Shown piece by piece: positions 1-64,000 of a DNA stretch of 64,000 bases. Under the pieces are notes generated by a model. That model worked only from the letters and a program-made list of their open reading frames with translations, was not told where the DNA came from and made no database searches. Each line of letters begins with the position of its first letter. Within the stretch, counting starts at the first letter, position 1. Made by a program: the position numbers and the translations under genes. Origin of the DNA: Candidatus Woesearchaeota archaeon (GTDB lineage Archaea > Nanobdellota > Nanobdellia > Woesearchaeales > GW2011-AR4); assembly GCA_016180235.1 (NCBI GenBank), contig JACPBQ010000003.1, positions 1-64,000 of the forward strand, read 5' to 3'.

Positions 1-81
1 CCGGTGTTCCGAAGAACCCCTGGACTTGCATGGCTTAATCGAATCCCAATAGCAGCAACCTCCCGCAGGATCAACGGGAAT
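1..81 (-). rRNA. rrs: 16S ribosomal RNA, 5' end (cut by window edge)
   Basis: The reverse complement begins with the archaeal small-subunit rRNA 5' signature: TTCCCGTTGATCCTGCGGG followed by AGGTTGCTGCTATTGGG, then the conserved GATTAAGCCATGCAAGTC. The usual helix-1 CCGG...CCGG is replaced by the compensated CCCG...CGGG. Only about 80 nt lie in the window; the gene continues past position 1. The mature 5' end is placed near 81 by comparison with the consensus ATTCCGG start. The first leader hairpin (77-96) overlaps this end. Confidence 0.93.
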
Positions 82-117
82 TGTTTGCACAATTCCGAGT
101 ATTTGATAATCAAATAC
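77..117. repeat. Two adjacent perfect palindromes at the 16S 5' end
   Basis: Arms GGAATTGT (77-84) and ACAATTCC (89-96) enclose TTGC. Arms GTATTTGA (99-106) and TCAAATAC (110-117) enclose TAA. The short loops and GGAA-type arms resemble the compound palindromes elsewhere in the window. The first arm includes the first bases of mature 16S rRNA, so in the precursor it could be a processing structure; that role is inference. Confidence 0.75.
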
Positions 118-201
118 ACCGGGAATTAAGCTTCTATGGTCGCATTATACAAAACTTCCCATACTTGACAGCAATCTCAAGTACGATCATAAACAATTTT
201 A

Positions 202-226
202 ATTTTAGAATTTAAATATCTAAAAT
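202..226. repeat. Inverted repeat in the rRNA leader
   Basis: Arms ATTTTAGA (202-209) and TCTAAAAT (219-226) flank TTTAAATA-type sequence. It lies in the 16S leader downstream of the rRNA TATA box and may be a leader processing hairpin. The rest of the stretch 118-305 holds the leader and promoter; no ORF is convincing there. Confidence 0.45.
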
Positions 227-261
227 ATGGGCGGTGATTTAGGTCTAATGAGAGTAATACT

Positions 262-273
262 CATATATTTAAA
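262..273 (-). promoter_or_regulatory. TATA box of the rRNA operon
   Basis: On the minus strand the sequence TTTAAATATATG, preceded by CGAAACA, fits an archaeal BRE/TATA element. It predicts a start near 240 and a leader of about 160 nt before 16S rRNA. Confidence 0.55.
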
Positions 274-305
274 TGTTTCGCTGGCTAAAATCCACAAAAT
301 AGGTA

Positions 306-1046
306 TTACTTGGCCAAGTTCCTGCTGATATTTTTTAATGCCTCTTTTAGTATTTTTTTGTTATTGTAGCCTTTTATTACCTTTTGCAATCTGGTTTTAC
401 TATAAATTTTATATTGCCTTATTGTTTTTGTTAATAATGGGACTGCCCTTATGACGTTATCGCAAATTGTTATCGTAGCTTTCTGAGCGCTCCTGGACAA
501 TGGATTTAATTCAACAACAATCACCTTTTTTCTGTTTTTAACTAAAGCTTCTGTCCTGTCCCCATCCTCCAAAGGCACAAAAACAACATCAGCCTTTAAA
601 ATTCCACCAGGATTTACATATCTCCTGTTTGAAGAGATGAATCTTATTTTTGCACTTTTTTTAGGCAATAGCACCTCTTTTGCGTTATGTTTGAGCAAAT
701 GGCCTTTTATTTTTATTTCTCTCTTTTTGGATGAATGGAAGATATTGACTTCTAATCTTGCATTGATTATTTTTGATAATTCGGCAATTTCTTCCGGAAT
801 TAAAGCGGCTGTGTTTCCGTTTACAGAAATGACTAAGCTTTTTGCCAATAACATCATTGCAGCAGCCGCTTCTATGGATTCTCCTGCAGGCTTTGTTGTT
901 TTTTCGCCGAGAAGATAGTCAAAAGCCTCTCCTCTTCCATGAGCTGCCAATCCGGCCAAAGAAGTTATGCCATCTTCAACTCCTTTGGCTATCTTTTCTC
1001 TTGCAGTTAAAGACAGATATCTCGGATGGCTTTTTGGGATTTTCAT
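306..1046 (-). CDS. 4-phosphopantoate--beta-alanine ligase (phosphopantothenate synthetase)
   Basis: Joins 4-phosphopantoate to beta-alanine with ATP in the archaeal route to coenzyme A, in the cytoplasm. The 246-residue product has the family features I recognise: an N-terminal HPRYLSLTARE segment, a central SVNGNTAAL nucleotide-binding-like segment near residue 74, VPLEDGDRTEAL near 156, and a late VELNPLSRSAQ stretch followed by ITICDNVIRA. Length is typical for this archaeal family (DUF137). The longest frame opens with TTG six bases earlier; the ATG at 1046 is preferred. It follows the pantoate kinase gene by about 80 nt on the same strand, which supports pairing of the two enzymes. Confidence 0.9.
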   Translation of the reverse strand: MKIPKSHPRYLSLTAREKIAKGVEDGITSLAGLAAHGRGEAFDYLLGEKTTKPAGESIEAAAAMMLLAKSLVISVNGNTAALIPEEIAELSKIINARLEVNIFHSSKKREIKIKGHLLKHNAKEVLLPKKSAKIRFISSNRRYVNPGGILKADVVFVPLEDGDRTEALVKNRKKVIVVELNPLSRSAQKATITICDNVIRAVPLLTKTIRQYKIYSKTRLQKVIKGYNNKKILKEALKNISRNLAK

Positions 1047-1123
1047 TTTCAATGTTTTTATATTGTTTTATTCTTGAATATTTTTTATTGGAATTATTTT
1101 GTTGTCAGGTATTTTTATTGGCG

Positions 1124-1981
1124 CTATAGCAAATGCGCCCCTTTGTCCTTAATTACCAGTTTTTTGCTTCCTTTGAACTTCTTATCGGAAAAAACTGCAT
1201 TCCCGAGCATTATCATCGATGCAGTCCCGTTATTATTTTCAATTTTTTTAATTACATTCTTTACATTTCCGCTCTTTAACAAACCGCTTTCCATTGTAAA
1301 CTCCTTGGATATCTTTATCAGGTTTTTCAGATTAATATCATCTTTATCCAGTTTTTTTATTTTATTCAATGATTTCAGGCCGGCTTTATTGATTTTGCTC
1401 CTTATTTTTTTATTTGAAATAACTTTTTTTGTATCTAATCTGCTGAAATACGCATAATGGACTGTTTTATTTTTTATCGGTAATTTTTCAGCCTTGAACA
1501 TATAGCTTGGCCTGTATTTTACCAAAAAACCGCCATAATGCTGGTTGATAACATCGCCCAAGCCGGTTAAATTCTCAACTTCTGAGATATGCGCAATCAA
1601 TGCCAGTTCTTTTTTGGTCTTTTTCAGCTTTAACAATTTGTTTAATGCATATGCTGCTGCCAATGCGCTTGCGCCGCTAAGCCCAAAACCGGAGCCCAAA
1701 GGCAATTCTGATTTTATATCCACGATGATTTTTTCATCTGTCAGTTTTTCTATGACTGAATCAACCGTGGGAAAATTTATTTTCTTGTTGTTGAAATAGA
1801 CAGCATTTTTGTTTTTTTTATTGTGTTCTTTATTGTTGGCTTCTCTTTTTATCGCAGCTATAACTCCTTTATCGACCGTAAAACCAAGCCCCAATGAGCC
1901 GGATTTAGCGGGATTTTTATTCTTTCTGATGGCAAAAACGCAGCTGATATTGCCGGGAGCAAAAGCTTTTGCAGAACTCAT
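1124..1981 (-). CDS. Pantoate kinase (GHMP family)
   Basis: Phosphorylates pantoate to 4-phosphopantoate, the first of the two archaeal replacement steps for bacterial PanC/CoaA. The 285-residue protein starts with SSAKAFAPGNIS, typical of GHMP kinase motif 1, and carries the glycine/serine-rich phosphate loop LPLGSGFGLSGASALA near residue 93. The start codon overlaps the stop of coaBC by four bases, so translation is probably coupled. Between a CoaBC gene and a phosphopantothenate synthetase gene, pantoate kinase is the only sensible GHMP substrate class; other GHMP kinases (mevalonate, homoserine) are unlikely. Confidence 0.9.
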   Translation of the reverse strand: MSSAKAFAPGNISCVFAIRKNKNPAKSGSLGLGFTVDKGVIAAIKREANNKEHNKKNKNAVYFNNKKINFPTVDSVIEKLTDEKIIVDIKSELPLGSGFGLSGASALAAAYALNKLLKLKKTKKELALIAHISEVENLTGLGDVINQHYGGFLVKYRPSYMFKAEKLPIKNKTVHYAYFSRLDTKKVISNKKIRSKINKAGLKSLNKIKKLDKDDINLKNLIKISKEFTMESGLLKSGNVKNVIKKIENNNGTASMIMLGNAVFSDKKFKGSKKLVIKDKGAHLL

Positions 1982-3198
1982 TTTAGCATGTCCAGAACTT
2001 TGTTTGCAATGATCCTTTTGTCTGAAAGGCCGATATGCTTTGTATTCTTCCTTTTGTCAACGATAAAGACCTCATTTGTGTCCGTGTCAAAGCCCCTTCC
2101 TTCTTTTCCGACGTCATTTGCAACGACAAGATCGGCATTTGCGCTTTTCAGCAGTTCATATGCTCGATATGTCAATTGGTTTTTACCGACCATATATTCC
2201 GCCTTGAAGCCCACCAAAAAAACATCTTTGTTCATGTTTTTTATCTTTTCAAATATTTTTGTTGTTGGAGAAAGCTCTAAATTCAATGTTTCAAAGCTTT
2301 TGAGCTTTCTTTTTGCCTTGTTGCTGACCATAAAATCAGAAACAGCCGCGGCATGAATCATTGCATCCTTGTCTTTGATGTTTTTTTTGATTTCATTGAG
2401 CAAGTCTTTGACATTATTGATTTTTATATCCTTGAAATGATACTGCGGCTCTATGGAATTGCTGCCCCTTATCAATGTAACTTCTGCCCCTCGCAAAAAT
2501 GCCTCTTCCGCAATGTAAGTCCCCATCTTTCCCGAGCTTTTGTTTGTAATGACCCTTACAGGATCGATTTCCTCGGATGTCGCCCCTGCAGTTACCAGGA
2601 TTTTTTTCCCGGCTAAATTATTTCTCCTTGCAATTATAGACTTTATCCTGTCAGCTATCTTATCCAGATTGGCCAGCCTGCCCATGCCTTTATAGCCGCA
2701 GGCCAGGTCGCCGTATTCTGGCTCGACAAACTCGTATTTTAACTCTTTCAGCCTTTTGATATTATGCTGCAAGATTGGATTTTTCCACATCTTTACGTTC
2801 ATTGCAGGGCATATAAGCACGGTAGCATTAGTCGCCATTATGCTTGTTGTCAGCAGGTCGTCTGCTATGCCGTTAGCTATTTTTCCGATTATATTTGCGG
2901 TTGCAGGGCAGATTAAGAACAAATCAGCGATATCGGCCAAAGAAATATGCTTTATCGGCTTGTTTTTTTTGATGTAATCCTTATAATCAATATTGGGTTC
3001 GAATAAGCTGTCCCTGACTTCATTTCCTGATGCTTTTTTAAAATCTTTCTTGTCGGCTAGCTTTTCAGCGGAATTGGTCATTATCACATGCACGTTTGCC
3101 CCCGAAGTTTTTAGTTTTTTTATTAAGTCAAGGACTTTGTAGCATGCAATTCCTCCAGTTACCCCTATCACGATGTTTTTGTTTTTTAAGCTCTCCAT
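1978..3198 (-). CDS. coaBC: Bifunctional phosphopantothenoylcysteine decarboxylase / phosphopantothenate--cysteine ligase
   Basis: Makes phosphopantothenoylcysteine and decarboxylates it to 4'-phosphopantetheine. The N-terminal flavoprotein half shows GVTGGIACYK near residue 11, the PAMN motif near 132 and the mobile-loop cysteine in ACGYKGMG. The ligase half begins near 200 with VLVTAGATSEEIDPVR and NKSSGKMG and ends with the VANDVGKEGRGFD region. Its 406 residues match full-length Dfp/CoaBC. A TATA box lies 23 nt before the ATG, so it probably starts its own leaderless transcript and continues into pantoate kinase. Confidence 0.95.
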   Translation of the reverse strand: MESLKNKNIVIGVTGGIACYKVLDLIKKLKTSGANVHVIMTNSAEKLADKKDFKKASGNEVRDSLFEPNIDYKDYIKKNKPIKHISLADIADLFLICPATANIIGKIANGIADDLLTTSIMATNATVLICPAMNVKMWKNPILQHNIKRLKELKYEFVEPEYGDLACGYKGMGRLANLDKIADRIKSIIARRNNLAGKKILVTAGATSEEIDPVRVITNKSSGKMGTYIAEEAFLRGAEVTLIRGSNSIEPQYHFKDIKINNVKDLLNEIKKNIKDKDAMIHAAAVSDFMVSNKAKRKLKSFETLNLELSPTTKIFEKIKNMNKDVFLVGFKAEYMVGKNQLTYRAYELLKSANADLVVANDVGKEGRGFDTDTNEVFIVDKRKNTKHIGLSDKRIIANKVLDMLK

Positions 3199-3220
3199 TG
3201 TAAAACAAGAAGGAATATTG

Positions 3221-3230
3221 GTTTATAAAT
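3221..3230 (-). promoter_or_regulatory. TATA box of coaBC
   Basis: ATTTATAAAC on the minus strand ends 23 nt upstream of the coaBC ATG, the spacing expected for a leaderless archaeal transcript. Confidence 0.6.
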
Positions 3231-3239
3231 GTTGTTTTG

Positions 3240-4007
3240 TCAATGAAAACTATGCCTGTCTTCCGGAAAATTTTTTTCTTTGACTTCCTTGATATAATTT
3301 TCAAACGCTTTCTTCATTTCTATCCCTAAATCTACATACCTTTTCGCAAACTTAGGGCTTAATTTGTCATATAAGCCAAGCATGTCATTGCATACCAAAA
3401 CCTGGCCGTCGCAGTCAGGCCCTGCTCCAATGCCTATTGTCGGTATTTTTATTGTATCGGTGATTTTTTTTGCCAAATCCCTGGGAACACATTCCAGAAC
3501 TAGGCTAAAACATCCGGCTTCATCGCATTGCTTTGCCAATTCCAGTATCTCATTTGCCGTTTTTTCGTCTTTGCCCTGCACTTTGAACTCTTTTGTTTGA
3601 GGAGTCAATCCAATATGCCCCATTACCGGAATATTGTTGTCAACCAAAAACCTTGCAATTTCCGGCCTGTTTTCGATCTTAACGGCATCTGCCCCGACTT
3701 TCATTAACGCTTCAGCATTTAATGCCGCATCTTCATTGCTGTCGAAAGTTCCGACAGGCATGTCTGCAACTATCAATGCATTTTTTGTTCCTCTTGCCAC
3801 AGCGCTCGTATGCCTCAGCATGTCTTCCATGGTGACGCTTAGGGTATTGTCATATCCCAGAATAACCATCCCTAAGCTGTCTCCAATAAGGATTATATCT
3901 ATTCCTGACTCATCTTCAATTTTTGAAGTAAAATAATCATAGCCTGTAAGCATGGCTATTTTTTCTTTCCCTTTCATTGATTTTATTTTTTCTGCTGTGG
4001 TTTTCAT
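3240..4007 (-). CDS. panB: 3-methyl-2-oxobutanoate hydroxymethyltransferase
   Basis: Transfers a hydroxymethyl group from methylenetetrahydrofolate to 2-oxoisovalerate to give ketopantoate. The 255-residue TIM-barrel protein has the family signature GDSLGMVILGYDNTLSV near residue 42, the ligand-binding HIGLTPQ segment and the GIGAGPDCDGQVLV motif near 195. Length is normal. It is the promoter-proximal gene of the CoA block but is separated from coaBC by a second TATA box. Ketopantoate reductase, the next enzyme, is not in the window. Confidence 0.95.
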   Translation of the reverse strand: MKTTAEKIKSMKGKEKIAMLTGYDYFTSKIEDESGIDIILIGDSLGMVILGYDNTLSVTMEDMLRHTSAVARGTKNALIVADMPVGTFDSNEDAALNAEALMKVGADAVKIENRPEIARFLVDNNIPVMGHIGLTPQTKEFKVQGKDEKTANEILELAKQCDEAGCFSLVLECVPRDLAKKITDTIKIPTIGIGAGPDCDGQVLVCNDMLGLYDKLSPKFAKRYVDLGIEMKKAFENYIKEVKEKNFPEDRHSFH

Positions 4008-4030
4008 CTGAAACAGGGTTTTATTCAGCC

Positions 4031-4040
4031 ATTTATAAAA
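4031..4040 (-). promoter_or_regulatory. TATA box of panB
   Basis: TTTTATAAAT on the minus strand lies 24 nt before the panB start codon, consistent with a leaderless mRNA. Confidence 0.6.
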
Positions 4041-4111
4041 GTTATTTTATTGGCGGATTTTTAAATTATTATTTTTGATTGAATTGTTCATGGCATTTTT
4101 TATACAACGGA

Positions 4112-4352
4112 ATACCACCAATGAAACATTGGTGGTATGCACGCGAAAATGCACAGCATTTTCGGTGTCCTGAAAATCCAAAAGGATTTTCATGAAGTAG
4201 TGCTCGAAAACCACCCATCATGTTGGTGGCATTCAGTGAATTGCGAGCAACGAGACAAAACGAAGTTGCTCGTTGCATCTCACTGTCAAAAACCACGCAA
4301 CGTCATAGCTAATAAAAGCATGCCACCCATCTCTGATGGGTGGTTTTTGACA
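4112..4352. repeat. Compound palindromic element A
   Basis: The 407-nt gap between panB and the GH130 gene is filled by nested palindromes. Perfect arms: ATACCACCAATG/CATTGGTGGTAT (4112-4138, loop AAA); CGAAAATGC/GCATTTTCG (4144-4164, loop ACA); TGAAAATCC/GGATTTTCA (4171-4192, loop AAAA); GAGCAAC/GTTGCTC (4245-4271) inside CAGTGA/TCACTG; and CCACCCATC/GATGGGTGG (4323-4343, loop TCT). The last lies near an outer pair TGTCAAAAACCA (4284-4295) / TGGTTTTTGACA (4341-4352). Open frames through it on both strands have no coding character. Confidence 0.85.
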
Positions 4353-4382
4353 TTATCGGGTTTTGCCGCATCCAAGCACAAT

Positions 4383-4391
4383 TTTTATATA
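4383..4391 (+). promoter_or_regulatory. TATA box of the GH130 gene
   Basis: TTTTATATA precedes the chosen ATG at 4415 by 24 nt. This spacing is the reason for choosing that start over an in-frame ATG at 4340 that falls inside the palindromic element. Confidence 0.6.
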
Positions 4392-4414
4392 CTAGTATTC
4401 AGATAGAAATAATC

Positions 4415-5443
4415 ATGGCAATCGGGGTAAAAAAAGAGGGGATAATTCTAAAGCCTACAGAGCTGGAATTTGAGAGCCAAGGCGTCCTTAATCCTGCATG
4501 CATGCAGATAGGCAATAAGGTGCATATGTTCTACAGGGCTGTAAGAAAAGGCAATCATTCAAGTATAGGCTACTGTAAATTAGAAGGACCGTTAAAAGTC
4601 GTGGAAAGGTCAAATAAGCCGATACTCTATCCGGAGCATAAGTTTGAAAGACAGGGAACTGAAGACCCTAGGATTGTTTTTATTGATGGCGCCTATTACA
4701 TGACTTATACAGGATACGACGGCAAGAGCGTCAGGATTGGGTGTGCTACAAGCAAAGACCTCAGGAAATTCAGGAAGATGGGAGCAATAATCCCAAAGAT
4801 AACCTATGACGATGCAGAAGACCATTTCCGCTCCTGCGGCAGGCTTAAAGACCGCTATTTCCTTTTTGAATCATATTATAAGGATAGGGTGGGCAAGAGC
4901 GTTCTTTTATGGGACAAGGATGCTATATTATTCCCTAAAAAAATAAACGGAAAATTTGCAATGCTTCACCGGATTCTTCCGGATATACAGATTATATACT
5001 TCAAAGACTTCAAAGACCTGACTCTGGATTATTGGGAAAAACATTTCAGCACTTTGTGCGATCATATTGTGCTTGAATCAAAGCATTGGTATGAGACAAG
5101 GAACATAGGGGGAGGAGCACCCCCAATACAGACAAAAAAGGGCTGGCTGCTCATCTATCATGCTGTTGATGATATGGACAAGGGAAGGACATACCGCGCA
5201 GGAGCAGCACTGCTTGACAGGAAAGATCCCAGGAAAGTCCTTGGGCACCTGCATGAACCGCTTTTCTCGCCTGATGAGGAATGGGAGCGTGACGGGGTGG
5301 TCAATAATGTTGTTTTTCCGACAGGAACTGCATTGTTCGGCAAAAAGCTTTACATATACTACGGCGCAGCTGACAGGTACATCGCAGCAGCATCCGTGAA
5401 TATAGATCATCTGCTGGAATCCCTGACAAAAAAAGAGAGATAG
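4415..5443 (+). CDS. Glycoside hydrolase family 130 protein (mannoside phosphorylase/hydrolase-like)
   Basis: GH130 enzymes phosphorolyse or hydrolyse beta-mannosides on a five-bladed beta-propeller. The 342-residue product shows successive blade motifs: an N-terminal NPACMQIGNKVHMFYRA, the EDPR motif of the active site in QGTEDPRIVF near residue 82, YYMTYTGYDG near 95, and the late IYYGAADRYIAAA segment near 315. No signal peptide, so cytoplasmic. It heads a same-strand run with a SIS protein and a six-hairpin glycosidase and faces GT4 glycosyltransferases, a grouping that suggests turnover of a mannose- or glucose-containing glycan. Substrate cannot be read from sequence. Confidence 0.85.
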   Translation: MAIGVKKEGIILKPTELEFESQGVLNPACMQIGNKVHMFYRAVRKGNHSSIGYCKLEGPLKVVERSNKPILYPEHKFERQGTEDPRIVFIDGAYYMTYTGYDGKSVRIGCATSKDLRKFRKMGAIIPKITYDDAEDHFRSCGRLKDRYFLFESYYKDRVGKSVLLWDKDAILFPKKINGKFAMLHRILPDIQIIYFKDFKDLTLDYWEKHFSTLCDHIVLESKHWYETRNIGGGAPPIQTKKGWLLIYHAVDDMDKGRTYRAGAALLDRKDPRKVLGHLHEPLFSPDEEWERDGVVNNVVFPTGTALFGKKLYIYYGAADRYIAAASVNIDHLLESLTKKER

Positions 5444-5453
5444 TTCTGGGCTT

Positions 5454-6461
5454 ATGAACAACAAAGAGGCAAAATACAGAAAATTCGCGCTTGTAGGGGA
5501 GATGCTTGAAACGCCATCAATAATAAAAAATTTCAATTCTGGAAACACTGAAAGGCCATTTAAATCTATAAAAAAAACAAAAAGGCTTTTTCTTACTGGA
5601 GAAGGCTCGTCAAGGATTTTTCCGGCAAAAAACATGATTTATAACGGGCTGATGGGAGGTTCGGGGCTAACAATCCATACGGAGAGTGCGAGGCAGGCGG
5701 CAGAATTAAATCTAAAAGATTGGACTTTGTTTGCCGCTTCCAACTCTGGAAAAACAAAAGAAGTAATATCATTGTTCAAAAACAAAAAAACTTATGCAAA
5801 ATTTGCATTGACGCAAGACAAAAATACAATATTAAAAAAATATTGCAAAAAGATTTATCTTTTGGATTGCGGGGAGGAAAAAGCAGTCTCCGCGACAAAA
5901 AGTGTTATTGAAGAAGCCTTGTTTTACCAAAGCCTCTTATTAAAATTGCAAGGCAAAACTATTGCTAAAAACAGATTAAATGAGCTTTCGTCAAAAGCCA
6001 ATAAAGTTTTAACAATGAAAATTGATGACAGAATAGTATCAAATCTTTCTAAATCCAAAGTATTGTATTTTTCCGGCCGAAATAACGGAGTTGCGGAAGA
6101 GGCCGCATTAAAGGCTAATGAGATAACCGGGAAAAAGTCATGCTATCTTGAAGGGACTTATGCAGTGCATGGGATAGAGGAGGCAATGGATAAAAATGAG
6201 GCAGTTATAATTATAGAGCCGTTTAAGGAAGAGGAAAAAAAATTTAGAGAGGTCCTGGTCAATGGGATAAAAATGCCGGTTATTGCAATAAGCAAAAGGA
6301 AAACTTTATTTCCTGCAATCAAAATACCTTCAATGCCGGGCTATGACGGCTATTTGCAGCTTTTGGCATGCTGGAATCTGCTTGTTGAAATAGGCATTAG
6401 TTTGGGAATCAATATTGACAGGCCAAAACGAGCAAGAAAAATAGGGAATGAATTGAAATAA
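5454..6461 (+). CDS. Double SIS-domain sugar-phosphate protein
   Basis: The 335-residue protein has two sugar isomerase (SIS) domains like the C-terminal half of GlmS. The first contains LTGEGSSRIF near residue 46 and AASNSGKTKEV near 92; the second contains LYFSGRNNGVAEEAALKANEI near 200 and GTYAVHGIEEA. No glutaminase domain is present, so it is not a complete GlmS; deaminase, isomerase or regulator are all possible. It starts 10 nt after the GH130 gene, so the two are probably co-transcribed. Confidence 0.8.
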   Translation: MNNKEAKYRKFALVGEMLETPSIIKNFNSGNTERPFKSIKKTKRLFLTGEGSSRIFPAKNMIYNGLMGGSGLTIHTESARQAAELNLKDWTLFAASNSGKTKEVISLFKNKKTYAKFALTQDKNTILKKYCKKIYLLDCGEEKAVSATKSVIEEALFYQSLLLKLQGKTIAKNRLNELSSKANKVLTMKIDDRIVSNLSKSKVLYFSGRNNGVAEEAALKANEITGKKSCYLEGTYAVHGIEEAMDKNEAVIIIEPFKEEEKKFREVLVNGIKMPVIAISKRKTLFPAIKIPSMPGYDGYLQLLACWNLLVEIGISLGINIDRPKRARKIGNELK

Positions 6462-6554
6462 AAAAATGCCAATAAAATACGTCATAATCAATAATAAACA
6501 ATATTAAATAACAAAACAAAAATAATAAAAAAACAATAAAAATCAGCTTATCCG

Positions 6555-6592
6555 GCATTTTTGCGATAAATGCTATTTGCAAGCAAAAATGC
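6555..6592. repeat. Inverted repeat in the SIS-glycosidase gap
   Basis: Arms GCATTTTTGC (6555-6564) and GCAAAAATGC (6583-6592) flank an 18-nt loop. The rest of the 6462-6694 gap is A-rich with no supported gene. The hairpin could act in transcript termination or belong to the palindromic family; neither is shown. Confidence 0.5.
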
Positions 6593-6694
6593 GATATGAT
6601 TGATAATTTTAATTTCAATGCATAAAGATATTAAAAGTGGAATAGATAATGACTTAACAAATAGTTGTTAAATCTGATATATCACTTGCTAAGA

Positions 6695-7792
6695 ATGATG
6701 GAAAAATGCTATGAATCTGCAAAGGAAGTAATAAGGATATGCTCCACCAAGCACGGCCTTTTTGCTTCAGGTGGCATAGACGGCTACAATGCCGTATGGG
6801 CAAGGGACAGCATGATAAGCTTTCTTGGAGCCAGCTTGGTCAAAGACAGCTTATTCAGGAACACATTCAGGCAAAGCATCATTACCCTCTCAATTAATCA
6901 GGCAAAAACAGGACAGATTCCTAATGCAGTGGACAAATTCAGCAAAAGAAAGCCGCATGTTGATTTTGCATCCATAGACTCTTCATTGTGGTATATAATC
7001 GGCCATTATACCTACAAAAAAAGGTATAATGACAATTTCTTGTTTAAAAAATACAAAAATAACATAGACCGGGCTTTATTGTGGCTTAGATGCCAGGACA
7101 CGGGGGAAAAAGGAATGCTGACCCAGCTTCCCACATCTGACTGGCAGGACGCTTTCCCGCACAAATATGGCTATACTATAAACACCCAGGCATTATATTA
7201 TAAGGTTCTGGCTTTGACCGGAATTGCCAAAGATGCTAAGAAATTAAATTTTGCAGTTAACGAAGCCGAGGACTCAAGACTGTGGAATGGAAATTTTTAT
7301 CTTCCTTACCGGTGGAAAAACCATAATAAATATTTGGAAATGGGCGATTGGTTTGACAGCTTGGGCAATCTGCTTGCAATAATATTTGATTTGGCAGATA
7401 AGGCAAAAGCCCGGAAAATTTTGTCTCATATTGAAAAAAGCAAAATTAATGAGCCTTACCCGGTAAAAGCAGTTTATCCCCCCATAAGGAAAGGAAGCAG
7501 ATACTGGCAGGATTACTTTGAAGACAGCGATGCAAAAAAGCCTTACAATTACCTCAACGGTGGAATTTGGACATATATAGGGGCATTTTACGTTTTAAGC
7601 TTGATTAAGCTGAAAAAATTCAGCAAAGCAAAAAAAGAGCTGGAAAAGCTTGCAAAAGCAAACCTGGACGGCAATTTTGCCGAATGGATAAGCCCTTTGA
7701 CAAAAGAGCATTTTGGAAAGCTCCAGGCATGGAACGCAGGAACGTATATCCTGGCCTATGAATCATTCAAAAAGAAAAAAATTCTAATCTAA
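6695..7792 (+). CDS. Six-hairpin glycosidase, glycogen-debranching/glucoamylase-like
   Basis: The 365-residue product looks like an (alpha/alpha)6 glycosidase of the amylo-1,6-glucosidase or GH15 type. Family-like features are GYNAVWARDSM near residue 28 (the WxRD motif of substrate-binding loops), DSSLWYIIG near 104, SDWQDAFP near 150 (a likely catalytic-acid region), and the C-terminal KLQAWNAGTYILAYE. No signal peptide. The longest frame opens at a TTG (6665); the paired ATGs at 6695/6698 are preferred. Its 3' end overlaps the convergent glycosyltransferase gene by 9 bp. Confidence 0.75.
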   Translation: MMEKCYESAKEVIRICSTKHGLFASGGIDGYNAVWARDSMISFLGASLVKDSLFRNTFRQSIITLSINQAKTGQIPNAVDKFSKRKPHVDFASIDSSLWYIIGHYTYKKRYNDNFLFKKYKNNIDRALLWLRCQDTGEKGMLTQLPTSDWQDAFPHKYGYTINTQALYYKVLALTGIAKDAKKLNFAVNEAEDSRLWNGNFYLPYRWKNHNKYLEMGDWFDSLGNLLAIIFDLADKAKARKILSHIEKSKINEPYPVKAVYPPIRKGSRYWQDYFEDSDAKKPYNYLNGGIWTYIGAFYVLSLIKLKKFSKAKKELEKLAKANLDGNFAEWISPLTKEHFGKLQAWNAGTYILAYESFKKKKILI

Positions 7793-8923
7793 GCCTAATT
7801 TTTCCTTGGTTATATCAACCATCTTCTTTGATGTTATCCTGTAATCAAGATTCTGCAGAACATGCTCTCTTCCTTTCCTGCCCATCTTTTCCCTTAATTC
7901 ACTATCGGTCAAAAGCTTCAGTGTAAAATCCTTCAGGTCGTTTATGTCTGCCCTGTATGCAAATGTCTTCGGCTCCTGGAACTCAACAATCTTTTGCTCC
8001 TCAAATCCCATTGACGGGTAAACCCATTCCTGGTCAAGCACAATTTCTTCAGCCACTCTTGCCAAAAATCCGGTCTCGTTGTGTATTATCGTTTCAGCAG
8101 GGCCCATCTTGTTTATTGAGATCACAGGCTTGCCGCACGACATGGCTTCCACTTGTACCATGCCAAACCCTTCCAGCCTTGAAGGGGCAGCATAAATGTC
8201 CGCTGCATTGAGGAAATGGACCATAAATTCCTGGTCAAACTCATCTTCCAGAAAAATGACCTTGTCTTTTATCCCAAGGCTCTCTGCCAGCGCAATTTCA
8301 TGCTCTCTCCATTCCATCGCACAGTCGCTTGGCCAGGATTTGCATACGTATTTCCAGTCCTTGAATTCTTTGTCAACCTGGGCAAGTGCCTTCATCATCT
8401 CCTGGCTCCCTTTTGATGTCGTGTCTCCGCCTACAGTAAGAATCATCTTTTCATTCTGCTTTATTCCAAGCATGTTTCTCAGGGCTTTGTTTATGTGCGG
8501 ACTGCCGTTCGGCTTGAATAAGTTCGTGTCTATGCCTATATGCATTGGAATGATTTTGCTTATATCGATGCCGTCTCTCTTGTAAGTCTGCCTTACCCAT
8601 TCGCTTGTTGTGAACATCAGCTCCAGCCTATTGAACTCATCCTGGTAGTTGGCAATCCACCCATCTGCATTGAACCATGGCACGGGTCTTACGCCGTATT
8701 TCAGCGGCTCATGCACCACATCCGGAACATTTCCCCAGAAGCCTATGCCGAAAACAACATCGGGCTTGGCATGCCTCAGGTAAAATTTTTTTTGGGTGCT
8801 GTCCTTGAAATGGCAGGGTATGGCTTCATCGCCATTCTCCAGTATCCCCTTGTACAGCAAATTCCCCTGCAAACTTTGGCCGTCAGGCTCCGGCGGATGC
8901 GCGTAAAGAACAAGACACCTCAT
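7784..8923 (-). CDS. Glycosyltransferase family 4 protein
   Basis: A 379-residue GT-B fold glycosyltransferase. The N-terminal Rossmann half begins CLVLYAHPPEPDGQS; the donor-binding half contains LTVGGDTTSKGSQEMMKAL near residue 164, ADIYAAPSRLEGFGMVQVEAM near 242 with the EGFG(x)5E GT4 motif, and SCGKPVISINKMGPAE. It uses a nucleotide-sugar donor, identity unknown. It overlaps the upstream PIG-L gene by 4 bp and follows the large GT4 gene, so these three form one operon-like unit. Confidence 0.88.
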   Translation of the reverse strand: MRCLVLYAHPPEPDGQSLQGNLLYKGILENGDEAIPCHFKDSTQKKFYLRHAKPDVVFGIGFWGNVPDVVHEPLKYGVRPVPWFNADGWIANYQDEFNRLELMFTTSEWVRQTYKRDGIDISKIIPMHIGIDTNLFKPNGSPHINKALRNMLGIKQNEKMILTVGGDTTSKGSQEMMKALAQVDKEFKDWKYVCKSWPSDCAMEWREHEIALAESLGIKDKVIFLEDEFDQEFMVHFLNAADIYAAPSRLEGFGMVQVEAMSCGKPVISINKMGPAETIIHNETGFLARVAEEIVLDQEWVYPSMGFEEQKIVEFQEPKTFAYRADINDLKDFTLKLLTDSELREKMGRKGREHVLQNLDYRITSKKMVDITKEKLGLD

Positions 8924-9495
8924 TTTAGCCTCTTAATGCTGAATGCTTCTGAACTTCTGCAGCATATGTCTTCAAATCCGTTTTTGCCGAAACCATAAAC
9001 ATCACGCATCAACCACTTCTTTTTTTTCAAAATTTTTTTTCCGAAATTTATAAATCTATCTGAATTTTTTTTCGGAAAGGCGTATTTTCCTTTTTTTTCA
9101 TAAGAAAAGTAAAACAATTCTTTGCATGACAATGATCCGCTTTCAATCATTTGATTTACTGCCTTGTGAACATCCTTGTGCCTTATGTGCCCGTATTCTC
9201 CATTTTTGTTATGGGTAAAGATTATATCATACTTTCCTGAAAATGCTTTTAGCCTTTTTAGGACTTCTTCCAAAGGAATCTCATCCAGCTTCTCGTCCTC
9301 CAAGTCGGACATGAAGCTCTTTGCATTGTAAATTCTGCAGACTTTCGCAAATTTCGGGGCCCTGTCCTCGTCATATTTTCTGCAAAGGCTGATAATTGTA
9401 GTATTCCACTTATTGCGGTTTTTCAAGAGGGTATTGCCCATCCATATAGTTTCATCATCAGGATGCGCAACTATGACCAGGATTTTTTCTTTCAT
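8920..9495 (-). CDS. PIG-L/LmbE family deacetylase
   Basis: The 191-residue protein starts with ILVIVAHPDDETIWMG, the AHPDDE zinc/catalytic motif of PIG-L N-acetylglucosaminyl deacetylases, and has the second metal motif as HIRHKDVHKAV near residue 103. Length is slightly short for the family but both metal motifs are intact. Position between two GT4 genes suggests it removes an acetyl group from an N-acetylhexosamine in a glycoconjugate or small thiol-like molecule; the substrate is inference. Confidence 0.88.
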   Translation of the reverse strand: MKEKILVIVAHPDDETIWMGNTLLKNRNKWNTTIISLCRKYDEDRAPKFAKVCRIYNAKSFMSDLEDEKLDEIPLEEVLKRLKAFSGKYDIIFTHNKNGEYGHIRHKDVHKAVNQMIESGSLSCKELFYFSYEKKGKYAFPKKNSDRFINFGKKILKKKKWLMRDVYGFGKNGFEDICCRSSEAFSIKRLK

Positions 9496-9506
9496 AGAAC
9501 ACTCAG

Positions 9507-11729
9507 CTAAATGATTGGGCTTGTGAGCTTTGATTCTTCCAGGCTTAATCTTGCCAGCAGGTAAGATATTGTTGATTCAGCCCCCTGGTTAAGATTTATT
9601 GTTTCTTCGGATAAGCCGTCAAAACAGCCCCCTGCCACTTCATCATACATCATCTGATTTAAGGAATTTTTTCCCAAAAACCAGTTGAAGGCAAGGACTG
9701 CATTGGAGTAATAAGACTTCTTCTTTGTTATTTTATGCGCAATAAGAAGTGTCTGGACCATTGAAGCCGCATCTACTGGCTGCTGGTCATAAAGCGCTCT
9801 TTCGCCTCCCCTATGGTACCAGCCTTTGTTGCCTATCAGCATGAGTTTCCCGTCTACAATCAGGGTACTGGACAGGAAATCAATGGTTTTTTTTGCTGTC
9901 TCAAGGTATTCCTCATTTTTTGTCATAAGGTAAGCCAGGAAAAGGGACTCCGGAAGCTTGCTGTTTGAGTACGTCAGGCAAGGCTCGAACCATTCCCATT
10001 CTCCGGATGAGTTTGCGTCATAGGCATCAACAAGGCTGTCCGCGAGAGACTTTGCCTTATCAACGATATCCTCGTGGTTGTATCTTTTGTAGTAATGGTA
10101 GAGCCCGATTATTGAGAATGCCTTTGCCCTTAAAGAATTTAAGCTTCCAACAGACTTTACCGCATTGTCAAAAACAAACTTTGCGGTCGCTTTTATGTTT
10201 TCGTGCACTTTGCTGGAAACTACATAGCCGCATGCAATCAATGCCCTTCCAAACGAGTCTTCGCTTCCTTCCTTGTCCAAAGGCCTCTTTTCATAATCAA
10301 ACAGGTTATGGAATCTTCCATTATCTGTCTGAGCGTAATGTATGAAGCTTAGGTATGTGCTTACAAGCCTGAGGCTCTGCTGGGACTTAAAGATGCCGTA
10401 ATGCTTGGCAGCTGCCATTAACGCCCTTGCATTGTCATCCAGGGTATATCCTGTTTTTCTGTTGGGTATGGAATGCTTGGCATGATGTATGATTCCTACA
10501 TTGTCTGTCATAGAAACAATATGGTTGAGCTTTATTGCAGGAAATTTCTTTATTACTTCCTCTCTCAGCTCTATGACTTTGTTGAAAACTCTAAGGTACT
10601 CCGCAGCCACATTTGGCCATATCATCTTCCTGCCGAGCTGGTATGCATTCTTCTCGAGGTTTTTTTTCAGGCTTGTGTTGGTAAGCAGCTCATTGATCGC
10701 AGTTTGGATGGATTTCGGATCCCTGAAATCGACCAGGATTCCCCTGTTTTTGGACAGGACCTCCTTGGCATAGGCTGTTTGGGTTGCAATGATTGCTTTC
10801 CCGCAACCAAGGGCGTAAGACAAAGTGCCGCTCACTATCTGGTTTTCATCGAGAGCAGAAGATATATAAATATCGGTAGCGCTCAGGTATGCGGTTATTT
10901 CCTTTAAAGTCATGTATTTGTTGTAGAACCTTACATTGTTTTTTAGCCCCAGATCTTCCACAATCTTTGCAAGCATGTTTCTGTAAGACTCGCCTTCCTT
11001 TTTCCTGACCTGGGGATGTGTTTCCCCGATTACAAGATAAATTAATTCAGGAAATTTTTTGACCAATGCAGGCAGGGACTCTATAGCATACTCGATGCCT
11101 TTGCCCCTACTCAGCAGGCCGAAAGTTGACAAAACTATCTTGTTTTCGAGATTTATCTTTTTCTTTGCATTTTTGCTGCTGAACGGGACCTGGGGGACTC
11201 CATGGGGTATATGGAACATTTTGTTGCTGTCGTGGATGCCATAATCCTCATTCAGTATTTTTTTGGCGCCGCCTGCCATCACCACAACTGCGCTTGCCTT
11301 GTTTATTATGGACCTTGTAACCTCCCTTCTTGCCTCGTCAGGGCCAGGAATCACGGTATGCAACGTTATTACAACGGGCTTTTTTATTACATCAAGGAAC
11401 GGAATCAGATATTCACCGCAATTGCCACCGAAAATGCCAAACTCATGCTGTATGTTTACGATTTTTATGTCTTCCCTGCTGTTGATTTCATTTGCCGCAT
11501 CCAGGTAATCTTTTATGTCGCTTTCGTCTATTTGAAGGCTTACTTTGTCATTGTAGTTGTAAAAATTGTTTCCTGCATCATTCATTGCTAGGATTTCAGA
11601 CTTAAGCACAGGATTGAACTTTTTATCCATCGCCATTATGAGATCATTGGTGAATGTAGCTATGCCGCATTCCCTGGGGACATAAGTCCCGACATACAGA
11701 ACACTGCGCTGCTCTTTTTTTAGTTCCAT
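9507..11729 (-). CDS. Two-domain protein: GT4 glycosyltransferase plus C-terminal alpha/alpha-barrel
   Basis: Residues 1-390 form a GT4 glycosyltransferase: VGTYVPRECGIATF near residue 13, NIQHEFGIFGGNCGE near 92, TFGLLSRGKGIEYAI near 205 and the ALDENQIVSGTLSYALGCGKAII donor-binding region near 290. Residues from about 405 to 740 resemble an (alpha/alpha)6 toroid, with GYTLDDNARALMAA near 430, GSEDSFGRAL, SGEWEWFEP and GWYHRGGERALYDQQP. This two-part arrangement has been seen next to GH130 genes. The second half may process or bind the glycan made by the first. No signal peptide. Confidence 0.82.
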   Translation of the reverse strand: MELKKEQRSVLYVGTYVPRECGIATFTNDLIMAMDKKFNPVLKSEILAMNDAGNNFYNYNDKVSLQIDESDIKDYLDAANEINSREDIKIVNIQHEFGIFGGNCGEYLIPFLDVIKKPVVITLHTVIPGPDEARREVTRSIINKASAVVVMAGGAKKILNEDYGIHDSNKMFHIPHGVPQVPFSSKNAKKKINLENKIVLSTFGLLSRGKGIEYAIESLPALVKKFPELIYLVIGETHPQVRKKEGESYRNMLAKIVEDLGLKNNVRFYNKYMTLKEITAYLSATDIYISSALDENQIVSGTLSYALGCGKAIIATQTAYAKEVLSKNRGILVDFRDPKSIQTAINELLTNTSLKKNLEKNAYQLGRKMIWPNVAAEYLRVFNKVIELREEVIKKFPAIKLNHIVSMTDNVGIIHHAKHSIPNRKTGYTLDDNARALMAAAKHYGIFKSQQSLRLVSTYLSFIHYAQTDNGRFHNLFDYEKRPLDKEGSEDSFGRALIACGYVVSSKVHENIKATAKFVFDNAVKSVGSLNSLRAKAFSIIGLYHYYKRYNHEDIVDKAKSLADSLVDAYDANSSGEWEWFEPCLTYSNSKLPESLFLAYLMTKNEEYLETAKKTIDFLSSTLIVDGKLMLIGNKGWYHRGGERALYDQQPVDAASMVQTLLIAHKITKKKSYYSNAVLAFNWFLGKNSLNQMMYDEVAGGCFDGLSEETINLNQGAESTISYLLARLSLEESKLTSPII

Positions 11730-11779
11730 CTAGCTCTTAACAAAAATTCGCATCAGATTGGAGCTGACTGATTAATATT

Positions 11780-12814
11780 TTATAAGTTTTTTGTTTTTTG
11801 GAGAAGATCATTGACAGAAGCAACCAATAATGGAAAAGCTATTGTCGCATCACAAACTATTTTGACTCTTTGCGCATCAGGCTTTATCTTTGCCCAGCTT
11901 ATTGCCTCTTCCTGGTTCCCTCCTGAGTCGGAGCCGTCAAACTCGGAAGCAGTCGTTATGTAGATGCTGTACTCAAAGCCGTCCCTGAAAATCGCAGCAT
12001 TGAGCAGGTAATGCTTCGCAATTCCTCCTCCAAGAATAATGCAGCCTGCTTTATCGGCATTTTCCATTGACGAAGTTATCAATGAATGGTCCTTGGCAAC
12101 ATCTATCATGAAGCCGGGATTTTTCTGCCTGAAGAAAACTGTCATGTCTCCAATGGCGCCGTCTGTGATCCCGGGGCAGAAAACAGGAATATTGTTTTTC
12201 GAGGCCCAATATAGGAATGAATCCTCAAAACTGTTTTTTGTCAGCTCGTCTTTTTCCAGATAAAGACCGATTTCATTGGTTATTTCGCTTGCGCTTAAAA
12301 TGCTGCTGTGCTTTTTTATGGCGGTGTTAAAAAAATTATTGAAAAACTTCTCAAAATAGGCATACCTGTCATAAGGCGCAAATATATTGCCTATCCTGCC
12401 AATGCATTCATCTGAAAGAAATTTCCCCTGCACATCAAAACTTCCAAGATGAAACGGCTTTATGCACTTTATTATGTCCTCCTCAATCGAGGAGGCAGTC
12501 GTTGTTACGCCGTCAATTATCTTGTTTTTCACCAGGAATTTTATGATTTCCCTGTTTCCAGAGCTTATCATGTTTCCCGTAAAGGAAAGCCATATCTTCA
12601 GCCCTTTTTTCTTCTCCTCCAGCATGTTCTCAAATATTTTAATGGCTTTTCCAAGATTTGAGCCCTGGAAGCCCATGTTAATATAGCTGCCCATGAATTT
12701 ATCAAAATCGAACTTATCGTCAAAATTATAGCCCTCTATCTTCGGAAACTTGTCCATGAGCATGTAATTTTTCAGCTGCTTTTCGGTTTTTTCCTTCTTG
12801 AAGTAAATTGGCAT
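11780..12814 (-). CDS. dys: Deoxyhypusine synthase
   Basis: Transfers the butylamine group of spermidine to a lysine of translation factor aIF5A. The 344-residue protein has GSNLGKAIKIF near residue 52, TGNMISSG near 79, VTTTASSIEEDI near 102, CPGITDGAIGDM near 210, the active-site lysine in LGGGIAKHY near 260 and the SDSGGNQEEAISWAKI segment near 293, all characteristic. The long frame opens with TTG; an ATG at 12814 lies about 20 nt after a TATA-like CTATAAAAATT and is preferred. Confirms archaeal-type translation. Confidence 0.95.
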   Translation of the reverse strand: MPIYFKKEKTEKQLKNYMLMDKFPKIEGYNFDDKFDFDKFMGSYINMGFQGSNLGKAIKIFENMLEEKKKGLKIWLSFTGNMISSGNREIIKFLVKNKIIDGVTTTASSIEEDIIKCIKPFHLGSFDVQGKFLSDECIGRIGNIFAPYDRYAYFEKFFNNFFNTAIKKHSSILSASEITNEIGLYLEKDELTKNSFEDSFLYWASKNNIPVFCPGITDGAIGDMTVFFRQKNPGFMIDVAKDHSLITSSMENADKAGCIILGGGIAKHYLLNAAIFRDGFEYSIYITTASEFDGSDSGGNQEEAISWAKIKPDAQRVKIVCDATIAFPLLVASVNDLLQKTKNL

Positions 12815-12950
12815 ATTGGCATCCAAATAAATTTTTATAGCAATTTTTTAACGAATGAATAAATTTAAAGTATAAATGAGACTATAAAATAGAGAATTCT
12901 TATGCGCCGGACTTTCTTACGGTATCCATAGGCACAGGTAATAAAACAAG

Positions 12951-12960
12951 ATTTATAAAC
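12951..12960 (+). promoter_or_regulatory. TATA box of the TatD gene
   Basis: ATTTATAAAC lies 22 nt before the ATG at 12982, the spacing of a near-leaderless transcript. Confidence 0.5.
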
Positions 12961-12981
12961 GTTTTTGTTTTAGTTTTCAGT

Positions 12982-13761
12982 ATGCTCATAGACATCCATT
13001 CCCATCTGGACCATTTTTATTTCAAAGATGAAATAGATAAAATAATAGGCAATGCAGGGAAAAATAATGTAAAAATAATCCTTACTGCCGGAATAAACCC
13101 AGAAACGAACAGGAAGGCGCTGGAGATAGCGGAAAAATATGATATTGTGAAGCCGTGCCTTGGCATTTATCCCATACAGACCCTGCAGAAGGAGATAGAG
13201 GCCGGAGATTACCCGCTAAATCAAAACAGGTTTGATGTGCAAGAAGAAATAAAATTTATTCAAAAAAATAAAGATAAAATAGCCGCTGTCGGAGAAGTCG
13301 GCCTTGATTACTCTATGGGCGAGGATGCAAAAAGCCAGAAAGAGCTGTTTGAGAAGATGATTTCCCTTGCCGAGAAAATAAACAAGCCGATTGTGGTGCA
13401 TTCAAGAAAGGCAGAGGCAGACTGCATAGAAATCCTGCAATCTTCAAAACTGAGAAAAATAATAATGCACTGCTTCTGCGGCAGGAAAAACCTGGCCAAT
13501 AAGATAATAGACAACGGCTGGTTTCTGACTGTGCCCACATCTGTTGTCCGAAGCACCCAGTTCCAGGAAAACGCCAAATTATGCCCTATAACTCAGCTTT
13601 TTTGCGAGACAGACGCGCCTTACTTAAGCCCCTACAGGGAGATGAGGAATGAGCCTGCTTTTATAATCGAATCATACAAGAAAGTTGCTGAAATAAAGGG
13701 AATGGAGCTAAAAGAAGTCATCAACAATATCTGGATGAACTGGCAGAGGGTTTTTTCATAA
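12982..13761 (+). CDS. tatD: TatD-family metal-dependent hydrolase/DNase
   Basis: A 259-residue TIM-barrel metallohydrolase. Metal-binding motifs are intact: IDIHSHLDH at residues 3-11, the glutamate in VGEVGLDYS near 106, PIVVHSRKA near 137, MHCFCG near 160 and CETDAPYLSP near 208. TatD enzymes act as 3'-5' nucleases in DNA repair. It overlaps nothing and converges with the following receiver-like gene. Confidence 0.92.
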   Translation: MLIDIHSHLDHFYFKDEIDKIIGNAGKNNVKIILTAGINPETNRKALEIAEKYDIVKPCLGIYPIQTLQKEIEAGDYPLNQNRFDVQEEIKFIQKNKDKIAAVGEVGLDYSMGEDAKSQKELFEKMISLAEKINKPIVVHSRKAEADCIEILQSSKLRKIIMHCFCGRKNLANKIIDNGWFLTVPTSVVRSTQFQENAKLCPITQLFCETDAPYLSPYREMRNEPAFIIESYKKVAEIKGMELKEVINNIWMNWQRVFS

Positions 13762-13764
13762 TAT

Positions 13765-14166
13765 TTATGCACTAAAACCATTTATAGCTGCCAATATTTC
13801 GGGGATATGTCTTTCTTCTAAATACCCGTTTGGAGCAGTTCCAATAACCCTAATCCTATATTCTTGAACAAGTTTGTCTAAAGCAGCACTATCTCCAAAT
13901 AAAACTATTGGAGGGACACCTTCTGGATTTTGTTCCATAGATTTTAACACAGCAGTTTCCAATGGATCTGTAAAATTTTCAACTCCTGCACTATTTAGGA
14001 ATACTGCCATATAATCTCCAGCGGCAATCAACGTAGTAGCACCTGAAGAAACAACATCCCTTAATGTTCCAACACTGATTACAGTAATGTCTTTAACAGC
14101 TCGAGCCATTAAACCAGCATTCTTATTTCTTCTCTGGTGGTTGGTATCGTAGTATATTATGTTCAT
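13765..14166 (-). CDS. Uncharacterised protein with receiver-like fold
   Basis: I do not recognise a named family. The C-terminal half (IVLFGDSAALDKLV, then IGTAPNGYLEERHIPEILAAI) follows the alpha4-beta5-alpha5 pattern of a response-regulator receiver domain, and TTLIAAGD near residue 46 sits where the phospho-acceptor strand would end, but the acidic pocket and late lysine are not obvious. No output domain and no histidine kinase nearby. It may be a degenerate receiver. Codon choice seems less lysine/isoleucine-heavy than neighbours, by eye. Confidence 0.55.
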   Translation of the reverse strand: MNIIYYDTNHQRRNKNAGLMARAVKDITVISVGTLRDVVSSGATTLIAAGDYMAVFLNSAGVENFTDPLETAVLKSMEQNPEGVPPIVLFGDSAALDKLVQEYRIRVIGTAPNGYLEERHIPEILAAINGFSA

Positions 14167-14252
14167 TTATTTCCCAAAAAATATTTTTTAAAGATTTAAG
14201 TAGGATATTTAAGCTTTTCCATTTATCACTATTCTTTAGTAGACACAAAAAA

Positions 14253-15017
14253 TCAAGAAATCAAAATCTCCTGGTTAACCGCGGTAATAAACCCGGTATC
14301 TGTGTCATTCAGGTTTAACCTTATATTTTTGGCTATGTTGAGCTTCTTGAAGGTCTTTGGCGTTAAGCTGATGCTTCCCGTGTATTTATCTCCTGCCCCA
14401 ACAGCAGCCCCCAAATATTCTCCTCTGCTCTTTGTTTCCCAGCTTTCATCAAGCTCTGAATCATAGGCATACACGCTTACTGAGGGATTGAAACTCTTGC
14501 CTTTGCTATTATCTATGGTAAAATCAATTTTGTCTATATAGCCTGTGTCATTAATGCTGCTTAAGCTTGTGTAAACCTTGTCTATGGTCAAGGTAATAGG
14601 GCCTGAAAGCTGCTCCTCTCCAGCTTTAACAGTCTCGTTCTTTGCCGCAGGCTTATCTTCCGTGGATTTGTTTACTGCCGCAGCTGTTTTATTGACTTCC
14701 GTAGCATTAGCCGCAACTTTTACGCTTATCTTCTTATCATTCTCGCCAGTATCATCCCCATTATGGTAATACATCCAGTCAATCCCGATGTAAACAGCCA
14801 AAACAAGAATTATCGCAATATATGCTGTCTTCTCATAGTTTGGCAGCCTTTTTGGCGGCAATCTTTCATACTTTACAGGCCGGCTTTTGGGTTTTTCCTC
14901 TTCATCATCATCCACCAGCTGCCTAACCGGCTGCTTCGGGGCTTCTTTTGCTTCTTTCCTGCCCTTCACCTTGTACTCAAAATCCTCGAATATGTTGTCA
15001 ACATTGGGATCTGCCAT
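14253..15017 (-). CDS. Single-span membrane protein with extracytoplasmic beta-rich domain
   Basis: The 254-residue product has a highly charged N-terminal cytoplasmic part (about residues 1-68), one transmembrane helix near 70-88 (YIAIILVLAVYIGIDWMYY), a Lys/Ala/Glu-rich low-complexity linker to about 140, then a domain of probable beta strands starting LTIDKVYTSL. That domain resembles small Ig-like modules but no family is recognised. Topology places it at the cell surface. Confidence 0.7.
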   Translation of the reverse strand: MADPNVDNIFEDFEYKVKGRKEAKEAPKQPVRQLVDDDEEEKPKSRPVKYERLPPKRLPNYEKTAYIAIILVLAVYIGIDWMYYHNGDDTGENDKKISVKVAANATEVNKTAAAVNKSTEDKPAAKNETVKAGEEQLSGPITLTIDKVYTSLSSINDTGYIDKIDFTIDNSKGKSFNPSVSVYAYDSELDESWETKSRGEYLGAAVGAGDKYTGSISLTPKTFKKLNIAKNIRLNLNDTDTGFITAVNQEILIS

Positions 15018-15122
15018 TTTGGCTTTTTTAAGCAGGCAATTTATATTTAAATTTATTGTATTTGCCTCTCATATAGAAAAGTTTAAATTCTGGGTTTGCA
15101 GGGATTACAAAATGAGGCTTTT

Positions 15123-15194
15123 ATGAAAACATACTCACTATCGTTCGTAATCTTCATTTTGAATATGAAGGGTAGGGAGGTTAGTTCAAAATGA
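15123..15194 (+). CDS. Possible upstream leader peptide (23 aa)
   Basis: ATG at 15123 opens a 23-codon frame ending TGA at 15192-15194, overlapping the next start as ATGA. No homology is recognisable and the case rests on its position across the inverted repeat. It may be chance. Confidence 0.35.
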   Translation: MKTYSLSFVIFILNMKGREVSSK

Positions 15195-15198
15195 AGAT
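15150..15198 (+). promoter_or_regulatory. Inverted repeat enclosing the RBS and start codon of the 88-residue gene
   Basis: Perfect 14-nt arms ATCTTCATTTTGAA (15150-15163) and TTCAAAATGAAGAT (15185-15198) are 21 nt apart. The loop holds GGGAGG, a good Shine-Dalgarno, and the second arm contains the ATG at 15191. In RNA this would sequester the start codon. A 23-codon ORF (15123-15194) runs through the hairpin and ends in an ATGA overlap with that start, so its translation could open the hairpin. Confidence 0.65.
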
Positions 15199-15457
15199 CA
15201 CCATAGATACTAAAGAGGACAGCCATGATGAGATAAAGGGAGTTATAAAGATGCTTTCCTCTTTGTTAGGCGAAAAAGAGGTAATGAGCAACCAGGATAT
15301 ATTTAGCGATAACAGCTCTGGCCAGGAAGCCGGGGTCTTTAATATGTTCAGCGGCTCTGATTCCGGAAGCAGCTCTGAAGTGAAAGCAGAGCCCAAAAAG
15401 GAAGAGAAGGAAACTCTTGATTTTGAAATACCCGGGCTGGAAGAATACCACGATTAG
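15191..15457 (+). CDS. Small acidic protein of unknown function
   Basis: An 88-residue acidic protein: a short N-terminal beta/alpha segment (MKITIDTKEDSHDEIKGVI), a Ser/Gly-rich middle with GSDSGSSSE, and a C-terminal acidic tail. No membrane segment. GGGAGG lies about 13 nt upstream. No family recognised. Its end overlaps the convergent phosphoesterase gene by 4 bp. Confidence 0.65.
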   Translation: MKITIDTKEDSHDEIKGVIKMLSSLLGEKEVMSNQDIFSDNSSGQEAGVFNMFSGSDSGSSSEVKAEPKKEEKETLDFEIPGLEEYHD

Positions 15458-16092
15458 ATCTCAATGATCTTGCCTTTCTTGCCGACATTTATGACTTTTG
15501 TCTTTCCAACCCTTTCTTCTATGCCTTCTGCCTCATGAACATGGCTGCACAGCAAAATATCCGGCTGGAATTTTTCTATTGCTTTCCTTACCCCTGAGCT
15601 TCCGGGAAATATCTGGGTGAATTTCTCCATCTTGGTGCCTTCAGGATGCACATGCGTAACCATTATCTTTTTCTGCAGGTATTTTATCTTGTCAAAGCCT
15701 CTTTTCAGCAAATCGTATATCTCCTTTTCATCCAACTGATGCAGCCCGATATTTGCGCCTCCGCAGCCGAACAAGCCGACGTCCTTGTACTTGACCGAAT
15801 AGCCGTGGATATTCTTTATACCATATAAATCAGCAAGGAAATCGGCAGTTGCGACAGTCTCGTGGTTTCCGGGTATAAGCAAAACCTTTTCTTTTCTTTT
15901 TGCGAAAGGCCCTATTATGTTATCTGTGCTTTTTTCCATCATGGTCAAGTCGCCGCATAAGATTACCAGGTCGCAGTTCTCTTTCTGCGCCCGCTCAGCA
16001 AGCTTTTCAGCCAGGCTCGTGTCTCCGTGTATATCTCCAGCCGCAAGTATCTTGAGCTTTTTATCCTGTTTTTCTTCTTTGGGTTTTTGCAT
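15454..16092 (-). CDS. Calcineurin-like metallophosphoesterase
   Basis: A 212-residue phosphoesterase with intact metal motifs: AAGDIHGD near residue 17, LCGDLT near 45, PGNHE near 74, VTHVHPEG near 143 and CSHVHEAEG near 180. The fold is that of small archaeal MJ0936/YfcE-like enzymes. Natural substrate unknown. An acidic/Lys-rich N-terminal extension of about 12 residues precedes the core. Confidence 0.88.
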   Translation of the reverse strand: MQKPKEEKQDKKLKILAAGDIHGDTSLAEKLAERAQKENCDLVILCGDLTMMEKSTDNIIGPFAKRKEKVLLIPGNHETVATADFLADLYGIKNIHGYSVKYKDVGLFGCGGANIGLHQLDEKEIYDLLKRGFDKIKYLQKKIMVTHVHPEGTKMEKFTQIFPGSSGVRKAIEKFQPDILLCSHVHEAEGIEERVGKTKVINVGKKGKIIEI

Positions 16093-16145
16093 TTTTTACT
16101 GAATTGTTAATGGACGGCAATTTAAAAAAGTTGGCATTTCAGCAG

Positions 16146-17471
16146 TTAATTACCTTCTACATAGATTTCTTCGGTTAAAATGCCTCTTTTGTTAGGTTCC
16201 AGTTTTGCTATGACTTTGCCATAAGGGTTTACTATCTGGGTAATGCCCGTATTTGTTGCTCTTAAAACATACTTGCCGTTTTCCGCTGCATTTAGCCTTG
16301 AATACAAGCTCGAAAGATATAAGCCCCTTGAATTTTTTAATCTCTGGTTGTTTGCCAAGGATATCAGGAATTTGGCGCCATTTTGGGAATATTCTTTGCT
16401 TATGTGCCCTTGTGTCTCTTCATAGCACATCGTAATGCCGAATTTAATGTTGCCTACCTCGGAAATTCCAATTTTTTCTCCCGGCAAGGTCCATTTCTCA
16501 TATGGAAGCGGCTTTACTGATGCATAATCCCAAAAAAATGTCCCATTCGGCAAGAACAGCTTAGCAACGTTATTTTTGAGCCTTCTGTCACCATAGTACC
16601 CGTCATGCCATTTTAATGTGCCTAAAACAAGGTAAGAGCCTGATTCTTTTGCTAATTCAGATATTTTTGATGATAACTCTTCACTTTTTTCTATGTCAGC
16701 AGGGATAGAGTATTCCGGCCATATTATTATTGCAGGATTCTCCTTGGCTGCTTCTAATGTCAGCTCATGGTAAGCATCAAATATTGTCCCATTGGCATTG
16801 CTTATCCTCCAGTCCCAGCTTTCGTTAAAGTTTCCCTGTATCAAAGCCACTTTAAATGGCTCTCCCTTAGGCTGGGAAAAACTGCTGTATGCAAAAGAAT
16901 ACAGCAGCACTAAAGCCAAAATGGACCCGAATGCAATCAATCTTTTGTCCTTTTTAATCAAATAAAAGCATATCATTGAATTAATTAATACTATAAGGAA
17001 TGTTATTCCATGGCTGCCTATGGACCATATCAATGGGGCAAGCATCGGCTGGAACATGGCAAGATTGGCCCAATAGCTGTCCAGGAACGAGAATGAATAG
17101 GCAAACATTAAGAGGAGCCATAAAGCTGGCACTGCAAAGATATTCCAGGGGTATTTTATTTTTTTGATTGACAGTCTTGACAGTATAAGGAACAAGAACA
17201 GGAAAGAGGCTATAAGCAATACTCCAAAGAAGTAGGTCTTGTAATCATAGAACCTCACCCAGTGGAATATTGCTGCAGGGCATACGGCGGCAAAGATTAT
17301 CGAATAGGATGTTGCTGCCATTTTTTTTGAACTATATATCAGGAATAATATCGGCACCAAAGCAGCCCATATAAGGAAGTTGAGGTAGAAAATCGAGATT
17401 ATGAACAAAAAAACTGACAAAACCAGCAGGGGAATTCCCTTCTTTACCATAAAAAAAGAATTTGCAGCCAT
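16146..17471 (-). CDS. Apolipoprotein N-acyltransferase-like membrane protein (nitrilase domain)
   Basis: Residues 1-200 form several transmembrane helices; residues about 215-441 form a carbon-nitrogen hydrolase domain. The catalytic triad is visible: Glu in IIWPEYSIP near 250, Lys in PLPYEKWTLPGE near 325 and Cys in FGITMCYEET near 350. The order is that of bacterial Lnt, which N-acylates the lipid-modified cysteine of lipoproteins. Lnt is uncommon in archaea. A lipobox protein lies 3 kb away at 20471. A TATTTAAAT just upstream suggests the true start could be the ATG at 17450. Confidence 0.8.
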   Translation of the reverse strand: MAANSFFMVKKGIPLLVLSVFLFIISIFYLNFLIWAALVPILFLIYSSKKMAATSYSIIFAAVCPAAIFHWVRFYDYKTYFFGVLLIASFLFLFLILSRLSIKKIKYPWNIFAVPALWLLLMFAYSFSFLDSYWANLAMFQPMLAPLIWSIGSHGITFLIVLINSMICFYLIKKDKRLIAFGSILALVLLYSFAYSSFSQPKGEPFKVALIQGNFNESWDWRISNANGTIFDAYHELTLEAAKENPAIIIWPEYSIPADIEKSEELSSKISELAKESGSYLVLGTLKWHDGYYGDRRLKNNVAKLFLPNGTFFWDYASVKPLPYEKWTLPGEKIGISEVGNIKFGITMCYEETQGHISKEYSQNGAKFLISLANNQRLKNSRGLYLSSLYSRLNAAENGKYVLRATNTGITQIVNPYGKVIAKLEPNKRGILTEEIYVEGN

Positions 17472-17541
17472 AATTTAAATAGTTTCCCAAAAAGCTTTAT
17501 TGAATGGCAAAGATTAAATAAGCCAATAAAATTGCATTGTC

Positions 17542-18540
17542 ATGGAAATGAAAGGCTATAAGGATTATATCCTAAACAAGTCTGTTTCCGTTGTGCTGAC
17601 TGCCCTGATATTGCTTTTGATAAGCCTGAATGATAACCTGCAGGCACAATGGAGATTGTTAATAATAACTATAATAGTTTTCGGTCATGGTCATTTTATC
17701 ACAAGCTACATTTATCAGGTAAGGAGCTTGAGGAATAAGCTGCCAAGGAAAAGAAACATCTTGGCTTTTGTTTTTTTGCTTGCTTCGCTGTCGATTGCAC
17801 TGCTTTATGCCCGGTTCGGCCTTGGCTATAACGACCTTGCATTGGTATTCATAGGGGCTTATTTTCTGATTCATAATACCCTGAACGAGAGGACGATGTT
17901 TGTTAGCTGCTCGAAAAAAGAGAAGAACAGTTATCTCGTGGTATCTATTGTGATATTCTTGTTCTTATGGGTCTACTTTGGGTCTGTCGGGCATGACAGT
18001 TTTTCGTTTGCCCTGTCCGAAAGCATAGTCACTTTTGATAACATCAACAATATTATCCCTATTGATCTTTATGAAAATGTTGTCCCGGATTTTGTCTCCA
18101 TGTTGCCCTTGTTTTTGGGAGTGCTTTTGCTGGCATATTTCACCCTAAAGGAATTTAGGAATAGAAAAAGGATTTTGGCCATGTACTCCATTGCAGCTGT
18201 TTTTATTGTAATGGGAGCATTTAGCATGGCCGGGAATTTTCTTTATTTGATGGCTTTCATAATCATATACCATTATATCACCTGGTTCATCTATTTTTTA
18301 AAAAAGACCAGCCATGGGGGAGAGTTCTTGTATAGGACTAAGCCATATCTGGGAATGAATATTTTGGTATATTGTGCATTGATTGCAGTTTTTTATTTCG
18401 GAAATGTGTCCACGAGTGGGATAATATCGGGAATTTATTTCGTGTTCTTTTCATTGAATTATTTTGTGTTATGGGTATTTTTGCACATTACAAGCACCCT
18501 GATTAACGAGGAGCAGATTGCAAAAATCATGAGGTTTTGA
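17542..18540 (+). CDS. Polytopic membrane protein, paralogue 1
   Basis: A 332-residue protein with about nine hydrophobic helices and no recognised family. Two histidine-containing membrane motifs stand out, FGHGHFITSYIYQ near residue 51 and YHYITWFIYFLKK near 248, plus the cytoplasmic loop NERTMFVSCSKKEKNSY near 115. The conserved histidines suggest a metal or cofactor site. It is followed 3 nt later by a paralogue with the same motif order. Confidence 0.75.
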   Translation: MEMKGYKDYILNKSVSVVLTALILLLISLNDNLQAQWRLLIITIIVFGHGHFITSYIYQVRSLRNKLPRKRNILAFVFLLASLSIALLYARFGLGYNDLALVFIGAYFLIHNTLNERTMFVSCSKKEKNSYLVVSIVIFLFLWVYFGSVGHDSFSFALSESIVTFDNINNIIPIDLYENVVPDFVSMLPLFLGVLLLAYFTLKEFRNRKRILAMYSIAAVFIVMGAFSMAGNFLYLMAFIIIYHYITWFIYFLKKTSHGGEFLYRTKPYLGMNILVYCALIAVFYFGNVSTSGIISGIYFVFFSLNYFVLWVFLHITSTLINEEQIAKIMRF

Positions 18541-18543
18541 CAT

Positions 18544-19548
18544 ATGGGCATTTTCAATATGTATAAGGATTACATTGCCAATAAAGCAATCTCGCTATTG
18601 ATTACGGCTTCCATTTACTACCTTTCTGGCCTTTTCACTGCAGCTGGCATGCAATGGACTCTTTTGGTGATGGTGTATGTTTTCTTTGGCAATGGGCATC
18701 ATTTCACAAGCGCGATTTATCAGATCAAAAGCCTGAACAGGAAACTTCCGTCAATTAAAGGGAAGATGGCATATGCTTTTTTGGTGTTGGCTTCTTTCCT
18801 GCTGTTTGCTTACCTTAATTTTGCCTGGACTTTTGCTTTCGGGCTGACATTTATTGCCGTTTATTTCTTCATCCACCATATTTTTAACGAGAGGACGATG
18901 TTTGTTAGCTGCTCGAAAAAAGAGAAGAACAGCTACATCGTGACATTCTATGTCCTCTTCTTATTCTTCTGGATATTTTTCCCTACGATAAACAGCACAA
19001 GCTTCCAGTTTACCCTGGACAGGGCAGCATCCGTGATTACGTTCTCAGGCATGGCCGGAGGCGCTGATCTGGCAGCTCCTTCATACGCCATAGCAGGCAT
19101 ATTAAGCGCATCGTTTATGGCATTAGCCTTGGCCTTGCTCCTTGTTTATGCCTTTATGAATTATAACAACATAAGGATGATACTTTTCCTGACATCCCTT
19201 TTGGTTGTTTTCCTTGCCATCGGATATCTGCGGCTATTCAGTGAATTTATTGGTTTGGTCGGATTTTTGATAATTTACCATTACATAACCTGGTTTATTT
19301 ATTTCCTCACTAAAACCACGAAGTCAGGATATTACTTGAGGAGCAGAAAAGGATACTTGACAGTCAGCATTGTGATGCACCTGGTCCTCTTGATATTGTT
19401 AGTATTTGGCAACATGAGTGGGGGCTTTGCTGATACAATGTTCTTTTATGCATTGTTTTCGCTGCAATTCTTCGTGATATGGTCATTTCTTCATATCAGC
19501 AGCACTTTAATAAATGAAAAGCCGATAAATAGATTTCTTAAGTTCTAA
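18544..19548 (+). CDS. Polytopic membrane protein, paralogue 2
   Basis: A 334-residue tandem paralogue of the preceding gene, with the matching motifs FFGNGHHFTSAIYQ near residue 47, NERTMFVSCSKKEKNSY near 115, YHYITWFIYFL near 246 and a C-terminal HISSTLINE. The proteins differ in most positions, yet 47 nt of DNA encoding the central loop are identical in both (17884-17930 and 18886-18932). A heteromeric membrane complex is plausible. The end overlaps the convergent UbiA gene by 4 bp. Confidence 0.75.
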   Translation: MGIFNMYKDYIANKAISLLITASIYYLSGLFTAAGMQWTLLVMVYVFFGNGHHFTSAIYQIKSLNRKLPSIKGKMAYAFLVLASFLLFAYLNFAWTFAFGLTFIAVYFFIHHIFNERTMFVSCSKKEKNSYIVTFYVLFLFFWIFFPTINSTSFQFTLDRAASVITFSGMAGGADLAAPSYAIAGILSASFMALALALLLVYAFMNYNNIRMILFLTSLLVVFLAIGYLRLFSEFIGLVGFLIIYHYITWFIYFLTKTTKSGYYLRSRKGYLTVSIVMHLVLLILLVFGNMSGGFADTMFFYALFSLQFFVIWSFLHISSTLINEKPINRFLKF

Positions 19549-20360
19549 AGCAGAATTAAGTTAAGGATTGAGGCTATTATCCATATGAATATAACGGAAT
19601 GATAGTAAAAAATGCTCCAGGATTCTTTTGCAAGCATGGCAAACAGCCAGCATAGGATTGCAGCCCAGATAAAATAAACCGGGAAAGAGTATTTTAACAT
19701 CAGCAACAAAGAGACAAGGAGCAATATTGATATTATCGATTTCGCCCATTTTAATCCTAGCTGGTTTGGTATGGTCCTTATTCCTGACTTTTTGTCCCCC
19801 TTTATGTCTTTAATGTCCCAAAAGATTTCAACAGCAAATATTATCAGGAAGATCACTATAAAGTTGATTAGGTCAAAAAGCCTGAAGTTGCCCCTCAGTA
19901 TTATATGGGTTCCGACTATGACAGAAGACCAGACGATTGCCGAGCTGGTATTTTTGATAATGAAGACTTCCTTGAGCCGGATGCTTAGACCTCCTATCCT
20001 GATGCTTGAGCTGTAGGAGTAGCCCACAAAAGCTGCCGCAAGATATAGCATCAATAGCTCGATGTCAAAATAAATAAGATAAGGCATCGGCAGTAACAGG
20101 AAAATAATAGAGGCTGTTATTATTCGCCCGGAATATTTTCTGTCTGCTGCGTCTTTCTTTCTGTTTAACGAGTCCTCTTTGATATCTGTAGCCTTGTTGT
20201 ACAAATAGACAAAGGCTGTAAGAGAGGTGAGGGAAAGAGATATCAATATCAAATCCGACTCTGCATAATCCTTGAAAGACCTTAAGGTGAAGTAAAGTAT
20301 CAGGAAAAATGAGGCAAACAGATGTATCCTGTACTTAAGGATGCTGTTTATTGGATTCAT
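19545..20360 (-). CDS. UbiA-family prenyltransferase
   Basis: A 271-residue integral membrane prenyltransferase with seven to nine helices. The first Asp-rich motif is NKATDIKED near residue 55 (NxxxDxxxD) and the second is DIKDIKGDKKSGIRTIP near 182. Archaeal members attach geranylgeranyl groups to glycerol phosphates or quinones. Without a neighbouring lipid pathway the acceptor is open; digeranylgeranylglyceryl phosphate synthase is one candidate. Confidence 0.85.
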   Translation of the reverse strand: MNPINSILKYRIHLFASFFLILYFTLRSFKDYAESDLILISLSLTSLTAFVYLYNKATDIKEDSLNRKKDAADRKYSGRIITASIIFLLLPMPYLIYFDIELLMLYLAAAFVGYSYSSSIRIGGLSIRLKEVFIIKNTSSAIVWSSVIVGTHIILRGNFRLFDLINFIVIFLIIFAVEIFWDIKDIKGDKKSGIRTIPNQLGLKWAKSIISILLLVSLLLMLKYSFPVYFIWAAILCWLFAMLAKESWSIFYYHSVIFIWIIASILNLILL

Positions 20361-20437
20361 GGGCTTGTTAAAATAAGTTAATATAAAAACTTTAGCAGGA
20401 AATATATTATTAACTATTAAGTAGTTACAATAGAAAG

Positions 20438-20447
20438 ATTTATATAG
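20438..20447 (+). promoter_or_regulatory. TATA box of the lipobox protein gene
   Basis: ATTTATATAG ends 24 nt before the ATG at 20471 and decides that start over upstream GTG and ATG codons in the same frame. Confidence 0.55.
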
Positions 20448-20470
20448 TGGTAATAATCATATGTTGTATT

Positions 20471-20797
20471 ATGGGAAAAGTAACTATAATGTATAATACT
20501 AGAAGATTTGGATTAGCTGCTTTAGTATCGGCTTTAGCTCTAGCGCCGGGGTGTGCTTCAAAACCATCAGATTATATATTCTCATCCCCAACAACTTATT
20601 CTGAAGAACAAATAGCTAGGGATAGAGAAAGATGCGAGAAGCTTGCTAACGAAAAAGAGAATGTTTATACTCCAACATATCTCATTACAGCAGTTATAAC
20701 TCACTTAGGAGGCAACCCAAAATCTCAGAAATTTTTAGATAATAAGTTTGAAGAATGTATGAAGTCGCTTGGACATGAAGTTAGATATTTAAAGTAA
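20471..20797 (+). CDS. Small putative lipoprotein
   Basis: A 108-residue product with a basic N-terminus (NTRRFG), a hydrophobic stretch LAALVSALALAPG and a cysteine at the expected +1 position (LAPGC), a lipobox-like end of a signal peptide. The mature part is about 80 residues, charged, with two further cysteines (ERCEKL and EECMKS) that could form a disulfide. No family recognised. It is a candidate substrate for the Lnt-like enzyme at 16146. Confidence 0.65.
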   Translation: MGKVTIMYNTRRFGLAALVSALALAPGCASKPSDYIFSSPTTYSEEQIARDRERCEKLANEKENVYTPTYLITAVITHLGGNPKSQKFLDNKFEECMKSLGHEVRYLK

Positions 20798-20806
20798 AAA
20801 TTTCTA

Positions 20807-21418
20807 TCATTCTTTCGGAAGGAGTTTTATCTCGTAATAATTGTCTCTGATCCTGATTACTGCTTGCCTTACTTCATTTTGTTCGTCTATGCTTGAGCCA
20901 GCTGCTACCACATTTCCGGTTGCGCTTGAGTCTCCACTTTCGCTTCCGAAGCCTAACACGCCGCTTACCATCCCAACAATTCCCACCGCGCTGAAATCTG
21001 CTGGCGCAATCCCAGTAGCCGCTTCGACACCAGCACTAAGACCTGCATTTGCTGCTGCACTTGCTAGTCCACTAAGTCCAAAACCAGCTAAACCACTTAG
21101 GCCTGCGAGCCCAGCAATCCCGATACCTATGCCCATACTTGCAATACCAATTCCAATGCCTAAAGCTCCAGCCAAGCCATCTCCAAAAGATGGCCCTACG
21201 CTACCACTACTTGAAGAAGCTTCAGCAGCACCTGTAGGGCCAGAAGAACCTGCTTCAGCCGCAGCCGCCGCGGCATCAGCTGCATTGGCGAAACCACCTG
21301 GGTCAGCACCTATACCTCCACTACCACCACTACCACCATCACCTGCCTGGACAAAAACAAATAGGGAAATAAATACAATCAAGTATACCATAAATAACGC
21401 TGTTGGTTTTTTTCTCAT
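20807..21418 (-). CDS. Secreted Gly/Ala/Ser-rich protein
   Basis: The 203-residue product has an N-terminal signal sequence or anchor (residues 8-26, ending FVQAG), then a low-complexity region of Gly, Ala and Ser to about residue 170 with repeated GIGIGIA and GLAGLSGLAG blocks, and a short ordinary C-terminus (QAVIRIRDNYYEIKLLPKE). The hydrophobic Gly repeats could pass membranes or pack as fibres. Its ATG overlaps the stop of the upstream pilin-like gene by 4 bp, so the two are translated together. The opposite strand also has a long frame but lacks these features. Confidence 0.7.
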   Translation of the reverse strand: MRKKPTALFMVYLIVFISLFVFVQAGDGGSGGSGGIGADPGGFANAADAAAAAAEAGSSGPTGAAEASSSSGSVGPSFGDGLAGALGIGIGIASMGIGIGIAGLAGLSGLAGFGLSGLASAAANAGLSAGVEAATGIAPADFSAVGIVGMVSGVLGFGSESGDSSATGNVVAAGSSIDEQNEVRQAVIRIRDNYYEIKLLPKE

Positions 21419-22239
21419 CTTCCTATCCAGTCGTATTGAATGCCGAATGCCAATGGGAAATTATCATCAAGGACAAAATAATACGCAAAGTCCTCAAACT
21501 CTCTGGGCTCATTGCCGTATGTTTCATAAGGTCCTTTAGCTACTTCCTGCTGCAAAATTGTGATTTTGGCTTTTCTCGGCCTTGCCAAATCATAATCATC
21601 TATTAGCCCTTTAAGCGTATCTTCTGGAAACTCATTTAGCTCAATGCTGCTGTCAACCACTTTGTTGACAAAATCAATCATTTCGCCTATTTTGATGTTC
21701 TTTTTGTAGGTGAATCTTTCTAAATTTATCGCATCTTCTCCGTCGTATACTATTATGGGGAAAAAAAGGTTAAAAATTAGTAGTGAGTCTCCGACTTCAA
21801 CATCGAGCTCTGGTTTATCAAATTCTGTAGTCTGCGGGAAATCATCAAAATTCTGTATGCATCCATCAAGAAAAACATCGTCAAAATAAGTTTCAATGCC
21901 TGTTGCAATGCTGCCGCTTGAGAATTCGTAATTTTTTTGTATTCCTGGTGGGCCGTTTTTATCTATTGGTTTAGCTAGCTTATAAACTTTAGCGCTTTCA
22001 AATGCCCCTCCAGTCTCATAATTCCCTCCTTGGGCAAGCACTGCTCCCAAAGCTTCGTCAGATACCAGTTCAAGGCAGTCCTGCACATAATTCCTGACCT
22101 CAAATCCTGGAGTGGCCATTATTCTGTCTATCTGTATGATGTTCTGCTTTGCAGCATAAAAAACAAACGCAAAAGTAAAGAGCAGAATTAAGCCTATTAT
22201 AATGAAAACAGTCACCTGGGACCTCTTTTTGGTTTCCAT
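21415..22239 (-). CDS. Pilin-like N-terminally anchored surface protein
   Basis: A 274-residue protein starting KKRSQVTVFIIIGLILLF, the charged-then-hydrophobic start of archaeal class III (pilin-like) signal peptides. The rest is predicted extracytoplasmic, with cysteines at YVQDCLEL and LDGCIQN. I recognise this as a recurring DPANN family by its SQVTVFIIIG start but know no function. It is translationally coupled to the Gly-rich secreted protein, suggesting they act together at the surface. Confidence 0.7.
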   Translation of the reverse strand: METKKRSQVTVFIIIGLILLFTFAFVFYAAKQNIIQIDRIMATPGFEVRNYVQDCLELVSDEALGAVLAQGGNYETGGAFESAKVYKLAKPIDKNGPPGIQKNYEFSSGSIATGIETYFDDVFLDGCIQNFDDFPQTTEFDKPELDVEVGDSLLIFNLFFPIIVYDGEDAINLERFTYKKNIKIGEMIDFVNKVVDSSIELNEFPEDTLKGLIDDYDLARPRKAKITILQQEVAKGPYETYGNEPREFEDFAYYFVLDDNFPLAFGIQYDWIGR

Positions 22240-22314
22240 GCTATTTGTGACTCAGTTCTATAATAAGCATATATAATTTTTGCTAATTTGGCGTCAGTTA
22301 TTGGAGGAAAACAA

Positions 22315-22884
22315 TTACCTCTCAATAACCTTCACTTTATCTGTTAAATCAGCAATCCTGCTCGGCTTCCCTTCCTTGACGCCTTCATAAATTAAGAAAT
22401 CCGCTTTGCTCTTTATACCATTATCCAAATCTTCTAATGATGTCATAAAGCCCTCTCCGGAGATATTTACGGATGTGGACACTATCGGAATGTTGATTTC
22501 TTTCACAAAGCCGGAAAACCAGTGCTCTGGAATCCTTACGCCCAAAGTGTCCAAACCGGGAGCAACATTCTTTGCCACGCACTCTTTTTTTGTCTTTAAT
22601 ATCAACGTATAAGGTCCCGGCAATTTTTTTATCCATTCATTTGCATTAGCATTTATCCTGCAGTTGCCTGAAATCCATTCTTTTGAGGGCGCAATTACGG
22701 AAAAAGGGTTATTCCCTCTTTTCTTGATTTTTCTTATCCTTGCAACTGCTTCCTTGTTCATTGCATTGCATCCTATGCCGTAAATCGTATCAGTGGGATA
22801 GATGAAAACTATATTTTCTTCCTTTAGCTTCGTCCTTATGATATCTTTTTCCTGCTCGAACTCTTCCTTATTCAATATCCTCAT
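22315..22884 (-). CDS. L-threonylcarbamoyladenylate synthase (Sua5/YrdC)
   Basis: Makes threonylcarbamoyl-AMP for the t6A37 modification of ANN-decoding tRNAs. The 189-residue YrdC domain shows YPTDTIYGIGCNA near residue 29, KKRGNNPFSVI near 54, LPGPYTLILK near 88, LGVRIPEHWF near 113 and STSVNISGEG near 135. It lacks the C-terminal Sua5 extension, so it is the YrdC/TsaC type. The partner Kae1 is not in the window. Confidence 0.92.
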   Translation of the reverse strand: MRILNKEEFEQEKDIIRTKLKEENIVFIYPTDTIYGIGCNAMNKEAVARIRKIKKRGNNPFSVIAPSKEWISGNCRINANANEWIKKLPGPYTLILKTKKECVAKNVAPGLDTLGVRIPEHWFSGFVKEINIPIVSTSVNISGEGFMTSLEDLDNGIKSKADFLIYEGVKEGKPSRIADLTDKVKVIER

Positions 22885-22942
22885 GGAAAAAGCGAATTAG
22901 AAAGCGTATTTATACTTTGTGTTAATAAATTTTATAAAAAAA

Positions 22943-23059
22943 TTATAGGTTCCTGACGCTCTGCTCTCTTGCTCTCTGCCTCCACCAGAGCTCTTCCAGG
23001 AATTCTGCCTTCTTTTTGTAGTCTTCCCATTCCATGAATTCTTTTTTGCGGAAAAGCAT
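22943..23059 (-). CDS. Micro-ORF 3 of a small-protein operon (38 aa)
   Basis: A 38-residue charged, tryptophan-rich peptide (EELWWRQRAREQ) with a likely amphipathic helix. ATG follows the stop of micro-ORF 2 by 1 nt, so coupling is likely. Basic overall, unlike its acidic neighbour. No family known; the support is the tight, same-strand packing of three frames. Confidence 0.5.
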   Translation of the reverse strand: MLFRKKEFMEWEDYKKKAEFLEELWWRQRAREQSVRNL

Positions 23060-23060
23060 C

Positions 23061-23213
23061 TTAAGCCTCTAAATAACCGATCATGAATCCTTCTTCCCCT
23101 GTCGTAAGCTCGTCATCCTCGATAAGCCGCTCTATGACTTTCTCGGAGTAAATGCTGTCGTCATCCATGCTGTCTTCCTCATTTTCCCCGATATAAGCCT
23201 CTTTTTCTTCCAT
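23061..23213 (-). CDS. Micro-ORF 2 of a small-protein operon (50 aa)
   Basis: A 50-residue very acidic peptide (MEEKEAYIGENEEDSMDDD...). It begins 5 nt after the stop of micro-ORF 1, with GAGGTGA overlapping that stop as ribosome-binding site. Could neutralise the basic micro-ORF 3 product; this is speculation. Confidence 0.55.
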   Translation of the reverse strand: MEEKEAYIGENEEDSMDDDSIYSEKVIERLIEDDELTTGEEGFMIGYLEA

Positions 23214-23218
23214 CTTAT

Positions 23219-23338
23219 TCACCTCTTTTCCAGCAATTTTCCGCTGAACTGCAGGTCAAAGCTGTCCTGCTTTCTTAGCGTAAGCTCTTTTATCTGCCTG
23301 TAAAACAGCTCCTTTATTGTTTCGTTGCTTAAATCCAT
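23219..23338 (-). CDS. Micro-ORF 1 of a small-protein operon (39 aa)
   Basis: A 39-residue peptide beginning MDLSNETIKELFYRQIKEL, probably one helix. A strong Shine-Dalgarno, GAGGTGA, ends about 7 nt before the ATG. It is the first of three coupled small frames lying downstream of the interrupted tRNA gene on the same strand. Confidence 0.55.
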   Translation of the reverse strand: MDLSNETIKELFYRQIKELTLRKQDSFDLQFSGKLLEKR

Positions 23339-23374
23339 TTTTTATTCACCTCAACTATCGGATTGATTTGATCG

Positions 23375-23542
23375 CGCCGCGGCTGGGAGCACTGGGAAAT
23401 TCTCGGAATTTCCGGTGTGCCGAAAATCTCGGATTTTCCAGCATTTCATCCAAGAGGAAATCCATCAAAGGATTTGAACCCAGATACCATTGCTGGCAGG
23501 TGGGTTTCAAGCACCCGCAATACCGGATTATGCGACCGCGGC
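23375..23542 (-). tRNA. Class II (Ser-type) tRNA gene interrupted in the T-arm
   Basis: Minus strand: acceptor GCCGCGG (23536-23542) pairs perfectly with CCGCGGC (23376-23382); U8; D-arm with loop AATCCGGTA containing GG; long variable arm TGCCA-GCAA-TGGTA; T-stem CTGGG and loop TTCAAAT; discriminator G73 as in serine tRNAs. After the T-loop an 84-nt insert (23388-23471) precedes the 3' T-stem CCCAG. The anticodon arm is odd: GGTG/CACC enclose CTTGAAACC. Read as CT-TGA-AA it is tRNA-Ser(UGA); by strict counting it is GAA after a C-C mismatch. It is either a tRNA whose insert is removed or a pseudogene. Confidence 0.6.
23388..23471. repeat. Compound palindromic element C, inside the tRNA gene
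   Basis: On the plus strand: GGAAATTC/GAATTTCC (23395-23413, loop TCG), GAAAATC/GATTTTC (23422-23438, loop TCG) and AAATCC/GGATTT (23458-23475, loop ATCAAA), the last reaching into the T-loop. The linker GGTGTGCC before GAAAATC resembles GGTGTCCT before GAAAATCC in element A. The 84-nt length is set by the T-stem halves on each side. Confidence 0.8.
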
Positions 23543-23550
23543 ATGAAAAA

Positions 23551-23561
23551 GTTTATATACC
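23551..23561 (+). promoter_or_regulatory. TATA-like box between the tRNA gene and tRNA-like fragment
   Basis: GTTTATATACC reads as a TATA box on both strands. On the minus strand it is only about 9 nt from the tRNA 5' end, too close to start transcription there. On the plus strand it would start a transcript near 23582, covering the tRNA-like fragment and its T-tract. Confidence 0.4.
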
Positions 23562-23583
23562 TGTATTGATTATGATGTTTTTA

Positions 23584-23622
23584 GGGTTTCACGCATCCGC
23601 TCTACCGGATTGAGCGGCCTTT
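23584..23622 (-). pseudogene. tRNA-like fragment (D-arm and anticodon-arm copy)
   Basis: The minus strand has D-arm GCTC-AATCCGGTA-GAGC followed by GGATGCGTGAAACCC. This aligns with GCAT-AATCCGGTA-TTGC-GGGTGCTTGAAACCC of the neighbouring class II tRNA, including an identical 9-nt D-loop. No acceptor or T-arm is present; an A-tract replaces the 5' acceptor. It looks like a partial duplicate or tRNA remnant. On the plus strand the same hairpin (CCGCTC/GAGCGG) followed by T-runs could end transcripts. Confidence 0.5.
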
Positions 23623-23666
23623 TTTATTTTTTTAAACTCATATTGAGCTTTCAACTCTTTGTATAG

Positions 23667-23692
23667 GCCGCTGTGCGGCTTTTTCTTTTTTT
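23667..23692 (+). terminator. GC hairpin plus T-tract
   Basis: GCCGC-TGT-GCGGC is followed by TTTTTCTTTTTTTT, the form of an intrinsic terminator on the plus strand. From here to 23955 there is no supported gene; 23731-23776 can pair as GGCAGGG with CCCTGCC, a second structured stretch of unknown role. Confidence 0.5.
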
Positions 23693-23955
23693 TAAATTGA
23701 TATTCTGAAATCATCATTCTGAAATTGGGGTTTAGGCAGGGAAGCTTATTTCTAAGACTTCTCCCCTGCCTGCCTCAATATAATAAACCAAAGGGGGTGT
23801 TTAGTTTTGGTGTATAAGCAAATTAATGGTATAAGTCCTTTATATACCTCACGCGAGGATGTCCAGTGATATATGGAGGATGTCCAGTGGTCTGAAAAGC
23901 CGAAATTTTGACAGAATAGGCAAATTTAAATAAAAAAAGAATTAATTCCTGGAGT

Positions 23956-24228
23956 ATGAAAAGAGCCCATATCACAATACATGGCCTTGTACAGGGAGTC
24001 TTCTTTAGGGCAAACACTATAAAAATGGCCAGGGAATTAGGCCTTAAAGGCTACGCAAAAAACATGCCGGATGGCACTGTGGAAGTCGTTGCAGAAGGCC
24101 CGGAAGAAAAGATAAATGAATTGATTAAGTTCTGCAAAAAAGGCCCGGAAGCAGCAAAAGTAAGTAAAGTAAACATTAAATTTGAAAAGCCGAAAAATGA
24201 GTTTGATGGGTTTGGGGTAAGGTTTTAA
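23956..24228 (+). CDS. acyP: Acylphosphatase
   Basis: Hydrolyses acyl-phosphate bonds. The 90-residue protein has the two diagnostic motifs: HGLVQGVFFRANT near residue 9, with the catalytic arginine, and GYAKNMPDGTVEVVAEGP near 32, with the catalytic asparagine. Length is exactly typical. Single-gene unit. Confidence 0.95.
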   Translation: MKRAHITIHGLVQGVFFRANTIKMARELGLKGYAKNMPDGTVEVVAEGPEEKINELIKFCKKGPEAAKVSKVNIKFEKPKNEFDGFGVRF

Positions 24229-24256
24229 TTCTTCTTATAGGCTCTAAATACCTAAA

Positions 24257-24266
24257 CTTTTTATAC
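24257..24266 (+). promoter_or_regulatory. TATA box of the hotdog protein gene
   Basis: CTTTTTATAC ends 22 nt before the ATG at 24288 and argues for that start instead of the GTG at 24282. Confidence 0.5.
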
Positions 24267-24287
24267 AAGTTATACAATTAAGTGCAT

Positions 24288-25211
24288 ATGCCCTTTGCTT
24301 TAAGGCTTGAAGACAGAGTGATCAGTACTGCTCCATTGCAGGATGATGTTCCTCATGGAACCCCGTTGCTAGTTCTTCCAGAATATCTTGGTTTATTTGG
24401 CCTATTTGATGAAAATCCGGTTCATTTTAGTGATGAAGCCGCAAGAGAGTTCGGTTTTGATGGAAGAATAGCCCATGGCATGCTTGGAGTTGCTGCTGCA
24501 GCTGCGGACATTAGTAAAATCCTGGGTCCGTGGCAGCGCATATCGGAAATATATGTGAAATTCCGCAAGCCCGTTTACCCTGGAGAGACTTTGGTCCCAT
24601 CACACACAATAAATGAAGAGGGAGATTTTGGGCTGAAAATGTTGATAGATGGGGAAATTGTAATCGAAGGCCATGCAAAAACAAAGTCAATATTCCCTTC
24701 CCCTTTTGATATCTTGGGATTTCCGGCATTTGACTTCGATACTTTTAATTCAAGGGTATTTCTTGGAAACACCGGAATAAGTCCGGGAACACTTAAGCCC
24801 GGAGACAGGCATATTAAACTTTATGATCAAGTTTCACTAGCCAATACTGGAAATTATGATACCGATGACCATCTGATAACGGGGATGTCAGCAATAGAGC
24901 CTTTGCTTCACATATCTGGGCTTTTAGGAAATTATTTTCCCGGCAATGGCACTATTTATCTGTCTCAGAAGGGAAGATTAATCCGTGGTGTTCCCGGATT
25001 TATGGGGGTCTATCAGAGGGAGATACTGGTGGATGTAGAAGTGTTAAAAGCCGAAGCTAAGCCATCGGGAATTATTTATACTATGAGGACAAGAGCATTT
25101 GATGTTTATAACCGGATGAATCCCTTATGGACCATTATGCAGGCATTTCCAACTTTTGACGGAACAGCCGAGGTTATGGTAAAGTATCAGGCAAAACCTA
25201 CGATTCATTAG
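24288..25211 (+). CDS. MaoC-like double-hotdog protein (hydratase/dehydratase-like)
   Basis: The 307-residue product is about twice a single hotdog domain. The N-terminal domain has the R-specific enoyl-CoA hydratase motif NPVHFSDEAAREFGFDGRIAHGM near residue 46 (Asp/His catalytic pair), followed by the VKFRKPVYPGETL strand near 90. The C-terminal domain (about 170-307) has a hotdog-like helix but no clear catalytic pair. It may hydrate enoyl thioesters. No beta-oxidation or acyl-carrier genes are nearby, so the pathway is unknown. Domain order resembles bacterial and fungal double-hotdog hydratases; horizontal origin is possible. Confidence 0.72.
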   Translation: MPFALRLEDRVISTAPLQDDVPHGTPLLVLPEYLGLFGLFDENPVHFSDEAAREFGFDGRIAHGMLGVAAAAADISKILGPWQRISEIYVKFRKPVYPGETLVPSHTINEEGDFGLKMLIDGEIVIEGHAKTKSIFPSPFDILGFPAFDFDTFNSRVFLGNTGISPGTLKPGDRHIKLYDQVSLANTGNYDTDDHLITGMSAIEPLLHISGLLGNYFPGNGTIYLSQKGRLIRGVPGFMGVYQREILVDVEVLKAEAKPSGIIYTMRTRAFDVYNRMNPLWTIMQAFPTFDGTAEVMVKYQAKPTIH

Positions 25212-25255
25212 CTTAAAGGCAACATTTAAATATTATTTAACCATTTCTTTCCCAA

Positions 25256-25750
25256 ATGCCTTACAAAACCTCTTTGCAAAAAGCCAATGACTTCTCGGAC
25301 ATATTCCAGATTGTTAAAAAAATAGTGCAGGATTACCTTGGCAAGGACCAGGCTGGTTTGCTGGTCGGATTGAGCGACCTGGGAGTTTACGGCCATGCCT
25401 TTTTAGGGGCCTTTTATTCCATGGACGCTAACACCATTGTCATAAATAAAAGGCCGTTGAATAATATAAAGCAGAAAAACCCCGGCTTGTATAATCCTTA
25501 CCTGTTCCATGTGATGCTGCACGAGTATATGCACAGCATCGGGATTTTTGATGAGCCGGAAGTGAGAATGCTTGCCTACGAAATAACGAAAAAATACTTC
25601 GGCAAAAACCACTTGGCAACCCAGATGGCCCTCGACCTTGAAAAATTCCTGCCGAAACTGGTTTTAGGCACGGAGTTCAAAACTCCTGAAGACATGAGCA
25701 TAGAATTCATTTCCGGGATTGACAGGGACAATACAGGCTATATCATGTAA
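25256..25750 (+). CDS. HExxH putative zinc metallopeptidase
   Basis: A 164-residue cytoplasmic protein with the zincin motif in VMLHEYMHSIGIFDE near residue 82, followed by EVRMLAYEITKKYF, where the glutamate could be the third zinc ligand. No signal peptide or transmembrane segment. Size and motif resemble minimal gluzincins. Substrate unknown. Confidence 0.7.
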   Translation: MPYKTSLQKANDFSDIFQIVKKIVQDYLGKDQAGLLVGLSDLGVYGHAFLGAFYSMDANTIVINKRPLNNIKQKNPGLYNPYLFHVMLHEYMHSIGIFDEPEVRMLAYEITKKYFGKNHLATQMALDLEKFLPKLVLGTEFKTPEDMSIEFISGIDRDNTGYIM

Positions 25751-25814
25751 AATCTGCTTCTTCATAAAGATTGGTGAAAAGATTTATAAAACGCAAATTT
25801 GAGGTTCAAATTCT

Positions 25815-26303
25815 ATGAAACTGCGCAATGTTATTGGCATTACTGCTGCCGTCATAGTGTCCCTTGCATTTTTGGTTATTTTAAGCTACATATTTGTCAA
25901 AATCACCAATCCTCCGCTGGTAGATCCTGAAATAGAGAGAATTATTGTGAGGGATATGGTGGAAAATAACAAGCGCATCTCAGTCCCGGCAAAGCTGGAT
26001 ATGAATATGGGAGAAGCCAAAGCTGTTTATGTTGGATTAAGAAATGACAAAAATAATGTCCTTAATTACAGGCTGGAATTTGACATATTTGCAGAGGCAG
26101 GCAACCGCTCATATAAAAGCGTCCTCAAATACCAGGGCGTGGCAAAATCACTGGAAGAAGGAAGCACAGAAGTCGGCAAAGTTGACATTTCAATACCCCA
26201 GTCAGACTTCTCAAAAGGGAATTATCTCCTTAAAGTTTCTATAATTGACGAGGATTTGAACGGGATCTACGCCTCAGATGATATTTTGCTTGCTATCAAA
26301 TAA
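25815..26303 (+). CDS. Signal-anchored surface protein with Ig-like domain
   Basis: A 162-residue protein with one N-terminal helix (residues 8-32) and an extracytoplasmic domain of about 120 residues. The alternating segments LNYRLEFDIFAE, NYLLKVSIID and IYASDDILLAI suggest a beta-sandwich. No cysteines in the domain. No named family recognised. Confidence 0.68.
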   Translation: MKLRNVIGITAAVIVSLAFLVILSYIFVKITNPPLVDPEIERIIVRDMVENNKRISVPAKLDMNMGEAKAVYVGLRNDKNNVLNYRLEFDIFAEAGNRSYKSVLKYQGVAKSLEEGSTEVGKVDISIPQSDFSKGNYLLKVSIIDEDLNGIYASDDILLAIK

Positions 26304-26343
26304 GTTCCTATTTAAAATAAAAAAGAAATAAAAAAAAGAAAAT

Positions 26344-26589
26344 TTACCTTTTCTTCTTCCTCTTTCCGCCTCTCTGCATCTTTGCTTCGCAGACATTGCC
26401 GCCTCTATCAATGTAATATAGATAGCCGGTTTTTCTCTTTATGCCTGCTTTGGCAACAACCGTCTGTGTTTTGCTGGTCTTTTTTCCAGCCCTCTTCATC
26501 TGGACTTTGGCAACATTGCCTTTCTTGTCCAGGAAATACAGGTATCCTTTTTCCCTTTTGACGCCTGTTTTTGCAATTACTTTTCCCAT
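26344..26589 (-). CDS. Small basic protein with two internal repeats
   Basis: The 81-residue product consists of two copies of a motif: AKTGVKREKGYLYFLDKKG then NVAKVQMKRAGKK, and AKAGIKRKTGYLYYIDRGG then NVCEAKMQRGGKR, ending in a KRKKKR tail. Very basic, so nucleic acid or ribosome binding is likely. Each repeat looks like a three-stranded sheet. It resembles the repeat proteins with YLYxxDxxGNV seen in archaeal small proteins but I cannot name it. Confidence 0.68.
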   Translation of the reverse strand: MGKVIAKTGVKREKGYLYFLDKKGNVAKVQMKRAGKKTSKTQTVVAKAGIKRKTGYLYYIDRGGNVCEAKMQRGGKRKKKR

Positions 26590-26682
26590 TTTACCACCCT
26601 TTATTGTTTTTAAGACGACAATATTGAGCTTATTTAAATAGTTTTGGTTTTTTGAGACGGGGAAATATTTTTTGTTTTGAAA

Positions 26683-27594
26683 CTATTTCTTTTTTAGGGT
26701 TTTCCAGGGTTCTATGGCCGGAAGTTGCACGGGAATTCTGATTTCTGGTTTGTTATCAAGCAGGCCCAGGAAAAAGTTAGAGTCTTGGAAGATATTTTTT
26801 AACAATGTACTCAATTGAAAATCAAGCAAAGGCATTGTATAGTCCGGAAAAAAATCAAAATTGCCGTCAGCCCAGTAAAGAAGCCATCGGTTTGCATCCT
26901 GAATTTCTTGTGCTGTAGTTTCTGTTGCAGCTTCAATCTTCAAATTGGCGCAGGACTCAGGACAATATCCATCAAATTCCCTTGCCATTCCATTATATAT
27001 ATGCCTATTTTTATCCGAAAATCTTAATCTTAATTCAGCCAATTTTTGATAGTCAATTGTGGGCCGGTCCAGCCTCATTGTCATTTTGAGCCTGAAACCT
27101 AAACCATCACCCCTTTGGCTATGCAGACACATAGCTCCAAGCAGGGAACCATAAGATGGGTTAGTCTCTGGATCAATATCGTTTAAATCCAAATGAGCTG
27201 ATTGCAGTGCTATATAGGAACCTAAAAATAATCTTGTTGATTCCAGAGCATAATAGTTTTTAACTGCCCTTGCATATTCCCATATACTCTCAGAAGGGTC
27301 GGATACTATAGCACTTACAATCTCCCTTAAACTTTTTGCATTTTCTACCTTAAATGCTGTTTGATTGCCAACTCTTTTAGTGCTGAGAGATTCATCTTCC
27401 AGGACTGCCTCTACTGTTTCATTTAGGTATCTGACTGCAAGTTTAGTATCATTAAAGTCATATCTGGAGGGAAAACAGACACTAGCGATTTCTCTACTGC
27501 TTTGCACTCCACGATTAACATGGATAGAAGTTAATACAACATTCTTTGCAAAAACCCCGTCAGGTGTAACAGGCCGGTAACCCTGTACAGACAT
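26683..27594 (-). CDS. Uncharacterised 303-residue protein
   Basis: No signal peptide or membrane helix and no recognised motif. Segments such as ARAVKNYYALESTRLFLGSYIALQ suggest helices. The C-terminal region has five aromatic residues in NRWLLYWADGNFDFFPDY. Codon and residue use is less lysine-rich than most neighbours, by eye, so recent acquisition is possible. Flanks are intergenic with their own promoters. Confidence 0.6.
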   Translation of the reverse strand: MSVQGYRPVTPDGVFAKNVVLTSIHVNRGVQSSREIASVCFPSRYDFNDTKLAVRYLNETVEAVLEDESLSTKRVGNQTAFKVENAKSLREIVSAIVSDPSESIWEYARAVKNYYALESTRLFLGSYIALQSAHLDLNDIDPETNPSYGSLLGAMCLHSQRGDGLGFRLKMTMRLDRPTIDYQKLAELRLRFSDKNRHIYNGMAREFDGYCPESCANLKIEAATETTAQEIQDANRWLLYWADGNFDFFPDYTMPLLDFQLSTLLKNIFQDSNFFLGLLDNKPEIRIPVQLPAIEPWKTLKKK

Positions 27595-27796
27595 GCTTAA
27601 TCTTATACTTTTATCTCCATGTTTAAATAATTTGCCTTAAAACCTGAAAGAATTAGTCATCAAATGGGAATTATTCCATTATTTTCGATTAGGATGCCAT
27701 TGGCTTGACAGCCCATCAGATTTAAATACCGGAATTGATTCCAAGGGCTTAAAAGAGGTTCTAGTATTATTTCAGGTCTTTAGCTTTTATGGTAAA

Positions 27797-28411
27797 ATGT
27801 ACAAGGCAATAAGAACGGTGGTTATGGCTGCAGCAGCAGGCAGCATGCTTTTGTCTGCTCAGCCTCATGCATATGCTAAACCTTATCAGGAAATTCCTCA
27901 AAAACAGGCAGCGCCTGAAGAAACAATTCCCAATTCTTCCCCTTCTGTGCTTCAAAGAACATTTGATTTTGTTAATAGAGGCGAGCATTATGGAATAGGG
28001 TGTAAAGACAATAACCCGGGAAAAACCTGCCATTTTGCAGTAAACGTTCCGTTAACAGACAGGGACGGAAAAAAGACTGGCACCTTATCTTACAATATAG
28101 TCACATCGGATTTTCCGGATATGAGGCAGATGGTCCTTATTGAAGATCTTGATGATAATCCAAATCTCAGGTTTTTGCAGTACAATGTTGAAAAAGGAAA
28201 AAATTTTACTGATTTTTCATTGCCCAAATATATCAATATTGATATAAGCAAAGAAGAAGAGGAAAAATATCGCGAAGAGGGAAAAAACATTCTGGACTTG
28301 ATTGGGGATATGGGCCGAATGAGTTATCCCATCGAAACAATTGCCGAAGCCATAGGTGCGACTATAGGAAACCTGGAGTTTATTCTGGATGGTTTTGAAA
28401 GAAAGAAATGA
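27797..28411 (+). CDS. Secreted protein of unknown function
   Basis: The 204-residue product has a clear signal peptide (AIRTVVMAAAAGSMLLSAQPHAYA, about residues 4-27; cleavage after AYA). The mature part has two cysteines (GIGCKDNNPGKTCHF) and a lysine/glutamate-rich region near 150. A TATA-like GATTTAAATACC at about 27720 gives a leader near 50 nt. The following 216 nt (28412-28627) contain no supported gene, only AT-rich sequence. Confidence 0.65.
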   Translation: MYKAIRTVVMAAAAGSMLLSAQPHAYAKPYQEIPQKQAAPEETIPNSSPSVLQRTFDFVNRGEHYGIGCKDNNPGKTCHFAVNVPLTDRDGKKTGTLSYNIVTSDFPDMRQMVLIEDLDDNPNLRFLQYNVEKGKNFTDFSLPKYINIDISKEEEEKYREEGKNILDLIGDMGRMSYPIETIAEAIGATIGNLEFILDGFERKK

Positions 28412-28627
28412 TTTATTTTTTTAGTTTTGGTTATTGATTTTAATTGCATGAAAATCTGTTCAAATTATGTCTACAATAGGATTACTAAACCTCACTGAAT
28501 TTTTTATAAGTAAATTTTAATCTAATAAAATTTATTACATTACTGAATATTTTTGGATAATGTTTCTCAAACTCCCCCTTCTCCTGTAAAAATCCTCTGC
28601 TGTTCTTTTTTTAAACATTCTATTTTT

Positions 28628-28870
28628 TTATTGTTTCTTGATCTTATAAACCAAAAAGCCGATTAAAGAGCCGATTAGGAACCAGAAGATTAAGCTAACA
28701 ATTACAGACGTATACCCTTCTAATTTTAGAGCCAAGCTAGGTAATAAAGGTATAGCCAAATATAGCAAACACCCAATATTATCATTACATGTTTTGAAAG
28801 ATATAATCCAAAATAGTAACATTATAAGGCTTAATACAATTCCAGAAATCCAAATTATTTTTTTATCCAT
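28628..28870 (-). CDS. Small two- or three-span membrane protein
   Basis: The 80-residue product has hydrophobic segments at about 5-25, 33-45 and 54-75 with a lysine tail. Two cysteines flank the first loop (KTCNDNIGCLL). It lies 6 nt after the 1048-residue secreted protein gene on the same strand and could be co-transcribed with it. Function unknown. Confidence 0.55.
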   Translation of the reverse strand: MDKKIIWISGIVLSLIMLLFWIISFKTCNDNIGCLLYLAIPLLPSLALKLEGYTSVIVSLIFWFLIGSLIGFLVYKIKKQ

Positions 28871-28876
28871 ATAAGA

Positions 28877-31800
28877 TTAGTTACTTTGATTTATCAAATT
28901 TAATGTTTTTTCATAAAAACTTAGTTCTTGATTATTTAAAGATTTCTTTATTATGCTTTTGGTTCTATCTTTACCATCTAGTGTTGTATGTAAAGCAAAA
29001 ATATCAAAATGCTTTTTTGAATTTGAATGATTAACATTTTGAAAAATTTTTTGTTCATCCTTAATAGTAACTATACCATCATTGGAAGTTAGAGCACTCC
29101 CCTGGATTATAACAAAATTTTGAATATTAATATTTCCTGGTTGATTATCAAAACTCGAGTTTATTATTTTTTCGTAAAACTTCCAGAGATTGAGTGATAT
29201 TTTGTTAGATGCTTCTTTGGGTATAAATTCTCTATTAAAAAGGCCAGCTACTGCAGTAGTTTCAAAAGTATTGTGCTTATTAATGGATTCCAATTTTTTA
29301 GATATCTCTCCATCCTTCGAAGCAATTATACTTCCCAATGCGCTCTCACCCTCAAAACTTCCCGGACACCCAACCGCAACAAAAGTCTCAACTTTATTGC
29401 TGTCAAATTTATTCCTCTCCAAGCTGTCCAAAGCAGCTCGACATCCATTTGAAAAGCCAACATATTGCAAATTATCTTTTCCGGTAAAAGTCAAAACACC
29501 ATTTAATAATGCAGGAACATAATCATCGGTTAAGTTATAAAAACTATAATCAACGCAATCCTCGCAATCCTGCCCTGGACCTCCTGTTATTTCGATAAGC
29601 CAGGTATCCCTTCCCGTGTTGGAAATTTCTGAAGCTAGGCCTTGCCATGTTGATAAATTGCTGAATAGTCCATGTGCTAAAACAACCGGGAGCTCAACTG
29701 GAATTCCTGTTGAATTTAAATAAGAAATATACATTTCGCTGGCATTGGGCTTTAAATTCCTTAATCTTAAATTAACGCCGGAAGCGGAATTTACTGTATA
29801 GTCCTTTTGAACAAACATCTCATCCCTTAACGCATTCCTCACAATGTTTCTGAAGGCATCATTATCAGCCAAATAATTATTCTCATTTCCCGTATTATGC
29901 AGAAAATCAAATATTTTGACTGCATTTAGGTTCTCATCATCAATAAAAAAAGAATTCTCATTCCCGGTATTGATAAAATCAGCCTCTTTTGCAATAAACT
30001 CCTTTACAGCCGCAATAGTCCCGTCAATGTTGTTGCCATAAATCAGGATATTGATCATTCCGCTCTCATCTTTATATGAAGAAATCAATCCATTATATGG
30101 ATAAGAGCCGACTTTGTCTTTATAATAGATATTCCCGAAATCATAGTAATAGTCAAAATTGAACCTTGTATGCGCGGATTTCTGCTTGTTAACCAAGTTG
30201 TTTTTCCCGATGTAAATCTTTATATCTGCATTATTTTCACTATTAGTGTAATAACTTGACTTTAAATTATCCTTGATATAGCCAACAAATTCCTCTTCTA
30301 AATTATTTATATCCAAATCAACCGAAACAAAAGCAAAAGGAAAGCCCTCAAATTTCTTAAAGGCAAAATTATTCTTCTCGTCAGTTTCATTTATTTTATT
30401 ATCATGGTCCAGTTGGACCAATAATGTTTCTTTTTTATTGATAGTTAAATTGAAGTCTAAAGTTATGTTGGAATTTGCCCTGATGCTGGCAGTTTTTGTC
30501 TGGTTTTGCATTGTGTCGGTGTTAATTGCCAGGATTTCCAAATTATCAATAAAGCCATCCCCATTATTATGAATAACAATTTTCGTATTATTTTTTTCAA
30601 ATAAAATATCCTTTTCTTCTATTGACGGATCAAAAGAATAGCTTGTGTTGTCCAGGAATATTATTGTTTTATTGGCTTTTGACCATATCAAATCCAGGCC
30701 ATTATTCCCGTCTATATCAACCGGAATGACAAAATTAGAGCCAAAATTATGCTTAAAAATGGATTTTCCATTCAATGAATAGATATTATTCTCGGTAATT
30801 ACCTCCATAACTCCGTCATTGTTAATATCGGCTGCAGTTGCATATATGATAGTATCAGTAGTCGGAGTTATTTCTGAATCCAGCAATTTGCCGCCTGAAT
30901 AATTGTAGCAGTTTATTGTCATGTTTTTAAAGTGGGTAGGATCCTTCTTGTCCTTGATGAAGCAGATGTCATTCATGCCGTCACTATTTGCATCAAATAC
31001 TAATGGATTTGTTCCTTGCCACATATCCCTTAAACTCGAGCCGTCATTGCAGTTTTCAGGTGAAGAGCTGGCCCTTTCCTCGCATTTCCTGAACAATTCG
31101 CTTCCGTTATTTGAATAAACAAACAGCTCGGTAAACCAGTCAAAAGCCTCGAATAACGGTATGGTATCGTCGTAAAAAATGCTAACGGCAATCTCCAGCT
31201 TATTGTCATTATTCAAATCAACCAATACGGGATGCCCCTTCAAAATAAACGCGTCAGAATTGACGCCATAAGGCTGCACAATATCATCCACAATTCCGCT
31301 ATTGTTGAAGTTTGTTTCCAGGCTTTTATTCTCTATATCAAATACCATGATTCCATAATTATTGTTGTTATTTTTGTCAAACCAGAACACAGCCTCCAAA
31401 TTGCCATCATCATCTATATCTCCAATAGCAGGAATTTTTTCCAGTATATCGTTATAAACGGATGTATTATGACTGCTGTCATTTTTAGAACTCATGTTGA
31501 CAATATGGATATACTGCTTATTATCCATAAAAACGCAAATATTAGTGCTTCCTATTCCAGCGCATTTAACTCCGCTTCCGATGCCGCCATTAGGAATGGA
31601 AAAATTGAATTCCTGGAAGAAGGAATTATTGTACTGATAAGCAAAAAAATAATGAAGATCGGAAATATTTGCAATGAAAACTACCTCTTTGGATAAATCC
31701 CCATCGATATTGTAAATAACCGGCTGCCCGAGCAGATTTCCGGAGAATTTTTCAGCAATAAGGCTTAATTTGGCATCAAAAATTTTCAGATAGTTTCCGG

Positions 31801-32023
31801 AAAAAATTACAATTTCATTTTTTCCATTGTCATCCAAATCAGAAACCAGCGGCTGAAAATCCATCCCATCAAAATTGTTTGTGATATTTGCTATAGGCTT
31901 GCTTCCAAAATACCCGATACCATCTGCTTTCCCTGTATTGAACAAATTCCCCTGGTACTGCTCCCAGGCAGCATTCACATTAGGAATAAAAATAAGAAAC
32001 AATAACATTGCCACCCCTTTCAT
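28877..32023 (-). CDS. Large secreted FG-GAP-repeat protein with C-terminal alpha/beta-hydrolase domain
   Basis: The 1048-residue protein has a signal peptide (MLLFLIFIPNVNA). Residues about 30-470 contain FG-GAP/VCBS propeller repeats with calcium-type loops such as DLDDNGKNEI, DIDDDGNLEA, DLNNDNKLEI, DANSDGMND and DINNDGVME. Residues about 480-560 resemble a CARDB-type beta-sandwich. Residues about 780-1048 form an alpha/beta hydrolase: VVLAHGLFSNLSTW as oxyanion region, GFSNGCRA as nucleophile elbow and a late FALHTT region for the catalytic histidine. A secreted lipase/esterase on a propeller scaffold is the best reading. Confidence 0.8.
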   Translation of the reverse strand: MKGVAMLLFLIFIPNVNAAWEQYQGNLFNTGKADGIGYFGSKPIANITNNFDGMDFQPLVSDLDDNGKNEIVIFSGNYLKIFDAKLSLIAEKFSGNLLGQPVIYNIDGDLSKEVVFIANISDLHYFFAYQYNNSFFQEFNFSIPNGGIGSGVKCAGIGSTNICVFMDNKQYIHIVNMSSKNDSSHNTSVYNDILEKIPAIGDIDDDGNLEAVFWFDKNNNNNYGIMVFDIENKSLETNFNNSGIVDDIVQPYGVNSDAFILKGHPVLVDLNNDNKLEIAVSIFYDDTIPLFEAFDWFTELFVYSNNGSELFRKCEERASSSPENCNDGSSLRDMWQGTNPLVFDANSDGMNDICFIKDKKDPTHFKNMTINCYNYSGGKLLDSEITPTTDTIIYATAADINNDGVMEVITENNIYSLNGKSIFKHNFGSNFVIPVDIDGNNGLDLIWSKANKTIIFLDNTSYSFDPSIEEKDILFEKNNTKIVIHNNGDGFIDNLEILAINTDTMQNQTKTASIRANSNITLDFNLTINKKETLLVQLDHDNKINETDEKNNFAFKKFEGFPFAFVSVDLDINNLEEEFVGYIKDNLKSSYYTNSENNADIKIYIGKNNLVNKQKSAHTRFNFDYYYDFGNIYYKDKVGSYPYNGLISSYKDESGMINILIYGNNIDGTIAAVKEFIAKEADFINTGNENSFFIDDENLNAVKIFDFLHNTGNENNYLADNDAFRNIVRNALRDEMFVQKDYTVNSASGVNLRLRNLKPNASEMYISYLNSTGIPVELPVVLAHGLFSNLSTWQGLASEISNTGRDTWLIEITGGPGQDCEDCVDYSFYNLTDDYVPALLNGVLTFTGKDNLQYVGFSNGCRAALDSLERNKFDSNKVETFVAVGCPGSFEGESALGSIIASKDGEISKKLESINKHNTFETTAVAGLFNREFIPKEASNKISLNLWKFYEKIINSSFDNQPGNINIQNFVIIQGSALTSNDGIVTIKDEQKIFQNVNHSNSKKHFDIFALHTTLDGKDRTKSIIKKSLNNQELSFYEKTLNLINQSN

Positions 32024-32093
32024 AAAGCCAAAGCAAAAGAATTATTATTTAAATCTTCTCCTCAAAAAATAAAAAAAATAAAAAATATTTTAT

Positions 32094-32189
32094 TTATTCC
32101 GACGGCTGGTCTCCGCCGCCATCAGCTGGCTTGGCAGGCTCGTCCTGCGGCTGTTCAGCTGGTTTCTGATCTCCTTCGCCTTCTGTCAT
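32094..32189 (-). CDS. Micro-ORF, acidic Pro/Gln-rich peptide (31 aa)
   Basis: ATG at 32189 follows a strong Shine-Dalgarno AGGAGGT by 6 nt. The peptide (MTEGEGDQKPAEQPQDEPAK...) is acidic and disordered, ending GGGDQPSE. Such a strong ribosome-binding site is rare in this window and is the main reason to call it. It is downstream-facing in the gap between two genes (32024-32374), which otherwise holds only AT-rich sequence. Confidence 0.6.
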   Translation of the reverse strand: MTEGEGDQKPAEQPQDEPAKPADGGGDQPSE

Positions 32190-32374
32190 TTTTTGTACCT
32201 CCTTCTCGTTGTAAAGCTAACAAAAAAGCTAATGTTATATAAAGTTTTCCCAAATTTTTGCAGGATTTCGGCTATTTAGAAAAAACAGCAAATCATAATG
32301 TCCTAAATTTTTGTTTCTATCTAAAAATAGTGAAAAAAGAAATCATTTTAAACGAGCCCTAGTTTCAGTTCAAA

Positions 32375-33307
32375 ATGCAGTTGCAACATACGCTTGATAA
32401 GCAGGTAGAAATAGTCGCAAGAGAAGTTTTTGGCGGCTGCAAGGTCAGGCTTACACTATCTCCTGCTCAGCCAGATACAGGAATAGTTTTCAGGACTTCT
32501 AAGGGCGAGGTAAAGGCAGACATTAAGCATGCTTTTGCATATGACCATACTATGATTCTGGATAATGGCAAGGTCAGGGTTGCTTATTTTGAGCACATGC
32601 TGGCAACTTTATTTGCATATGGCATTGATAACTGTTATGCTGACATTGAAAGAACTTCTGGATTTTTTAAATTTCTGCAAAAAATAGGAATTGCTACAGA
32701 TATTGAGATGGTGCCTACCCCTGAAGACAGGGAATTGACTCTTTGCAATCTGCTTGACCGCAATGTTGTGGCGCAGGAAGGCCATAAAAGGAAGCTGGTA
32801 ACTTTAAACAAGAAGGTAGGAAATGAAAATCTGTCTCTTTATCCAATAGAAGGAGACGGCCTGAAAATCACTGTAATAACAGACTACCCGCTTCCCGGGA
32901 GAGAGAAAATGACTTTTGAAATAACTCGTGAAACCTATAAAAAGGAATTATCAGAGGCTAGGGCATATGCCCAAATTCCTCACGGGGTCCCAGTAGCCAT
33001 GGCTTCCATTCAAGCGGCATTATCCCATCCTCGTTTCGGAATAGGCCATGGATACAAAAGCAGTCATTATCCTAATGGCTCAAATTTGTTTTTGCCTGCT
33101 TCAACAAAAGAGGAATGGCGTATGCAGGAAGTTTACGGGGCAGAGGTTCTTAGGCATAGTGTTGTAGACAGAGCAGCTATTCCAGCATTAATCCCCGGAA
33201 GATTGTGCGGGGTTGAAATAAGGGTATACCGCAGTGGACATGTCAACAATCTTTTTGTTACTAAAGAATATGTAGTTCCTAATCTGGTGAGCAAAACATC
33301 ATCCTAA
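32375..33307 (+). CDS. LpxC-like UDP-3-O-acyl-N-acetylglucosamine deacetylase family protein
   Basis: The 310-residue product follows LpxC from end to end: QHTLDKQVEIV at the N-terminus, TGIVFRT near residue 35, the Glu-His catalytic/zinc pair in FEHMLATLFAYGIDN near 73, SEARAYAQI where LpxC has ARTFG, HxxxD zinc ligands in LRHSVVDRAA near 264 and the final histidine in SGHVNN near 291. LpxC makes lipid A precursors in bacteria; archaea lack lipopolysaccharide, so the substrate must differ or the cell makes an unusual glycolipid. No lpxA/lpxD seen here. The ARTFG threonine is replaced by alanine. Confidence 0.8.
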   Translation: MQLQHTLDKQVEIVAREVFGGCKVRLTLSPAQPDTGIVFRTSKGEVKADIKHAFAYDHTMILDNGKVRVAYFEHMLATLFAYGIDNCYADIERTSGFFKFLQKIGIATDIEMVPTPEDRELTLCNLLDRNVVAQEGHKRKLVTLNKKVGNENLSLYPIEGDGLKITVITDYPLPGREKMTFEITRETYKKELSEARAYAQIPHGVPVAMASIQAALSHPRFGIGHGYKSSHYPNGSNLFLPASTKEEWRMQEVYGAEVLRHSVVDRAAIPALIPGRLCGVEIRVYRSGHVNNLFVTKEYVVPNLVSKTSS

Positions 33308-33441
33308 TCCAATACCAACCCGCATTTCTTGCAGAAAGTCTCCCCTTTATCGTAATCTATTTCCCTGCTGCCGCAGTCAGGACACACTTTAATTTTGTCC
33401 TCGTGCTTCAGGCTTTCTAAACTCCTGCCCCCAAACGCCAT
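33304..33441 (-). CDS. Stand-alone TFB-type zinc ribbon protein (45 aa)
   Basis: The sequence KVCPDCGSREIDYDKGE followed by TFCKKCGLVLD is the N-terminal zinc ribbon of archaeal TFB/TFIIB with four cysteines, but the frame stops directly after it and has no cyclin folds. The longer frame upstream has an implausible hydrophobic start; ATG at 33441 lies about 30 nt downstream of a TATA-like GTTTAAAAA. Its end overlaps the LpxC-like gene by 4 bp. It could bind RNA polymerase at the TFB site or simply be a small zinc protein. Confidence 0.7.
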   Translation of the reverse strand: MAFGGRSLESLKHEDKIKVCPDCGSREIDYDKGETFCKKCGLVLD

Positions 33442-33543
33442 GCGTCGATAAAAGAATATAGGCTTTTTAAACCTTTTGGAATATTTGATATTAAGGAAAA
33501 AACTTAAAAAGATAAGAATAGCCTTTGATTGCGGTGGTAAAAT

Positions 33544-33783
33544 ATGCACAAAATTACCTTGTATCAATTCGAAGATTGCCCATACTGCGCGAAAGTCAGG
33601 GCTAAATTGGATGAATTGGGATTCAAATACAAAAAAGTCAATGTCGAAAGGGGCAGGGAAGACCCAAAAAGGAAGGAGATAGCAAAAAAATCAGGAGTTT
33701 TAACAGTTCCTGTAATAGAAATTGACGGCAAATTTATAGGGGAAAGCGATGTTATAGTAAAAAAGCTGGAGGAATTAAAATAA
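33544..33783 (+). CDS. Glutaredoxin-like protein
   Basis: A 79-residue thioredoxin-fold protein with redox motif CPYC in QFEDCPYCAKVR near residue 12, the cis-proline TVPVIEIDG near 57 and a C-terminal GESDVI. Divergent from the zinc ribbon gene, sharing a 100-nt promoter region. Confidence 0.92.
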   Translation: MHKITLYQFEDCPYCAKVRAKLDELGFKYKKVNVERGREDPKRKEIAKKSGVLTVPVIEIDGKFIGESDVIVKKLEELK

Positions 33784-34479
33784 TTATTTTTTCAAATAAA
33801 ACTCTTTTTTATTGTTATCCAGCCTTTCTATAGCATACCTCAGCATCGTCCTTGGCATATTTTTATGATGCTTGTCTAAAAACTTCATCAATTCCTTTTC
33901 GTCCCTTTTTCCCATCTCCCTGAGCATCCATCCAACTGCCTTGTGTATCAGGTCATGGCTGTCATTCAGCAAAATTTCCGATATTTTTATGGTGTCATCA
34001 AATTTATGATTCTTCAAAAACTCAAACGTTGTTATTATGGCAATTCTCCTGTCCCACAGACTCTGGGATTTTGCCAGTTCATACAATAATGACTTATCTT
34101 TGTTTATCAGATGCTTGCCAAGCAGCTTGTCGGCCACGCAGTCAATCAAATCCCAATTGTTGCTCCTATTCTTGTGTTTGATATAAAAATCAACTATTTT
34201 TTGCTTTTCTCTTTCATTCGCTTTTTGGTATTTGTAAACAAGAATAAAAAAACCAGTAAGCCTGTGCTCATGATATTTATTGTAAATCAATTTCTTTAAA
34301 TCAGAAAGCCCTAAATTCACGTATTTTTTGGCCAATTCTCTCTGCTCTGGCACGGTCAGCCCAAGAAAAACATCGCCTTCTCCGTACTGCCCTTTTCCAG
34401 TCTTAAAGAATCTCGCATATATTTTAGCTTTATCCGGATGTGAATGCTCCTTGATTTCTTTTGCTAGCTGATTTAACAT
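33784..34479 (-). CDS. DNA alkylation repair protein, AlkD-like
   Basis: A 231-residue HEAT-like helical repeat protein. The family pattern is seen in YGEGDVFLGLTVPEQRELAKKY, the Trp-Asp motif in NRSNNWDLIDCVADK near residue 108, LWDRRIAIITTFEF near 145 and HKAVGWMLREMGKRD near 180. AlkD glycosylases remove alkylated purines without base flipping. It starts 2 nt after the Rad50-like gene, forming a DNA repair pair. Confidence 0.9.
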   Translation of the reverse strand: MLNQLAKEIKEHSHPDKAKIYARFFKTGKGQYGEGDVFLGLTVPEQRELAKKYVNLGLSDLKKLIYNKYHEHRLTGFFILVYKYQKANEREKQKIVDFYIKHKNRSNNWDLIDCVADKLLGKHLINKDKSLLYELAKSQSLWDRRIAIITTFEFLKNHKFDDTIKISEILLNDSHDLIHKAVGWMLREMGKRDEKELMKFLDKHHKNMPRTMLRYAIERLDNNKKEFYLKK

Positions 34480-34481
34480 TT

Positions 34482-36545
34482 TTACGCTATCGTGCTCACA
34501 TGCTCCCGTTTCTCAACCCTTATGACCTTGTCGACAAAGCTTTCTATCTTTGATTCGTGACTTACAATAACAATCTGCTTCATATTCAATTGATTCAGGA
34601 TATCCCTTACCTTGTCCAGCTGCTCCGAGGAAAAGCCGTCAGTGGGCTCGTCCAGCATCAGAATGTCTTTTGTCTTTATCCCGGAAACAACATCATTAAT
34701 CACTTTATTCAAAGCTAATCTATAAGACAATGCAACAGAAGTTTTCTCACCGCCGCTAAGGCTCTCTATGCTGGTTTCATAGCCGTTCTGCTCCACTACC
34801 GGGGTAAACTCGTCATCCAGCCTTACAGAAATTGCCTCGTCTTCTATCAGGATATTGAACCATTCCTTGAATAATTCGTCAAATTCCCTGTGTACCTGCA
34901 GCATGACATGCTTTTCCATAGTGCCCATCAAATTCACAAAGTAGCCTTCAAGCCAGTTCTGCATTTCCATGAAATAGCCTAGTTTTTCCTTTGCCTCGGT
35001 TTTTTTCCTTATTTCTTTTTCTAATGCTGCAATGATCCTGCTCAATGACTCTTTTTCCTTTTCCAGGCTATTTTTCTCAAGGTCCAGCTTTTTTTCCTCT
35101 TCTCTGGAACTGTCCAAATCTGATTTTGCCTTCTTGTACTGCTCCTCAATATCTTTCATTCCATTGATTTTTTCATTGATCTCAGATTTTTTTATGTTTA
35201 TCTGCCCTATATTCTTCTTTATCTGCTCCTGCCTTTTCCCGATATTTTCTTTTTCTTCTTTTTTATCCTTAAGATTATAAATTTTTAATTTCAAAAGCTC
35301 AATTTTATTTTCTAATTTTCTTAATTCCTCTTTTTCTTTCTCAAATGTTTCCAGTTTTGCCCTGAGCTCTTTTTCTTTTTCAGAATAAATCCCAATATTT
35401 TCCTCAGCTTCTCTTAAGCTCTTGTTTTCCCTTTCAGTTATCGAGCTTTTATGCTCGTGCTCAACATCCTGCAAACATAAGGGGCATTTTTCAATCTCAG
35501 AAATCTTTTTTATTATATCCCCGGATATGTTTTTATTAAATTGAAATTCATTAATCTTTTTCTTTATTTCATCAAGCTCCTCATTTGCTTTTTCCATATT
35601 TTTTTTGATATTATTGGATTTTTCCCTTATTGTTTTGTCCTCCTTTATTGTTTCCTTGCCTAATTCATTTTCTAAAATTTCAATTTGTTTGGTTAATTTG
35701 CCGATAATATCATTATTCCTTGCCCTTTCATTTACAAGATTCCTCAATTCCGCTTCAAGAACATCCAAGCTGCTTTTCAATCTGTTAAGCTCACTGGTCT
35801 TTTTCTCAAAAGCAAGGATATTCTCTTTTTTTTCTTTTACGGATTTTTTCGCCTTTTCAGCCTTTGGAGCGATTTCTTTTATTTTTTCATCTAAGCTGGA
35901 AATTTCCCTGTCAATGCCTCCCTTTTCCTTTTTCTTTTCCTCCAAGTCAGAAATAAAGCCCTCTATCTCCCTCTTTTTTTCCTTTAATGCCCTTATGAAA
36001 ACAGAGGAATTTTCCTTTATCCTTTTGTATCTGTCAATGTTGAACACTTTCCTTAAGGTGTTGAGCCTCATGTCCCGGTCTTCCATTAAAATGCGCTTCA
36101 TCTCTTCCTGCGGCGTATATACCGTATACCTGTAAATCAAATCCTTGCCCTTGGAAACAAGATCCTTTGGATAGCCCAATAAATCAAAAACTTCTGCCTT
36201 CATCTCAACAGGGCTTAATTCCTTCTTCATTTCATCCGTTATTATATAGCCCGTCTCCTGCTTTATTGCATCTTTCCCTTTTTTCAGGGTTCTTTTTATG
36301 ATAATTTCCTTGCCTTCCATGTCAAACTTTAATTCAACAAAACCCTCTTTCTTTCCGTGCCTCAATAGAGAAGAAGCCGGCAATTCGCTTGGTTTAGAGC
36401 CGAAAAGGGCAAATTCTATTGCCAATAATATGGTTGATTTTCCAGAGCCAATATCCCCGGATAACAGCAAAGAGCCCAGAGGAAAATCTATGCTTTGGTT
36501 AAGATAGCTCCTGATATTGTTTAGTTTAATAGATTTTAATAGCAT
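34482..36545 (-). CDS. rad50: Rad50/SMC-type ATPase
   Basis: The 687-residue protein has Walker A GDIGSGKST near residue 32, long coiled coils with a central zinc hook CPLC near 350, the ABC signature SLSGGEKTSVAL near 595 and Walker B DILMLDEPTDGF near 630. This is the Rad50 layout in shortened form. The partner Mre11 is not adjacent and not in the window. The frame could open at 36569, but the ATG at 36545 is preceded by GGGGGC and begins the conserved LLKSIKLNNIRSY. Confidence 0.88.
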   Translation of the reverse strand: MLLKSIKLNNIRSYLNQSIDFPLGSLLLSGDIGSGKSTILLAIEFALFGSKPSELPASSLLRHGKKEGFVELKFDMEGKEIIIKRTLKKGKDAIKQETGYIITDEMKKELSPVEMKAEVFDLLGYPKDLVSKGKDLIYRYTVYTPQEEMKRILMEDRDMRLNTLRKVFNIDRYKRIKENSSVFIRALKEKKREIEGFISDLEEKKKEKGGIDREISSLDEKIKEIAPKAEKAKKSVKEKKENILAFEKKTSELNRLKSSLDVLEAELRNLVNERARNNDIIGKLTKQIEILENELGKETIKEDKTIREKSNNIKKNMEKANEELDEIKKKINEFQFNKNISGDIIKKISEIEKCPLCLQDVEHEHKSSITERENKSLREAEENIGIYSEKEKELRAKLETFEKEKEELRKLENKIELLKLKIYNLKDKKEEKENIGKRQEQIKKNIGQINIKKSEINEKINGMKDIEEQYKKAKSDLDSSREEEKKLDLEKNSLEKEKESLSRIIAALEKEIRKKTEAKEKLGYFMEMQNWLEGYFVNLMGTMEKHVMLQVHREFDELFKEWFNILIEDEAISVRLDDEFTPVVEQNGYETSIESLSGGEKTSVALSYRLALNKVINDVVSGIKTKDILMLDEPTDGFSSEQLDKVRDILNQLNMKQIVIVSHESKIESFVDKVIRVEKREHVSTIA

Positions 36546-36590
36546 TTGCCCCCAAATAATAAGAATCATGCCTATTTATTTTAAAGTTTC

Positions 36591-37556
36591 CTATCCCAGT
36601 TTCCTCTTCATATTCTCAATTATATTCACAGGAGTCGGATCTACCCTGTTCCAGACTGCAAGGTAATAAGAGACAAAATCACCCAAATAAATTGCAGACA
36701 GCATCCTTGCCAACAAGCTTCTGCCTTGAACCTGCACTTCCTCCACGTTCATCTTTTCTTCCATTATCTCCTTGCATATGTCCATTCTTTTTTTAATGCC
36801 CTGCCTGTCGTTCTTGTCCCTGAGCAAAACAGCAGCAAATTTCCTGTCCATTCCCTGGTAGCCGGCAATTTCATTATGGTTCATCTCAGAGAAAACATTG
36901 TGGAAAGCAGGCAATTTTGCATTCTCATTAATCTGCGTCTTCCACCTGAAAGCGACAGGCCCCAAAGCCTCTGAAGCATAGATTATTGGTATCTTATCCC
37001 TGAGCTTTTTTGATAATTGCTGGCCTTCCTCCTCAAACTTCTTTGTGTTTTTAAGGACTTCAAGCACCTCGTTTAGATCATCATTTCTTACTTTTGCAAT
37101 TCCAGTATTGTGCAATATACCAAGCATTGGGAAAAACAGGTAGCCTAAAGCTGCTCTTGGCTGCAATCCTGAAGGCACCTTTACCACCTTCTCGCATTCA
37201 TCTCCTAATTTTCCTCCGGAAGTTATCCCTATTATCTTTGCCTTTTTTTCGTAGGCATCATAATATGATGATAAAGTTTCCTCGGTATTGCCAGAGTAAG
37301 AAACAGCAAAGACTAGGCTATTTGAATCAACAAAGCTAGGCACCTTATAATCGCGGCTGACATAAACGGGTATTTTGGAGTCTTGCATGTAAACCCTCAG
37401 CAAGTCTCCTCCAATAGCAGAGCCACCCATTCCCGCAACTACGATGTTCTTTACCTCTCCGGGAACAGAAAGGCCTTTTGGCAATGCTAAAGCTTCCCTG
37501 CATTGTTTTGGGAAATCCTTTATTACCCCAAGCATGTTCTGGCTGTCTACTACCAT
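36591..37556 (-). CDS. Bifunctional phosphoglucose/phosphomannose isomerase
   Basis: A 321-residue double-SIS isomerase of the archaeal PGI/PMI family. Features: VVAGMGGSAIGGDLL near residue 38, AVSYSGNTEETLSSY near 86, RAALGYLFFPML, and the HNEIAGYQG region near 227 with a likely catalytic glutamate/histidine. It would interconvert glucose-6-P, fructose-6-P and mannose-6-P, feeding the glycan cluster at 4.4-11.7 kb. Confidence 0.9.
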   Translation of the reverse strand: MVVDSQNMLGVIKDFPKQCREALALPKGLSVPGEVKNIVVAGMGGSAIGGDLLRVYMQDSKIPVYVSRDYKVPSFVDSNSLVFAVSYSGNTEETLSSYYDAYEKKAKIIGITSGGKLGDECEKVVKVPSGLQPRAALGYLFFPMLGILHNTGIAKVRNDDLNEVLEVLKNTKKFEEEGQQLSKKLRDKIPIIYASEALGPVAFRWKTQINENAKLPAFHNVFSEMNHNEIAGYQGMDRKFAAVLLRDKNDRQGIKKRMDICKEIMEEKMNVEEVQVQGRSLLARMLSAIYLGDFVSYYLAVWNRVDPTPVNIIENMKRKLG

Positions 37557-37645
37557 TTTAATATACGATTTTTTAGATTTAAGTATATATAATTTGTTAT
37601 TTTAGAATTATTTTTTTATGATGCAGCAGGAGTAATTTTATAGGC

Positions 37646-37930
37646 TCATCTTAATTCGCTTCTAAGCTCCTTCCAAACTGTGCTCCATAGCCTGCGTTTG
37701 CCAAGCTTTGTTACAATACTTTCCTCTAAATTAACTTGCTTTAGGAGGCTTGCAAATTTCTTTGAAAGATCCGGCAATCCGGAAAAATCATTTCTTGACA
37801 ATTTACTTTTTAATTCTTCTAAGCATTGATACATGCCCCTAATCTGAATATCCTCTGCCCTTAGGACACTTTCAATTTCTGCAATGGCTCTAAGTTCTCT
37901 TTTGCTCCTCCAATTTTGGAACCATCCCAT
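37646..37930 (-). CDS. Small helical protein of unknown function
   Basis: A 94-residue basic and acidic mixed protein, probably all helix (SKRELRAIAEIESVLRAE, MYQCLEELKSKLS). No motif recognised. Separated from neighbours by promoter-like AT-rich DNA. Confidence 0.5.
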   Translation of the reverse strand: MGWFQNWRSKRELRAIAEIESVLRAEDIQIRGMYQCLEELKSKLSRNDFSGLPDLSKKFASLLKQVNLEESIVTKLGKRRLWSTVWKELRSELR

Positions 37931-38113
37931 ATGCGGAAATATTTGATTATATATTTATAAAATTATCTACTTTTCCTGAGCTTTGATAAATAAAAATAAA
38001 CAACAACCTTTATAAATAAAAACCTTATCCTTTCATTTAAGGAAAATGTAGGTAGTAGCTTACCTGAATTCCGGCATATAATCTAAGAATCAATTTTGAA
38101 TGGAGGCTCTAAG

Positions 38114-38698
38114 ATGGGAATGTACCAGCATATAAGGCAGCTTTGGAAGCAGCCAAGTGACGATTTAAAGAATATTCTAAGGCAAAGGCTTATTGAGTGG
38201 AGAAGAGAAGAGTCTACTGTAAGGATTGAAAGGCCAACAAGATTGGATAGGGCGCGTTCTTTGGGCTATAAGGCAAAACAGGGCTTTGTTCTCGTAAGGC
38301 AAAGGGTTCCCAGAGGCGGAAGGCAAAGGGAAACTATAAGGAAAGGAAGAAGAAGCAAGCACTTTGGCAGGAGAAAAAACGTTGACAAGAACTACCAGCA
38401 GGTTGCAGAGGAAAGGGCAGTGAAAAAATACCCTAATTGTGAAGTCCTAAACAGCTATTATGTCGCGGAAGACGGGATTTATTCCTGGTATGAGGTAATC
38501 CTTGTAGACAAGGCTCATCCCCAGGTTCTTGCAGACAAAAACCTGAACTGGATTGCGATGCCGCAGCACACAAGAAGGGCTTTTAGAGGCCTGACTTCCT
38601 CAGCAAGAAAAAGCAGGGGTTTAAGGATCAAAGGCAAAGGCGCAGAGAAGCTAAGGCCAAGCAGGACTGCCAATATTAGGCGCAGAAAGCAAATTTAA
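38114..38698 (+). CDS. rpl15e: Ribosomal protein L15e
   Basis: The 194-residue basic protein starts MGMYQHIRQLW and carries the eL15 hallmarks: RPTRLDRARSLGYKAKQGFV near residue 42, RVPRGGRQR, NSYYVAEDGIYSWYEVIL near 118, and RGLTSSARKSRGLR near 160. Found in archaea and eukaryotes only. A TATA box (TTTATAAATA near 38010) gives a leader of about 80 nt. Confidence 0.97.
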   Translation: MGMYQHIRQLWKQPSDDLKNILRQRLIEWRREESTVRIERPTRLDRARSLGYKAKQGFVLVRQRVPRGGRQRETIRKGRRSKHFGRRKNVDKNYQQVAEERAVKKYPNCEVLNSYYVAEDGIYSWYEVILVDKAHPQVLADKNLNWIAMPQHTRRAFRGLTSSARKSRGLRIKGKGAEKLRPSRTANIRRRKQI

Positions 38699-38747
38699 GT
38701 TTTATTAGCATAAAATTTAAATACATATCCCCCTAAAGATGTATTTT

Positions 38748-38888
38748 ATGATAAAGCTGCAATGCGGAAAGTGCAATTACGAGTTCGAGAAGGAAAAAAT
38801 GCCTAACAGGTGCCCTTACTGCGCCGCAGAGGACACAATAGAGCCCTATAAGACAGCACAGGACTGGCTGGAAGAATCGGATATTTAG
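38748..38888 (+). CDS. Small zinc-ribbon protein (46 aa)
   Basis: The frame IKLQCGKCNYEFEKEKMPNR then CPYCAAEDTIEPY holds two CxxC pairs with rubredoxin-type spacing, so one zinc is likely. ATG at 38748 lies about 30 nt after AAATTTAAATAC. Immediately downstream of L15e. Too short for automatic gene calls but well supported by the cysteine pattern. Confidence 0.75.
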   Translation: MIKLQCGKCNYEFEKEKMPNRCPYCAAEDTIEPYKTAQDWLEESDI

Positions 38889-38958
38889 AGTTCAAGCTTA
38901 AGGCCTTTTAGGCTTCTTCTTATCATGTCCAAATAACCTTCTGCATCCTTTTTGCTGT

Positions 38959-40446
38959 TTATTTCTCCTTAAAATCAAAGTCACTGAACAAATGTGATGT
39001 TTCCTTTTCAGGCTTTTTGCCTTTTATTTTTTGTATTATAAAATCCCTGCTGTAATATGTTACAACACCCAGGATTATTGTGACAAGGATTACTGAAGCA
39101 AGCTTTGGTTTTGAGACAACATAATTAGCGGTGCTTACTACGGCTCCTGCAATGGACTTCAAGCCATCGGCCGTTTTCTTTATCGCATCCCTTTTGTCCT
39201 CAATCAGGACATCTTTTATCACATTTACGGGCCCAAATGATTCCTGCAGAGTCTCATTGCCCGTGCTGTTATCTTTTTTCCCAACCGCTTCTTCCGGCAG
39301 AACCACATCATAAGTTCCCCCCGGGACTTCCTCTGAAAGGTCTATTGCGATGATTTCTCCGGGCTTAAGATTTAATTTTTTGTTAATTAGGTACTTTTTA
39401 TCATTGCTTTCAAGTATTATGGTAGTTTCATCCTCATAATCCACATTGCCTGTATTTTCCACATTTACAATGCTGTTTTCCTGCTTCATTTCAATCTTTT
39501 TTACAATAACTACTGTAAAAGTGCTTTGCTCAACTACTCCATCGTAAGAGCTCAATAGGAAGTAAACTCCAGGTTCCTGGTTTTTTTCAATTCCAAGCTC
39601 AAACTGGCCTGAGCTTTGGACTTCTTTTTCAGCAATTGGGTTTTCTTCGGGATCAAATACCTTTACATTGATGCTGCTGGCATTTATCAGCCTGCTTGTG
39701 TGGTCATAAAGGGCAATCCTTGCCTTTAAGGTGTCTTCCGGCATAAGCACATTATTCTCCATGTCGTTCTGGATGCTTGTCGGTATCTGGGGTATTTCAA
39801 CCTTGAGTGTTTTTTCCCCCTTGTTGCTGTACCTGTCTGTTGCGGAAATGGCTATCTCATAATCCCCTGCTTCGGTATTTGCATCTATATGGAGCAAATG
39901 CTCCAGTTTTCCTGCTGTGATATTGCCACTTTCCTGATTATCTCTGAACTTTATGGAGAATTCCCCTTTTGACATTACTTCTCCGCTGGCTTTTCTCGCA
40001 TCCGCTGAAATAAGGAGGTCCTTTCCCGGCTCAGAATGCAAATCTTCTCCTGTTGCTATGTCTATCAGGCTGCTTACCTGGAAATCTGTAGAGGATGCAG
40101 AATCGGTATTTGTCCCGTCATTGCTGTCCAGGCCTGCTTTAATTGTGCATGTTCCTATCATCGGGCTGGATAATGCCAGTTCAGGGACCTGCACCTGAGT
40201 CCTTACGTTTGCCTCTAAGTTGATTGGTGTCGTATAATACTGCAGATTGTAGTTATCGCATACCAGGTGCAGCTTGAAGAAGCCGTCATGGTCCTGCTCT
40301 TCCTTGATGGATATGTCCGGGATTATTTTTTCCCCCAGGTTGTAGGTTTCCTTGTTTGGCAGAGTTATGCTTATCTCTGCAAAAGCGCCTGGAATAAGGG
40401 CTATAAGCAAAAAATACAGAAATGCAAGCCTCTTTGTTTTTTTCAT
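38959..40446 (-). CDS. Secreted, C-terminally anchored multi-Ig-like surface protein
   Basis: The 495-residue product has a signal peptide (LAFLYFLLIALIPGAFA), four or five beta-sandwich modules with patterns like ADARKASGEVMSKGEFSI and MPEDTLKARIALYDH typical of alpha-2-macroglobulin/MG2-like domains, and a C-terminal transmembrane helix near 450-470 followed by a basic tail. The ATG at 40446 is 25 nt from a TATA box, so an upstream in-frame ATG at 40470 is not used. Likely part of the cell envelope. Confidence 0.75.
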   Translation of the reverse strand: MKKTKRLAFLYFLLIALIPGAFAEISITLPNKETYNLGEKIIPDISIKEEQDHDGFFKLHLVCDNYNLQYYTTPINLEANVRTQVQVPELALSSPMIGTCTIKAGLDSNDGTNTDSASSTDFQVSSLIDIATGEDLHSEPGKDLLISADARKASGEVMSKGEFSIKFRDNQESGNITAGKLEHLLHIDANTEAGDYEIAISATDRYSNKGEKTLKVEIPQIPTSIQNDMENNVLMPEDTLKARIALYDHTSRLINASSINVKVFDPEENPIAEKEVQSSGQFELGIEKNQEPGVYFLLSSYDGVVEQSTFTVVIVKKIEMKQENSIVNVENTGNVDYEDETTIILESNDKKYLINKKLNLKPGEIIAIDLSEEVPGGTYDVVLPEEAVGKKDNSTGNETLQESFGPVNVIKDVLIEDKRDAIKKTADGLKSIAGAVVSTANYVVSKPKLASVILVTIILGVVTYYSRDFIIQKIKGKKPEKETSHLFSDFDFKEK

Positions 40447-40470
40447 GACAACTTTCTGGTAATAACTCAT

Positions 40471-40480
40471 TTATATATTT
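40471..40480 (-). promoter_or_regulatory. TATA box of the Ig-like surface protein gene
   Basis: AAATATATAA on the minus strand, 25 nt from the ATG at 40446. Confidence 0.6.
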
Positions 40481-40557
40481 TACTGTTGTAGATACAGAGT
40501 AATCTCAAGTTAAATGTGTTTTAAAATTATTTTCAATCTGCCTTCTGCATATTTAGT

Positions 40558-40694
40558 GCGAGGCATCGCTGTCTTGCCATGCACAAAAATCTAAGATTTT
40601 TGGCACGTGAAAATGCTCTGCATTTTCTGTGCTGGAAACTTTGTTTCCATGCATCCTGAAAATCTTTGATTTTCATGACATCGCTCTGCCTCGC
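40558..40694. repeat. Compound palindromic element B
   Basis: An outer pair GCGAGGCA (40558-40565)/TGCCTCGC (40687-40694) encloses four perfect hairpins in series: CAAAAATC/GATTTTTG (loop TAA, 40584-40602), GAAAATGC/GCATTTTC (loop TCT, 40609-40627), GGAAAC/GTTTCC (loop TTT, 40634-40648) and TGAAAATC/GATTTTCA (loop TTT, 40657-40675). Two of these arms recur in element A. It sits between a promoter and the 3' end of dtdA. Confidence 0.85.
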
Positions 40695-40698
40695 CTAT

Positions 40699-41526
40699 TC
40701 ATTCAAAAAACCTGTCGCTTCTTTTAAATTCGATGTTATTATTTTTTAACAAATCAAGAATTCTCTGCTTTTCCTTGCCCAGGCCTTTCCAGTCCAATAA
40801 TGCGAATTTCGGCTTTGGCATTGTTTTTTTCAGCAATTGTTTTAAAATATCCTCATTGAAATTTTCAAAATTATGCTTTGGCAGGATATGGCCGACTGCA
40901 AAATCAGTCTTTAGCATTGTTTTGTTTGCAACATGGTTGTAATGAGTGCCGCCAATTACGAAAACGCTTTCATAGGATTTGTTTTCATCACGCAAAACGT
41001 TCATCAAAGTTTTTACGTAAATTTTAGCGCCTTTCTTGTCGTTCCAGTGCTTTTCAGTGCTTCCCAGCTCAAAAAACAAAATAGGCTTTTCCATGAAAGG
41101 GCCGTGGTGCGTGGCTTCCAAAGTTGCTTCATACCCTGTTCCATTGACATTATTGCTCAATTCCAGAAAAATATCCTTTAATAGATTAGATGGGCAAATG
41201 CATAATGTTTTTTCTTTCCCTCCTTTCTCATTGTTGCCAAAATTGCCGATAGGATGGCATGTCAAAGAAGCCCTGCCGTCAGCTGCCTTGTGCTTTGACA
41301 GGAAAATGAACACATCAGCATCAATTTTCTTGTCCAAATCATTGGCAAATATCATTTCAGTATCGATTGTATACAATTTGATGTCTTTATTGTCAATTAA
41401 GTAGCCATAAATATCTTCATTGCCGAATTTATTTTCCAATCTAACAAATCCAGAATCATTGAGAAGTGTTTCCTTAATATTCACAGACGCTGGGTCTTTT
41501 GTTGATGAAATTAGCGCTATTTGCAT
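40699..41526 (-). CDS. dtdA: D-aminoacyl-tRNA deacylase, archaeal type
   Basis: Removes D-amino acids from mischarged tRNA. The 275-residue protein matches DtdA/GEK1: IFLSKHKAADGRASLTCHPIGN near residue 76, the ATHHGPFMEKP motif near 138, VIGGTHYNH near 195 and VGHILPKHNF near 216. Unrelated to bacterial Dtd, so this supports an archaeal host. Divergently transcribed from the AbrB-like gene across an iteron-bearing region. Confidence 0.95.
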   Translation of the reverse strand: MQIALISSTKDPASVNIKETLLNDSGFVRLENKFGNEDIYGYLIDNKDIKLYTIDTEMIFANDLDKKIDADVFIFLSKHKAADGRASLTCHPIGNFGNNEKGGKEKTLCICPSNLLKDIFLELSNNVNGTGYEATLEATHHGPFMEKPILFFELGSTEKHWNDKKGAKIYVKTLMNVLRDENKSYESVFVIGGTHYNHVANKTMLKTDFAVGHILPKHNFENFNEDILKQLLKKTMPKPKFALLDWKGLGKEKQRILDLLKNNNIEFKRSDRFFE

Positions 41527-41563
41527 TCATACAGCAAAAGAGCAATACTTTAAATAACTTTTT

Positions 41564-41594
41564 ATAAGTAAATAAATAAGTATAAATATAAGTA
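41564..41594. promoter_or_regulatory. Iteron triplet 1 (12-bp period)
   Basis: ATAAGTA begins at 41564, 41576 and 41588, exactly 12 bp apart; full units are ATAAGTAAATAA, ATAAGTATAAAT, ATAAGTAAATAA. It lies just upstream of the probable dtdA TATA region (TTATTTAAAG near 41551, minus strand). Likely operator sites for a DNA-binding protein. Confidence 0.75.
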
Positions 41595-41628
41595 AATAAT
41601 TTAATTCAAAAGCAAGTTCAAAACAAAA

Positions 41629-41640
41629 CTTTATATATAA
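41629..41640 (+). promoter_or_regulatory. TATA box of the AbrB-like gene
   Basis: CTTTATATATAA, overlapped at its right edge by iteron triplet 2, so a protein bound there would block TBP access or polymerase entry. Confidence 0.55.
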
Positions 41641-41667
41641 GTATTTTAATAAGTATTAAAATAAGTA
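41637..41667. promoter_or_regulatory. Iteron triplet 2 (12-bp period)
   Basis: ATAAGTA begins at 41637, 41649 and 41661, again exactly 12 bp apart; units ATAAGTATTTTA, ATAAGTATTAAA, ATAAGTAAATAA. It spans from the TATA box to 7 nt before the AbrB-like start codon at 41674. The two triplets are 73 bp apart, about seven helical turns. Confidence 0.75.
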
Positions 41668-41673
41668 AATAAT

Positions 41674-41841
41674 ATGGCTACAGACTTCAAGAGGAAACTA
41701 TACAAGCGCGGCTCTAGTTATGAAACTACTCTTCCTATGCCTTTATTATTTGCCTTGGATAAGAACAAGAAATACAATGTTGTCTTCTCCTTTGATGCTG
41801 ATGCCAATAAATGGTACATAAAATTTGAGGAGCTAAAATAA
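41674..41841 (+). CDS. AbrB/SpoVT-like small DNA-binding protein (55 aa)
   Basis: The 55-residue protein has the swapped-hairpin pattern KLYKRGSSYETTLPMPLLFAL, equivalent to the RKxxKxGSSxxVTIPK of AbrB/MazE, followed by KYNVVFSFDADANKWYIKFEE. It probably dimerises to bind AT-rich DNA. No toxin gene follows, so an antitoxin role is less likely than a regulator. Two iteron triplets in its own promoter suggest autoregulation. Confidence 0.72.
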   Translation: MATDFKRKLYKRGSSYETTLPMPLLFALDKNKKYNVVFSFDADANKWYIKFEELK

Positions 41842-41863
41842 AAAATGAAAATGAGGTGGTCGG

Positions 41864-42223
41864 ATGTACAGGTTTAAGCAGTTTTTGGACAGCCTGGAGC
41901 ATTATGAATTAAATGCTTTAAAGCAGCAGGTAGAGAAGGGAAAGCTGGACATTGTGAAGGAAATAAATGGAAAGATAAAGCAGCATGAAAAGCAGCATGC
42001 AAGGGACTGCACAACGTGCTCTAACAGCCTGGACCCTTACAACACCAACAACTACACGATAATGTTTGGCCAGGAAGATTTCAAAAAAAAAGCCTCTTTT
42101 TGCGGTTTAGACTGTTTGGAATATTTCTTAAAAAACTTAAAACAAACCAAAGAGGGTGCTGGGAAAACAGAGTTTTCCGGCACCAACTCCGTTGGTGATA
42201 AAAATGCAGAAAAAATTGAATAG
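41864..42223 (+). CDS. Uncharacterised cysteine-containing protein carrying palindromic element D
   Basis: A 119-residue protein with helices near 1-50 and cysteine pairs DCTTCSN near residue 48 and FCGLDCLEYF near 75, perhaps a treble-clef-like zinc site. The C-terminal tail EGAGKTEFSGTNSVGDKNAEK is encoded by palindromic element D and looks foreign to the fold. Starts 22 nt after the AbrB-like gene, so co-transcribed. Confidence 0.62.
   Translation: MYRFKQFLDSLEHYELNALKQQVEKGKLDIVKEINGKIKQHEKQHARDCTTCSNSLDPYNTNNYTIMFGQEDFKKKASFCGLDCLEYFLKNLKQTKEGAGKTEFSGTNSVGDKNAEKIE
42155..42197. repeat. Palindromic element D, in frame within a coding sequence
   Basis: GGTGC...GCACC (42155-42159/42180-42184) encloses GGAAAAC/GTTTTCC (loop AGA); CACCAAC/GTTGGTG (42181-42197, loop TCC) follows. 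The 18-mer GGCACCAACTCCGTTGGT (42179-42196) is identical to one in element E. In the host frame it reads T-E-F-S-G-T-N-S-V-G. Confidence 0.8.
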
Positions 42224-42335
42224 CTTCCTTAAAAAAGAGATTGAGAAGTTCAAGGACATAAAATACATTGAAGGGATTACATTCCAGCAGATAAAGAAGC
42301 TTTCTGTAGAGGATGACGATTACCAGATAAACTGA
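42204..42335 (+). CDS. Micro-ORF between the Cys protein and the P-type ATPase (43 aa)
   Basis: ATG at 42204 overlaps the previous gene by 20 nt in another frame and the stop lies 2 nt before the ATPase ATG. The peptide (MQKKLNSFLKKEIEKFKDIKY...) is helical and ends VEDDDYQIN. Continuous packing of the three genes supports it. Possibly a small subunit or a displaced C-terminus freed by the palindrome insertion. Confidence 0.5.
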   Translation: MQKKLNSFLKKEIEKFKDIKYIEGITFQQIKKLSVEDDDYQIN

Positions 42336-42337
42336 AT

Positions 42338-44986
42338 ATGCACCACAAGAAAATAGATGATGTATTCCGGGAATTAGAGACAGGAAAAGAGGGGCTTGCA
42401 GAAGCAGAAGCAGAAAAAAGGCTGCAAAAGCACGGCTATAACGAGATAAAGCAGGCAAAAAAATTAAGCCCGGTTAAAATATTCTTGTCGCAGTTCAACA
42501 GCGTTGTAATCTACATACTTATTGCAGCGCTTGCGATATCTGTTTTTCTTGGCGAGACAGTGGATGCGATAGTGATAGGGGCAATTGTAATTGCAAATGC
42601 AATCATAGGCTTCATACAGGAATACAATGCTGAAAAGTCAATCGAAGCCCTCAAAAAACTTGCCAGTTTAAAAGCCACAGTGATAAGGGACGGGAAGGAA
42701 AAATCAATAGACGCGAAATTTCTGGTTCCTGGAGACATAATCAAGCTGCAGACAGGCGACAAGATACCTGCAGATGCAAGAGTCATAGAGTTGGTGATAC
42801 TTGAGACGCAGGAAGCTGCACTTACAGGAGAGAGCCAGCCTGTTAAAAAAGAGCTGATAGTGCTTCCTGAAAAGACCCAGCTTGCGGACAGGCTAAACAT
42901 GGTTTTTTCTGGGACAATAATAACCAATGGGAAAGGGAAAGCCATTGTGACAAATACTGGCATGCAGAGCGAGATAGGCAAGATAGCCAGATTGATAGAG
43001 GAAGCAGAGGCAGAGTCAACCCCGTTGCAGAAGCAGATGAACAAGCTTGGAAAGCGTCTTGGAGCCTTGACAATTATTGTTGCAATAATCGTTTTCCTCT
43101 CCGGAATTCTGAAAGGGGGCTCGGTGCATGAGTTCCTCCTTGTTGCAGTCTCTCTTGCGGTAGCGGCAATTCCGGAAGGGCTTCCTGCTGTGGTTACAGT
43201 GGGACTGGCAATAGGTGTAAAGCGGATGATAAAGAAGAACGCTTTAGTGAGGAAACTGCCTTCTGTAGAAACACTTGGCTCGACAACAGTGATATGCACC
43301 GACAAGACAGGAACCCTGACAAAGAACGAGATGACCGTAAAGAAGGTCTATGCAAATGGCAGGGTAATTGATGTTACCGGCTCCGGCTATGACCCAAAAG
43401 GGGAATTTGCCTTCAACAGAAAAAAAATTAGTCCAGATGAAATCAGCCTCTTGCTCCAAATAGGCGCTTTAAACAATGATGCTTCCATCTATGATGGAAA
43501 TGTAGTAGGGGACCCTACCGAAGCTGCTTTGATTGTGAGCGCTGCAAAAGCAGGCATAGACAGGGAAGCTTTGCAGCATAAATACCCAAGGAAAGATGAG
43601 ATACTTTTTACCTCTGAAAGAAAGATAATGACCACGATGCACAGCATTGATGGAAAAAATGTTTCTTATGTTAAAGGAGCTCCTGAGTTTGTCCTTGGCT
43701 TATGCACTTCGATTTACGAAAAAGGCAGGACAAAGAAGCTTACGGAAGCAAAAAAGAAAGAAATTCTAAAGATAAACGAGGAATTTGCGAACAGCGCTTT
43801 GAGGGTTCTGGGCTTTGCTTATGGCCGCTTTACCAGCAAGTCAAAGGCAGAGAAGAATCTTATCTTTGTAGGCTTGCAGGGAATGATGGACCCTCCAAGG
43901 GAGGAAGTCAAGGAAGCGATAAGGAAATGCAGCGATGCCGGCATAAGGGTAATAATGATCACAGGGGATAATGCGGTGACGGCAAGGGCGATAGCAGATG
44001 CAATAGGCATAGAAGGCAGGGTAATGACCGGTATTGATTTGGAGAAGATGGACGGCCATGACTTAAGCAAATATGCTGATAATGTCTCGATATTTGCAAG
44101 AGTAAACCCGGAGCATAAGAACAAGATTGTAGCTGCCCTGAAGAAAAAAGGGCATATTGTGGCCATGACTGGTGATGGCGTCAATGATGCTCCTGCCCTG
44201 AAGAAATCAGACATAGGGATAGCGATGGGCATTACAGGAACCGATGTTGCCAAAGAAGCCTCGCATATGATACTTACTGACGATAATTTTGCGTCAATTG
44301 TAAATGCGATTGAGGAAGGCAGGGGCACCTATAACAACATAAGGAAATATTTTGCTTTCCTGATATCAGGCAACATAGCCGAGATCCTGATTGTTTTCCT
44401 CGCGATATTATTTGGCTGGTCAGTCCCCATAACTGCGACCCAGATACTGCTGATAAACCTGGTTACTGACGGGCTGCCGGCCGTTGCATTAAGTGCAGAT
44501 CCATTCGAGCCCAGAGCAATGTCAAGGAAGCCGAGAAGCCAGAAGGACCATATATACAAGGAGATGAATGCTTACCTGATTTATTATCCTCTTGCAATGA
44601 CTTTGGCAGCCCTCTCTGTTTTCTATTACTTCAACTTCATAATAGGAAATCATGCACAGGCGCAGACTGCTGTTTTCATTACAGTTGTGTCATTCGAGCT
44701 TTACCAGGCCTTCTCATGCAGATCAACAATCTATCCTTCATTGAGGGTTGGGATTTTCAGGAACAAGTGGCTGGTGCTTGCTGTTTTCAGCTCATTTGCT
44801 TTTGCTGCAGCATCAATCTTTATTCCGTCTTTTGGAAGATTCCTTGACATGACTCCTTTGCCAATAGGGACTTTTATAACAATCGTGCTGTTGTCAAGCA
44901 TAGGCGCAATAATCATAGAAGCGACAAAATACTACAAAACCAGGAATGAGAGGATAGATTTTGCCGAAAGCAGATTAAAAATTTAA
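42338..44986 (+). CDS. P-type cation-transporting ATPase, Ca2+ (PIIA) type
   Basis: The 882-residue protein has the full P-type layout: N-terminal cation-ATPase domain, LTGESQPV actuator motif near residue 165, M4 ion site IPEGLPAVVTVG near 280, phosphorylation motif ICTDKTGTLT near 320, KGAPE near 450, TGDGVNDAPALKKSDIGIAMG near 615 and M6 NLVTDGLPAVALS near 707. The M4 PEGLP and M6 NxxxD residues match SERCA/PMR1 calcium sites. It probably exports Ca2+ (or Mn2+). Ten transmembrane helices. Confidence 0.93.
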   Translation: MHHKKIDDVFRELETGKEGLAEAEAEKRLQKHGYNEIKQAKKLSPVKIFLSQFNSVVIYILIAALAISVFLGETVDAIVIGAIVIANAIIGFIQEYNAEKSIEALKKLASLKATVIRDGKEKSIDAKFLVPGDIIKLQTGDKIPADARVIELVILETQEAALTGESQPVKKELIVLPEKTQLADRLNMVFSGTIITNGKGKAIVTNTGMQSEIGKIARLIEEAEAESTPLQKQMNKLGKRLGALTIIVAIIVFLSGILKGGSVHEFLLVAVSLAVAAIPEGLPAVVTVGLAIGVKRMIKKNALVRKLPSVETLGSTTVICTDKTGTLTKNEMTVKKVYANGRVIDVTGSGYDPKGEFAFNRKKISPDEISLLLQIGALNNDASIYDGNVVGDPTEAALIVSAAKAGIDREALQHKYPRKDEILFTSERKIMTTMHSIDGKNVSYVKGAPEFVLGLCTSIYEKGRTKKLTEAKKKEILKINEEFANSALRVLGFAYGRFTSKSKAEKNLIFVGLQGMMDPPREEVKEAIRKCSDAGIRVIMITGDNAVTARAIADAIGIEGRVMTGIDLEKMDGHDLSKYADNVSIFARVNPEHKNKIVAALKKKGHIVAMTGDGVNDAPALKKSDIGIAMGITGTDVAKEASHMILTDDNFASIVNAIEEGRGTYNNIRKYFAFLISGNIAEILIVFLAILFGWSVPITATQILLINLVTDGLPAVALSADPFEPRAMSRKPRSQKDHIYKEMNAYLIYYPLAMTLAALSVFYYFNFIIGNHAQAQTAVFITVVSFELYQAFSCRSTIYPSLRVGIFRNKWLVLAVFSSFAFAAASIFIPSFGRFLDMTPLPIGTFITIVLLSSIGAIIIEATKYYKTRNERIDFAESRLKI

Positions 44987-45055
44987 CAACACACCTAGCT
45001 GTTTAACTTTATCCTGACTATCAAATTTATAAATAAAACCCTCTTTCTGCGGCAT

Positions 45056-47038
45056 ATGGAATTAAGGCAAATCTGCACTGAAATCTTGAAGGAAGCAAAG
45101 AAGGAAAAAATCAATGACTTAAAGTCCTTCAACAAAGTTAAATTAAAGGTTCTTCAGATGCTTAACTATCCTAAAATACCTAAAAATGCAACAATAGCAT
45201 CAATGGCTTCAGAAAAAGACAGGAAAGATTTCAAGAATATTCTTTCAATGAAGCCTGTAAGGACAATTTCCGGGGTTGCTCCAATAGCCCTGATGACAGA
45301 CCCCTACCCTTGCCCGCATACAATAAAAGGTATAGGCCCATGCACTTACTGCCCCGGAGGCCCCGGAAGCGTTTTTGGGGATGTCCCTCAAAGCTATACA
45401 GGCAAAGAGCCGTCAACAAGGCGCGCAATAAGAAACCATTACGATCCCTATCTCGGGGTTTTTAACAGGCTTGAGCACTATGTCGCGATGGGCTCAGTGC
45501 CTGAAAAGTGCGATGTGATTTTACAGGGAGGCACATTTCCGTTTTCCCCGTGGATTTACCAGGAATATTTTGTAAAATATCTGCTTAAGGCAATGAATGA
45601 TTTTTCCAGGCTGTTTTACGGCAAAAAGGGGCTGGACAAGAAAAAATTCAATTTATTTTTTGAGATGCCTGCCAATATAGAAGATGATGCAAGGACGGAA
45701 AGAATACATAAGAAATTGTTTTTTATAAAAAATCTGGATTTGGACAATAAAAAAACATTAAGCAACATCAATAATTTGTTTTTTAATAATAAAAATACCA
45801 ATAATAATATTGCAATAATAAAAAACAACCCAATAATCAATAATAAAATAAACAATGGGGAAAATTTAATAAAAAATAATAAAAAAAATTATAATAATGA
45901 GAAATCTAGTAATGGCCCTGTTTCTGATGCTAACCTTATTGCGATGAAAAAAGTCAGGGAAAAGGTTAATTGGCAGGATAATCCAAAAATAACTCTTGAA
46001 CAAATGCAGAAAGATAATGAAACAGCAAAGATAAGATGCGTAGGATTGACAATAGAAACCAAAAGTGATTACGGGAAATTACTTCATGGAAACCAGATGC
46101 TGAAATTAGGATGCACAAGAGTTGAGATTGGCATACAATCAATTTATGAAGAAGTACTGGAAAAAACAAACAGGGGAAATACAGTACAGGATAATATCGA
46201 TTCTATAAGAATATTGAAAGATCTGGGGTTTAAAATTAATGCCCATTACATGCCCGGATTGCCGCTGACAACAAAAAAGATGGACCGGAAAGGCCTAAAG
46301 GCATTATTTGAGAATCCTGACTACAGGCCGGATATGCTGAAGATATACCCTTGCATGGTAATGCCCGGCACAGGGCTTTATGACGACTATAAGTCCGGAA
46401 AATTCAAGCCATTGTCCACGAAAGAGGCTGCTGAGCTGATAGCCGAGATGTTTTCCTATGCTCCTGAATGGGTTAGAGTCATGCGCGTGCAGAGGGATAT
46501 TCCGACTTATGCGACTTCTGCAGGAGTGGACAGGACCAACTTAAGGCAGTATGCAGAAAAAATAATGGAGCAAAAAAGAATTAAAAGCAGGGACATCAGG
46601 AGCAGGGAAGCTGGATTGAATTTCATCAAAAATAAAAAAATAAATATAAAAAATTTAAAAATAAAAATAACCGAATACGAAGCCTCGAACGGAAAGGAAT
46701 TTTTCATTGCTGCAGAAGATGAAAAAAATGATATTTTGTTTGGCTATTGTAGGCTGAGATTCCCTTCAGAATTCCTGAGGCCTGAAATAACAAAAAACTC
46801 TGCTTTGGTAAGGGAGCTTCATGTCTACTCAGCAGCTGTAGAAATAGGAAAAACATCAGATGATAGCTTCCAGCACAGGGGCATAGGCAGGCAATTGCTG
46901 AAAAAAGCAGAGGAAATCGCGAAAAACAATAACAAAGATAAAATGGTTGTGATATCCGGTATCGGAACAAGGGAATATTTCAGGAAATTCAATTATGAAC
47001 TGGAAGGGCCGTATATGGTGAAAAAATGGCAGATTTAA
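45056..47038 (+). CDS. elp3: Elongator-like radical SAM/acetyltransferase Elp3
   Basis: Forms 5-carboxymethyluridine at the wobble base of tRNAs. The 660-residue protein has the Elp3 iron-sulfur motif CX9CX2C in CPHTIKGIGPCTYCPGGP near residue 84, GKEPSTRRAIRNHYDPY near 120, the radical-SAM body GGTFPFSPWIYQEYF, GNTVQDNIDSIRILKDLGF near 378 and a C-terminal GNAT domain with HRGIGRQLLKKAEEIA near 607. An Asn/Lys-rich insert of about 70 residues (45715-45925) interrupts the body. The next gene overlaps its end by 13 bp. Confidence 0.95.
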   Translation: MELRQICTEILKEAKKEKINDLKSFNKVKLKVLQMLNYPKIPKNATIASMASEKDRKDFKNILSMKPVRTISGVAPIALMTDPYPCPHTIKGIGPCTYCPGGPGSVFGDVPQSYTGKEPSTRRAIRNHYDPYLGVFNRLEHYVAMGSVPEKCDVILQGGTFPFSPWIYQEYFVKYLLKAMNDFSRLFYGKKGLDKKKFNLFFEMPANIEDDARTERIHKKLFFIKNLDLDNKKTLSNINNLFFNNKNTNNNIAIIKNNPIINNKINNGENLIKNNKKNYNNEKSSNGPVSDANLIAMKKVREKVNWQDNPKITLEQMQKDNETAKIRCVGLTIETKSDYGKLLHGNQMLKLGCTRVEIGIQSIYEEVLEKTNRGNTVQDNIDSIRILKDLGFKINAHYMPGLPLTTKKMDRKGLKALFENPDYRPDMLKIYPCMVMPGTGLYDDYKSGKFKPLSTKEAAELIAEMFSYAPEWVRVMRVQRDIPTYATSAGVDRTNLRQYAEKIMEQKRIKSRDIRSREAGLNFIKNKKINIKNLKIKITEYEASNGKEFFIAAEDEKNDILFGYCRLRFPSEFLRPEITKNSALVRELHVYSAAVEIGKTSDDSFQHRGIGRQLLKKAEEIAKNNNKDKMVVISGIGTREYFRKFNYELEGPYMVKKWQI

Positions 47039-47796
47039 GAACAGCGCAGGTAACAAAGCAATTGGGCATAACGAGGGACCAGCTTGAAAGATTAGCACGA
47101 GTTAATGGGCTAAGCAGGCATCGGGATGGAAAATATATTGAATACGAACCAGAGGAGATAACAAAACTACAGAGAGGCATAGGTGTGTACAGGCATCTTG
47201 GAACCGAGAAGATGCGAGAACTATATGTGCTTATTCAAGAGGAAGGAGACCCCCGTATAATTCATAATCATTTTGGCAATATTCCTTATATTAATCTGGC
47301 ATTAGCTGCTGATTTTTATGGTGGTGAAAGGGGAAAGATGCTATCTAGCTCAGTTATTGAAGCTATAAAAAACTCTGATTTGTTGTTGCCTGGAGAAGTG
47401 CAGTCAAGACTCAAAGTAAGCTCAAGAAGAGTCGTCCATGGCTTGTTTGAAGCAGGCTCCCTAGATGCAAGGGTTGTTGGAGGAGTTAATCTAATCCCTC
47501 TTGAATCTCTGCTTGATTATATCGGAAACGAAAGAGCAGGCAAGCCTCTCTATAATTCAAGGCAGGCGCAGGAAGAGCTCAGAAAACAGGGGCTTGAAAT
47601 TCCTCTTGATAGGCTTAGGAGAATAGCCCACACGGCAGGACTTGGAATGCACCTAAACCCAACAAACGGGTTAAACCCAAGTAATGGGGATAGTAATGGC
47701 AGGATTTATGGCAATCTGCGTTTTACTTTGGATGAAATATGGGCAATAGCTGAAACAGCAAGAAAATACAATGATTCAAGATCAAGTTCAATTTAA
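47026..47796 (+). CDS. Protein with three helix-turn-helix modules
   Basis: The 256-residue protein has MerR-like HTH segments at about residues 5-50 (RTAQVTKQLGITRDQLERLA), 115-165 (GEVQSRLKVSSRRVVHGLFE, LIPLESLLDYI) and 178-210 (NSRQAQEELRKQGLEI, LDRLRRIAHTAG). The pattern YxxxEITKLQRG resembles the MerR wing. It is wedged between elp3 (13-bp overlap) and the NSUN methyltransferase (26-bp overlap), so it may regulate or assist these RNA-modification enzymes. No known family. Confidence 0.65.
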   Translation: MADLRTAQVTKQLGITRDQLERLARVNGLSRHRDGKYIEYEPEEITKLQRGIGVYRHLGTEKMRELYVLIQEEGDPRIIHNHFGNIPYINLALAADFYGGERGKMLSSSVIEAIKNSDLLLPGEVQSRLKVSSRRVVHGLFEAGSLDARVVGGVNLIPLESLLDYIGNERAGKPLYNSRQAQEELRKQGLEIPLDRLRRIAHTAGLGMHLNPTNGLNPSNGDSNGRIYGNLRFTLDEIWAIAETARKYNDSRSSSI

Positions 47797-48745
47797 GGAA
47801 AAATTCATAGAACGATATTCTCGATTGACAGACTGGGAAGCCTTCAAGACCTGCTCTTTGTCTTTCTTAAGAAGATCAATCAGGGTAAACACCTTAAAAA
47901 TATCAATACCGGAACTGAAAAAAAGGCTGGAAAAAAACTGGAATCTTACTCAAGTGCCTTGGTGCAAAGAAGGCTTCTGGATTGAACACAAGAAAAAAGA
48001 AAGAAGGGACATTGGAAATTTGATTGAGCACCCTTTGGGCTATTTCTACACGCAGGAAGCAGCTTCCATGATACCGCCAATAGTTCTGGAACCCAAAGAA
48101 AACGAAATAATCCTGGACATGGCTGCTTCTCCAGGAAGCAAAACAACCCAGATAGCCCAGTACATGAAAAACACGGGAATTTTAGTAGCTAATGACTATA
48201 CCAGCGACAGGATGAAGCCATTAAGCATAAACATGCAAAGATGCGGAATAACAAATGCAATCATAACATTGATGCAGGGCCAGTGGTTTCATAATGCAAA
48301 CATCAAGTTTGACAGGATTTTAGTGGATGCTCCTTGCTCCGGCACAGGTACAATAAGGAAGAGCCTGAAAACATTAAGAATCTGGAATCCGAACATGGTC
48401 AAAAGGCTTTCAATAACTCAAAAACAATTATTAGAAACGGCATTTAACATATTAAAAGATGATGGAACCATGGTTTACTCTACATGCTCTTTGGAGCCGG
48501 AAGAAAACGAGGCAGTGGTTGATTTTTTAATAAACAAATATGATAATGCAAAATTAGAAGAGATAAATATCAAAAATGCTCGGACAGAGTCTGGCACCAA
48601 CTCCGTTGGTTTGAAAAAAAGCGAGCCAATTTTAAGCTTTGAAAATAAAAATTATAATGAAAACATAAAAAAATGCCTGAGAATCTGGCCGCAGGACAAT
48701 GACACTGAGGGCTTCTTCGTAGCAAAAATAAGAAAATCAGCCTAA
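47771..48745 (+). CDS. NOL1/NOP2/Sun-family RNA cytosine-5 methyltransferase
   Basis: A 324-residue class I SAM-dependent m5C RNA methyltransferase. Motifs: RRSIRVNTLK near residue 37, SAM-binding LDMAASPGSKTTQIAQYM near 115, DAPCSGTGT near 182 and the catalytic cysteine in VYSTCSLEPEENE near 236. The N-terminal PUA/RRM-like part is short. Palindromic element E inserts A-R-T-E-S-G-T-N-S-V-G near residue 270, between conserved regions. Acts on tRNA or rRNA. Confidence 0.92.
   Translation: MIQDQVQFKEKFIERYSRLTDWEAFKTCSLSFLRRSIRVNTLKISIPELKKRLEKNWNLTQVPWCKEGFWIEHKKKERRDIGNLIEHPLGYFYTQEAASMIPPIVLEPKENEIILDMAASPGSKTTQIAQYMKNTGILVANDYTSDRMKPLSINMQRCGITNAIITLMQGQWFHNANIKFDRILVDAPCSGTGTIRKSLKTLRIWNPNMVKRLSITQKQLLETAFNILKDDGTMVYSTCSLEPEENEAVVDFLINKYDNAKLEEINIKNARTESGTNSVGLKKSEPILSFENKNYNENIKKCLRIWPQDNDTEGFFVAKIRKSA
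48578..48610. repeat. Palindromic element E, in frame within the NSUN gene
   Basis: GAC-AGA-GTC (48583-48591) is followed by ACCAAC/GTTGGT (48596-48610, loop TCC). GGCACCAACTCCGTTGGT (48593-48610) is identical to element D, and ACAGAGT precedes it in both. The host frame reads T-E-S-G-T-N-S-V-G. Confidence 0.8.
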
Positions 48746-49287
48746 TTAACAATTACTTCCTTATGGCCGTTCATCTTTGAAAAGCCGTTTGTCATCTTAA
48801 GCTCCCTTACCTTGTTCCTCAGGAACTTGATGGTTTTCTCATTATCCTGGTGGTTCAGAATATTGCCGCACTCGGGGCATTTGAACTCAAAGTCGGTAGC
48901 TTTGTCAAAATTTACCCTTACGCAGGCATTAGGGCACATGTAAATGTTGCCTTTGTTGATTTCCTCTTCCCTGAGCCTCTGGGCAAATTTGTCAATCTTT
49001 GAATAATGGACATCCTTCATCAGGTCTCCAACCCTTTTCTTGTTGAAAGTCCAGTAAGAAATATACCACCCTTTCTGCCTGTCCTTTTTCCTGTAGTAAG
49101 TGACTAGATTATGGTTGTAAAGCCTGTACAGTATATTCCTTATCTCATGGATATCGGTCTTTACCTTTTCAGCAATCTTGAAGTCAGAAATATTCTTTTT
49201 GTCCTTAAGGAACTCAACTACCTTGATGGAGTCTTCCCCCACAACTTCTTTTACAGTTTCGTAAATCTTCGTGTCTGTGATTCTCAT
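48742..49287 (-). CDS. tfe: Transcription initiation factor TFE (TFIIE-alpha homologue)
   Basis: TFE stabilises the open promoter complex with archaeal RNA polymerase. The 181-residue protein has the N-terminal winged helix (ISDFKIAEKVKTDIHEIRNILYRLY with the YWTF wing) and a C-terminal zinc ribbon with CPNACVRVNF and CPECGNIL. The frame can open with a TTG at 49308; the ATG at 49287 is the more usual start. A TATA box at 49531-49543 (minus strand) predicts a 5' leader of more than 200 nt, unusual here. Confidence 0.92.
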   Translation of the reverse strand: MRITDTKIYETVKEVVGEDSIKVVEFLKDKKNISDFKIAEKVKTDIHEIRNILYRLYNHNLVTYYRKKDRQKGWYISYWTFNKKRVGDLMKDVHYSKIDKFAQRLREEEINKGNIYMCPNACVRVNFDKATDFEFKCPECGNILNHQDNEKTIKFLRNKVRELKMTNGFSKMNGHKEVIVN

Positions 49288-49320
49288 TTTTGACCTTTTT
49301 GTAAGCAAAAAATCCCCCTT

Positions 49321-49513
49321 CCAGGCTCAAAGGAGAAAAGAGGTGATCAAAACTCCTAGTGCCTTTCAGGCGGGATTAATTTAATAACATGACTTTGTCT
49401 TATTATTTTCAGCTTCCTGACTTCTTCCACCCCACTTAGACAATAATGTCAGGTTGTCTCTTTTTTATGCTTTAACAGGTCCAGAACCCCATTATATCAT
49501 CTAGGACCTAGCA
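49321..49513 (-). ncRNA. Structured leader of tfe or independent ncRNA
   Basis: The 390-nt gap 49288-49677 contains several hairpins: TGCTAGGTCC with GGACCT...AGCA (49470-49513), AGACAA/TTGTCT (49438-49459), CCTGAC/GTCAGG (49416-49453) and a GGC...GGAG with CTCC...GCC stem (49324-49363). A TATA box GTTTATATATAAC just upstream on the minus strand would start a transcript near 49512, exactly at the first hairpin. I cannot assign it to RNase P, SRP or a riboswitch class. AGACAA/TTGTCT followed by a T-run could also end a plus-strand transcript. Confidence 0.4.
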
Positions 49514-49530
49514 TAGAGTATAAATGCTTG

Positions 49531-49543
49531 TTATATATAAACT
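49531..49543 (-). promoter_or_regulatory. TATA box upstream of the structured tfe leader
   Basis: GTTTATATATAAC on the minus strand. Nearest structure begins about 20 nt downstream. Confidence 0.5.
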
Positions 49544-49677
49544 TTGCTATGCTCTAAAACCACCTTTTTGAAATATCTATTGATAAGCATATATTTAAAC
49601 CTTTTGTTTTTAGTACAGTTTATTATTTAAAACTCCGGAAACTATAGTTTAAAAGCACTAAAAACCGGCAGATTAAG

Positions 49678-50112
49678 ATGAAAAAAGAGCGCTCGGCAGG
49701 AGCTGTAGTATTCAGGAAAGACAAGGAAACCAGGTACTTATTGCTGCATTATGAAGCAGGCCATTGGGACTTTCCAAAGGGGCATATTGAGGAAAAAGAG
49801 ACTGATATTGACACAATAAGAAGGGAAGTTGAGGAAGAAACGGGCATTAAAGACATTGAAATAATCTCAAATTTCAGGGAAAAAATACAGTATTATTACA
49901 AGTTACAGGGAGAATTAATGCAGAAAGAAGTTGTTTTCTGCATTGCAAAAACCAAAACAGAGCAGGTAAGGATTTCTTTTGAGCATATAGGCTATATATG
50001 GCTTCCTTTTGATGAAGCATTTGAGAAACTGACTTATAAGAACGCTAAGGAAATGCTGCAAAAAGCCGATGAATTCCTCAAGAAGCACAAGACTTTGGAT
50101 GATTTTTCATAA
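49678..50112 (+). CDS. Nudix hydrolase, Ap4A-pyrophosphatase-like
   Basis: A 144-residue Nudix protein. The Nudix box is complete: GHIEEKETDIDTIRREVEEETGI near residue 36 fits GX5EX7REUXEEXGU. The N-terminal KERSAGAVVFRKD and WDFPKGH resemble diadenosine tetraphosphate hydrolases. Single gene with its own promoter. Confidence 0.9.
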   Translation: MKKERSAGAVVFRKDKETRYLLLHYEAGHWDFPKGHIEEKETDIDTIRREVEEETGIKDIEIISNFREKIQYYYKLQGELMQKEVVFCIAKTKTEQVRISFEHIGYIWLPFDEAFEKLTYKNAKEMLQKADEFLKKHKTLDDFS

Positions 50113-50179
50113 TTTTCACTTCTTTAAAGTAGTTAAAAATAGAAAGATTTATAAATAGCCATTTTACTATTTAAGATAT

Positions 50180-51019
50180 ATGATGATAAACTCTAATACC
50201 GAATTGTCGGATAGGATACTTGCATTATCAACGGCATTTAGGGACAACTTAGACCCCGCCATAAACCAGGAAATTTCATACACGGGCCTATTATCAAATC
50301 TTTTAATGTATGTTCCTGGAAAGACGGAACTTTCTGATGGTAGGGTACTAATTAAACCTGAAAATTTAATGATGGGCTTATTCCTTCCTGGGGGTTTTGT
50401 GGTTACAGCCTATCATGGCATTAAACCTAATAAAGCATCATTAGACGAATTAGCAGAAGATATCCGAAAAGGGAGAAAGGACAAAAAAGAAGTACTTGAC
50501 CAACTAAAACAATATGCCTTCATTGACATTTCTGGTGCAATTTCAAGAATCGATCCAACTGAGGTTTATGCCGATGAAAGTTTGGACATAGCAGTAGTAG
50601 GGCTTTATAATAGATTTGGGGCAAGAAGGTTTCTAGTAGATTCAAGTGTTGAAAATGGAGACAAAATAGCTTCTTTATCATTTAATAAGGAGTGGCTGGC
50701 GCGTGATGGGAGCAAAGACATGCGTAACCCTAATTTATATCATATGATGGGTACTGTGTTGGATCCAAAAGAATATCCAGGAGGGGATAAATATCCGTCT
50801 GATACTCATTTTATTTTTAGTGGACAAAAAGCAAGAGGTTATAGCGGCTCTCCGGTTATAAAAAATGGAAAGCTTGTTGGTATGAGGGTAAGTCATCAAG
50901 AAAGTAAAGCTGAAATTACTGCAATTAATGTAGTTAGAATTGCTAAAGTCGCAGAATTTGTTGATACTGTGGTATACTCATTAGCGCGAAGTTATCTGCG
51001 AACGCAAGGTTTGAAGTAA
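50180..51019 (+). CDS. Trypsin-like serine protease without signal peptide
   Basis: The 279-residue protein carries a chymotrypsin-fold catalytic triad: His in VVTAYHGIK near residue 80, Asp in SLDIAVVGL near 136 and Ser in GYSGSPVI near 229. The GxSGSP motif is that of HtrA/DegP and related proteases. No PDZ domain, signal peptide or transmembrane segment is seen, so it would act in the cytoplasm. An internal Lys-rich segment near 95-112 is disordered-looking. Such a protein is unusual in archaea; acquisition from bacteria or a virus is possible. Confidence 0.75.
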   Translation: MMINSNTELSDRILALSTAFRDNLDPAINQEISYTGLLSNLLMYVPGKTELSDGRVLIKPENLMMGLFLPGGFVVTAYHGIKPNKASLDELAEDIRKGRKDKKEVLDQLKQYAFIDISGAISRIDPTEVYADESLDIAVVGLYNRFGARRFLVDSSVENGDKIASLSFNKEWLARDGSKDMRNPNLYHMMGTVLDPKEYPGGDKYPSDTHFIFSGQKARGYSGSPVIKNGKLVGMRVSHQESKAEITAINVVRIAKVAEFVDTVVYSLARSYLRTQGLK

Positions 51020-51094
51020 CTAATACCTTTTATAAATCCAAATTTCTGGTCTATTATAAAAAAAAATATAAACTGATAAGTAAATGGAACTCTA

Positions 51095-52810
51095 ATGAAA
51101 AACACTCTCGTAGCAGAGCTATTGAGAAACATAGCCCAGCTTCTTGAAATTAAAGGTGAGTTGATATTTAAGATAAGGGCTTATGAGAAAGCTGCTTTAG
51201 TTATTGAAAACCTGGAAGAGGACATTGAGGAAATCTGGAAAAAAAGCAAATTGGATGATATTCCTGGTGTCGGAGAGGCTTTGACTGAAAAAATATCCGA
51301 ATTTCTAAAAACAGGAAAATTGCAGTATTATGAAAAATTAAAGAAAGAAGTCCCTGTTGATATGGAAGAATTAGGCAAAGTTCAGGGCTTAGGCCCGAAA
51401 ACCATCCTAAAATTATACAAAAAATACAAAATCAGGAATTTAAAGGAGCTGGAAAAGGCCGCTAGAGAAGGAAAAATCCGGAAAATAGCAGGCTTAGGCC
51501 CTGTAGTTGAAAAAAACATACTCAAAAGCGTTCAATTTGCAAAAACCTCAGGAAAAAGGTTTCTTTTGGGGCATGCCCTGGACATAGCAGAGGAAATAAA
51601 AGCCAGATTAAAAAAACTTAAAGAAGCAGATAAAATAGAAATTGCCGGTTCTTTAAGAAGGAAAAAAGAGACTATCGGAGACATTGATATTCTTGTTACA
51701 TCAAAAAAACCCGCAAAAATAATGGATTTTTTTGCTTCTATGGATGATGTGGAAAATGTAATGGCAAAAGGCCCGACAAAAGCTTCGGTAAGGCTGAAAG
51801 AAGGCCTGGATGCCGACTTGAGGATAATTGATGAGAAAAGCTACGGCGCAGCTTTATTGTATTTTACCGGAAACAAGCAGCACAACATTGTCTTGAGAAA
51901 AATTGCAATCAAAAAAGCAATGAAATTATCCGAATATGGGGTTTTCAATAAAAAAACAACCAAATTATTGGCCGGAAAAACAGAGGAAGAGTGCTATAAA
52001 AAACTTGGATTAAGGTACATAGAGCCTGAAATAAGGGAGGATGAAGGCGAGATAGAAGCATCATTAAAAAACAAATTGCCGAAATTAATCGGATATGATG
52101 AATTGAAAAGTGACTTGCAAATGCACACCAAATGGAGCGACGGCAACAATACTGTTCTGGAAATGGCTATGGCAGCAAAAAAACTGGGCCATGAATATAT
52201 CTGCATAACGGATCATGTCGGTAAAACCTTTAAGATTGCAAATTCGTTGGACGAAAAACGGGTCAAAAAACAGAGAAAGGAAATTGATGATGTTAACCGC
52301 AAGTTAAGCGGAATCGTAGTTTTGCAAGGTGGAGAGGTAAACATAATGGATAATGGTGATTTAGACATGAAAGACTCTGTTTTAAGGGAATTGGATATTG
52401 TTTTGGCATCAATACATTCAGGCTTCAGGAATCCAAAAGAAAAGCTGACAAGGCGCATCGTTAAAGCTATGGAAAATGAAAATGTGGATATCATAGCCCA
52501 TCCTACTGGCAGACTGATAAACGAAAGGCCGGCTTACGAGCTTGATTTTGAAAAAATTCTGGAAAAGGCAAACGAAACAAAGACAGTTCTGGAGATAAAT
52601 GCCTACCCCGAAAGGATGGATCTGAATGACATCAATGTCAGAACAGCTTTAAAATATGGCATTAAGCTGTCTATCGGCACTGATTCCCATGATGCTGACC
52701 AGTTAAGGAACTATAAATTAGGCATTGCGATAGCAAGACGAGGCTGGGCAGAGAAAAAAGACATAATCAACACTTACCCAGCCAAGGAAATGCTTAAATT
52801 ATTGAAATAA
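51095..52810 (+). CDS. polX: DNA polymerase X with PHP domain
   Basis: The 571-residue protein has the order helix-hairpin-helix (GVGEALTEKISEFLKTGK near residue 60; VQGLGPKTILKLYKKY near 93), polymerase-beta nucleotidyltransferase (AGSLRRKKETIGDIDILV near 183; LYFTGNKQHNI near 252) and a C-terminal PHP domain (DLQMHTKWSDGNN near 344, ITDHVG near 369, IAHPTGR near 467, IGTDSHDADQ near 527). Gap-filling and 3'-5' exonuclease activities in base-excision repair are known for this family. Confidence 0.95.
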   Translation: MKNTLVAELLRNIAQLLEIKGELIFKIRAYEKAALVIENLEEDIEEIWKKSKLDDIPGVGEALTEKISEFLKTGKLQYYEKLKKEVPVDMEELGKVQGLGPKTILKLYKKYKIRNLKELEKAAREGKIRKIAGLGPVVEKNILKSVQFAKTSGKRFLLGHALDIAEEIKARLKKLKEADKIEIAGSLRRKKETIGDIDILVTSKKPAKIMDFFASMDDVENVMAKGPTKASVRLKEGLDADLRIIDEKSYGAALLYFTGNKQHNIVLRKIAIKKAMKLSEYGVFNKKTTKLLAGKTEEECYKKLGLRYIEPEIREDEGEIEASLKNKLPKLIGYDELKSDLQMHTKWSDGNNTVLEMAMAAKKLGHEYICITDHVGKTFKIANSLDEKRVKKQRKEIDDVNRKLSGIVVLQGGEVNIMDNGDLDMKDSVLRELDIVLASIHSGFRNPKEKLTRRIVKAMENENVDIIAHPTGRLINERPAYELDFEKILEKANETKTVLEINAYPERMDLNDINVRTALKYGIKLSIGTDSHDADQLRNYKLGIAIARRGWAEKKDIINTYPAKEMLKLLK

Positions 52811-52877
52811 ATAAATATATACCTATAATTATAATCCGCTACTAATACAATTTGACCCTTGAACTTATCGAAAGAAT

Positions 52878-54083
52878 TTATCTTCTGGACGCATAGGCTG
52901 CGTGTTTTCTTACCATATACTTGAATGCTATTGGCGCCAAAAATGTGCTTATCATGGCTATAGTTATTATTGCGGTAAAGATAGGGACTGTTATTAAATT
53001 GCTTTTCAGGGCTAATGTGGCAATGACAAGCTCTGTATCACCTTTTGGCAGGACTCCCCAGCCGACAATTGTCCCTTCTGTAAATGAGCCTTTGTTTAGC
53101 CTAACTCCTATTATGGTGCCTATAATCGTGCCAAAAATATCTATAAATGCAAAAGACGCAATTAGAGGTATGTTTGAGGATAATGATGACAGGTCCATTT
53201 GCATTCCAACAGTCACAAAAAACAGCGGTATCAGGAATCCGAATGATATAGTGTGCAAAGAGTGCGATAATTCATTTTTGCGCCACGGCTTCCTGTCTGT
53301 GCCTGTAAGCAGTGTTTGCCTCACCAGGGCGCCTGCAATCAGTGCGCCTATCAGCGAGCCTATGCCCAGCAGTTCGGAAAGGTATGCAACTGCAAGAACT
53401 ATTATCAATGCCCCCATGAACAATGAAGCTCTGGATTTTTCGCGCTCAAATATCTTTAATGCAAACGGGATGACAGAAATCCTTAAAAACACCACCAAAA
53501 TGATGAAAATCAGTATGTTCATCAGCAATACTGCAAAATCAGCTACCTCTCCGGTTGCGGAATGAAACAAAATCAGAACGAAACTTATAAGCAGCAGCTC
53601 AAAAACGTCATCTACAGTTCCTGAAGCTATGATAAGGTTTCCAATCTTGCTTTTTATCATCCTTAATTCCTCTAGGATATCCAGGGAAATTGCCTGCGAG
53701 CTGACTGAGACTGATATGCCCATGACCACAGAAGCCAGGTTATCCAGCCCAAAAATGAATCTTGCGGCAAGGAAGCCAGCTGCAAATGGTATTAGGGTGT
53801 TAAAAACCGCTATGTATGATGATTCCTTGAAATTTTTTCGGAATTCCTTCAAATTCAGCTCCAGGCCTATGAAAAAGAACAATAGTATTATGCCTATATT
53901 GGCCAAAAAAAAGAAAGATGTGGAAATCTCTTCTGTGAAGAGCAGGCTTTTAAGGACAGGTATGCCTAGGATTACCCCGGCTAAAATCTGCCCGATGACC
54001 CTTGGCAGCTTGAAATAGCGCAATATCTCTGACATGCTATAGGCAAGAATCAGGGCAGTTAAAATGACAAGCAGGATGTTCAT
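52878..54083 (-). CDS. Cation:proton antiporter (Kef/CPA2 type)
   Basis: The 401-residue protein has about 12 transmembrane helices. Family features: LAGVILGIPVL near residue 36, FFIGLELNLKEF near 70, MGISVSVSSQAISL near 123, and SLIGALIAGALVRQTLL near 250. No TrkA-N domain is attached. Probably exchanges Na+ or K+ for protons. The ATG at 54083 is followed closely by divergent gap. Confidence 0.88.
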   Translation of the reverse strand: MNILLVILTALILAYSMSEILRYFKLPRVIGQILAGVILGIPVLKSLLFTEEISTSFFFLANIGIILLFFFIGLELNLKEFRKNFKESSYIAVFNTLIPFAAGFLAARFIFGLDNLASVVMGISVSVSSQAISLDILEELRMIKSKIGNLIIASGTVDDVFELLLISFVLILFHSATGEVADFAVLLMNILIFIILVVFLRISVIPFALKIFEREKSRASLFMGALIIVLAVAYLSELLGIGSLIGALIAGALVRQTLLTGTDRKPWRKNELSHSLHTISFGFLIPLFFVTVGMQMDLSSLSSNIPLIASFAFIDIFGTIIGTIIGVRLNKGSFTEGTIVGWGVLPKGDTELVIATLALKSNLITVPIFTAIITIAMISTFLAPIAFKYMVRKHAAYASRR

Positions 54084-54193
54084 GCGGGTTTAATGGAAAA
54101 GGATATTTATATAGTTTGTTGTGCCTAAAATTTCAAAAACTATTTAAAACAGGCATGCTGCCATATCAAAATAAAAAGCAAAAAGGTGGTAAA

Positions 54194-55183
54194 ATGGTCA
54201 ATGTGGCAATCAATGGTTTTGGCCGTATTGGCAGGCTGGTCTTCAGGATAGGCTTCAGGGAAAAAGGCCTTAATTTTGTGGCTATCAACGATCTGACAGA
54301 CGCAAAGACTTTAGCCCATCTTCTTAAGTACGATTCGGTGCATGGCCCTTTTGATGCAAATGTCGAATCCGGAGAAAATTTCATAAAGGTAAACGGGAAA
54401 AAAATAGCTGTTATTTCTGAAAAAGACCACACCAAGCTGCCCTGGAAAGAGCTTAAAGTGGATATAGTGGTGGAAAGCACCGGCTTCTTCACGAAAGAAT
54501 CTGACTTGATGGACCATCTGAAATGCGGCGCAAAAAAAGTCTTGCTTTCCGCGCCTGCAAAAGAGGGGAATGTAAAGACAGTTGTTTTAGGGACAAATGG
54601 GGAAGAATGCAAAAATGTCAAGTATGTTTCCAATGCGTCATGCACAACTAATTCCCTGGTTCCTGTGGTTGATGTCCTTGAAAGGGAATTTGGCGTGGAA
54701 AAAGGGTTCATGACAACAGTGCATGCTTACACCAATGACCAGAGGCTGCTTGATTTGCCGCATAAGGACTTGAGGAGGGCAAGGTCTGCAGCAATAAACA
54801 TTATTCCTACAACAACCGGAGCAGCCAAGTCTGTCGGAGATGTAATACCCAAGCTAAAAGGAAAAATGGACGGAATTTCTCTTAGAGTTCCTGTGCCATG
54901 CGGCTCGATAACAGACTTTGTTTGCCTGCTGAAGAAAGAAGCCACAGCTGGGCAGATAAACAAGGCGATCAAAAAAGCCTCGCAAACTTACATGAAGGGC
55001 ATATTGGAGTATTCAGAAGCTCCTCTGGTTTCCTCGGATATTATCGGCAACAGGCATTCTTCAATCTTTGATGCGTCATTGACAAAAGTTAACGGCAATC
55101 TTGCAAAAGTATTTGCATGGTACGACAATGAGTATGGGTTCTCGTATAGGATGGTCGATATGCTCAAGATGATGGCAAAATAA
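54194..55183 (+). CDS. gap: Glyceraldehyde-3-phosphate dehydrogenase, type I
   Basis: Oxidises glyceraldehyde-3-P to 1,3-bisphosphoglycerate with NAD(P). The 329-residue protein starts MVNVAINGFGRIGRLVFR and has the catalytic cysteine in SNASCTTNSLVPVVD near residue 146, TVHAYTNDQRLLDLPHKD near 173 and the C-terminal WYDNEYGFSYRMVDM. This is the bacterial/eukaryotic class, not the archaeal type II enzyme. GGTGG lies 6 nt before the ATG; an upstream in-frame ATG at 54116 is too early. Confidence 0.95.
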   Translation: MVNVAINGFGRIGRLVFRIGFREKGLNFVAINDLTDAKTLAHLLKYDSVHGPFDANVESGENFIKVNGKKIAVISEKDHTKLPWKELKVDIVVESTGFFTKESDLMDHLKCGAKKVLLSAPAKEGNVKTVVLGTNGEECKNVKYVSNASCTTNSLVPVVDVLEREFGVEKGFMTTVHAYTNDQRLLDLPHKDLRRARSAAINIIPTTTGAAKSVGDVIPKLKGKMDGISLRVPVPCGSITDFVCLLKKEATAGQINKAIKKASQTYMKGILEYSEAPLVSSDIIGNRHSSIFDASLTKVNGNLAKVFAWYDNEYGFSYRMVDMLKMMAK

Positions 55184-55219
55184 TATAGTTTTTTAACCCT
55201 GGCTTTTTTCTCCTAAAGC

Positions 55220-56254
55220 ATGCACAAAATAAAGCAAATCCCGGAAGACTTTATAGTGAAGGAAGTCAATAATCTTAAATTGGACGATGATGGCCAATAT
55301 TGCTATTTCTTCCTGAAAAAAAGATATTACAATACTTTGGATGCAATAAAAATTATATCCGAAAAATTAAGAATCAATGAAAAATATATTGGTTTTGCTG
55401 GCAACAAGGACAAGAACGCAGTAACAGAGCAAGTAATATCAATCAAAAACGGAAATAAAAATATTCAGAACATAAAATTAAAAGACATTGAACTAAAATT
55501 TATTGGCAGGGGAAATGAGAATATTTTTATTGGCTCAAACAATGGCAATGAATTTACAATAACGATAAGGAATCTGGCCAATAAGGAAATAAAAACCATT
55601 GAAAACAAGATAAAAAATAACCGGATATTGATGCCCAACTTTTTCGGTCCTCAAAGATTTTCAAATAATAATGCAGAAATAGGAAAATCAATAATAAAAA
55701 AAGACTTCAAAAAAGCCGTTGAACTGATAGTTGAAGCAAATTCTGATTTTAAGAATGAAATGCTGGGGCATATTGAAAAAAAGCCCAATGACTATGTTGT
55801 TGCATTGAAAATAATACCATTAAAATTATTGAAGCTATACATTCATTCTTATCAGTCATTCTTATTCAATAAGGCATTGGAGCAATTAATCAAGGATAAA
55901 AAAATAACAAAAAACAATCAAAATAAAAAAAATGCCGGAGATAATAAAAATAAAATTATTGACAAAATCCCTATTATTGGCTTTGGCACTGAATTGGAGG
56001 GCAATGAAACGGGAAAAATAATCAATAAAATAATGGAAAAAGAAAATATTGGCATTAGGGATTTTATAATAAGGCAAATACCTGAATTAAGCTCCGAAGG
56101 GGATGAAAGAAAAGCATTCATTGAAATCAATGATTTTGAAATAATAAAAAAAGAAAAAGACGAGCTGAACAAAAACAGGGAAAAGATTATAGTTAAATTC
56201 TCGCTGCCGAAAGGATGCTACGCGACTGTCTTGATTGGTTTTTTGCTCAATTAA
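55220..56254 (+). CDS. truD: tRNA pseudouridine synthase TruD
   Basis: Makes pseudouridine 13 in tRNA. The 344-residue protein starts HKIKQIPEDFIVKEV and has the catalytic aspartate in GFAGNKDKNAVTEQ near residue 58, the MPNFFGPQRF motif near 136 and the SYQSFLFNKALE segment near 213. An Asn/Lys-rich stretch (KKITKNNQNKKNAGDNKNK, near 225-245) sits where the TRUD insertion varies, similar in composition to the insert in Elp3. Confidence 0.93.
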   Translation: MHKIKQIPEDFIVKEVNNLKLDDDGQYCYFFLKKRYYNTLDAIKIISEKLRINEKYIGFAGNKDKNAVTEQVISIKNGNKNIQNIKLKDIELKFIGRGNENIFIGSNNGNEFTITIRNLANKEIKTIENKIKNNRILMPNFFGPQRFSNNNAEIGKSIIKKDFKKAVELIVEANSDFKNEMLGHIEKKPNDYVVALKIIPLKLLKLYIHSYQSFLFNKALEQLIKDKKITKNNQNKKNAGDNKNKIIDKIPIIGFGTELEGNETGKIINKIMEKENIGIRDFIIRQIPELSSEGDERKAFIEINDFEIIKKEKDELNKNREKIIVKFSLPKGCYATVLIGFLLN

Positions 56255-56255
56255 G

Positions 56256-56885
56256 CTAAGAATTAACGGCCCTCTCAACCAGCTCAAAAACATCTTCCGG
56301 GCTTCCGGAGCCGTCAATATCCACCAGGACTTCTTTGTCGTTATAATATTTAATCAAAGGGGCCGTTTGCTGGTTATAAACTTTCAGTCTTTGCTCGACA
56401 GTTTCAGGCTTGTCGTCTTCCCTCTGGTATAATGTTCCAGAGCATTTGTCGCAATACCCTTCCCTGTTCGGCTTGATAAAATCCAGATGGTATATGAAGC
56501 CGCACTCGCTGCATACTCTCCTTCTGCCCAGCCTTTTAACTATAATCTCGTCAGGAGCCTGCAGGTTTATCACTTTAAAGACTTTTATTGCTTTTGCTAT
56601 CTCGTCAGCCTGGTTGATCGTCCTTGGAAAGCCGTCCAGGACAAATCCTTTTTTTGCATCCTTGCTTTTCAGCCTCTCCTTCATCATTTCAATGACAAGC
56701 TCGTCCGGCACCAGCAAGCCCTTGTTCATGTAATTTTTGGCTTTCAATCCAAGCCGGGTCTTATTGGCAACATTCTCCCTCAGCATGTCTCCTGTTGCTA
56801 TATGCGGCAAATTCAGTTTTTTGCATAATCTGGAGGCGATAGTCCCCTTGCCGACTCCAGGCGGCCCTAAAAGTATGATGTTCAT
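56256..56885 (-). CDS. adk: Adenylate kinase (zinc-lid type)
   Basis: Interconverts ATP + AMP and 2 ADP. The 209-residue protein has the P-loop LLGPPGVGKGT at residue 5, the AMP site ATGDMLRE near 30, DGFPRTINQADE near 84 and a lid with four cysteines (CSECGF...GYCDKCSGTLY) that binds zinc. This is the bacterial-type Adk, found in some archaea. The start MNIILLGPP at 56885 follows the upstream stop by 1 nt. Confidence 0.95.
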   Translation of the reverse strand: MNIILLGPPGVGKGTIASRLCKKLNLPHIATGDMLRENVANKTRLGLKAKNYMNKGLLVPDELVIEMMKERLKSKDAKKGFVLDGFPRTINQADEIAKAIKVFKVINLQAPDEIIVKRLGRRRVCSECGFIYHLDFIKPNREGYCDKCSGTLYQREDDKPETVEQRLKVYNQQTAPLIKYYNDKEVLVDIDGSGSPEDVFELVERAVNS

Positions 56886-56886
56886 T

Positions 56887-57354
56887 TTAGCCAAAATAAC
56901 CAAGGTCCTGCTCTATTGAAGTTTCTTTGTCCCACGAATCCTTCATCTTTTCCAGGTAATTCAGCAGCCATTTTTTAATTTCCTTCCAGTCATTGAGAAA
57001 TTTATTCAAAAATTCCGCTTCTTCCTTTTCATCATTCTTGAGCATGATTTCGATAATGGCCCTATGATTTTTCATTATTTTCTTATAGAGGGAATACATA
57101 TCGCTTTTCTCTGAATCCGTGAAGAACCTTGTCTCGTGCATGCTGCTCATTGAAGCTGCATCAGGCTGCAGCACTTCATTGATAAGGCCGTTGTAAAACT
57201 CAAGATTCTCCGCTATTTTTCTTAGTATGTTTTTAAGAAGGAAATTGGTGCTTTCCAAGTCGCTTATCTCAAACTCCGAGTCCAGGTCGTCAAACTTTGG
57301 AAGCCTGTATTTTTTACATAAATTATCATATTCTTTTTTTATGCTTTCTGCCAT
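56887..57354 (-). CDS. Uncharacterised helical protein upstream of adk
   Basis: The 155-residue protein appears all-helical with a coiled-coil centre (FLNKFLNDWKEIKKWLLNYLEK). It has no cysteines or membrane segments. Conserved packing with adk (1-nt gap) suggests a shared operon. The cysteine-free, Asp/Glu/Lys-rich composition is ordinary for the organism. No family name known. Confidence 0.65.
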   Translation of the reverse strand: MAESIKKEYDNLCKKYRLPKFDDLDSEFEISDLESTNFLLKNILRKIAENLEFYNGLINEVLQPDAASMSSMHETRFFTDSEKSDMYSLYKKIMKNHRAIIEIMLKNDEKEEAEFLNKFLNDWKEIKKWLLNYLEKMKDSWDKETSIEQDLGYFG

Positions 57355-57401
57355 TTTGCGCTATTCAGAACTTTGCAGTGGTATTTAATTCTTTGCGTTG
57401 G

Positions 57402-57854
57402 CTATTTCCTTTGGTACAGGCCAATAAGCTCGGCTTTCTCAATTATATGCCCTTGCATGGCTTTTTCCAGTTCTGCTTTTGTTGAGCCTTTCTCTAAATC
57501 AAGCTCTGTGTCCAAAGCATATAGCTTGAAGAAATACCTGTGCTCCCTGTCAGGAGGGCAAGGGCCGCCATAGCCTGTCCTTCTGAAATCGGAATTGCCG
57601 CCAACACCTTCAGGCTCGTTCCCTTTTGGCATTTTTTTTGTATTGACCGGAATGTTCCAAACAACCCAATGAACCCATAATCCGCTTGGCCTTATGTTCC
57701 TGGGCACATCCGGGTCATCCATGATCAAAGCCAGGCTTTTTGCGCTCTTTGGCGCATCTTCTATATTCAGCTCAGGGCTTATATCATTGCCATCGCATGT
57801 ATGCTCAGATGGTATCTTTCCGTTGTGCCTGAAATCAGGGCTTGTCAGCTTCAT
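57402..57854 (-). CDS. PEBP/YbhB-like protein (Raf kinase inhibitor fold)
   Basis: A 150-residue phosphatidylethanolamine-binding-like protein. Characteristic: TCDGNDISPELNI near residue 19, MDDPDVPRN near 47, LWVHWVVWNIP near 60 and the GYGGPCPPDREHRYFFKLYALD segment near 95 with the conserved GPCPP...HRY. Binding pocket residues are intact. Role in archaea unknown. Confidence 0.93.
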   Translation of the reverse strand: MKLTSPDFRHNGKIPSEHTCDGNDISPELNIEDAPKSAKSLALIMDDPDVPRNIRPSGLWVHWVVWNIPVNTKKMPKGNEPEGVGGNSDFRRTGYGGPCPPDREHRYFFKLYALDTELDLEKGSTKAELEKAMQGHIIEKAELIGLYQRK

Positions 57855-57870
57855 GTTTGTATTGAATGAA

Positions 57871-57943
57871 AGCCCCCGGGGAGAATCGCACTCCCGACCT
57901 GCAGATTACAAGTCTGCCGCAATAGCTACTATGCTACGGGGGC
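57871..57943 (-). tRNA. tRNA-Thr (anticodon UGU)
   Basis: Minus strand: acceptor GCCCCCG/CGGGGGC (7 bp), anticodon stem GCAGA/TCTGC with loop CTTGTAA giving UGU, T-stem GGGAG/CTCCC, and discriminator U73, the usual archaeal threonine identity. The D-loop AGTAGCTA lacks the GG pair and the T-loop TGCGATT has G in place of U55, so the elbow contacts are altered. No intron. Total 72 nt plus discriminator; no CCA encoded. Confidence 0.88.
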
Positions 57944-58054
57944 ATTTAATTATCACGGTTTATGAATTGGTGTTTTATTTATATATTTTTGTATGGGCAG
58001 TCTGGAATGAATTTATTGAGAAATTAGTATATCTGATGAATATGCAAAATTGGT

Positions 58055-58714
58055 TCAAGCCTGCTCCGGGCTTTCCCAGCCGTACATCTTCGGATGGAAC
58101 AGCTCTGCTGTGGGCATCCAGGTCCTTAGGTTTAAGTAAGCCTTTACCTTGCTTTGCATCCTGTAGACTTCCCTCCACAGCTCTTTCTCCCTTTTCTCGA
58201 TGTTTGCGTGCTGCATCCTGTTTTCATAGGTCCTCTTAAGGTGCTTCAGCAGCCAGTGCTTTTCCCACTCCTGGCCAACATCAGACACTATTTTAGCTTT
58301 GAAGAATATTTCCAGCTCTCCATGAATCACTTTCATCTTCTTGCCCTGGTGCACAATTTCCATCGGATTTGCTCCCACGCAGTGCCAGTCGATGTCCAGC
58401 AAATTCAGGAAATATCTGCTGTACCTGCCTTCATGGTGCTTCATTGCCCTCCACCACATCCAGTACTCCTTGCCGCCATGATGGATTCCCCTTTGATAGA
58501 CATTCTCTGAGTACAGGGCTTCCAGGTCAGAATGCGCTGATAAGTCTTCCTGCTGCCCTTCAAAGCCAAGCCAGTTCTCCTCGAGCAGCATCTCATGCAT
58601 CATTACATAAAGGTTTTGCAGGGAAAAAATATCCTTGTACTTTACGCTGAAAACAGGTATTTCCCTGCATACATCCCCTGCATTGACTGCAGAATCCTTG
58701 CCGAAATTAGCCAT
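58055..58714 (-). CDS. Uncharacterised protein
   Basis: A 219-residue soluble protein with many aromatic and histidine residues: MMHEMLLEENWLGFEG near residue 38, GGKEYWMWWRAMKHHEG near 79, LDIDWHCVGANPMEI near 106. The last part is basic and helical (EKELWREVYRMQSK). I recognise the general pattern as recurring in Woesearchaeota-type genomes but no function is assigned. Confidence 0.62.
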   Translation of the reverse strand: MANFGKDSAVNAGDVCREIPVFSVKYKDIFSLQNLYVMMHEMLLEENWLGFEGQQEDLSAHSDLEALYSENVYQRGIHHGGKEYWMWWRAMKHHEGRYSRYFLNLLDIDWHCVGANPMEIVHQGKKMKVIHGELEIFFKAKIVSDVGQEWEKHWLLKHLKRTYENRMQHANIEKREKELWREVYRMQSKVKAYLNLRTWMPTAELFHPKMYGWESPEQA

Positions 58715-58847
58715 AGCATTCTACCCGGCAAATTGATTTATAAAGTTTTCGGTATAGTATACTGGTATATTATTTTGTGTAATCGGGCAATATGAAAACA
58801 GATGCCAATAAACAACAATTATAAATAAAATTAGTTTCCTAAGGAAA

Positions 58848-60044
58848 ATGCTAATCGGTGTTGTAGGAAAGCCAAGCGCGGGAAAATCAACTTTTTTCAA
58901 AGCTGCAACTCTGGCAGAAGTTGAGATAGCCAATTATCCTTTTACCACAATAAAGCCAAACCACGGCACCGGATATGTCAAGGTTGATTGCGTGGACAGA
59001 GAATTCAATGTAAAATGCAATCCAAGATTTGGCTATTGTATTCAAAGCAAAAGATTCGTGCCTGTTGATCTTCTTGATGTTGCTGGCTTGGTCCCTGGGG
59101 CCCATGAAGGCAAGGGCATGGGAAACCAGTTTCTTGACGACCTTAACCAGGCAGACGCCCTGATACACATCATAGACGTTTCCGGAAGCATAAATGAGAA
59201 AGGAGAACAAGTGGAAAAATTAAGCTACAATCCTTCCAATGACATAAAATTCCTGGAGCACGAGCTTGACATGTGGTATCTGAGAAGCATAGATAAAGGC
59301 TGGGAAAAGTTTGCAAGGACCGTAAACCAGGAAAAGCCGGAGCTGAACAAGGCAATTGCAAAGCAGCTCAGCTTTTTGAGAGTGACTGAAAACCTGATTG
59401 AGGAAATGCTGGAAAAATTAAACCTTGATGCTGACATAACCAAATGGGATAAGTCAGTTTTGATGAAGCTTGCAGCTGAATTAAGAAAAGCAACAAAGCC
59501 CATGCTGATAGCATGCAACAAGATAGATATTCCGGGAGCTTATGAAAATTACAAAAAGCTAAAAGAAACGTTTCCTTATTCTATCCTGATCCCCTGCTCT
59601 GCTGAATCAGAGCTTGCATTGAGGGAAGCTGCCAAGCACGGGCTAATAAGCTACATTCCCGGAGAAAATAATTTTGCAGTCAAGGATGAGGGCAAATTGA
59701 ATGAAAGGCAGAAAAAAGCCCTGGATTTCATAAAAACAAACGTATTGGAAAAATACAAAACGACAGGAGTCCAGGAAGTCCTTGACAAGGCTGTTTTTGA
59801 ATTATTGAAATACAAGGCAATATTTCCCGGAGGAGTCAATAAACTGTCTGACCAGCACGGCAATGTGTTGCCGGACTGCTTTTTATTGCCGCAAAAATCA
59901 ACTGCGCTGGATTTTGCCTACAAACTGCATACGGACATTGGAAATCATTTTGTAAAGGCCATAGATGTAAAGACAAAAAGGCCTGTAGGCAAGGAATATT
60001 TATTGAAGCACAGGGATGTTATAGAAATCGCAACAAGCAAATGA
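58848..60044 (+). CDS. ychF: OBG/YchF-type GTPase (archaeal)
   Basis: The 398-residue GTPase has P-loop GKPSAGKST at residue 6, VDLLDVAGLVPGAHEGKGMGNQF near 73, IACNKIDIPGAYENY near 222 (NKxD) and a C-terminal TGS domain (LPQKSTALDFAYKLHTDIG near 345). The insert between the G motifs is helical, as in Ola1/YchF. Associates with ribosomes. Divergent from its neighbours with a promoter overlapping GTATACTGGTATA-type sequence. Confidence 0.92.
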   Translation: MLIGVVGKPSAGKSTFFKAATLAEVEIANYPFTTIKPNHGTGYVKVDCVDREFNVKCNPRFGYCIQSKRFVPVDLLDVAGLVPGAHEGKGMGNQFLDDLNQADALIHIIDVSGSINEKGEQVEKLSYNPSNDIKFLEHELDMWYLRSIDKGWEKFARTVNQEKPELNKAIAKQLSFLRVTENLIEEMLEKLNLDADITKWDKSVLMKLAAELRKATKPMLIACNKIDIPGAYENYKKLKETFPYSILIPCSAESELALREAAKHGLISYIPGENNFAVKDEGKLNERQKKALDFIKTNVLEKYKTTGVQEVLDKAVFELLKYKAIFPGGVNKLSDQHGNVLPDCFLLPQKSTALDFAYKLHTDIGNHFVKAIDVKTKRPVGKEYLLKHRDVIEIATSK

Positions 60045-60428
60045 TTATTTCTTCCTGAACCTGTCAAAGCTCTGCACAAGGTCTATCATGTATTTTCCGT
60101 CCTCTAATTTGAAAATCAGCGGCTCGTTCTTGAACAGATGCACCAAATCCACTTCATATTTCCCGGGCCTCATTACCCTTATGGCTTCGATGTCCAGGAT
60201 TACTGGCTGGTCGCGGTCGATATCGCTGCCTACCAGGTCAAAAATATCTGACTCTATCTGCTCTTTCTCTTTCTTTGTCAGCGCAGATTCCTCAGAGAGC
60301 TTCTTCAGCTGGTCCAATTTTTCCTTCTTTATGAAGAAGAACAGCTTGCCGCCGCAGCTGCATCCATAAAGTATCTCCTTTGCACCGTCCTCGTAGAACG
60401 TGTTGCACCTTACGCATTGGTGTGGCAT
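60045..60428 (-). CDS. Archaeal zinc-ribbon protein (DUF2072-like)
   Basis: A 127-residue protein beginning HQCVRCNTFYEDGAKEILYG then CSCGGKLFFF: four cysteines for a zinc ribbon, then a helical linker and a C-terminal IRVMRPGKYEVDLVHLF domain. Length and order match the archaeal zinc-ribbon family that often lies near an Era-like GTPase and DUF2073. Its function is not known. The gap to the next gene (60429-60653) is AT-rich with no supported feature. Confidence 0.78.
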   Translation of the reverse strand: MPHQCVRCNTFYEDGAKEILYGCSCGGKLFFFIKKEKLDQLKKLSEESALTKKEKEQIESDIFDLVGSDIDRDQPVILDIEAIRVMRPGKYEVDLVHLFKNEPLIFKLEDGKYMIDLVQSFDRFRKK

Positions 60429-60653
60429 TTTTCAATAACCTTCGGTTTTATACTAAATTTAACAACTATTTGCTGGGTCATTATTTAATGTCAAATATGT
60501 CTCATTTTGGCACTAAAAATTTTTAAAATAATTCCCGGCTATGATATTTTATTATATCTTAATATCAATTATTTATTACCTCAAACCTAATCAAATTTTT
60601 GTGAACTTGTTTTTTGATAGCCGTATTGGCATTTTTTATCTGAAATTAATGCA

Positions 60654-61034
60654 TTACCTCTTTTTCCTGGCTTCTTTTGTCATCAGCTCTATTTTTGTAG
60701 GGTCCTTTTTGATGTCCCTTACTATCGATGCGGGCCCTATTATAGTTAGGCCCTGCCTGTCTCCCAGTACCGCGTTAAAGAAATTATTCCTCAGCCTTTT
60801 AAGCCCTTCCTGGCCTTTTTCCTCGGGATTGATCACTGCTAATTCAATCCCCTTGAATTTTCCCTTTATCTCTTCCATGGCTATCGCAATCAAGTCAGTT
60901 TCCTCCTCTTTTTTCAGCCTTCCCTGCAGCAGCACTATCTTGTTCTGCTTCACTATGTCTATCAGTTTCTTCACTCTTCTTGCGCTGCCCAAATCCTCAA
61001 TCTCGTAATATGGAACGAACTGGAAAGTTACCAT
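60654..61034 (-). CDS. DUF2073-like archaeal protein
   Basis: A 126-residue protein with features YYEIEDLGSARRVKKLIDIV, KIVLLQGRLKKEEETDLI near residue 33 and GLTIIGPASIVRDIKKDP near 95. It starts 13 nt after the Era-like GTPase gene on the same strand, so the two are probably an operon. Function unknown. Confidence 0.75.
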   Translation of the reverse strand: MVTFQFVPYYEIEDLGSARRVKKLIDIVKQNKIVLLQGRLKKEEETDLIAIAMEEIKGKFKGIELAVINPEEKGQEGLKRLRNNFFNAVLGDRQGLTIIGPASIVRDIKKDPTKIELMTKEARKKR

Positions 61035-61047
61035 CTTAAACCTCTTT

Positions 61048-61680
61048 TTATCCTGCTATATCGAATAAAGCCTCATAAAACTTGTCTACATTGTTTCCGT
61101 ATTTTGCTGATATCCCGATCACATTATACTGCGGGTAGGCCGCCTGCACTTTTTTGATATCGGCCTTTTTTAAGTCAGCTTTATTTGCAACTATAAGCAC
61201 CGGTATGTTGCGGGCCTGCAGATTTCCGACAATGGTTATGTTGACCTGCGTGTAAGGGTCTTTTGTCGCATCCAATACAATAATGACAGCGTCCATCTCA
61301 TCAAGCCACTTTATTGCATCTATTATGCCTTTTGTGGCTTCTTTTGCCCTTTGCTTCGCTTCTTTTTCCTTCATGCCCGCTTTTACAAACTCCTCATAGT
61401 CTATCTTAGTAGCTATTCCGGGAGTATCGACAAGGTTAAAATCAATCTCGCGCCCCTTTGATTTGATGCTTATCTGCTCCTTGATCTGGATCTCTCTTGT
61501 TTCATGGGCAATATTGGACACTTCTCCCATATCCTCTCCCAGCCAGTCCTTGCAAATCCTGTTTGCTAAAGTGGTCTTGCCGCCATTAGGAGGCCCATAC
61601 AGGCCGAGCTTTACGTCCTTCTTTTTACTGAATAAGTTCTTTAGAAGTTTGTTGATAAGGTTCTTTAAAGCATTAATCAT
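61048..61680 (-). CDS. Era-like GTP-binding protein
   Basis: The 210-residue GTPase has a P-loop YGPPNGGKTT near residue 27, switch-like HETREIQIKEQ, DTPGIATKID near 82, VANKADLKK near 163 (NKxD) and GISAKYG near 188. It lacks the KH domain of bacterial Era. A GTG start six bases earlier is possible. First gene of the GTPase-DUF2073-zinc ribbon set. Confidence 0.85.
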   Translation of the reverse strand: MINALKNLINKLLKNLFSKKKDVKLGLYGPPNGGKTTLANRICKDWLGEDMGEVSNIAHETREIQIKEQISIKSKGREIDFNLVDTPGIATKIDYEEFVKAGMKEKEAKQRAKEATKGIIDAIKWLDEMDAVIIVLDATKDPYTQVNITIVGNLQARNIPVLIVANKADLKKADIKKVQAAYPQYNVIGISAKYGNNVDKFYEALFDIAG

Positions 61681-61786
61681 ATGCACACCACTTTTTACTC
61701 ATGAGTTGTTCTTTTTGGGTTTCGGTATAAATAGTTTTCGATTTGTCAAAAACCGCAATTTACAAAATTCATTAACGGTTTTTTAG

Positions 61787-61853
61787 CATGCTCGGAAATT
61801 GCTGACTCTCCCCAAGCTAAAGCAGGGCGTACGCCTTTGCGATTTCCGACATG
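61787..61853. repeat. Long inverted repeat between the Era-like GTPase and HTH genes
   Basis: CATG plus TCGGAAATTGC (61787-61802) pairs with GCGATTTCCGACATG (61839-61853), 14 of 15 positions with one bulge. The loop includes the palindrome GGCGTACGCC (61826-61835). It may be a small RNA or a member of the palindromic family (GGAAA...TTTCC arms). The divergent gap has no ORF. Confidence 0.55.
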
Positions 61854-61899
61854 GGGTTAAAAGCAAAATTTTATAAAAACCTGAAAAAATGAGTTACGG

Positions 61900-62451
61900 A
61901 TGAATGAATTAGTAAGGAAAGATGCCCTTCAGACTCTTGGCAGTGTTATGGGGATTTTAAGGGTGAAAGAGGAAAAAGACATCCAGGAGCTTAAGGAGCT
62001 GAGCAACCATACAATCCACAATGCTTCTGTGTTTCAGGACGACTGCTCTGTTTCCGTTGCTGTTGTAGTCTATGCCCTTTCAAAGATAATAGAGAGGAAT
62101 CCCGAAAAGCTGAATTATGCCAAATTCATCAAAATACTTGAAAAAGCAAGAAATTCTGTTGCAAATAATGATGGCCGCAGCTTCAGTCTGTCAATAAATC
62201 TTCTTTTTTCCGAGATTTCAAACATTGACAGCAAATTAAAGTTTTATGTGCAGGAAGTGATAAACGAGGCCCAGGTCAAAAAAGGCTGCAAGCTCTGCGA
62301 GCATGGCTTGAGCACTGCAAAAGCTTCGCAGCTGATTGGGGTTTCGCAATGGGAGATGATGAGGTACCTTGGCAACACCAAGCTTAATGAGCATGCTTCT
62401 GGAATAGATGTCAAGTCAAGAGTCAAATTTGCCCGAGGCTTGTTTTCATGA
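61900..62451 (+). CDS. Helix-turn-helix protein paired with a PIN protein
   Basis: A 183-residue protein, mostly helical, with a C-terminal HTH (LSTAKASQLIGVSQWEMMRYLGNT near residue 140). A CxxC pair appears at GCKLCEHG near 131. Its stop overlaps the next start by 4 bp (ATGA). It could be an antitoxin-like partner or a dedicated regulator of the following PIN-domain protein. Confidence 0.68.
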   Translation: MNELVRKDALQTLGSVMGILRVKEEKDIQELKELSNHTIHNASVFQDDCSVSVAVVVYALSKIIERNPEKLNYAKFIKILEKARNSVANNDGRSFSLSINLLFSEISNIDSKLKFYVQEVINEAQVKKGCKLCEHGLSTAKASQLIGVSQWEMMRYLGNTKLNEHASGIDVKSRVKFARGLFS

Positions 62452-63137
62452 AAACCCTTGTTTTTGACACCGGGCCTATAATAACCCTCACTATGAACAA
62501 TCTTCTCTGGCTTTTGGAGCCGCTGAAAAAAATGGGCAAAGCCAATTTTTACATAACGGATTTGGTCAAGAAAGAGCTTGTTGACAATCCCCTGACAAAG
62601 ACAAAGCGCTTTAAGTTCGAGGCATTGCAGGTATTGAACTATATAGAAAGCGGCATATTGGAAGTTATAGGCAATGACGAAATAAAAAATCAGGCTGAAA
62701 GACTGCTTTCCGCGGCAAACGGCTGTTTTAAGGCATTTGGCCACGATATGAGCCTTGTCCATGCTGCAGAGATGTCAGCCATCGCATTGTATATGCAGAA
62801 AAATGCCGATGCATTTGTTGTGGATGAAAAGACCACAAGGTTATTGATTGAAAACCCAAGGAAGCTGCACCACATTTTGAGGCATAACCTGCATACAAAA
62901 GTGGAACTTAACAGCAATAGCATGAAAGATTTTCACAAGATGACAAAAAATGTCCGCATGATAAGGTCAGTGGAGCTTGTAACGGTAGCATATGAAAAAG
63001 GCCTTCTTGACAAGTACCTTCCGCATATGGCAGATTCCAGGAAAGAGCTTTTGGAAAGCGTTTTATGGGGAGTAAAACTCAATGGAAGCGCTGTCACCAA
63101 AAAAGAGATAGAGCAGATTTTAAGGATGGAAGCTTAA
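62448..63137 (+). CDS. PIN-domain-like nuclease
   Basis: A 229-residue protein beginning TLVFDTGPIITL, the first Asp of the PIN active site, followed by DLVKKELVDNP (Glu) and HAAEMSAIALYMQKNADAFVVDEKTTR near residue 105-130, which resembles the late PIN acidic residues. The C-terminal 90 residues are helical and extra. With the coupled HTH gene it forms a toxin-antitoxin-like pair or a constitutive RNase module. Confidence 0.7.
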   Translation: MKTLVFDTGPIITLTMNNLLWLLEPLKKMGKANFYITDLVKKELVDNPLTKTKRFKFEALQVLNYIESGILEVIGNDEIKNQAERLLSAANGCFKAFGHDMSLVHAAEMSAIALYMQKNADAFVVDEKTTRLLIENPRKLHHILRHNLHTKVELNSNSMKDFHKMTKNVRMIRSVELVTVAYEKGLLDKYLPHMADSRKELLESVLWGVKLNGSAVTKKEIEQILRMEA

Positions 63138-63162
63138 TTTAAACCAGTTATATTGGTTGAAA

Positions 63163-63498
63163 TCAAAGATAGTCAACAATTTGCCTCACTTTTGCTTCAT
63201 CTTCTGGACGGAATGCAACATAGCCTACTCTACCGAAAACCGCCGCGCCACGAAATATTCCACCATTCTCTTTTGCAAGTGCCATGGCAATTTCATCAAC
63301 AGCTCCTATCCTAACAAATGCTCTTTCGCTTACTTTACCAGCTGCATTTTCAGCTTGATTTTTTCTCATTCTAGCTACTGTTGGAGACTCTTGGGTGATA
63401 TCGTAAAGACCAACAAGAATATATCTAGTCACTCCATCAAAAGGCGCTGTTTCTCCGTATCCAACTTTTGTTTGTGTAGTAAGTGCAACACATTTCAT
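63163..63498 (-). CDS. Uncharacterised 111-residue protein
   Basis: No family recognised. It begins KCVALTTQTKVGYGE and ends with FRPEDEAKVRQIVDYL; the centre is alternating hydrophobic (AFVRIGAVDEIAMALA), compatible with a small alpha/beta fold. Fewer lysines than most neighbours, as in the 13765-14166 gene. It faces the HTH-PIN pair. Confidence 0.5.
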   Translation of the reverse strand: MKCVALTTQTKVGYGETAPFDGVTRYILVGLYDITQESPTVARMRKNQAENAAGKVSERAFVRIGAVDEIAMALAKENGGIFRGAAVFGRVGYVAFRPEDEAKVRQIVDYL

Positions 63499-63551
63499 AA
63501 TCTATGGTTATGCTGTTCATTTTTTAAATATTGCTGATTTTCACTGCAAAA

Positions 63552-63562
63552 CTTTTATATAC
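63552..63562 (+). promoter_or_regulatory. TATA box of the HerA-like gene
   Basis: CTTTTATATAC ends 24 nt before the GTG start at 63586, indicating a leaderless mRNA. Confidence 0.6.
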
Positions 63563-63585
63563 AAACCTCAAATATCCATCCTTGG

Positions 63586-64000
63586 GTGGTTCTGATAACA
63601 AAAGGCCAGGTAATAGGCGGGGAGTTTGGAAGGATAATTGCGAGGCAGAAATCCGGCCAGAAACTCGAGCTGGGGGAATTATTGGTTTCCGAATCCGGTG
63701 AAAATAAGATTCTGATGCAGGTCTTTGACTTGATATACGGCTCTCAGATTTCCCAGCAGAACCTTGAATTAATATCCGGAATGAAGCTGGAAGAAGATGC
63801 AGACACGGAATTCTTTGACAAGAACTTAAGGAATTACCTGCTGGCAAGATTAAAGAATTTAGTCACGATCAATAATGACGGGGTTTTTGTAAGCAAACTG
63901 ATGCCACCATTTTTTTCTGAAGTGAGGGAAGTGGCAAGGGAAGATTTGTCATTCCTGACCAAGCCCGGCAATCCGCTGTTTATCGGTAACTTAAGGTCGG
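63586..64000 (+). CDS. HerA/DUF87-type ATPase, N-terminal part (cut by window edge)
   Basis: An open frame from GTG at 63586 runs off the window (138 codons seen). The beginning VLITKGQVIGGEFGRIIAR and ELGELLVSE fit the HAS-barrel of archaeal HerA-like DNA translocases, and the later PLFIGNLRS fits the segment just before the P-loop of that family. The Walker motifs would lie beyond the edge, so identity is probable, not proven. Confidence 0.65.
   Translation, partial: MVLITKGQVIGGEFGRIIARQKSGQKLELGELLVSESGENKILMQVFDLIYGSQISQQNLELISGMKLEEDADTEFFDKNLRNYLLARLKNLVTINNDGVFVSKLMPPFFSEVREVAREDLSFLTKPGNPLFIGNLRS

Follow-up and report, generated by a model that had tools for sequence, protein, structure and literature searches.

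Several described systems resemble parts of the locus reported here. In Type VIII toxin-antitoxin modules (SdsR/RyeA, CreTA; PMC12737573, PMC8501985) both partners are RNAs; in the SdsR case the antitoxin is an antisense RNA, the CreT toxin acts on tRNA availability, and the CreTA antitoxin is CRISPR-repeat-like and acts through Cascade. The cis-encoded antisense RNAs of type I toxin-antitoxin systems and of plasmid copy control are short molecules with a hairpin and a single-stranded seed, which co-vary with their targets in a paralogue-specific manner. Serine tRNAs that carry a foreign anticodon together with G73 are represented by tRNA-Ser(CAG) of the Candida CUG clade and by engineered mistranslating tRNA-Ser (PMC1991585, PMC6827378), and in yeast a tRNA-Ser with a foreign anticodon is toxic (PMC6827378). 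Serine identity is known to be independent of the anticodon; in Haloferax volcanii A73 is required for leucine and G73 repels LeuRS, and an A73G change turns human tRNA-Leu into a serine acceptor (PMC9976931). Non-canonical bulge-helix-bulge (BHB) introns, whose removal restores a canonical tRNA, have been reported in Thermoproteales, Nanoarchaeum and ARMAN, where several may occur in one tRNA (PMC4033280). No system in which a tRNA with the wrong anticodon is paired to a dedicated antisense RNA was found in the open-access literature.

The locus described here lies in a window of 64,000 nucleotides from a Candidatus Woesearchaeota assembly (archaeal, 1.04 Mb, 81% complete) and shares features with each of these systems. 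As in Type VIII modules both proposed partners are RNAs, two linked genes being predicted of which one is antisense to the other, and the predicted small RNA (sRNA) is comparable to the antisense antitoxin of SdsR. It differs from those modules in that the proposed toxic RNA is a tRNA acting by miscoding, a toxicity predicted from tRNA identity rules only, and apparently from CreTA in that the sRNA seems to contain no CRISPR repeat and is predicted to pair with the anticodon loop or the variable arm (V-arm). The sRNA has the build of the cis-encoded antisense RNAs, with a tRNA as predicted target instead of an mRNA or a replication primer. The tRNA, like those of Candida and the engineered cases, combines a serine-type body and G73 with a foreign anticodon, and the Candida CAG anticodon also occurs among the related loci, hereafter cassettes; unlike those tRNAs, the cassettes are multiple, present at least six anticodons, have a predicted antisense RNA each and imply no codon reassignment. 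The intron is likewise of the BHB type, and several introns per tRNA also occur in this Woesearchaeota family; in contrast to the introns of PMC4033280, it resides in a serine body with a non-serine anticodon and a linked antisense RNA, and has a palindrome in its 3' splice bulge. The chances are evenly balanced, in our judgement, that the locus (Table 1) is a toxin-antitoxin-like two-RNA cassette, in which a serine-charged tRNA for hydrophobic codons would be silenced by a dedicated antisense RNA.

Table 1. Features of the cassette, in window coordinates; the caret marks a predicted splice point
Feature	Position	Strand	Basis
tRNA gene of class II with a serine-type body, a non-serine anticodon and an interruption at 59/60	23375..23542	-	Sequence; covariance model; covariation in relatives
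Anticodon 34-36, GAA, would read UUC/UUU (Phe)	23506..23508	-	Phase from alignment with 15 relatives; identical to linked copy
Intron at 59/60, 84 nt, predicted splice AAA^T...C^TCCCAG	23389..23472	-	BHB geometry in relatives; T-loop TTCAAAT restored
Twin-hairpin insert, 55 nt, within the intron's 3' splice-site bulge	23389..23443	-	Missing from relatives' introns; folds as two hairpins; dispersed related copies in sister genomes
BRE/TATA promoter GAAAAAG TTTATATA (GAAAAAGTTTATATA) of the antisense sRNA	23545..23559	+	Opposite-strand conservation in 28/28 cassettes; spacing
Predicted antisense sRNA, made up of a 5' tail (AGGGTTTCACGCATCC) complementary to the anticodon arm of the tRNA, the hairpin CCGCTC-TACCGGATT-GAGCGG and a T-run terminator	23583..23633	+	Direct repeat; co-variation with linked tRNA
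sRNA terminator hairpin, similar to the tRNA D-arm in reverse complement	23597..23617	+	Sequence; alignment of 28 cassettes
Promoter P1 (CACTGGACAT...TATATAAAG), aimed at the tRNA through the sRNA region	23838..23868	-	Precedes many cassettes in conserved form; this genome has three copies
39-aa ORF, conserved cassette neighbour	23219..23338	-	Found beside cassettes of several genomes and of a second family; without Pfam match

The interrupted tRNA gene and its intron

An earlier note on this DNA had described a class II, Ser-type tRNA gene interrupted in its T-arm, and sequence and covariation agree with it as to the body, acceptor, D-arm, variable arm, T-stem halves, G73 and the place of the interruption. 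Read from 23542 to 23375, the gene presents the acceptor GCCGCGG/CCGCGGC, GG in the D-arm, a 4-bp variable arm and G73, and between the T-stem halves CTGGG and CCCAG the two halves of the T-loop are 84 nt apart. The 201-nt fold of the locus is more stable than 200 of 200 shuffled sequences (z -4.07). The outcome of the tRNA searches, which the earlier note had proposed, depends on the model: ARAGORN and the Rfam tRNA model did not detect the gene, and Rfam at relaxed thresholds returned only chance matches at the locus, whereas a covariance model built from 15 relatives (model R1) detects it with 80 bits (E 7e-14). Among these relatives 96.5% of the cloverleaf cells are paired, against 88.8% after shuffling (0 of 500 shuffles), and 12 pairs have changed on both sides; the free prediction of RNAalifold agrees with the cloverleaf, the T-arm core being paired slightly differently. 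If the mechanism proposed below holds, many tRNA genes of this kind, which went undetected by standard finders in this analysis, would be additions to the genomes of uncultured archaea.

The anticodon stem GGTGC/CCACC, with a C31-C39 mismatch, carries the loop TTGAAAC. A reading as tRNA-Ser(UGA), given in the earlier note, had to be abandoned because the phase of stem and loop in the 15 aligned relatives places GAA at positions 34-36. The body has the 12-nt GNRA V-arm, the 9-nt D-loop and the G73 of a genuine tRNA-Ser, but an anticodon that is neither NGA nor GCU. A peptide gene starting from an ATG before the acceptor stem, where 32 codons are open in this genome, was rejected since by inspection the relatives contain in-frame stops; a split tRNA of the Nanoarchaeum type was rejected as both halves belong to one gene, and the upstream copy described below is not a separate tRNA half, as it has no acceptor strand and its promoter and terminator are on the opposite strand. 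The 3' end of an archaeal 16S rRNA gene lies at the window edge (1-81, minus strand).

The intron is placed at 59/60 because splicing there would yield the canonical T-loop TTCAAAT. Its junctions comprise the T-stem CTGGG/CCCAG, a central helix TTCA/TGAA, found complete in 24 of 27 cassettes and in 33 of 41 other class II tRNAs, and two 3-nt bulges (AA^T and AA^T). The register fits 58 of 70 T-arm introns, a number that falls to 0-1 of 70 after sliding by 1-3 nt, which bears out the earlier comparison of the site with non-canonical archaeal tRNA introns. T-arm introns are common in this family, ordinary tRNA-Ser genes included, and at the identical tRNA site the introns of relatives measure 20-38 nt (about 30) against the 84 nt found here. 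Conservation of the T-arm insertion as a BHB intron among relatives makes the split an old one. Recent is only the palindrome of 55 nt (23443-23389), which comprises two hairpins in tandem with CGA loops. Judging from the relatives' introns, from which the insert is missing, a palindromic element has invaded a pre-existing intron. The invasion suggested in the earlier note is therefore retained for these 55 nt, whereas the remainder of what it had taken for 84 nt of hairpins is older intron; its statement that a canonical intron in relatives would refute a recent invasion applies to the T-arm intron and not to the palindrome.

In this genome the copy departs from a strict BHB, its 3' bulge being enlarged by the insert. 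A palindrome at this position probably weakens or kills the tRNA here, with the sRNA gene staying intact, and the insert-bearing tRNA copy may be dead. The proposed likeness of the insert to other palindromes of the window turned out to be modest: a scan allowing 3 mismatches gave 6 matches against 0.5 expected, mostly inside the insert itself, and the only other palindrome among them is at 40658-40674. With BLAST, weak copies of the insert were recovered at other places of this genome, as were several copies in sister genomes. At 4112-4192 perfect hairpins follow one another in a style like that of the insert, and they are among the few strongest of the window.

The predicted opposite-strand small RNA and its match to the tRNA

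The key to the locus, absent from the earlier note, is a repeat, in direct orientation, of the D/anticodon region of the tRNA (23584-23619; 36 nt, 81% identical), which coincides with the predicted sRNA gene. The main set for comparison consists of 28 cassettes from one Woesearchaeota family, and in all 28 an opposite-strand gene is present in the order BRE/TATA, antisense tail, hairpin and T-run. The distance from TATA to the antisense segment is 26-31 nt in 27 of them, the exception having a palindromic insertion in the spacer, and in this genome the predicted sRNA start lies about 24 nt after BRE/TATA. The tRNA begins 9 nt after this TATA box, which was rejected as the promoter of the tRNA for its wrong distance and is assigned to the sRNA because orientation and spacing fit. 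The conserved part of the 28 aligned sRNAs is the D-arm-like terminator hairpin; a box C/D guide RNA was rejected, as C (RUGAUGA) and D (CUGA) boxes are by inspection not conserved among them. The P1 motif, CACTGGACAT-N4-GCGTRA-TATAAAG, was also observed upstream of the MCM helicase gene and of other genes of this genome (L308, L309, L002), and the genes bearing it possibly form a common regulon.

Positions 34 and 36 of the tRNA vary among the cassettes, and in 28 of 28 they equal those of the linked copy (12.6 and 11.9 expected). Positions 32-39 match the copy almost fully and the flanking stem positions less so. The predicted duplex averages -34.7 kcal/mol with the own tRNA and -19.7 kcal/mol with other tRNAs, and in within-genome comparisons the own tRNA-sRNA pair is the stronger in 26 of 26. 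Some of the family cassettes were first identified through a similarity that extended to the copy, a bias from which the sets obtained with the tRNA model alone are free. The pattern of matches and duplex energies is in better accord with antisense pairing than with gene conversion, because the latter would homogenise the D-arm too. The proposition that all cassettes of one genome differ in anticodon held in 13 within-genome pairs and fails in genome G116.

Identity and distribution of the cassette tRNAs

The anticodons of the family cassettes are GAA, GAG, GAC, GAU, CAG and AAG. Their bodies match those of genuine tRNA-Ser (12-nt V-arm with GNRA loop, 9-nt D-loop, G73), with G73 in all whose 3' end is assembled; outside the family the V-arms are more variable, two cassettes being Leu-like and one having A73. 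A35 is found in 55 of 55 cassettes of the anticodon subtype (28 in the family and 27 outside), so that NUN codons (Phe, Leu, Ile, Val) would be read, and the published identity rules applied to these bodies predict serine delivery to hydrophobic codons.

All records bearing the same T-arm signature belong, where named, to Candidatus Woesearchaeota. When 242 genomes of the order were searched with the tRNA covariance model alone, 37 distinct class II matches were obtained beyond the family, a part of them lying in shared arrays. Of the 37, 27 have a linked copy that agrees at 8 or more of 9 core positions, against a chance expectation of about 1.5% estimated from 9-mer statistics, and in 4 more the agreement is poor. 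For at least six Ser-bodied GAG/GAA tRNAs with T-arm introns from other families (L197, L201, L202, L203, L205, L207), no antisense copy was found within about 1.5 kb. In 42 of 43 G73 tRNAs with non-serine anticodons, as against 0 of 40 genuine tRNA-Ser, the 145 nt upstream contain a run of at least 9 nt that recurs in the tRNA; ordinary tRNAs share runs of 5-9 nt with their upstream regions, bar two explained or marginal cases, and no linked copy was found in the genuine Leu(GAG) set, for which this was measured. In a second subtype the tRNAs are Leu-like, class II and with G73, and the upstream copy is matched mainly to the V-arm and not to the anticodon loop (L138, L141, L144, L146-L148, L150, L154, L173, L174, L180, L182, L185, L186); their anticodons are CAA, CAG and UAA, and two tRNAs have GUC or AUC, so that A35 is not universal. 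Genome G147 (L199:1267-3114) has an array of five cassettes, spread over about 2 kb and interleaved with small ORFs, in what appears to be an operon behind P1. One ARAGORN call of tRNA-Phe(GAA) (L008, G000:C9:70744-70841) is actually a tRNA-Leu(GAG) with an intron and A73.

Proposed mechanism and rival explanations

The anatomy of the cassette is strongly supported, and we infer transcription, splicing, charging, toxicity and neutralisation. Comparison gives the anatomy, the intron, the matching of the copy, cognate specificity within genomes and the limitation to tRNAs with non-serine anticodons. In the mechanism proposed, RNA 1 would be a pre-tRNA with a serine-type body (G73, 12-nt GNRA V-arm), a BHB intron at 59/60 and an anticodon for hydrophobic amino acids (A35), and RNA 2 an antisense sRNA of about 40-50 nt, transcribed divergently, whose 5' tail would pair with the anticodon loop of its own tRNA, or with the V-arm in the second subtype, and whose terminator hairpin would mirror the D-arm. 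The spliced tRNA would be charged with serine, since SerRS ignores the anticodon, and would place serine at Phe/Leu/Ile/Val codons and poison the proteome, while the sRNA would sequester or destroy it. A toxic tRNA with a silencing sRNA would make the pair act as an RNA-RNA toxin-antitoxin or as a tightly gated mistranslation module. The wider proposal, that the whole archaeal order carries RNA-only toxin-antidote families, with serine-charged tRNAs opposed by RNAs antisense to the anticodon loop or V-arm and each pair specific to itself, is put forward tentatively, its chances being slightly short of even. If the mechanism is true, genetic-code fidelity itself would serve as a weapon or switch, and the cassettes would provide natural, cognate-specific RNA parts for silencing single tRNAs; whether selection maintains natural mistranslating tRNAs becomes directly testable. 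Several observations speak against the toxin-antitoxin-like reading. In contrast to typical addiction modules, the loci look stably inherited beside the same genes and not mobile, and when viral contigs were scanned for the T-arm signature no match was obtained. Also weighing against it are the GAG/GAA tRNAs for which no linked copy was found, the four poor matches, the GUC and AUC anticodons, the possibly dead copy of this genome and the unpaired 31-39 of many cassettes.

The main rival is a regulated, useful mistranslation, in which the same two RNAs would operate, the tRNA being turned on weakly or in response to stress so as to diversify proteins and the sRNA being a regulator and not a selfish module's antidote. 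The loci are kept beside fixed neighbours (the 39-aa ORF in two families) and P1 is common to the MCM gene, which suggests integration into host regulation, and Candida tRNA-Ser(CAG) illustrates that such a tRNA can be tolerated (PMC1991585). However, inserts and one deletion break several copies, and anticodons change fast at the same locus, so that no fixed codon is served: at the equivalent site upstream of the 39-aa ORF the anticodon is GAA here and in G020, GAC in G017 and AAG in G012. We regard this explanation as rather unlikely. The deletion is that of the sister species G001, where P1 and the ORF are kept and the terminator side of the sRNA is fused via AAGGTTGATACCC to the 3' part of the tRNA, a junction that we read as recombination between the two copies, in which the sRNA promoter was lost along with the 5' half of the tRNA. 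Frequent cassette breakage fits a dispensable or harmful tRNA, and the joint loss fits a pair whose antidote cannot go first, one deletion not being proof.

It is quite improbable that the tRNA is instead a non-decoding, tRNA-like decoy, sponge or structural RNA, with the sRNA-tRNA pairing serving another purpose. Positions 31-39 are unpaired in many cassettes, some have G21, and A34 anticodons, which are unusual in archaea, occur; on the other side the full cloverleaf, the intron that restores the T-loop, the nearly invariable U33 and G73 are kept by covariation, and the A35 of all 55 anticodon-subtype cassettes suggests that decoding matters. Charging with leucine, or editing, by which hydrophobic residues would be replaced by leucine only and the sRNA would tune the tRNA supply, would agree with A35 being common to all Leu anticodons and with the Leu anticodons and longer V-arms of the V-arm subtype. 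The main subtype has a Ser-type V-arm, however, and G73 in the family cassettes stands against A73 in the genuine tRNA-Leu of the family, as within G025, where a genuine Leu(UAA) with A73 is found alongside UAA cassettes with G73; as G73 repels LeuRS in Haloferax (PMC9976931), leucine charging is considered distinctly improbable. An ordinary pseudogene, that is, a tRNA-Ser killed by the palindromic insertion with the upstream repeat left by chance partial duplication or gene conversion, could explain the disrupted BHB of this genome and the palindromic inserts of several other cassettes, but it is very improbable indeed given that cassettes are present with covariation in most family genomes and in other families, that the promoter spacing is fixed, and that identity is kept in the anticodon loop (or V-arm) alone and not in the D-arm copies, a pattern that gene conversion would not produce.

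Palindromic inserts were also observed in the T-loop, acceptor or leader of several other cassettes. A recurrent one (ATGCGAGTGAGC...GCTCACAA) is located at the border of V-arm and T-stem in L103, L104, L140, L142, L182 and L088, and could be a mobile intron. In G030 (L021/L092) a palindrome of about 60 nt, accompanied by what looks like an ATGCC target duplication, has been inserted between the promoter of the sRNA and the tRNA, and at L074 (G010:C4:50300-51400) an intact tRNA-Ser(CGA) appears to be nested in the T-loop palindromic insertion of a second tRNA-Ser(CGA).
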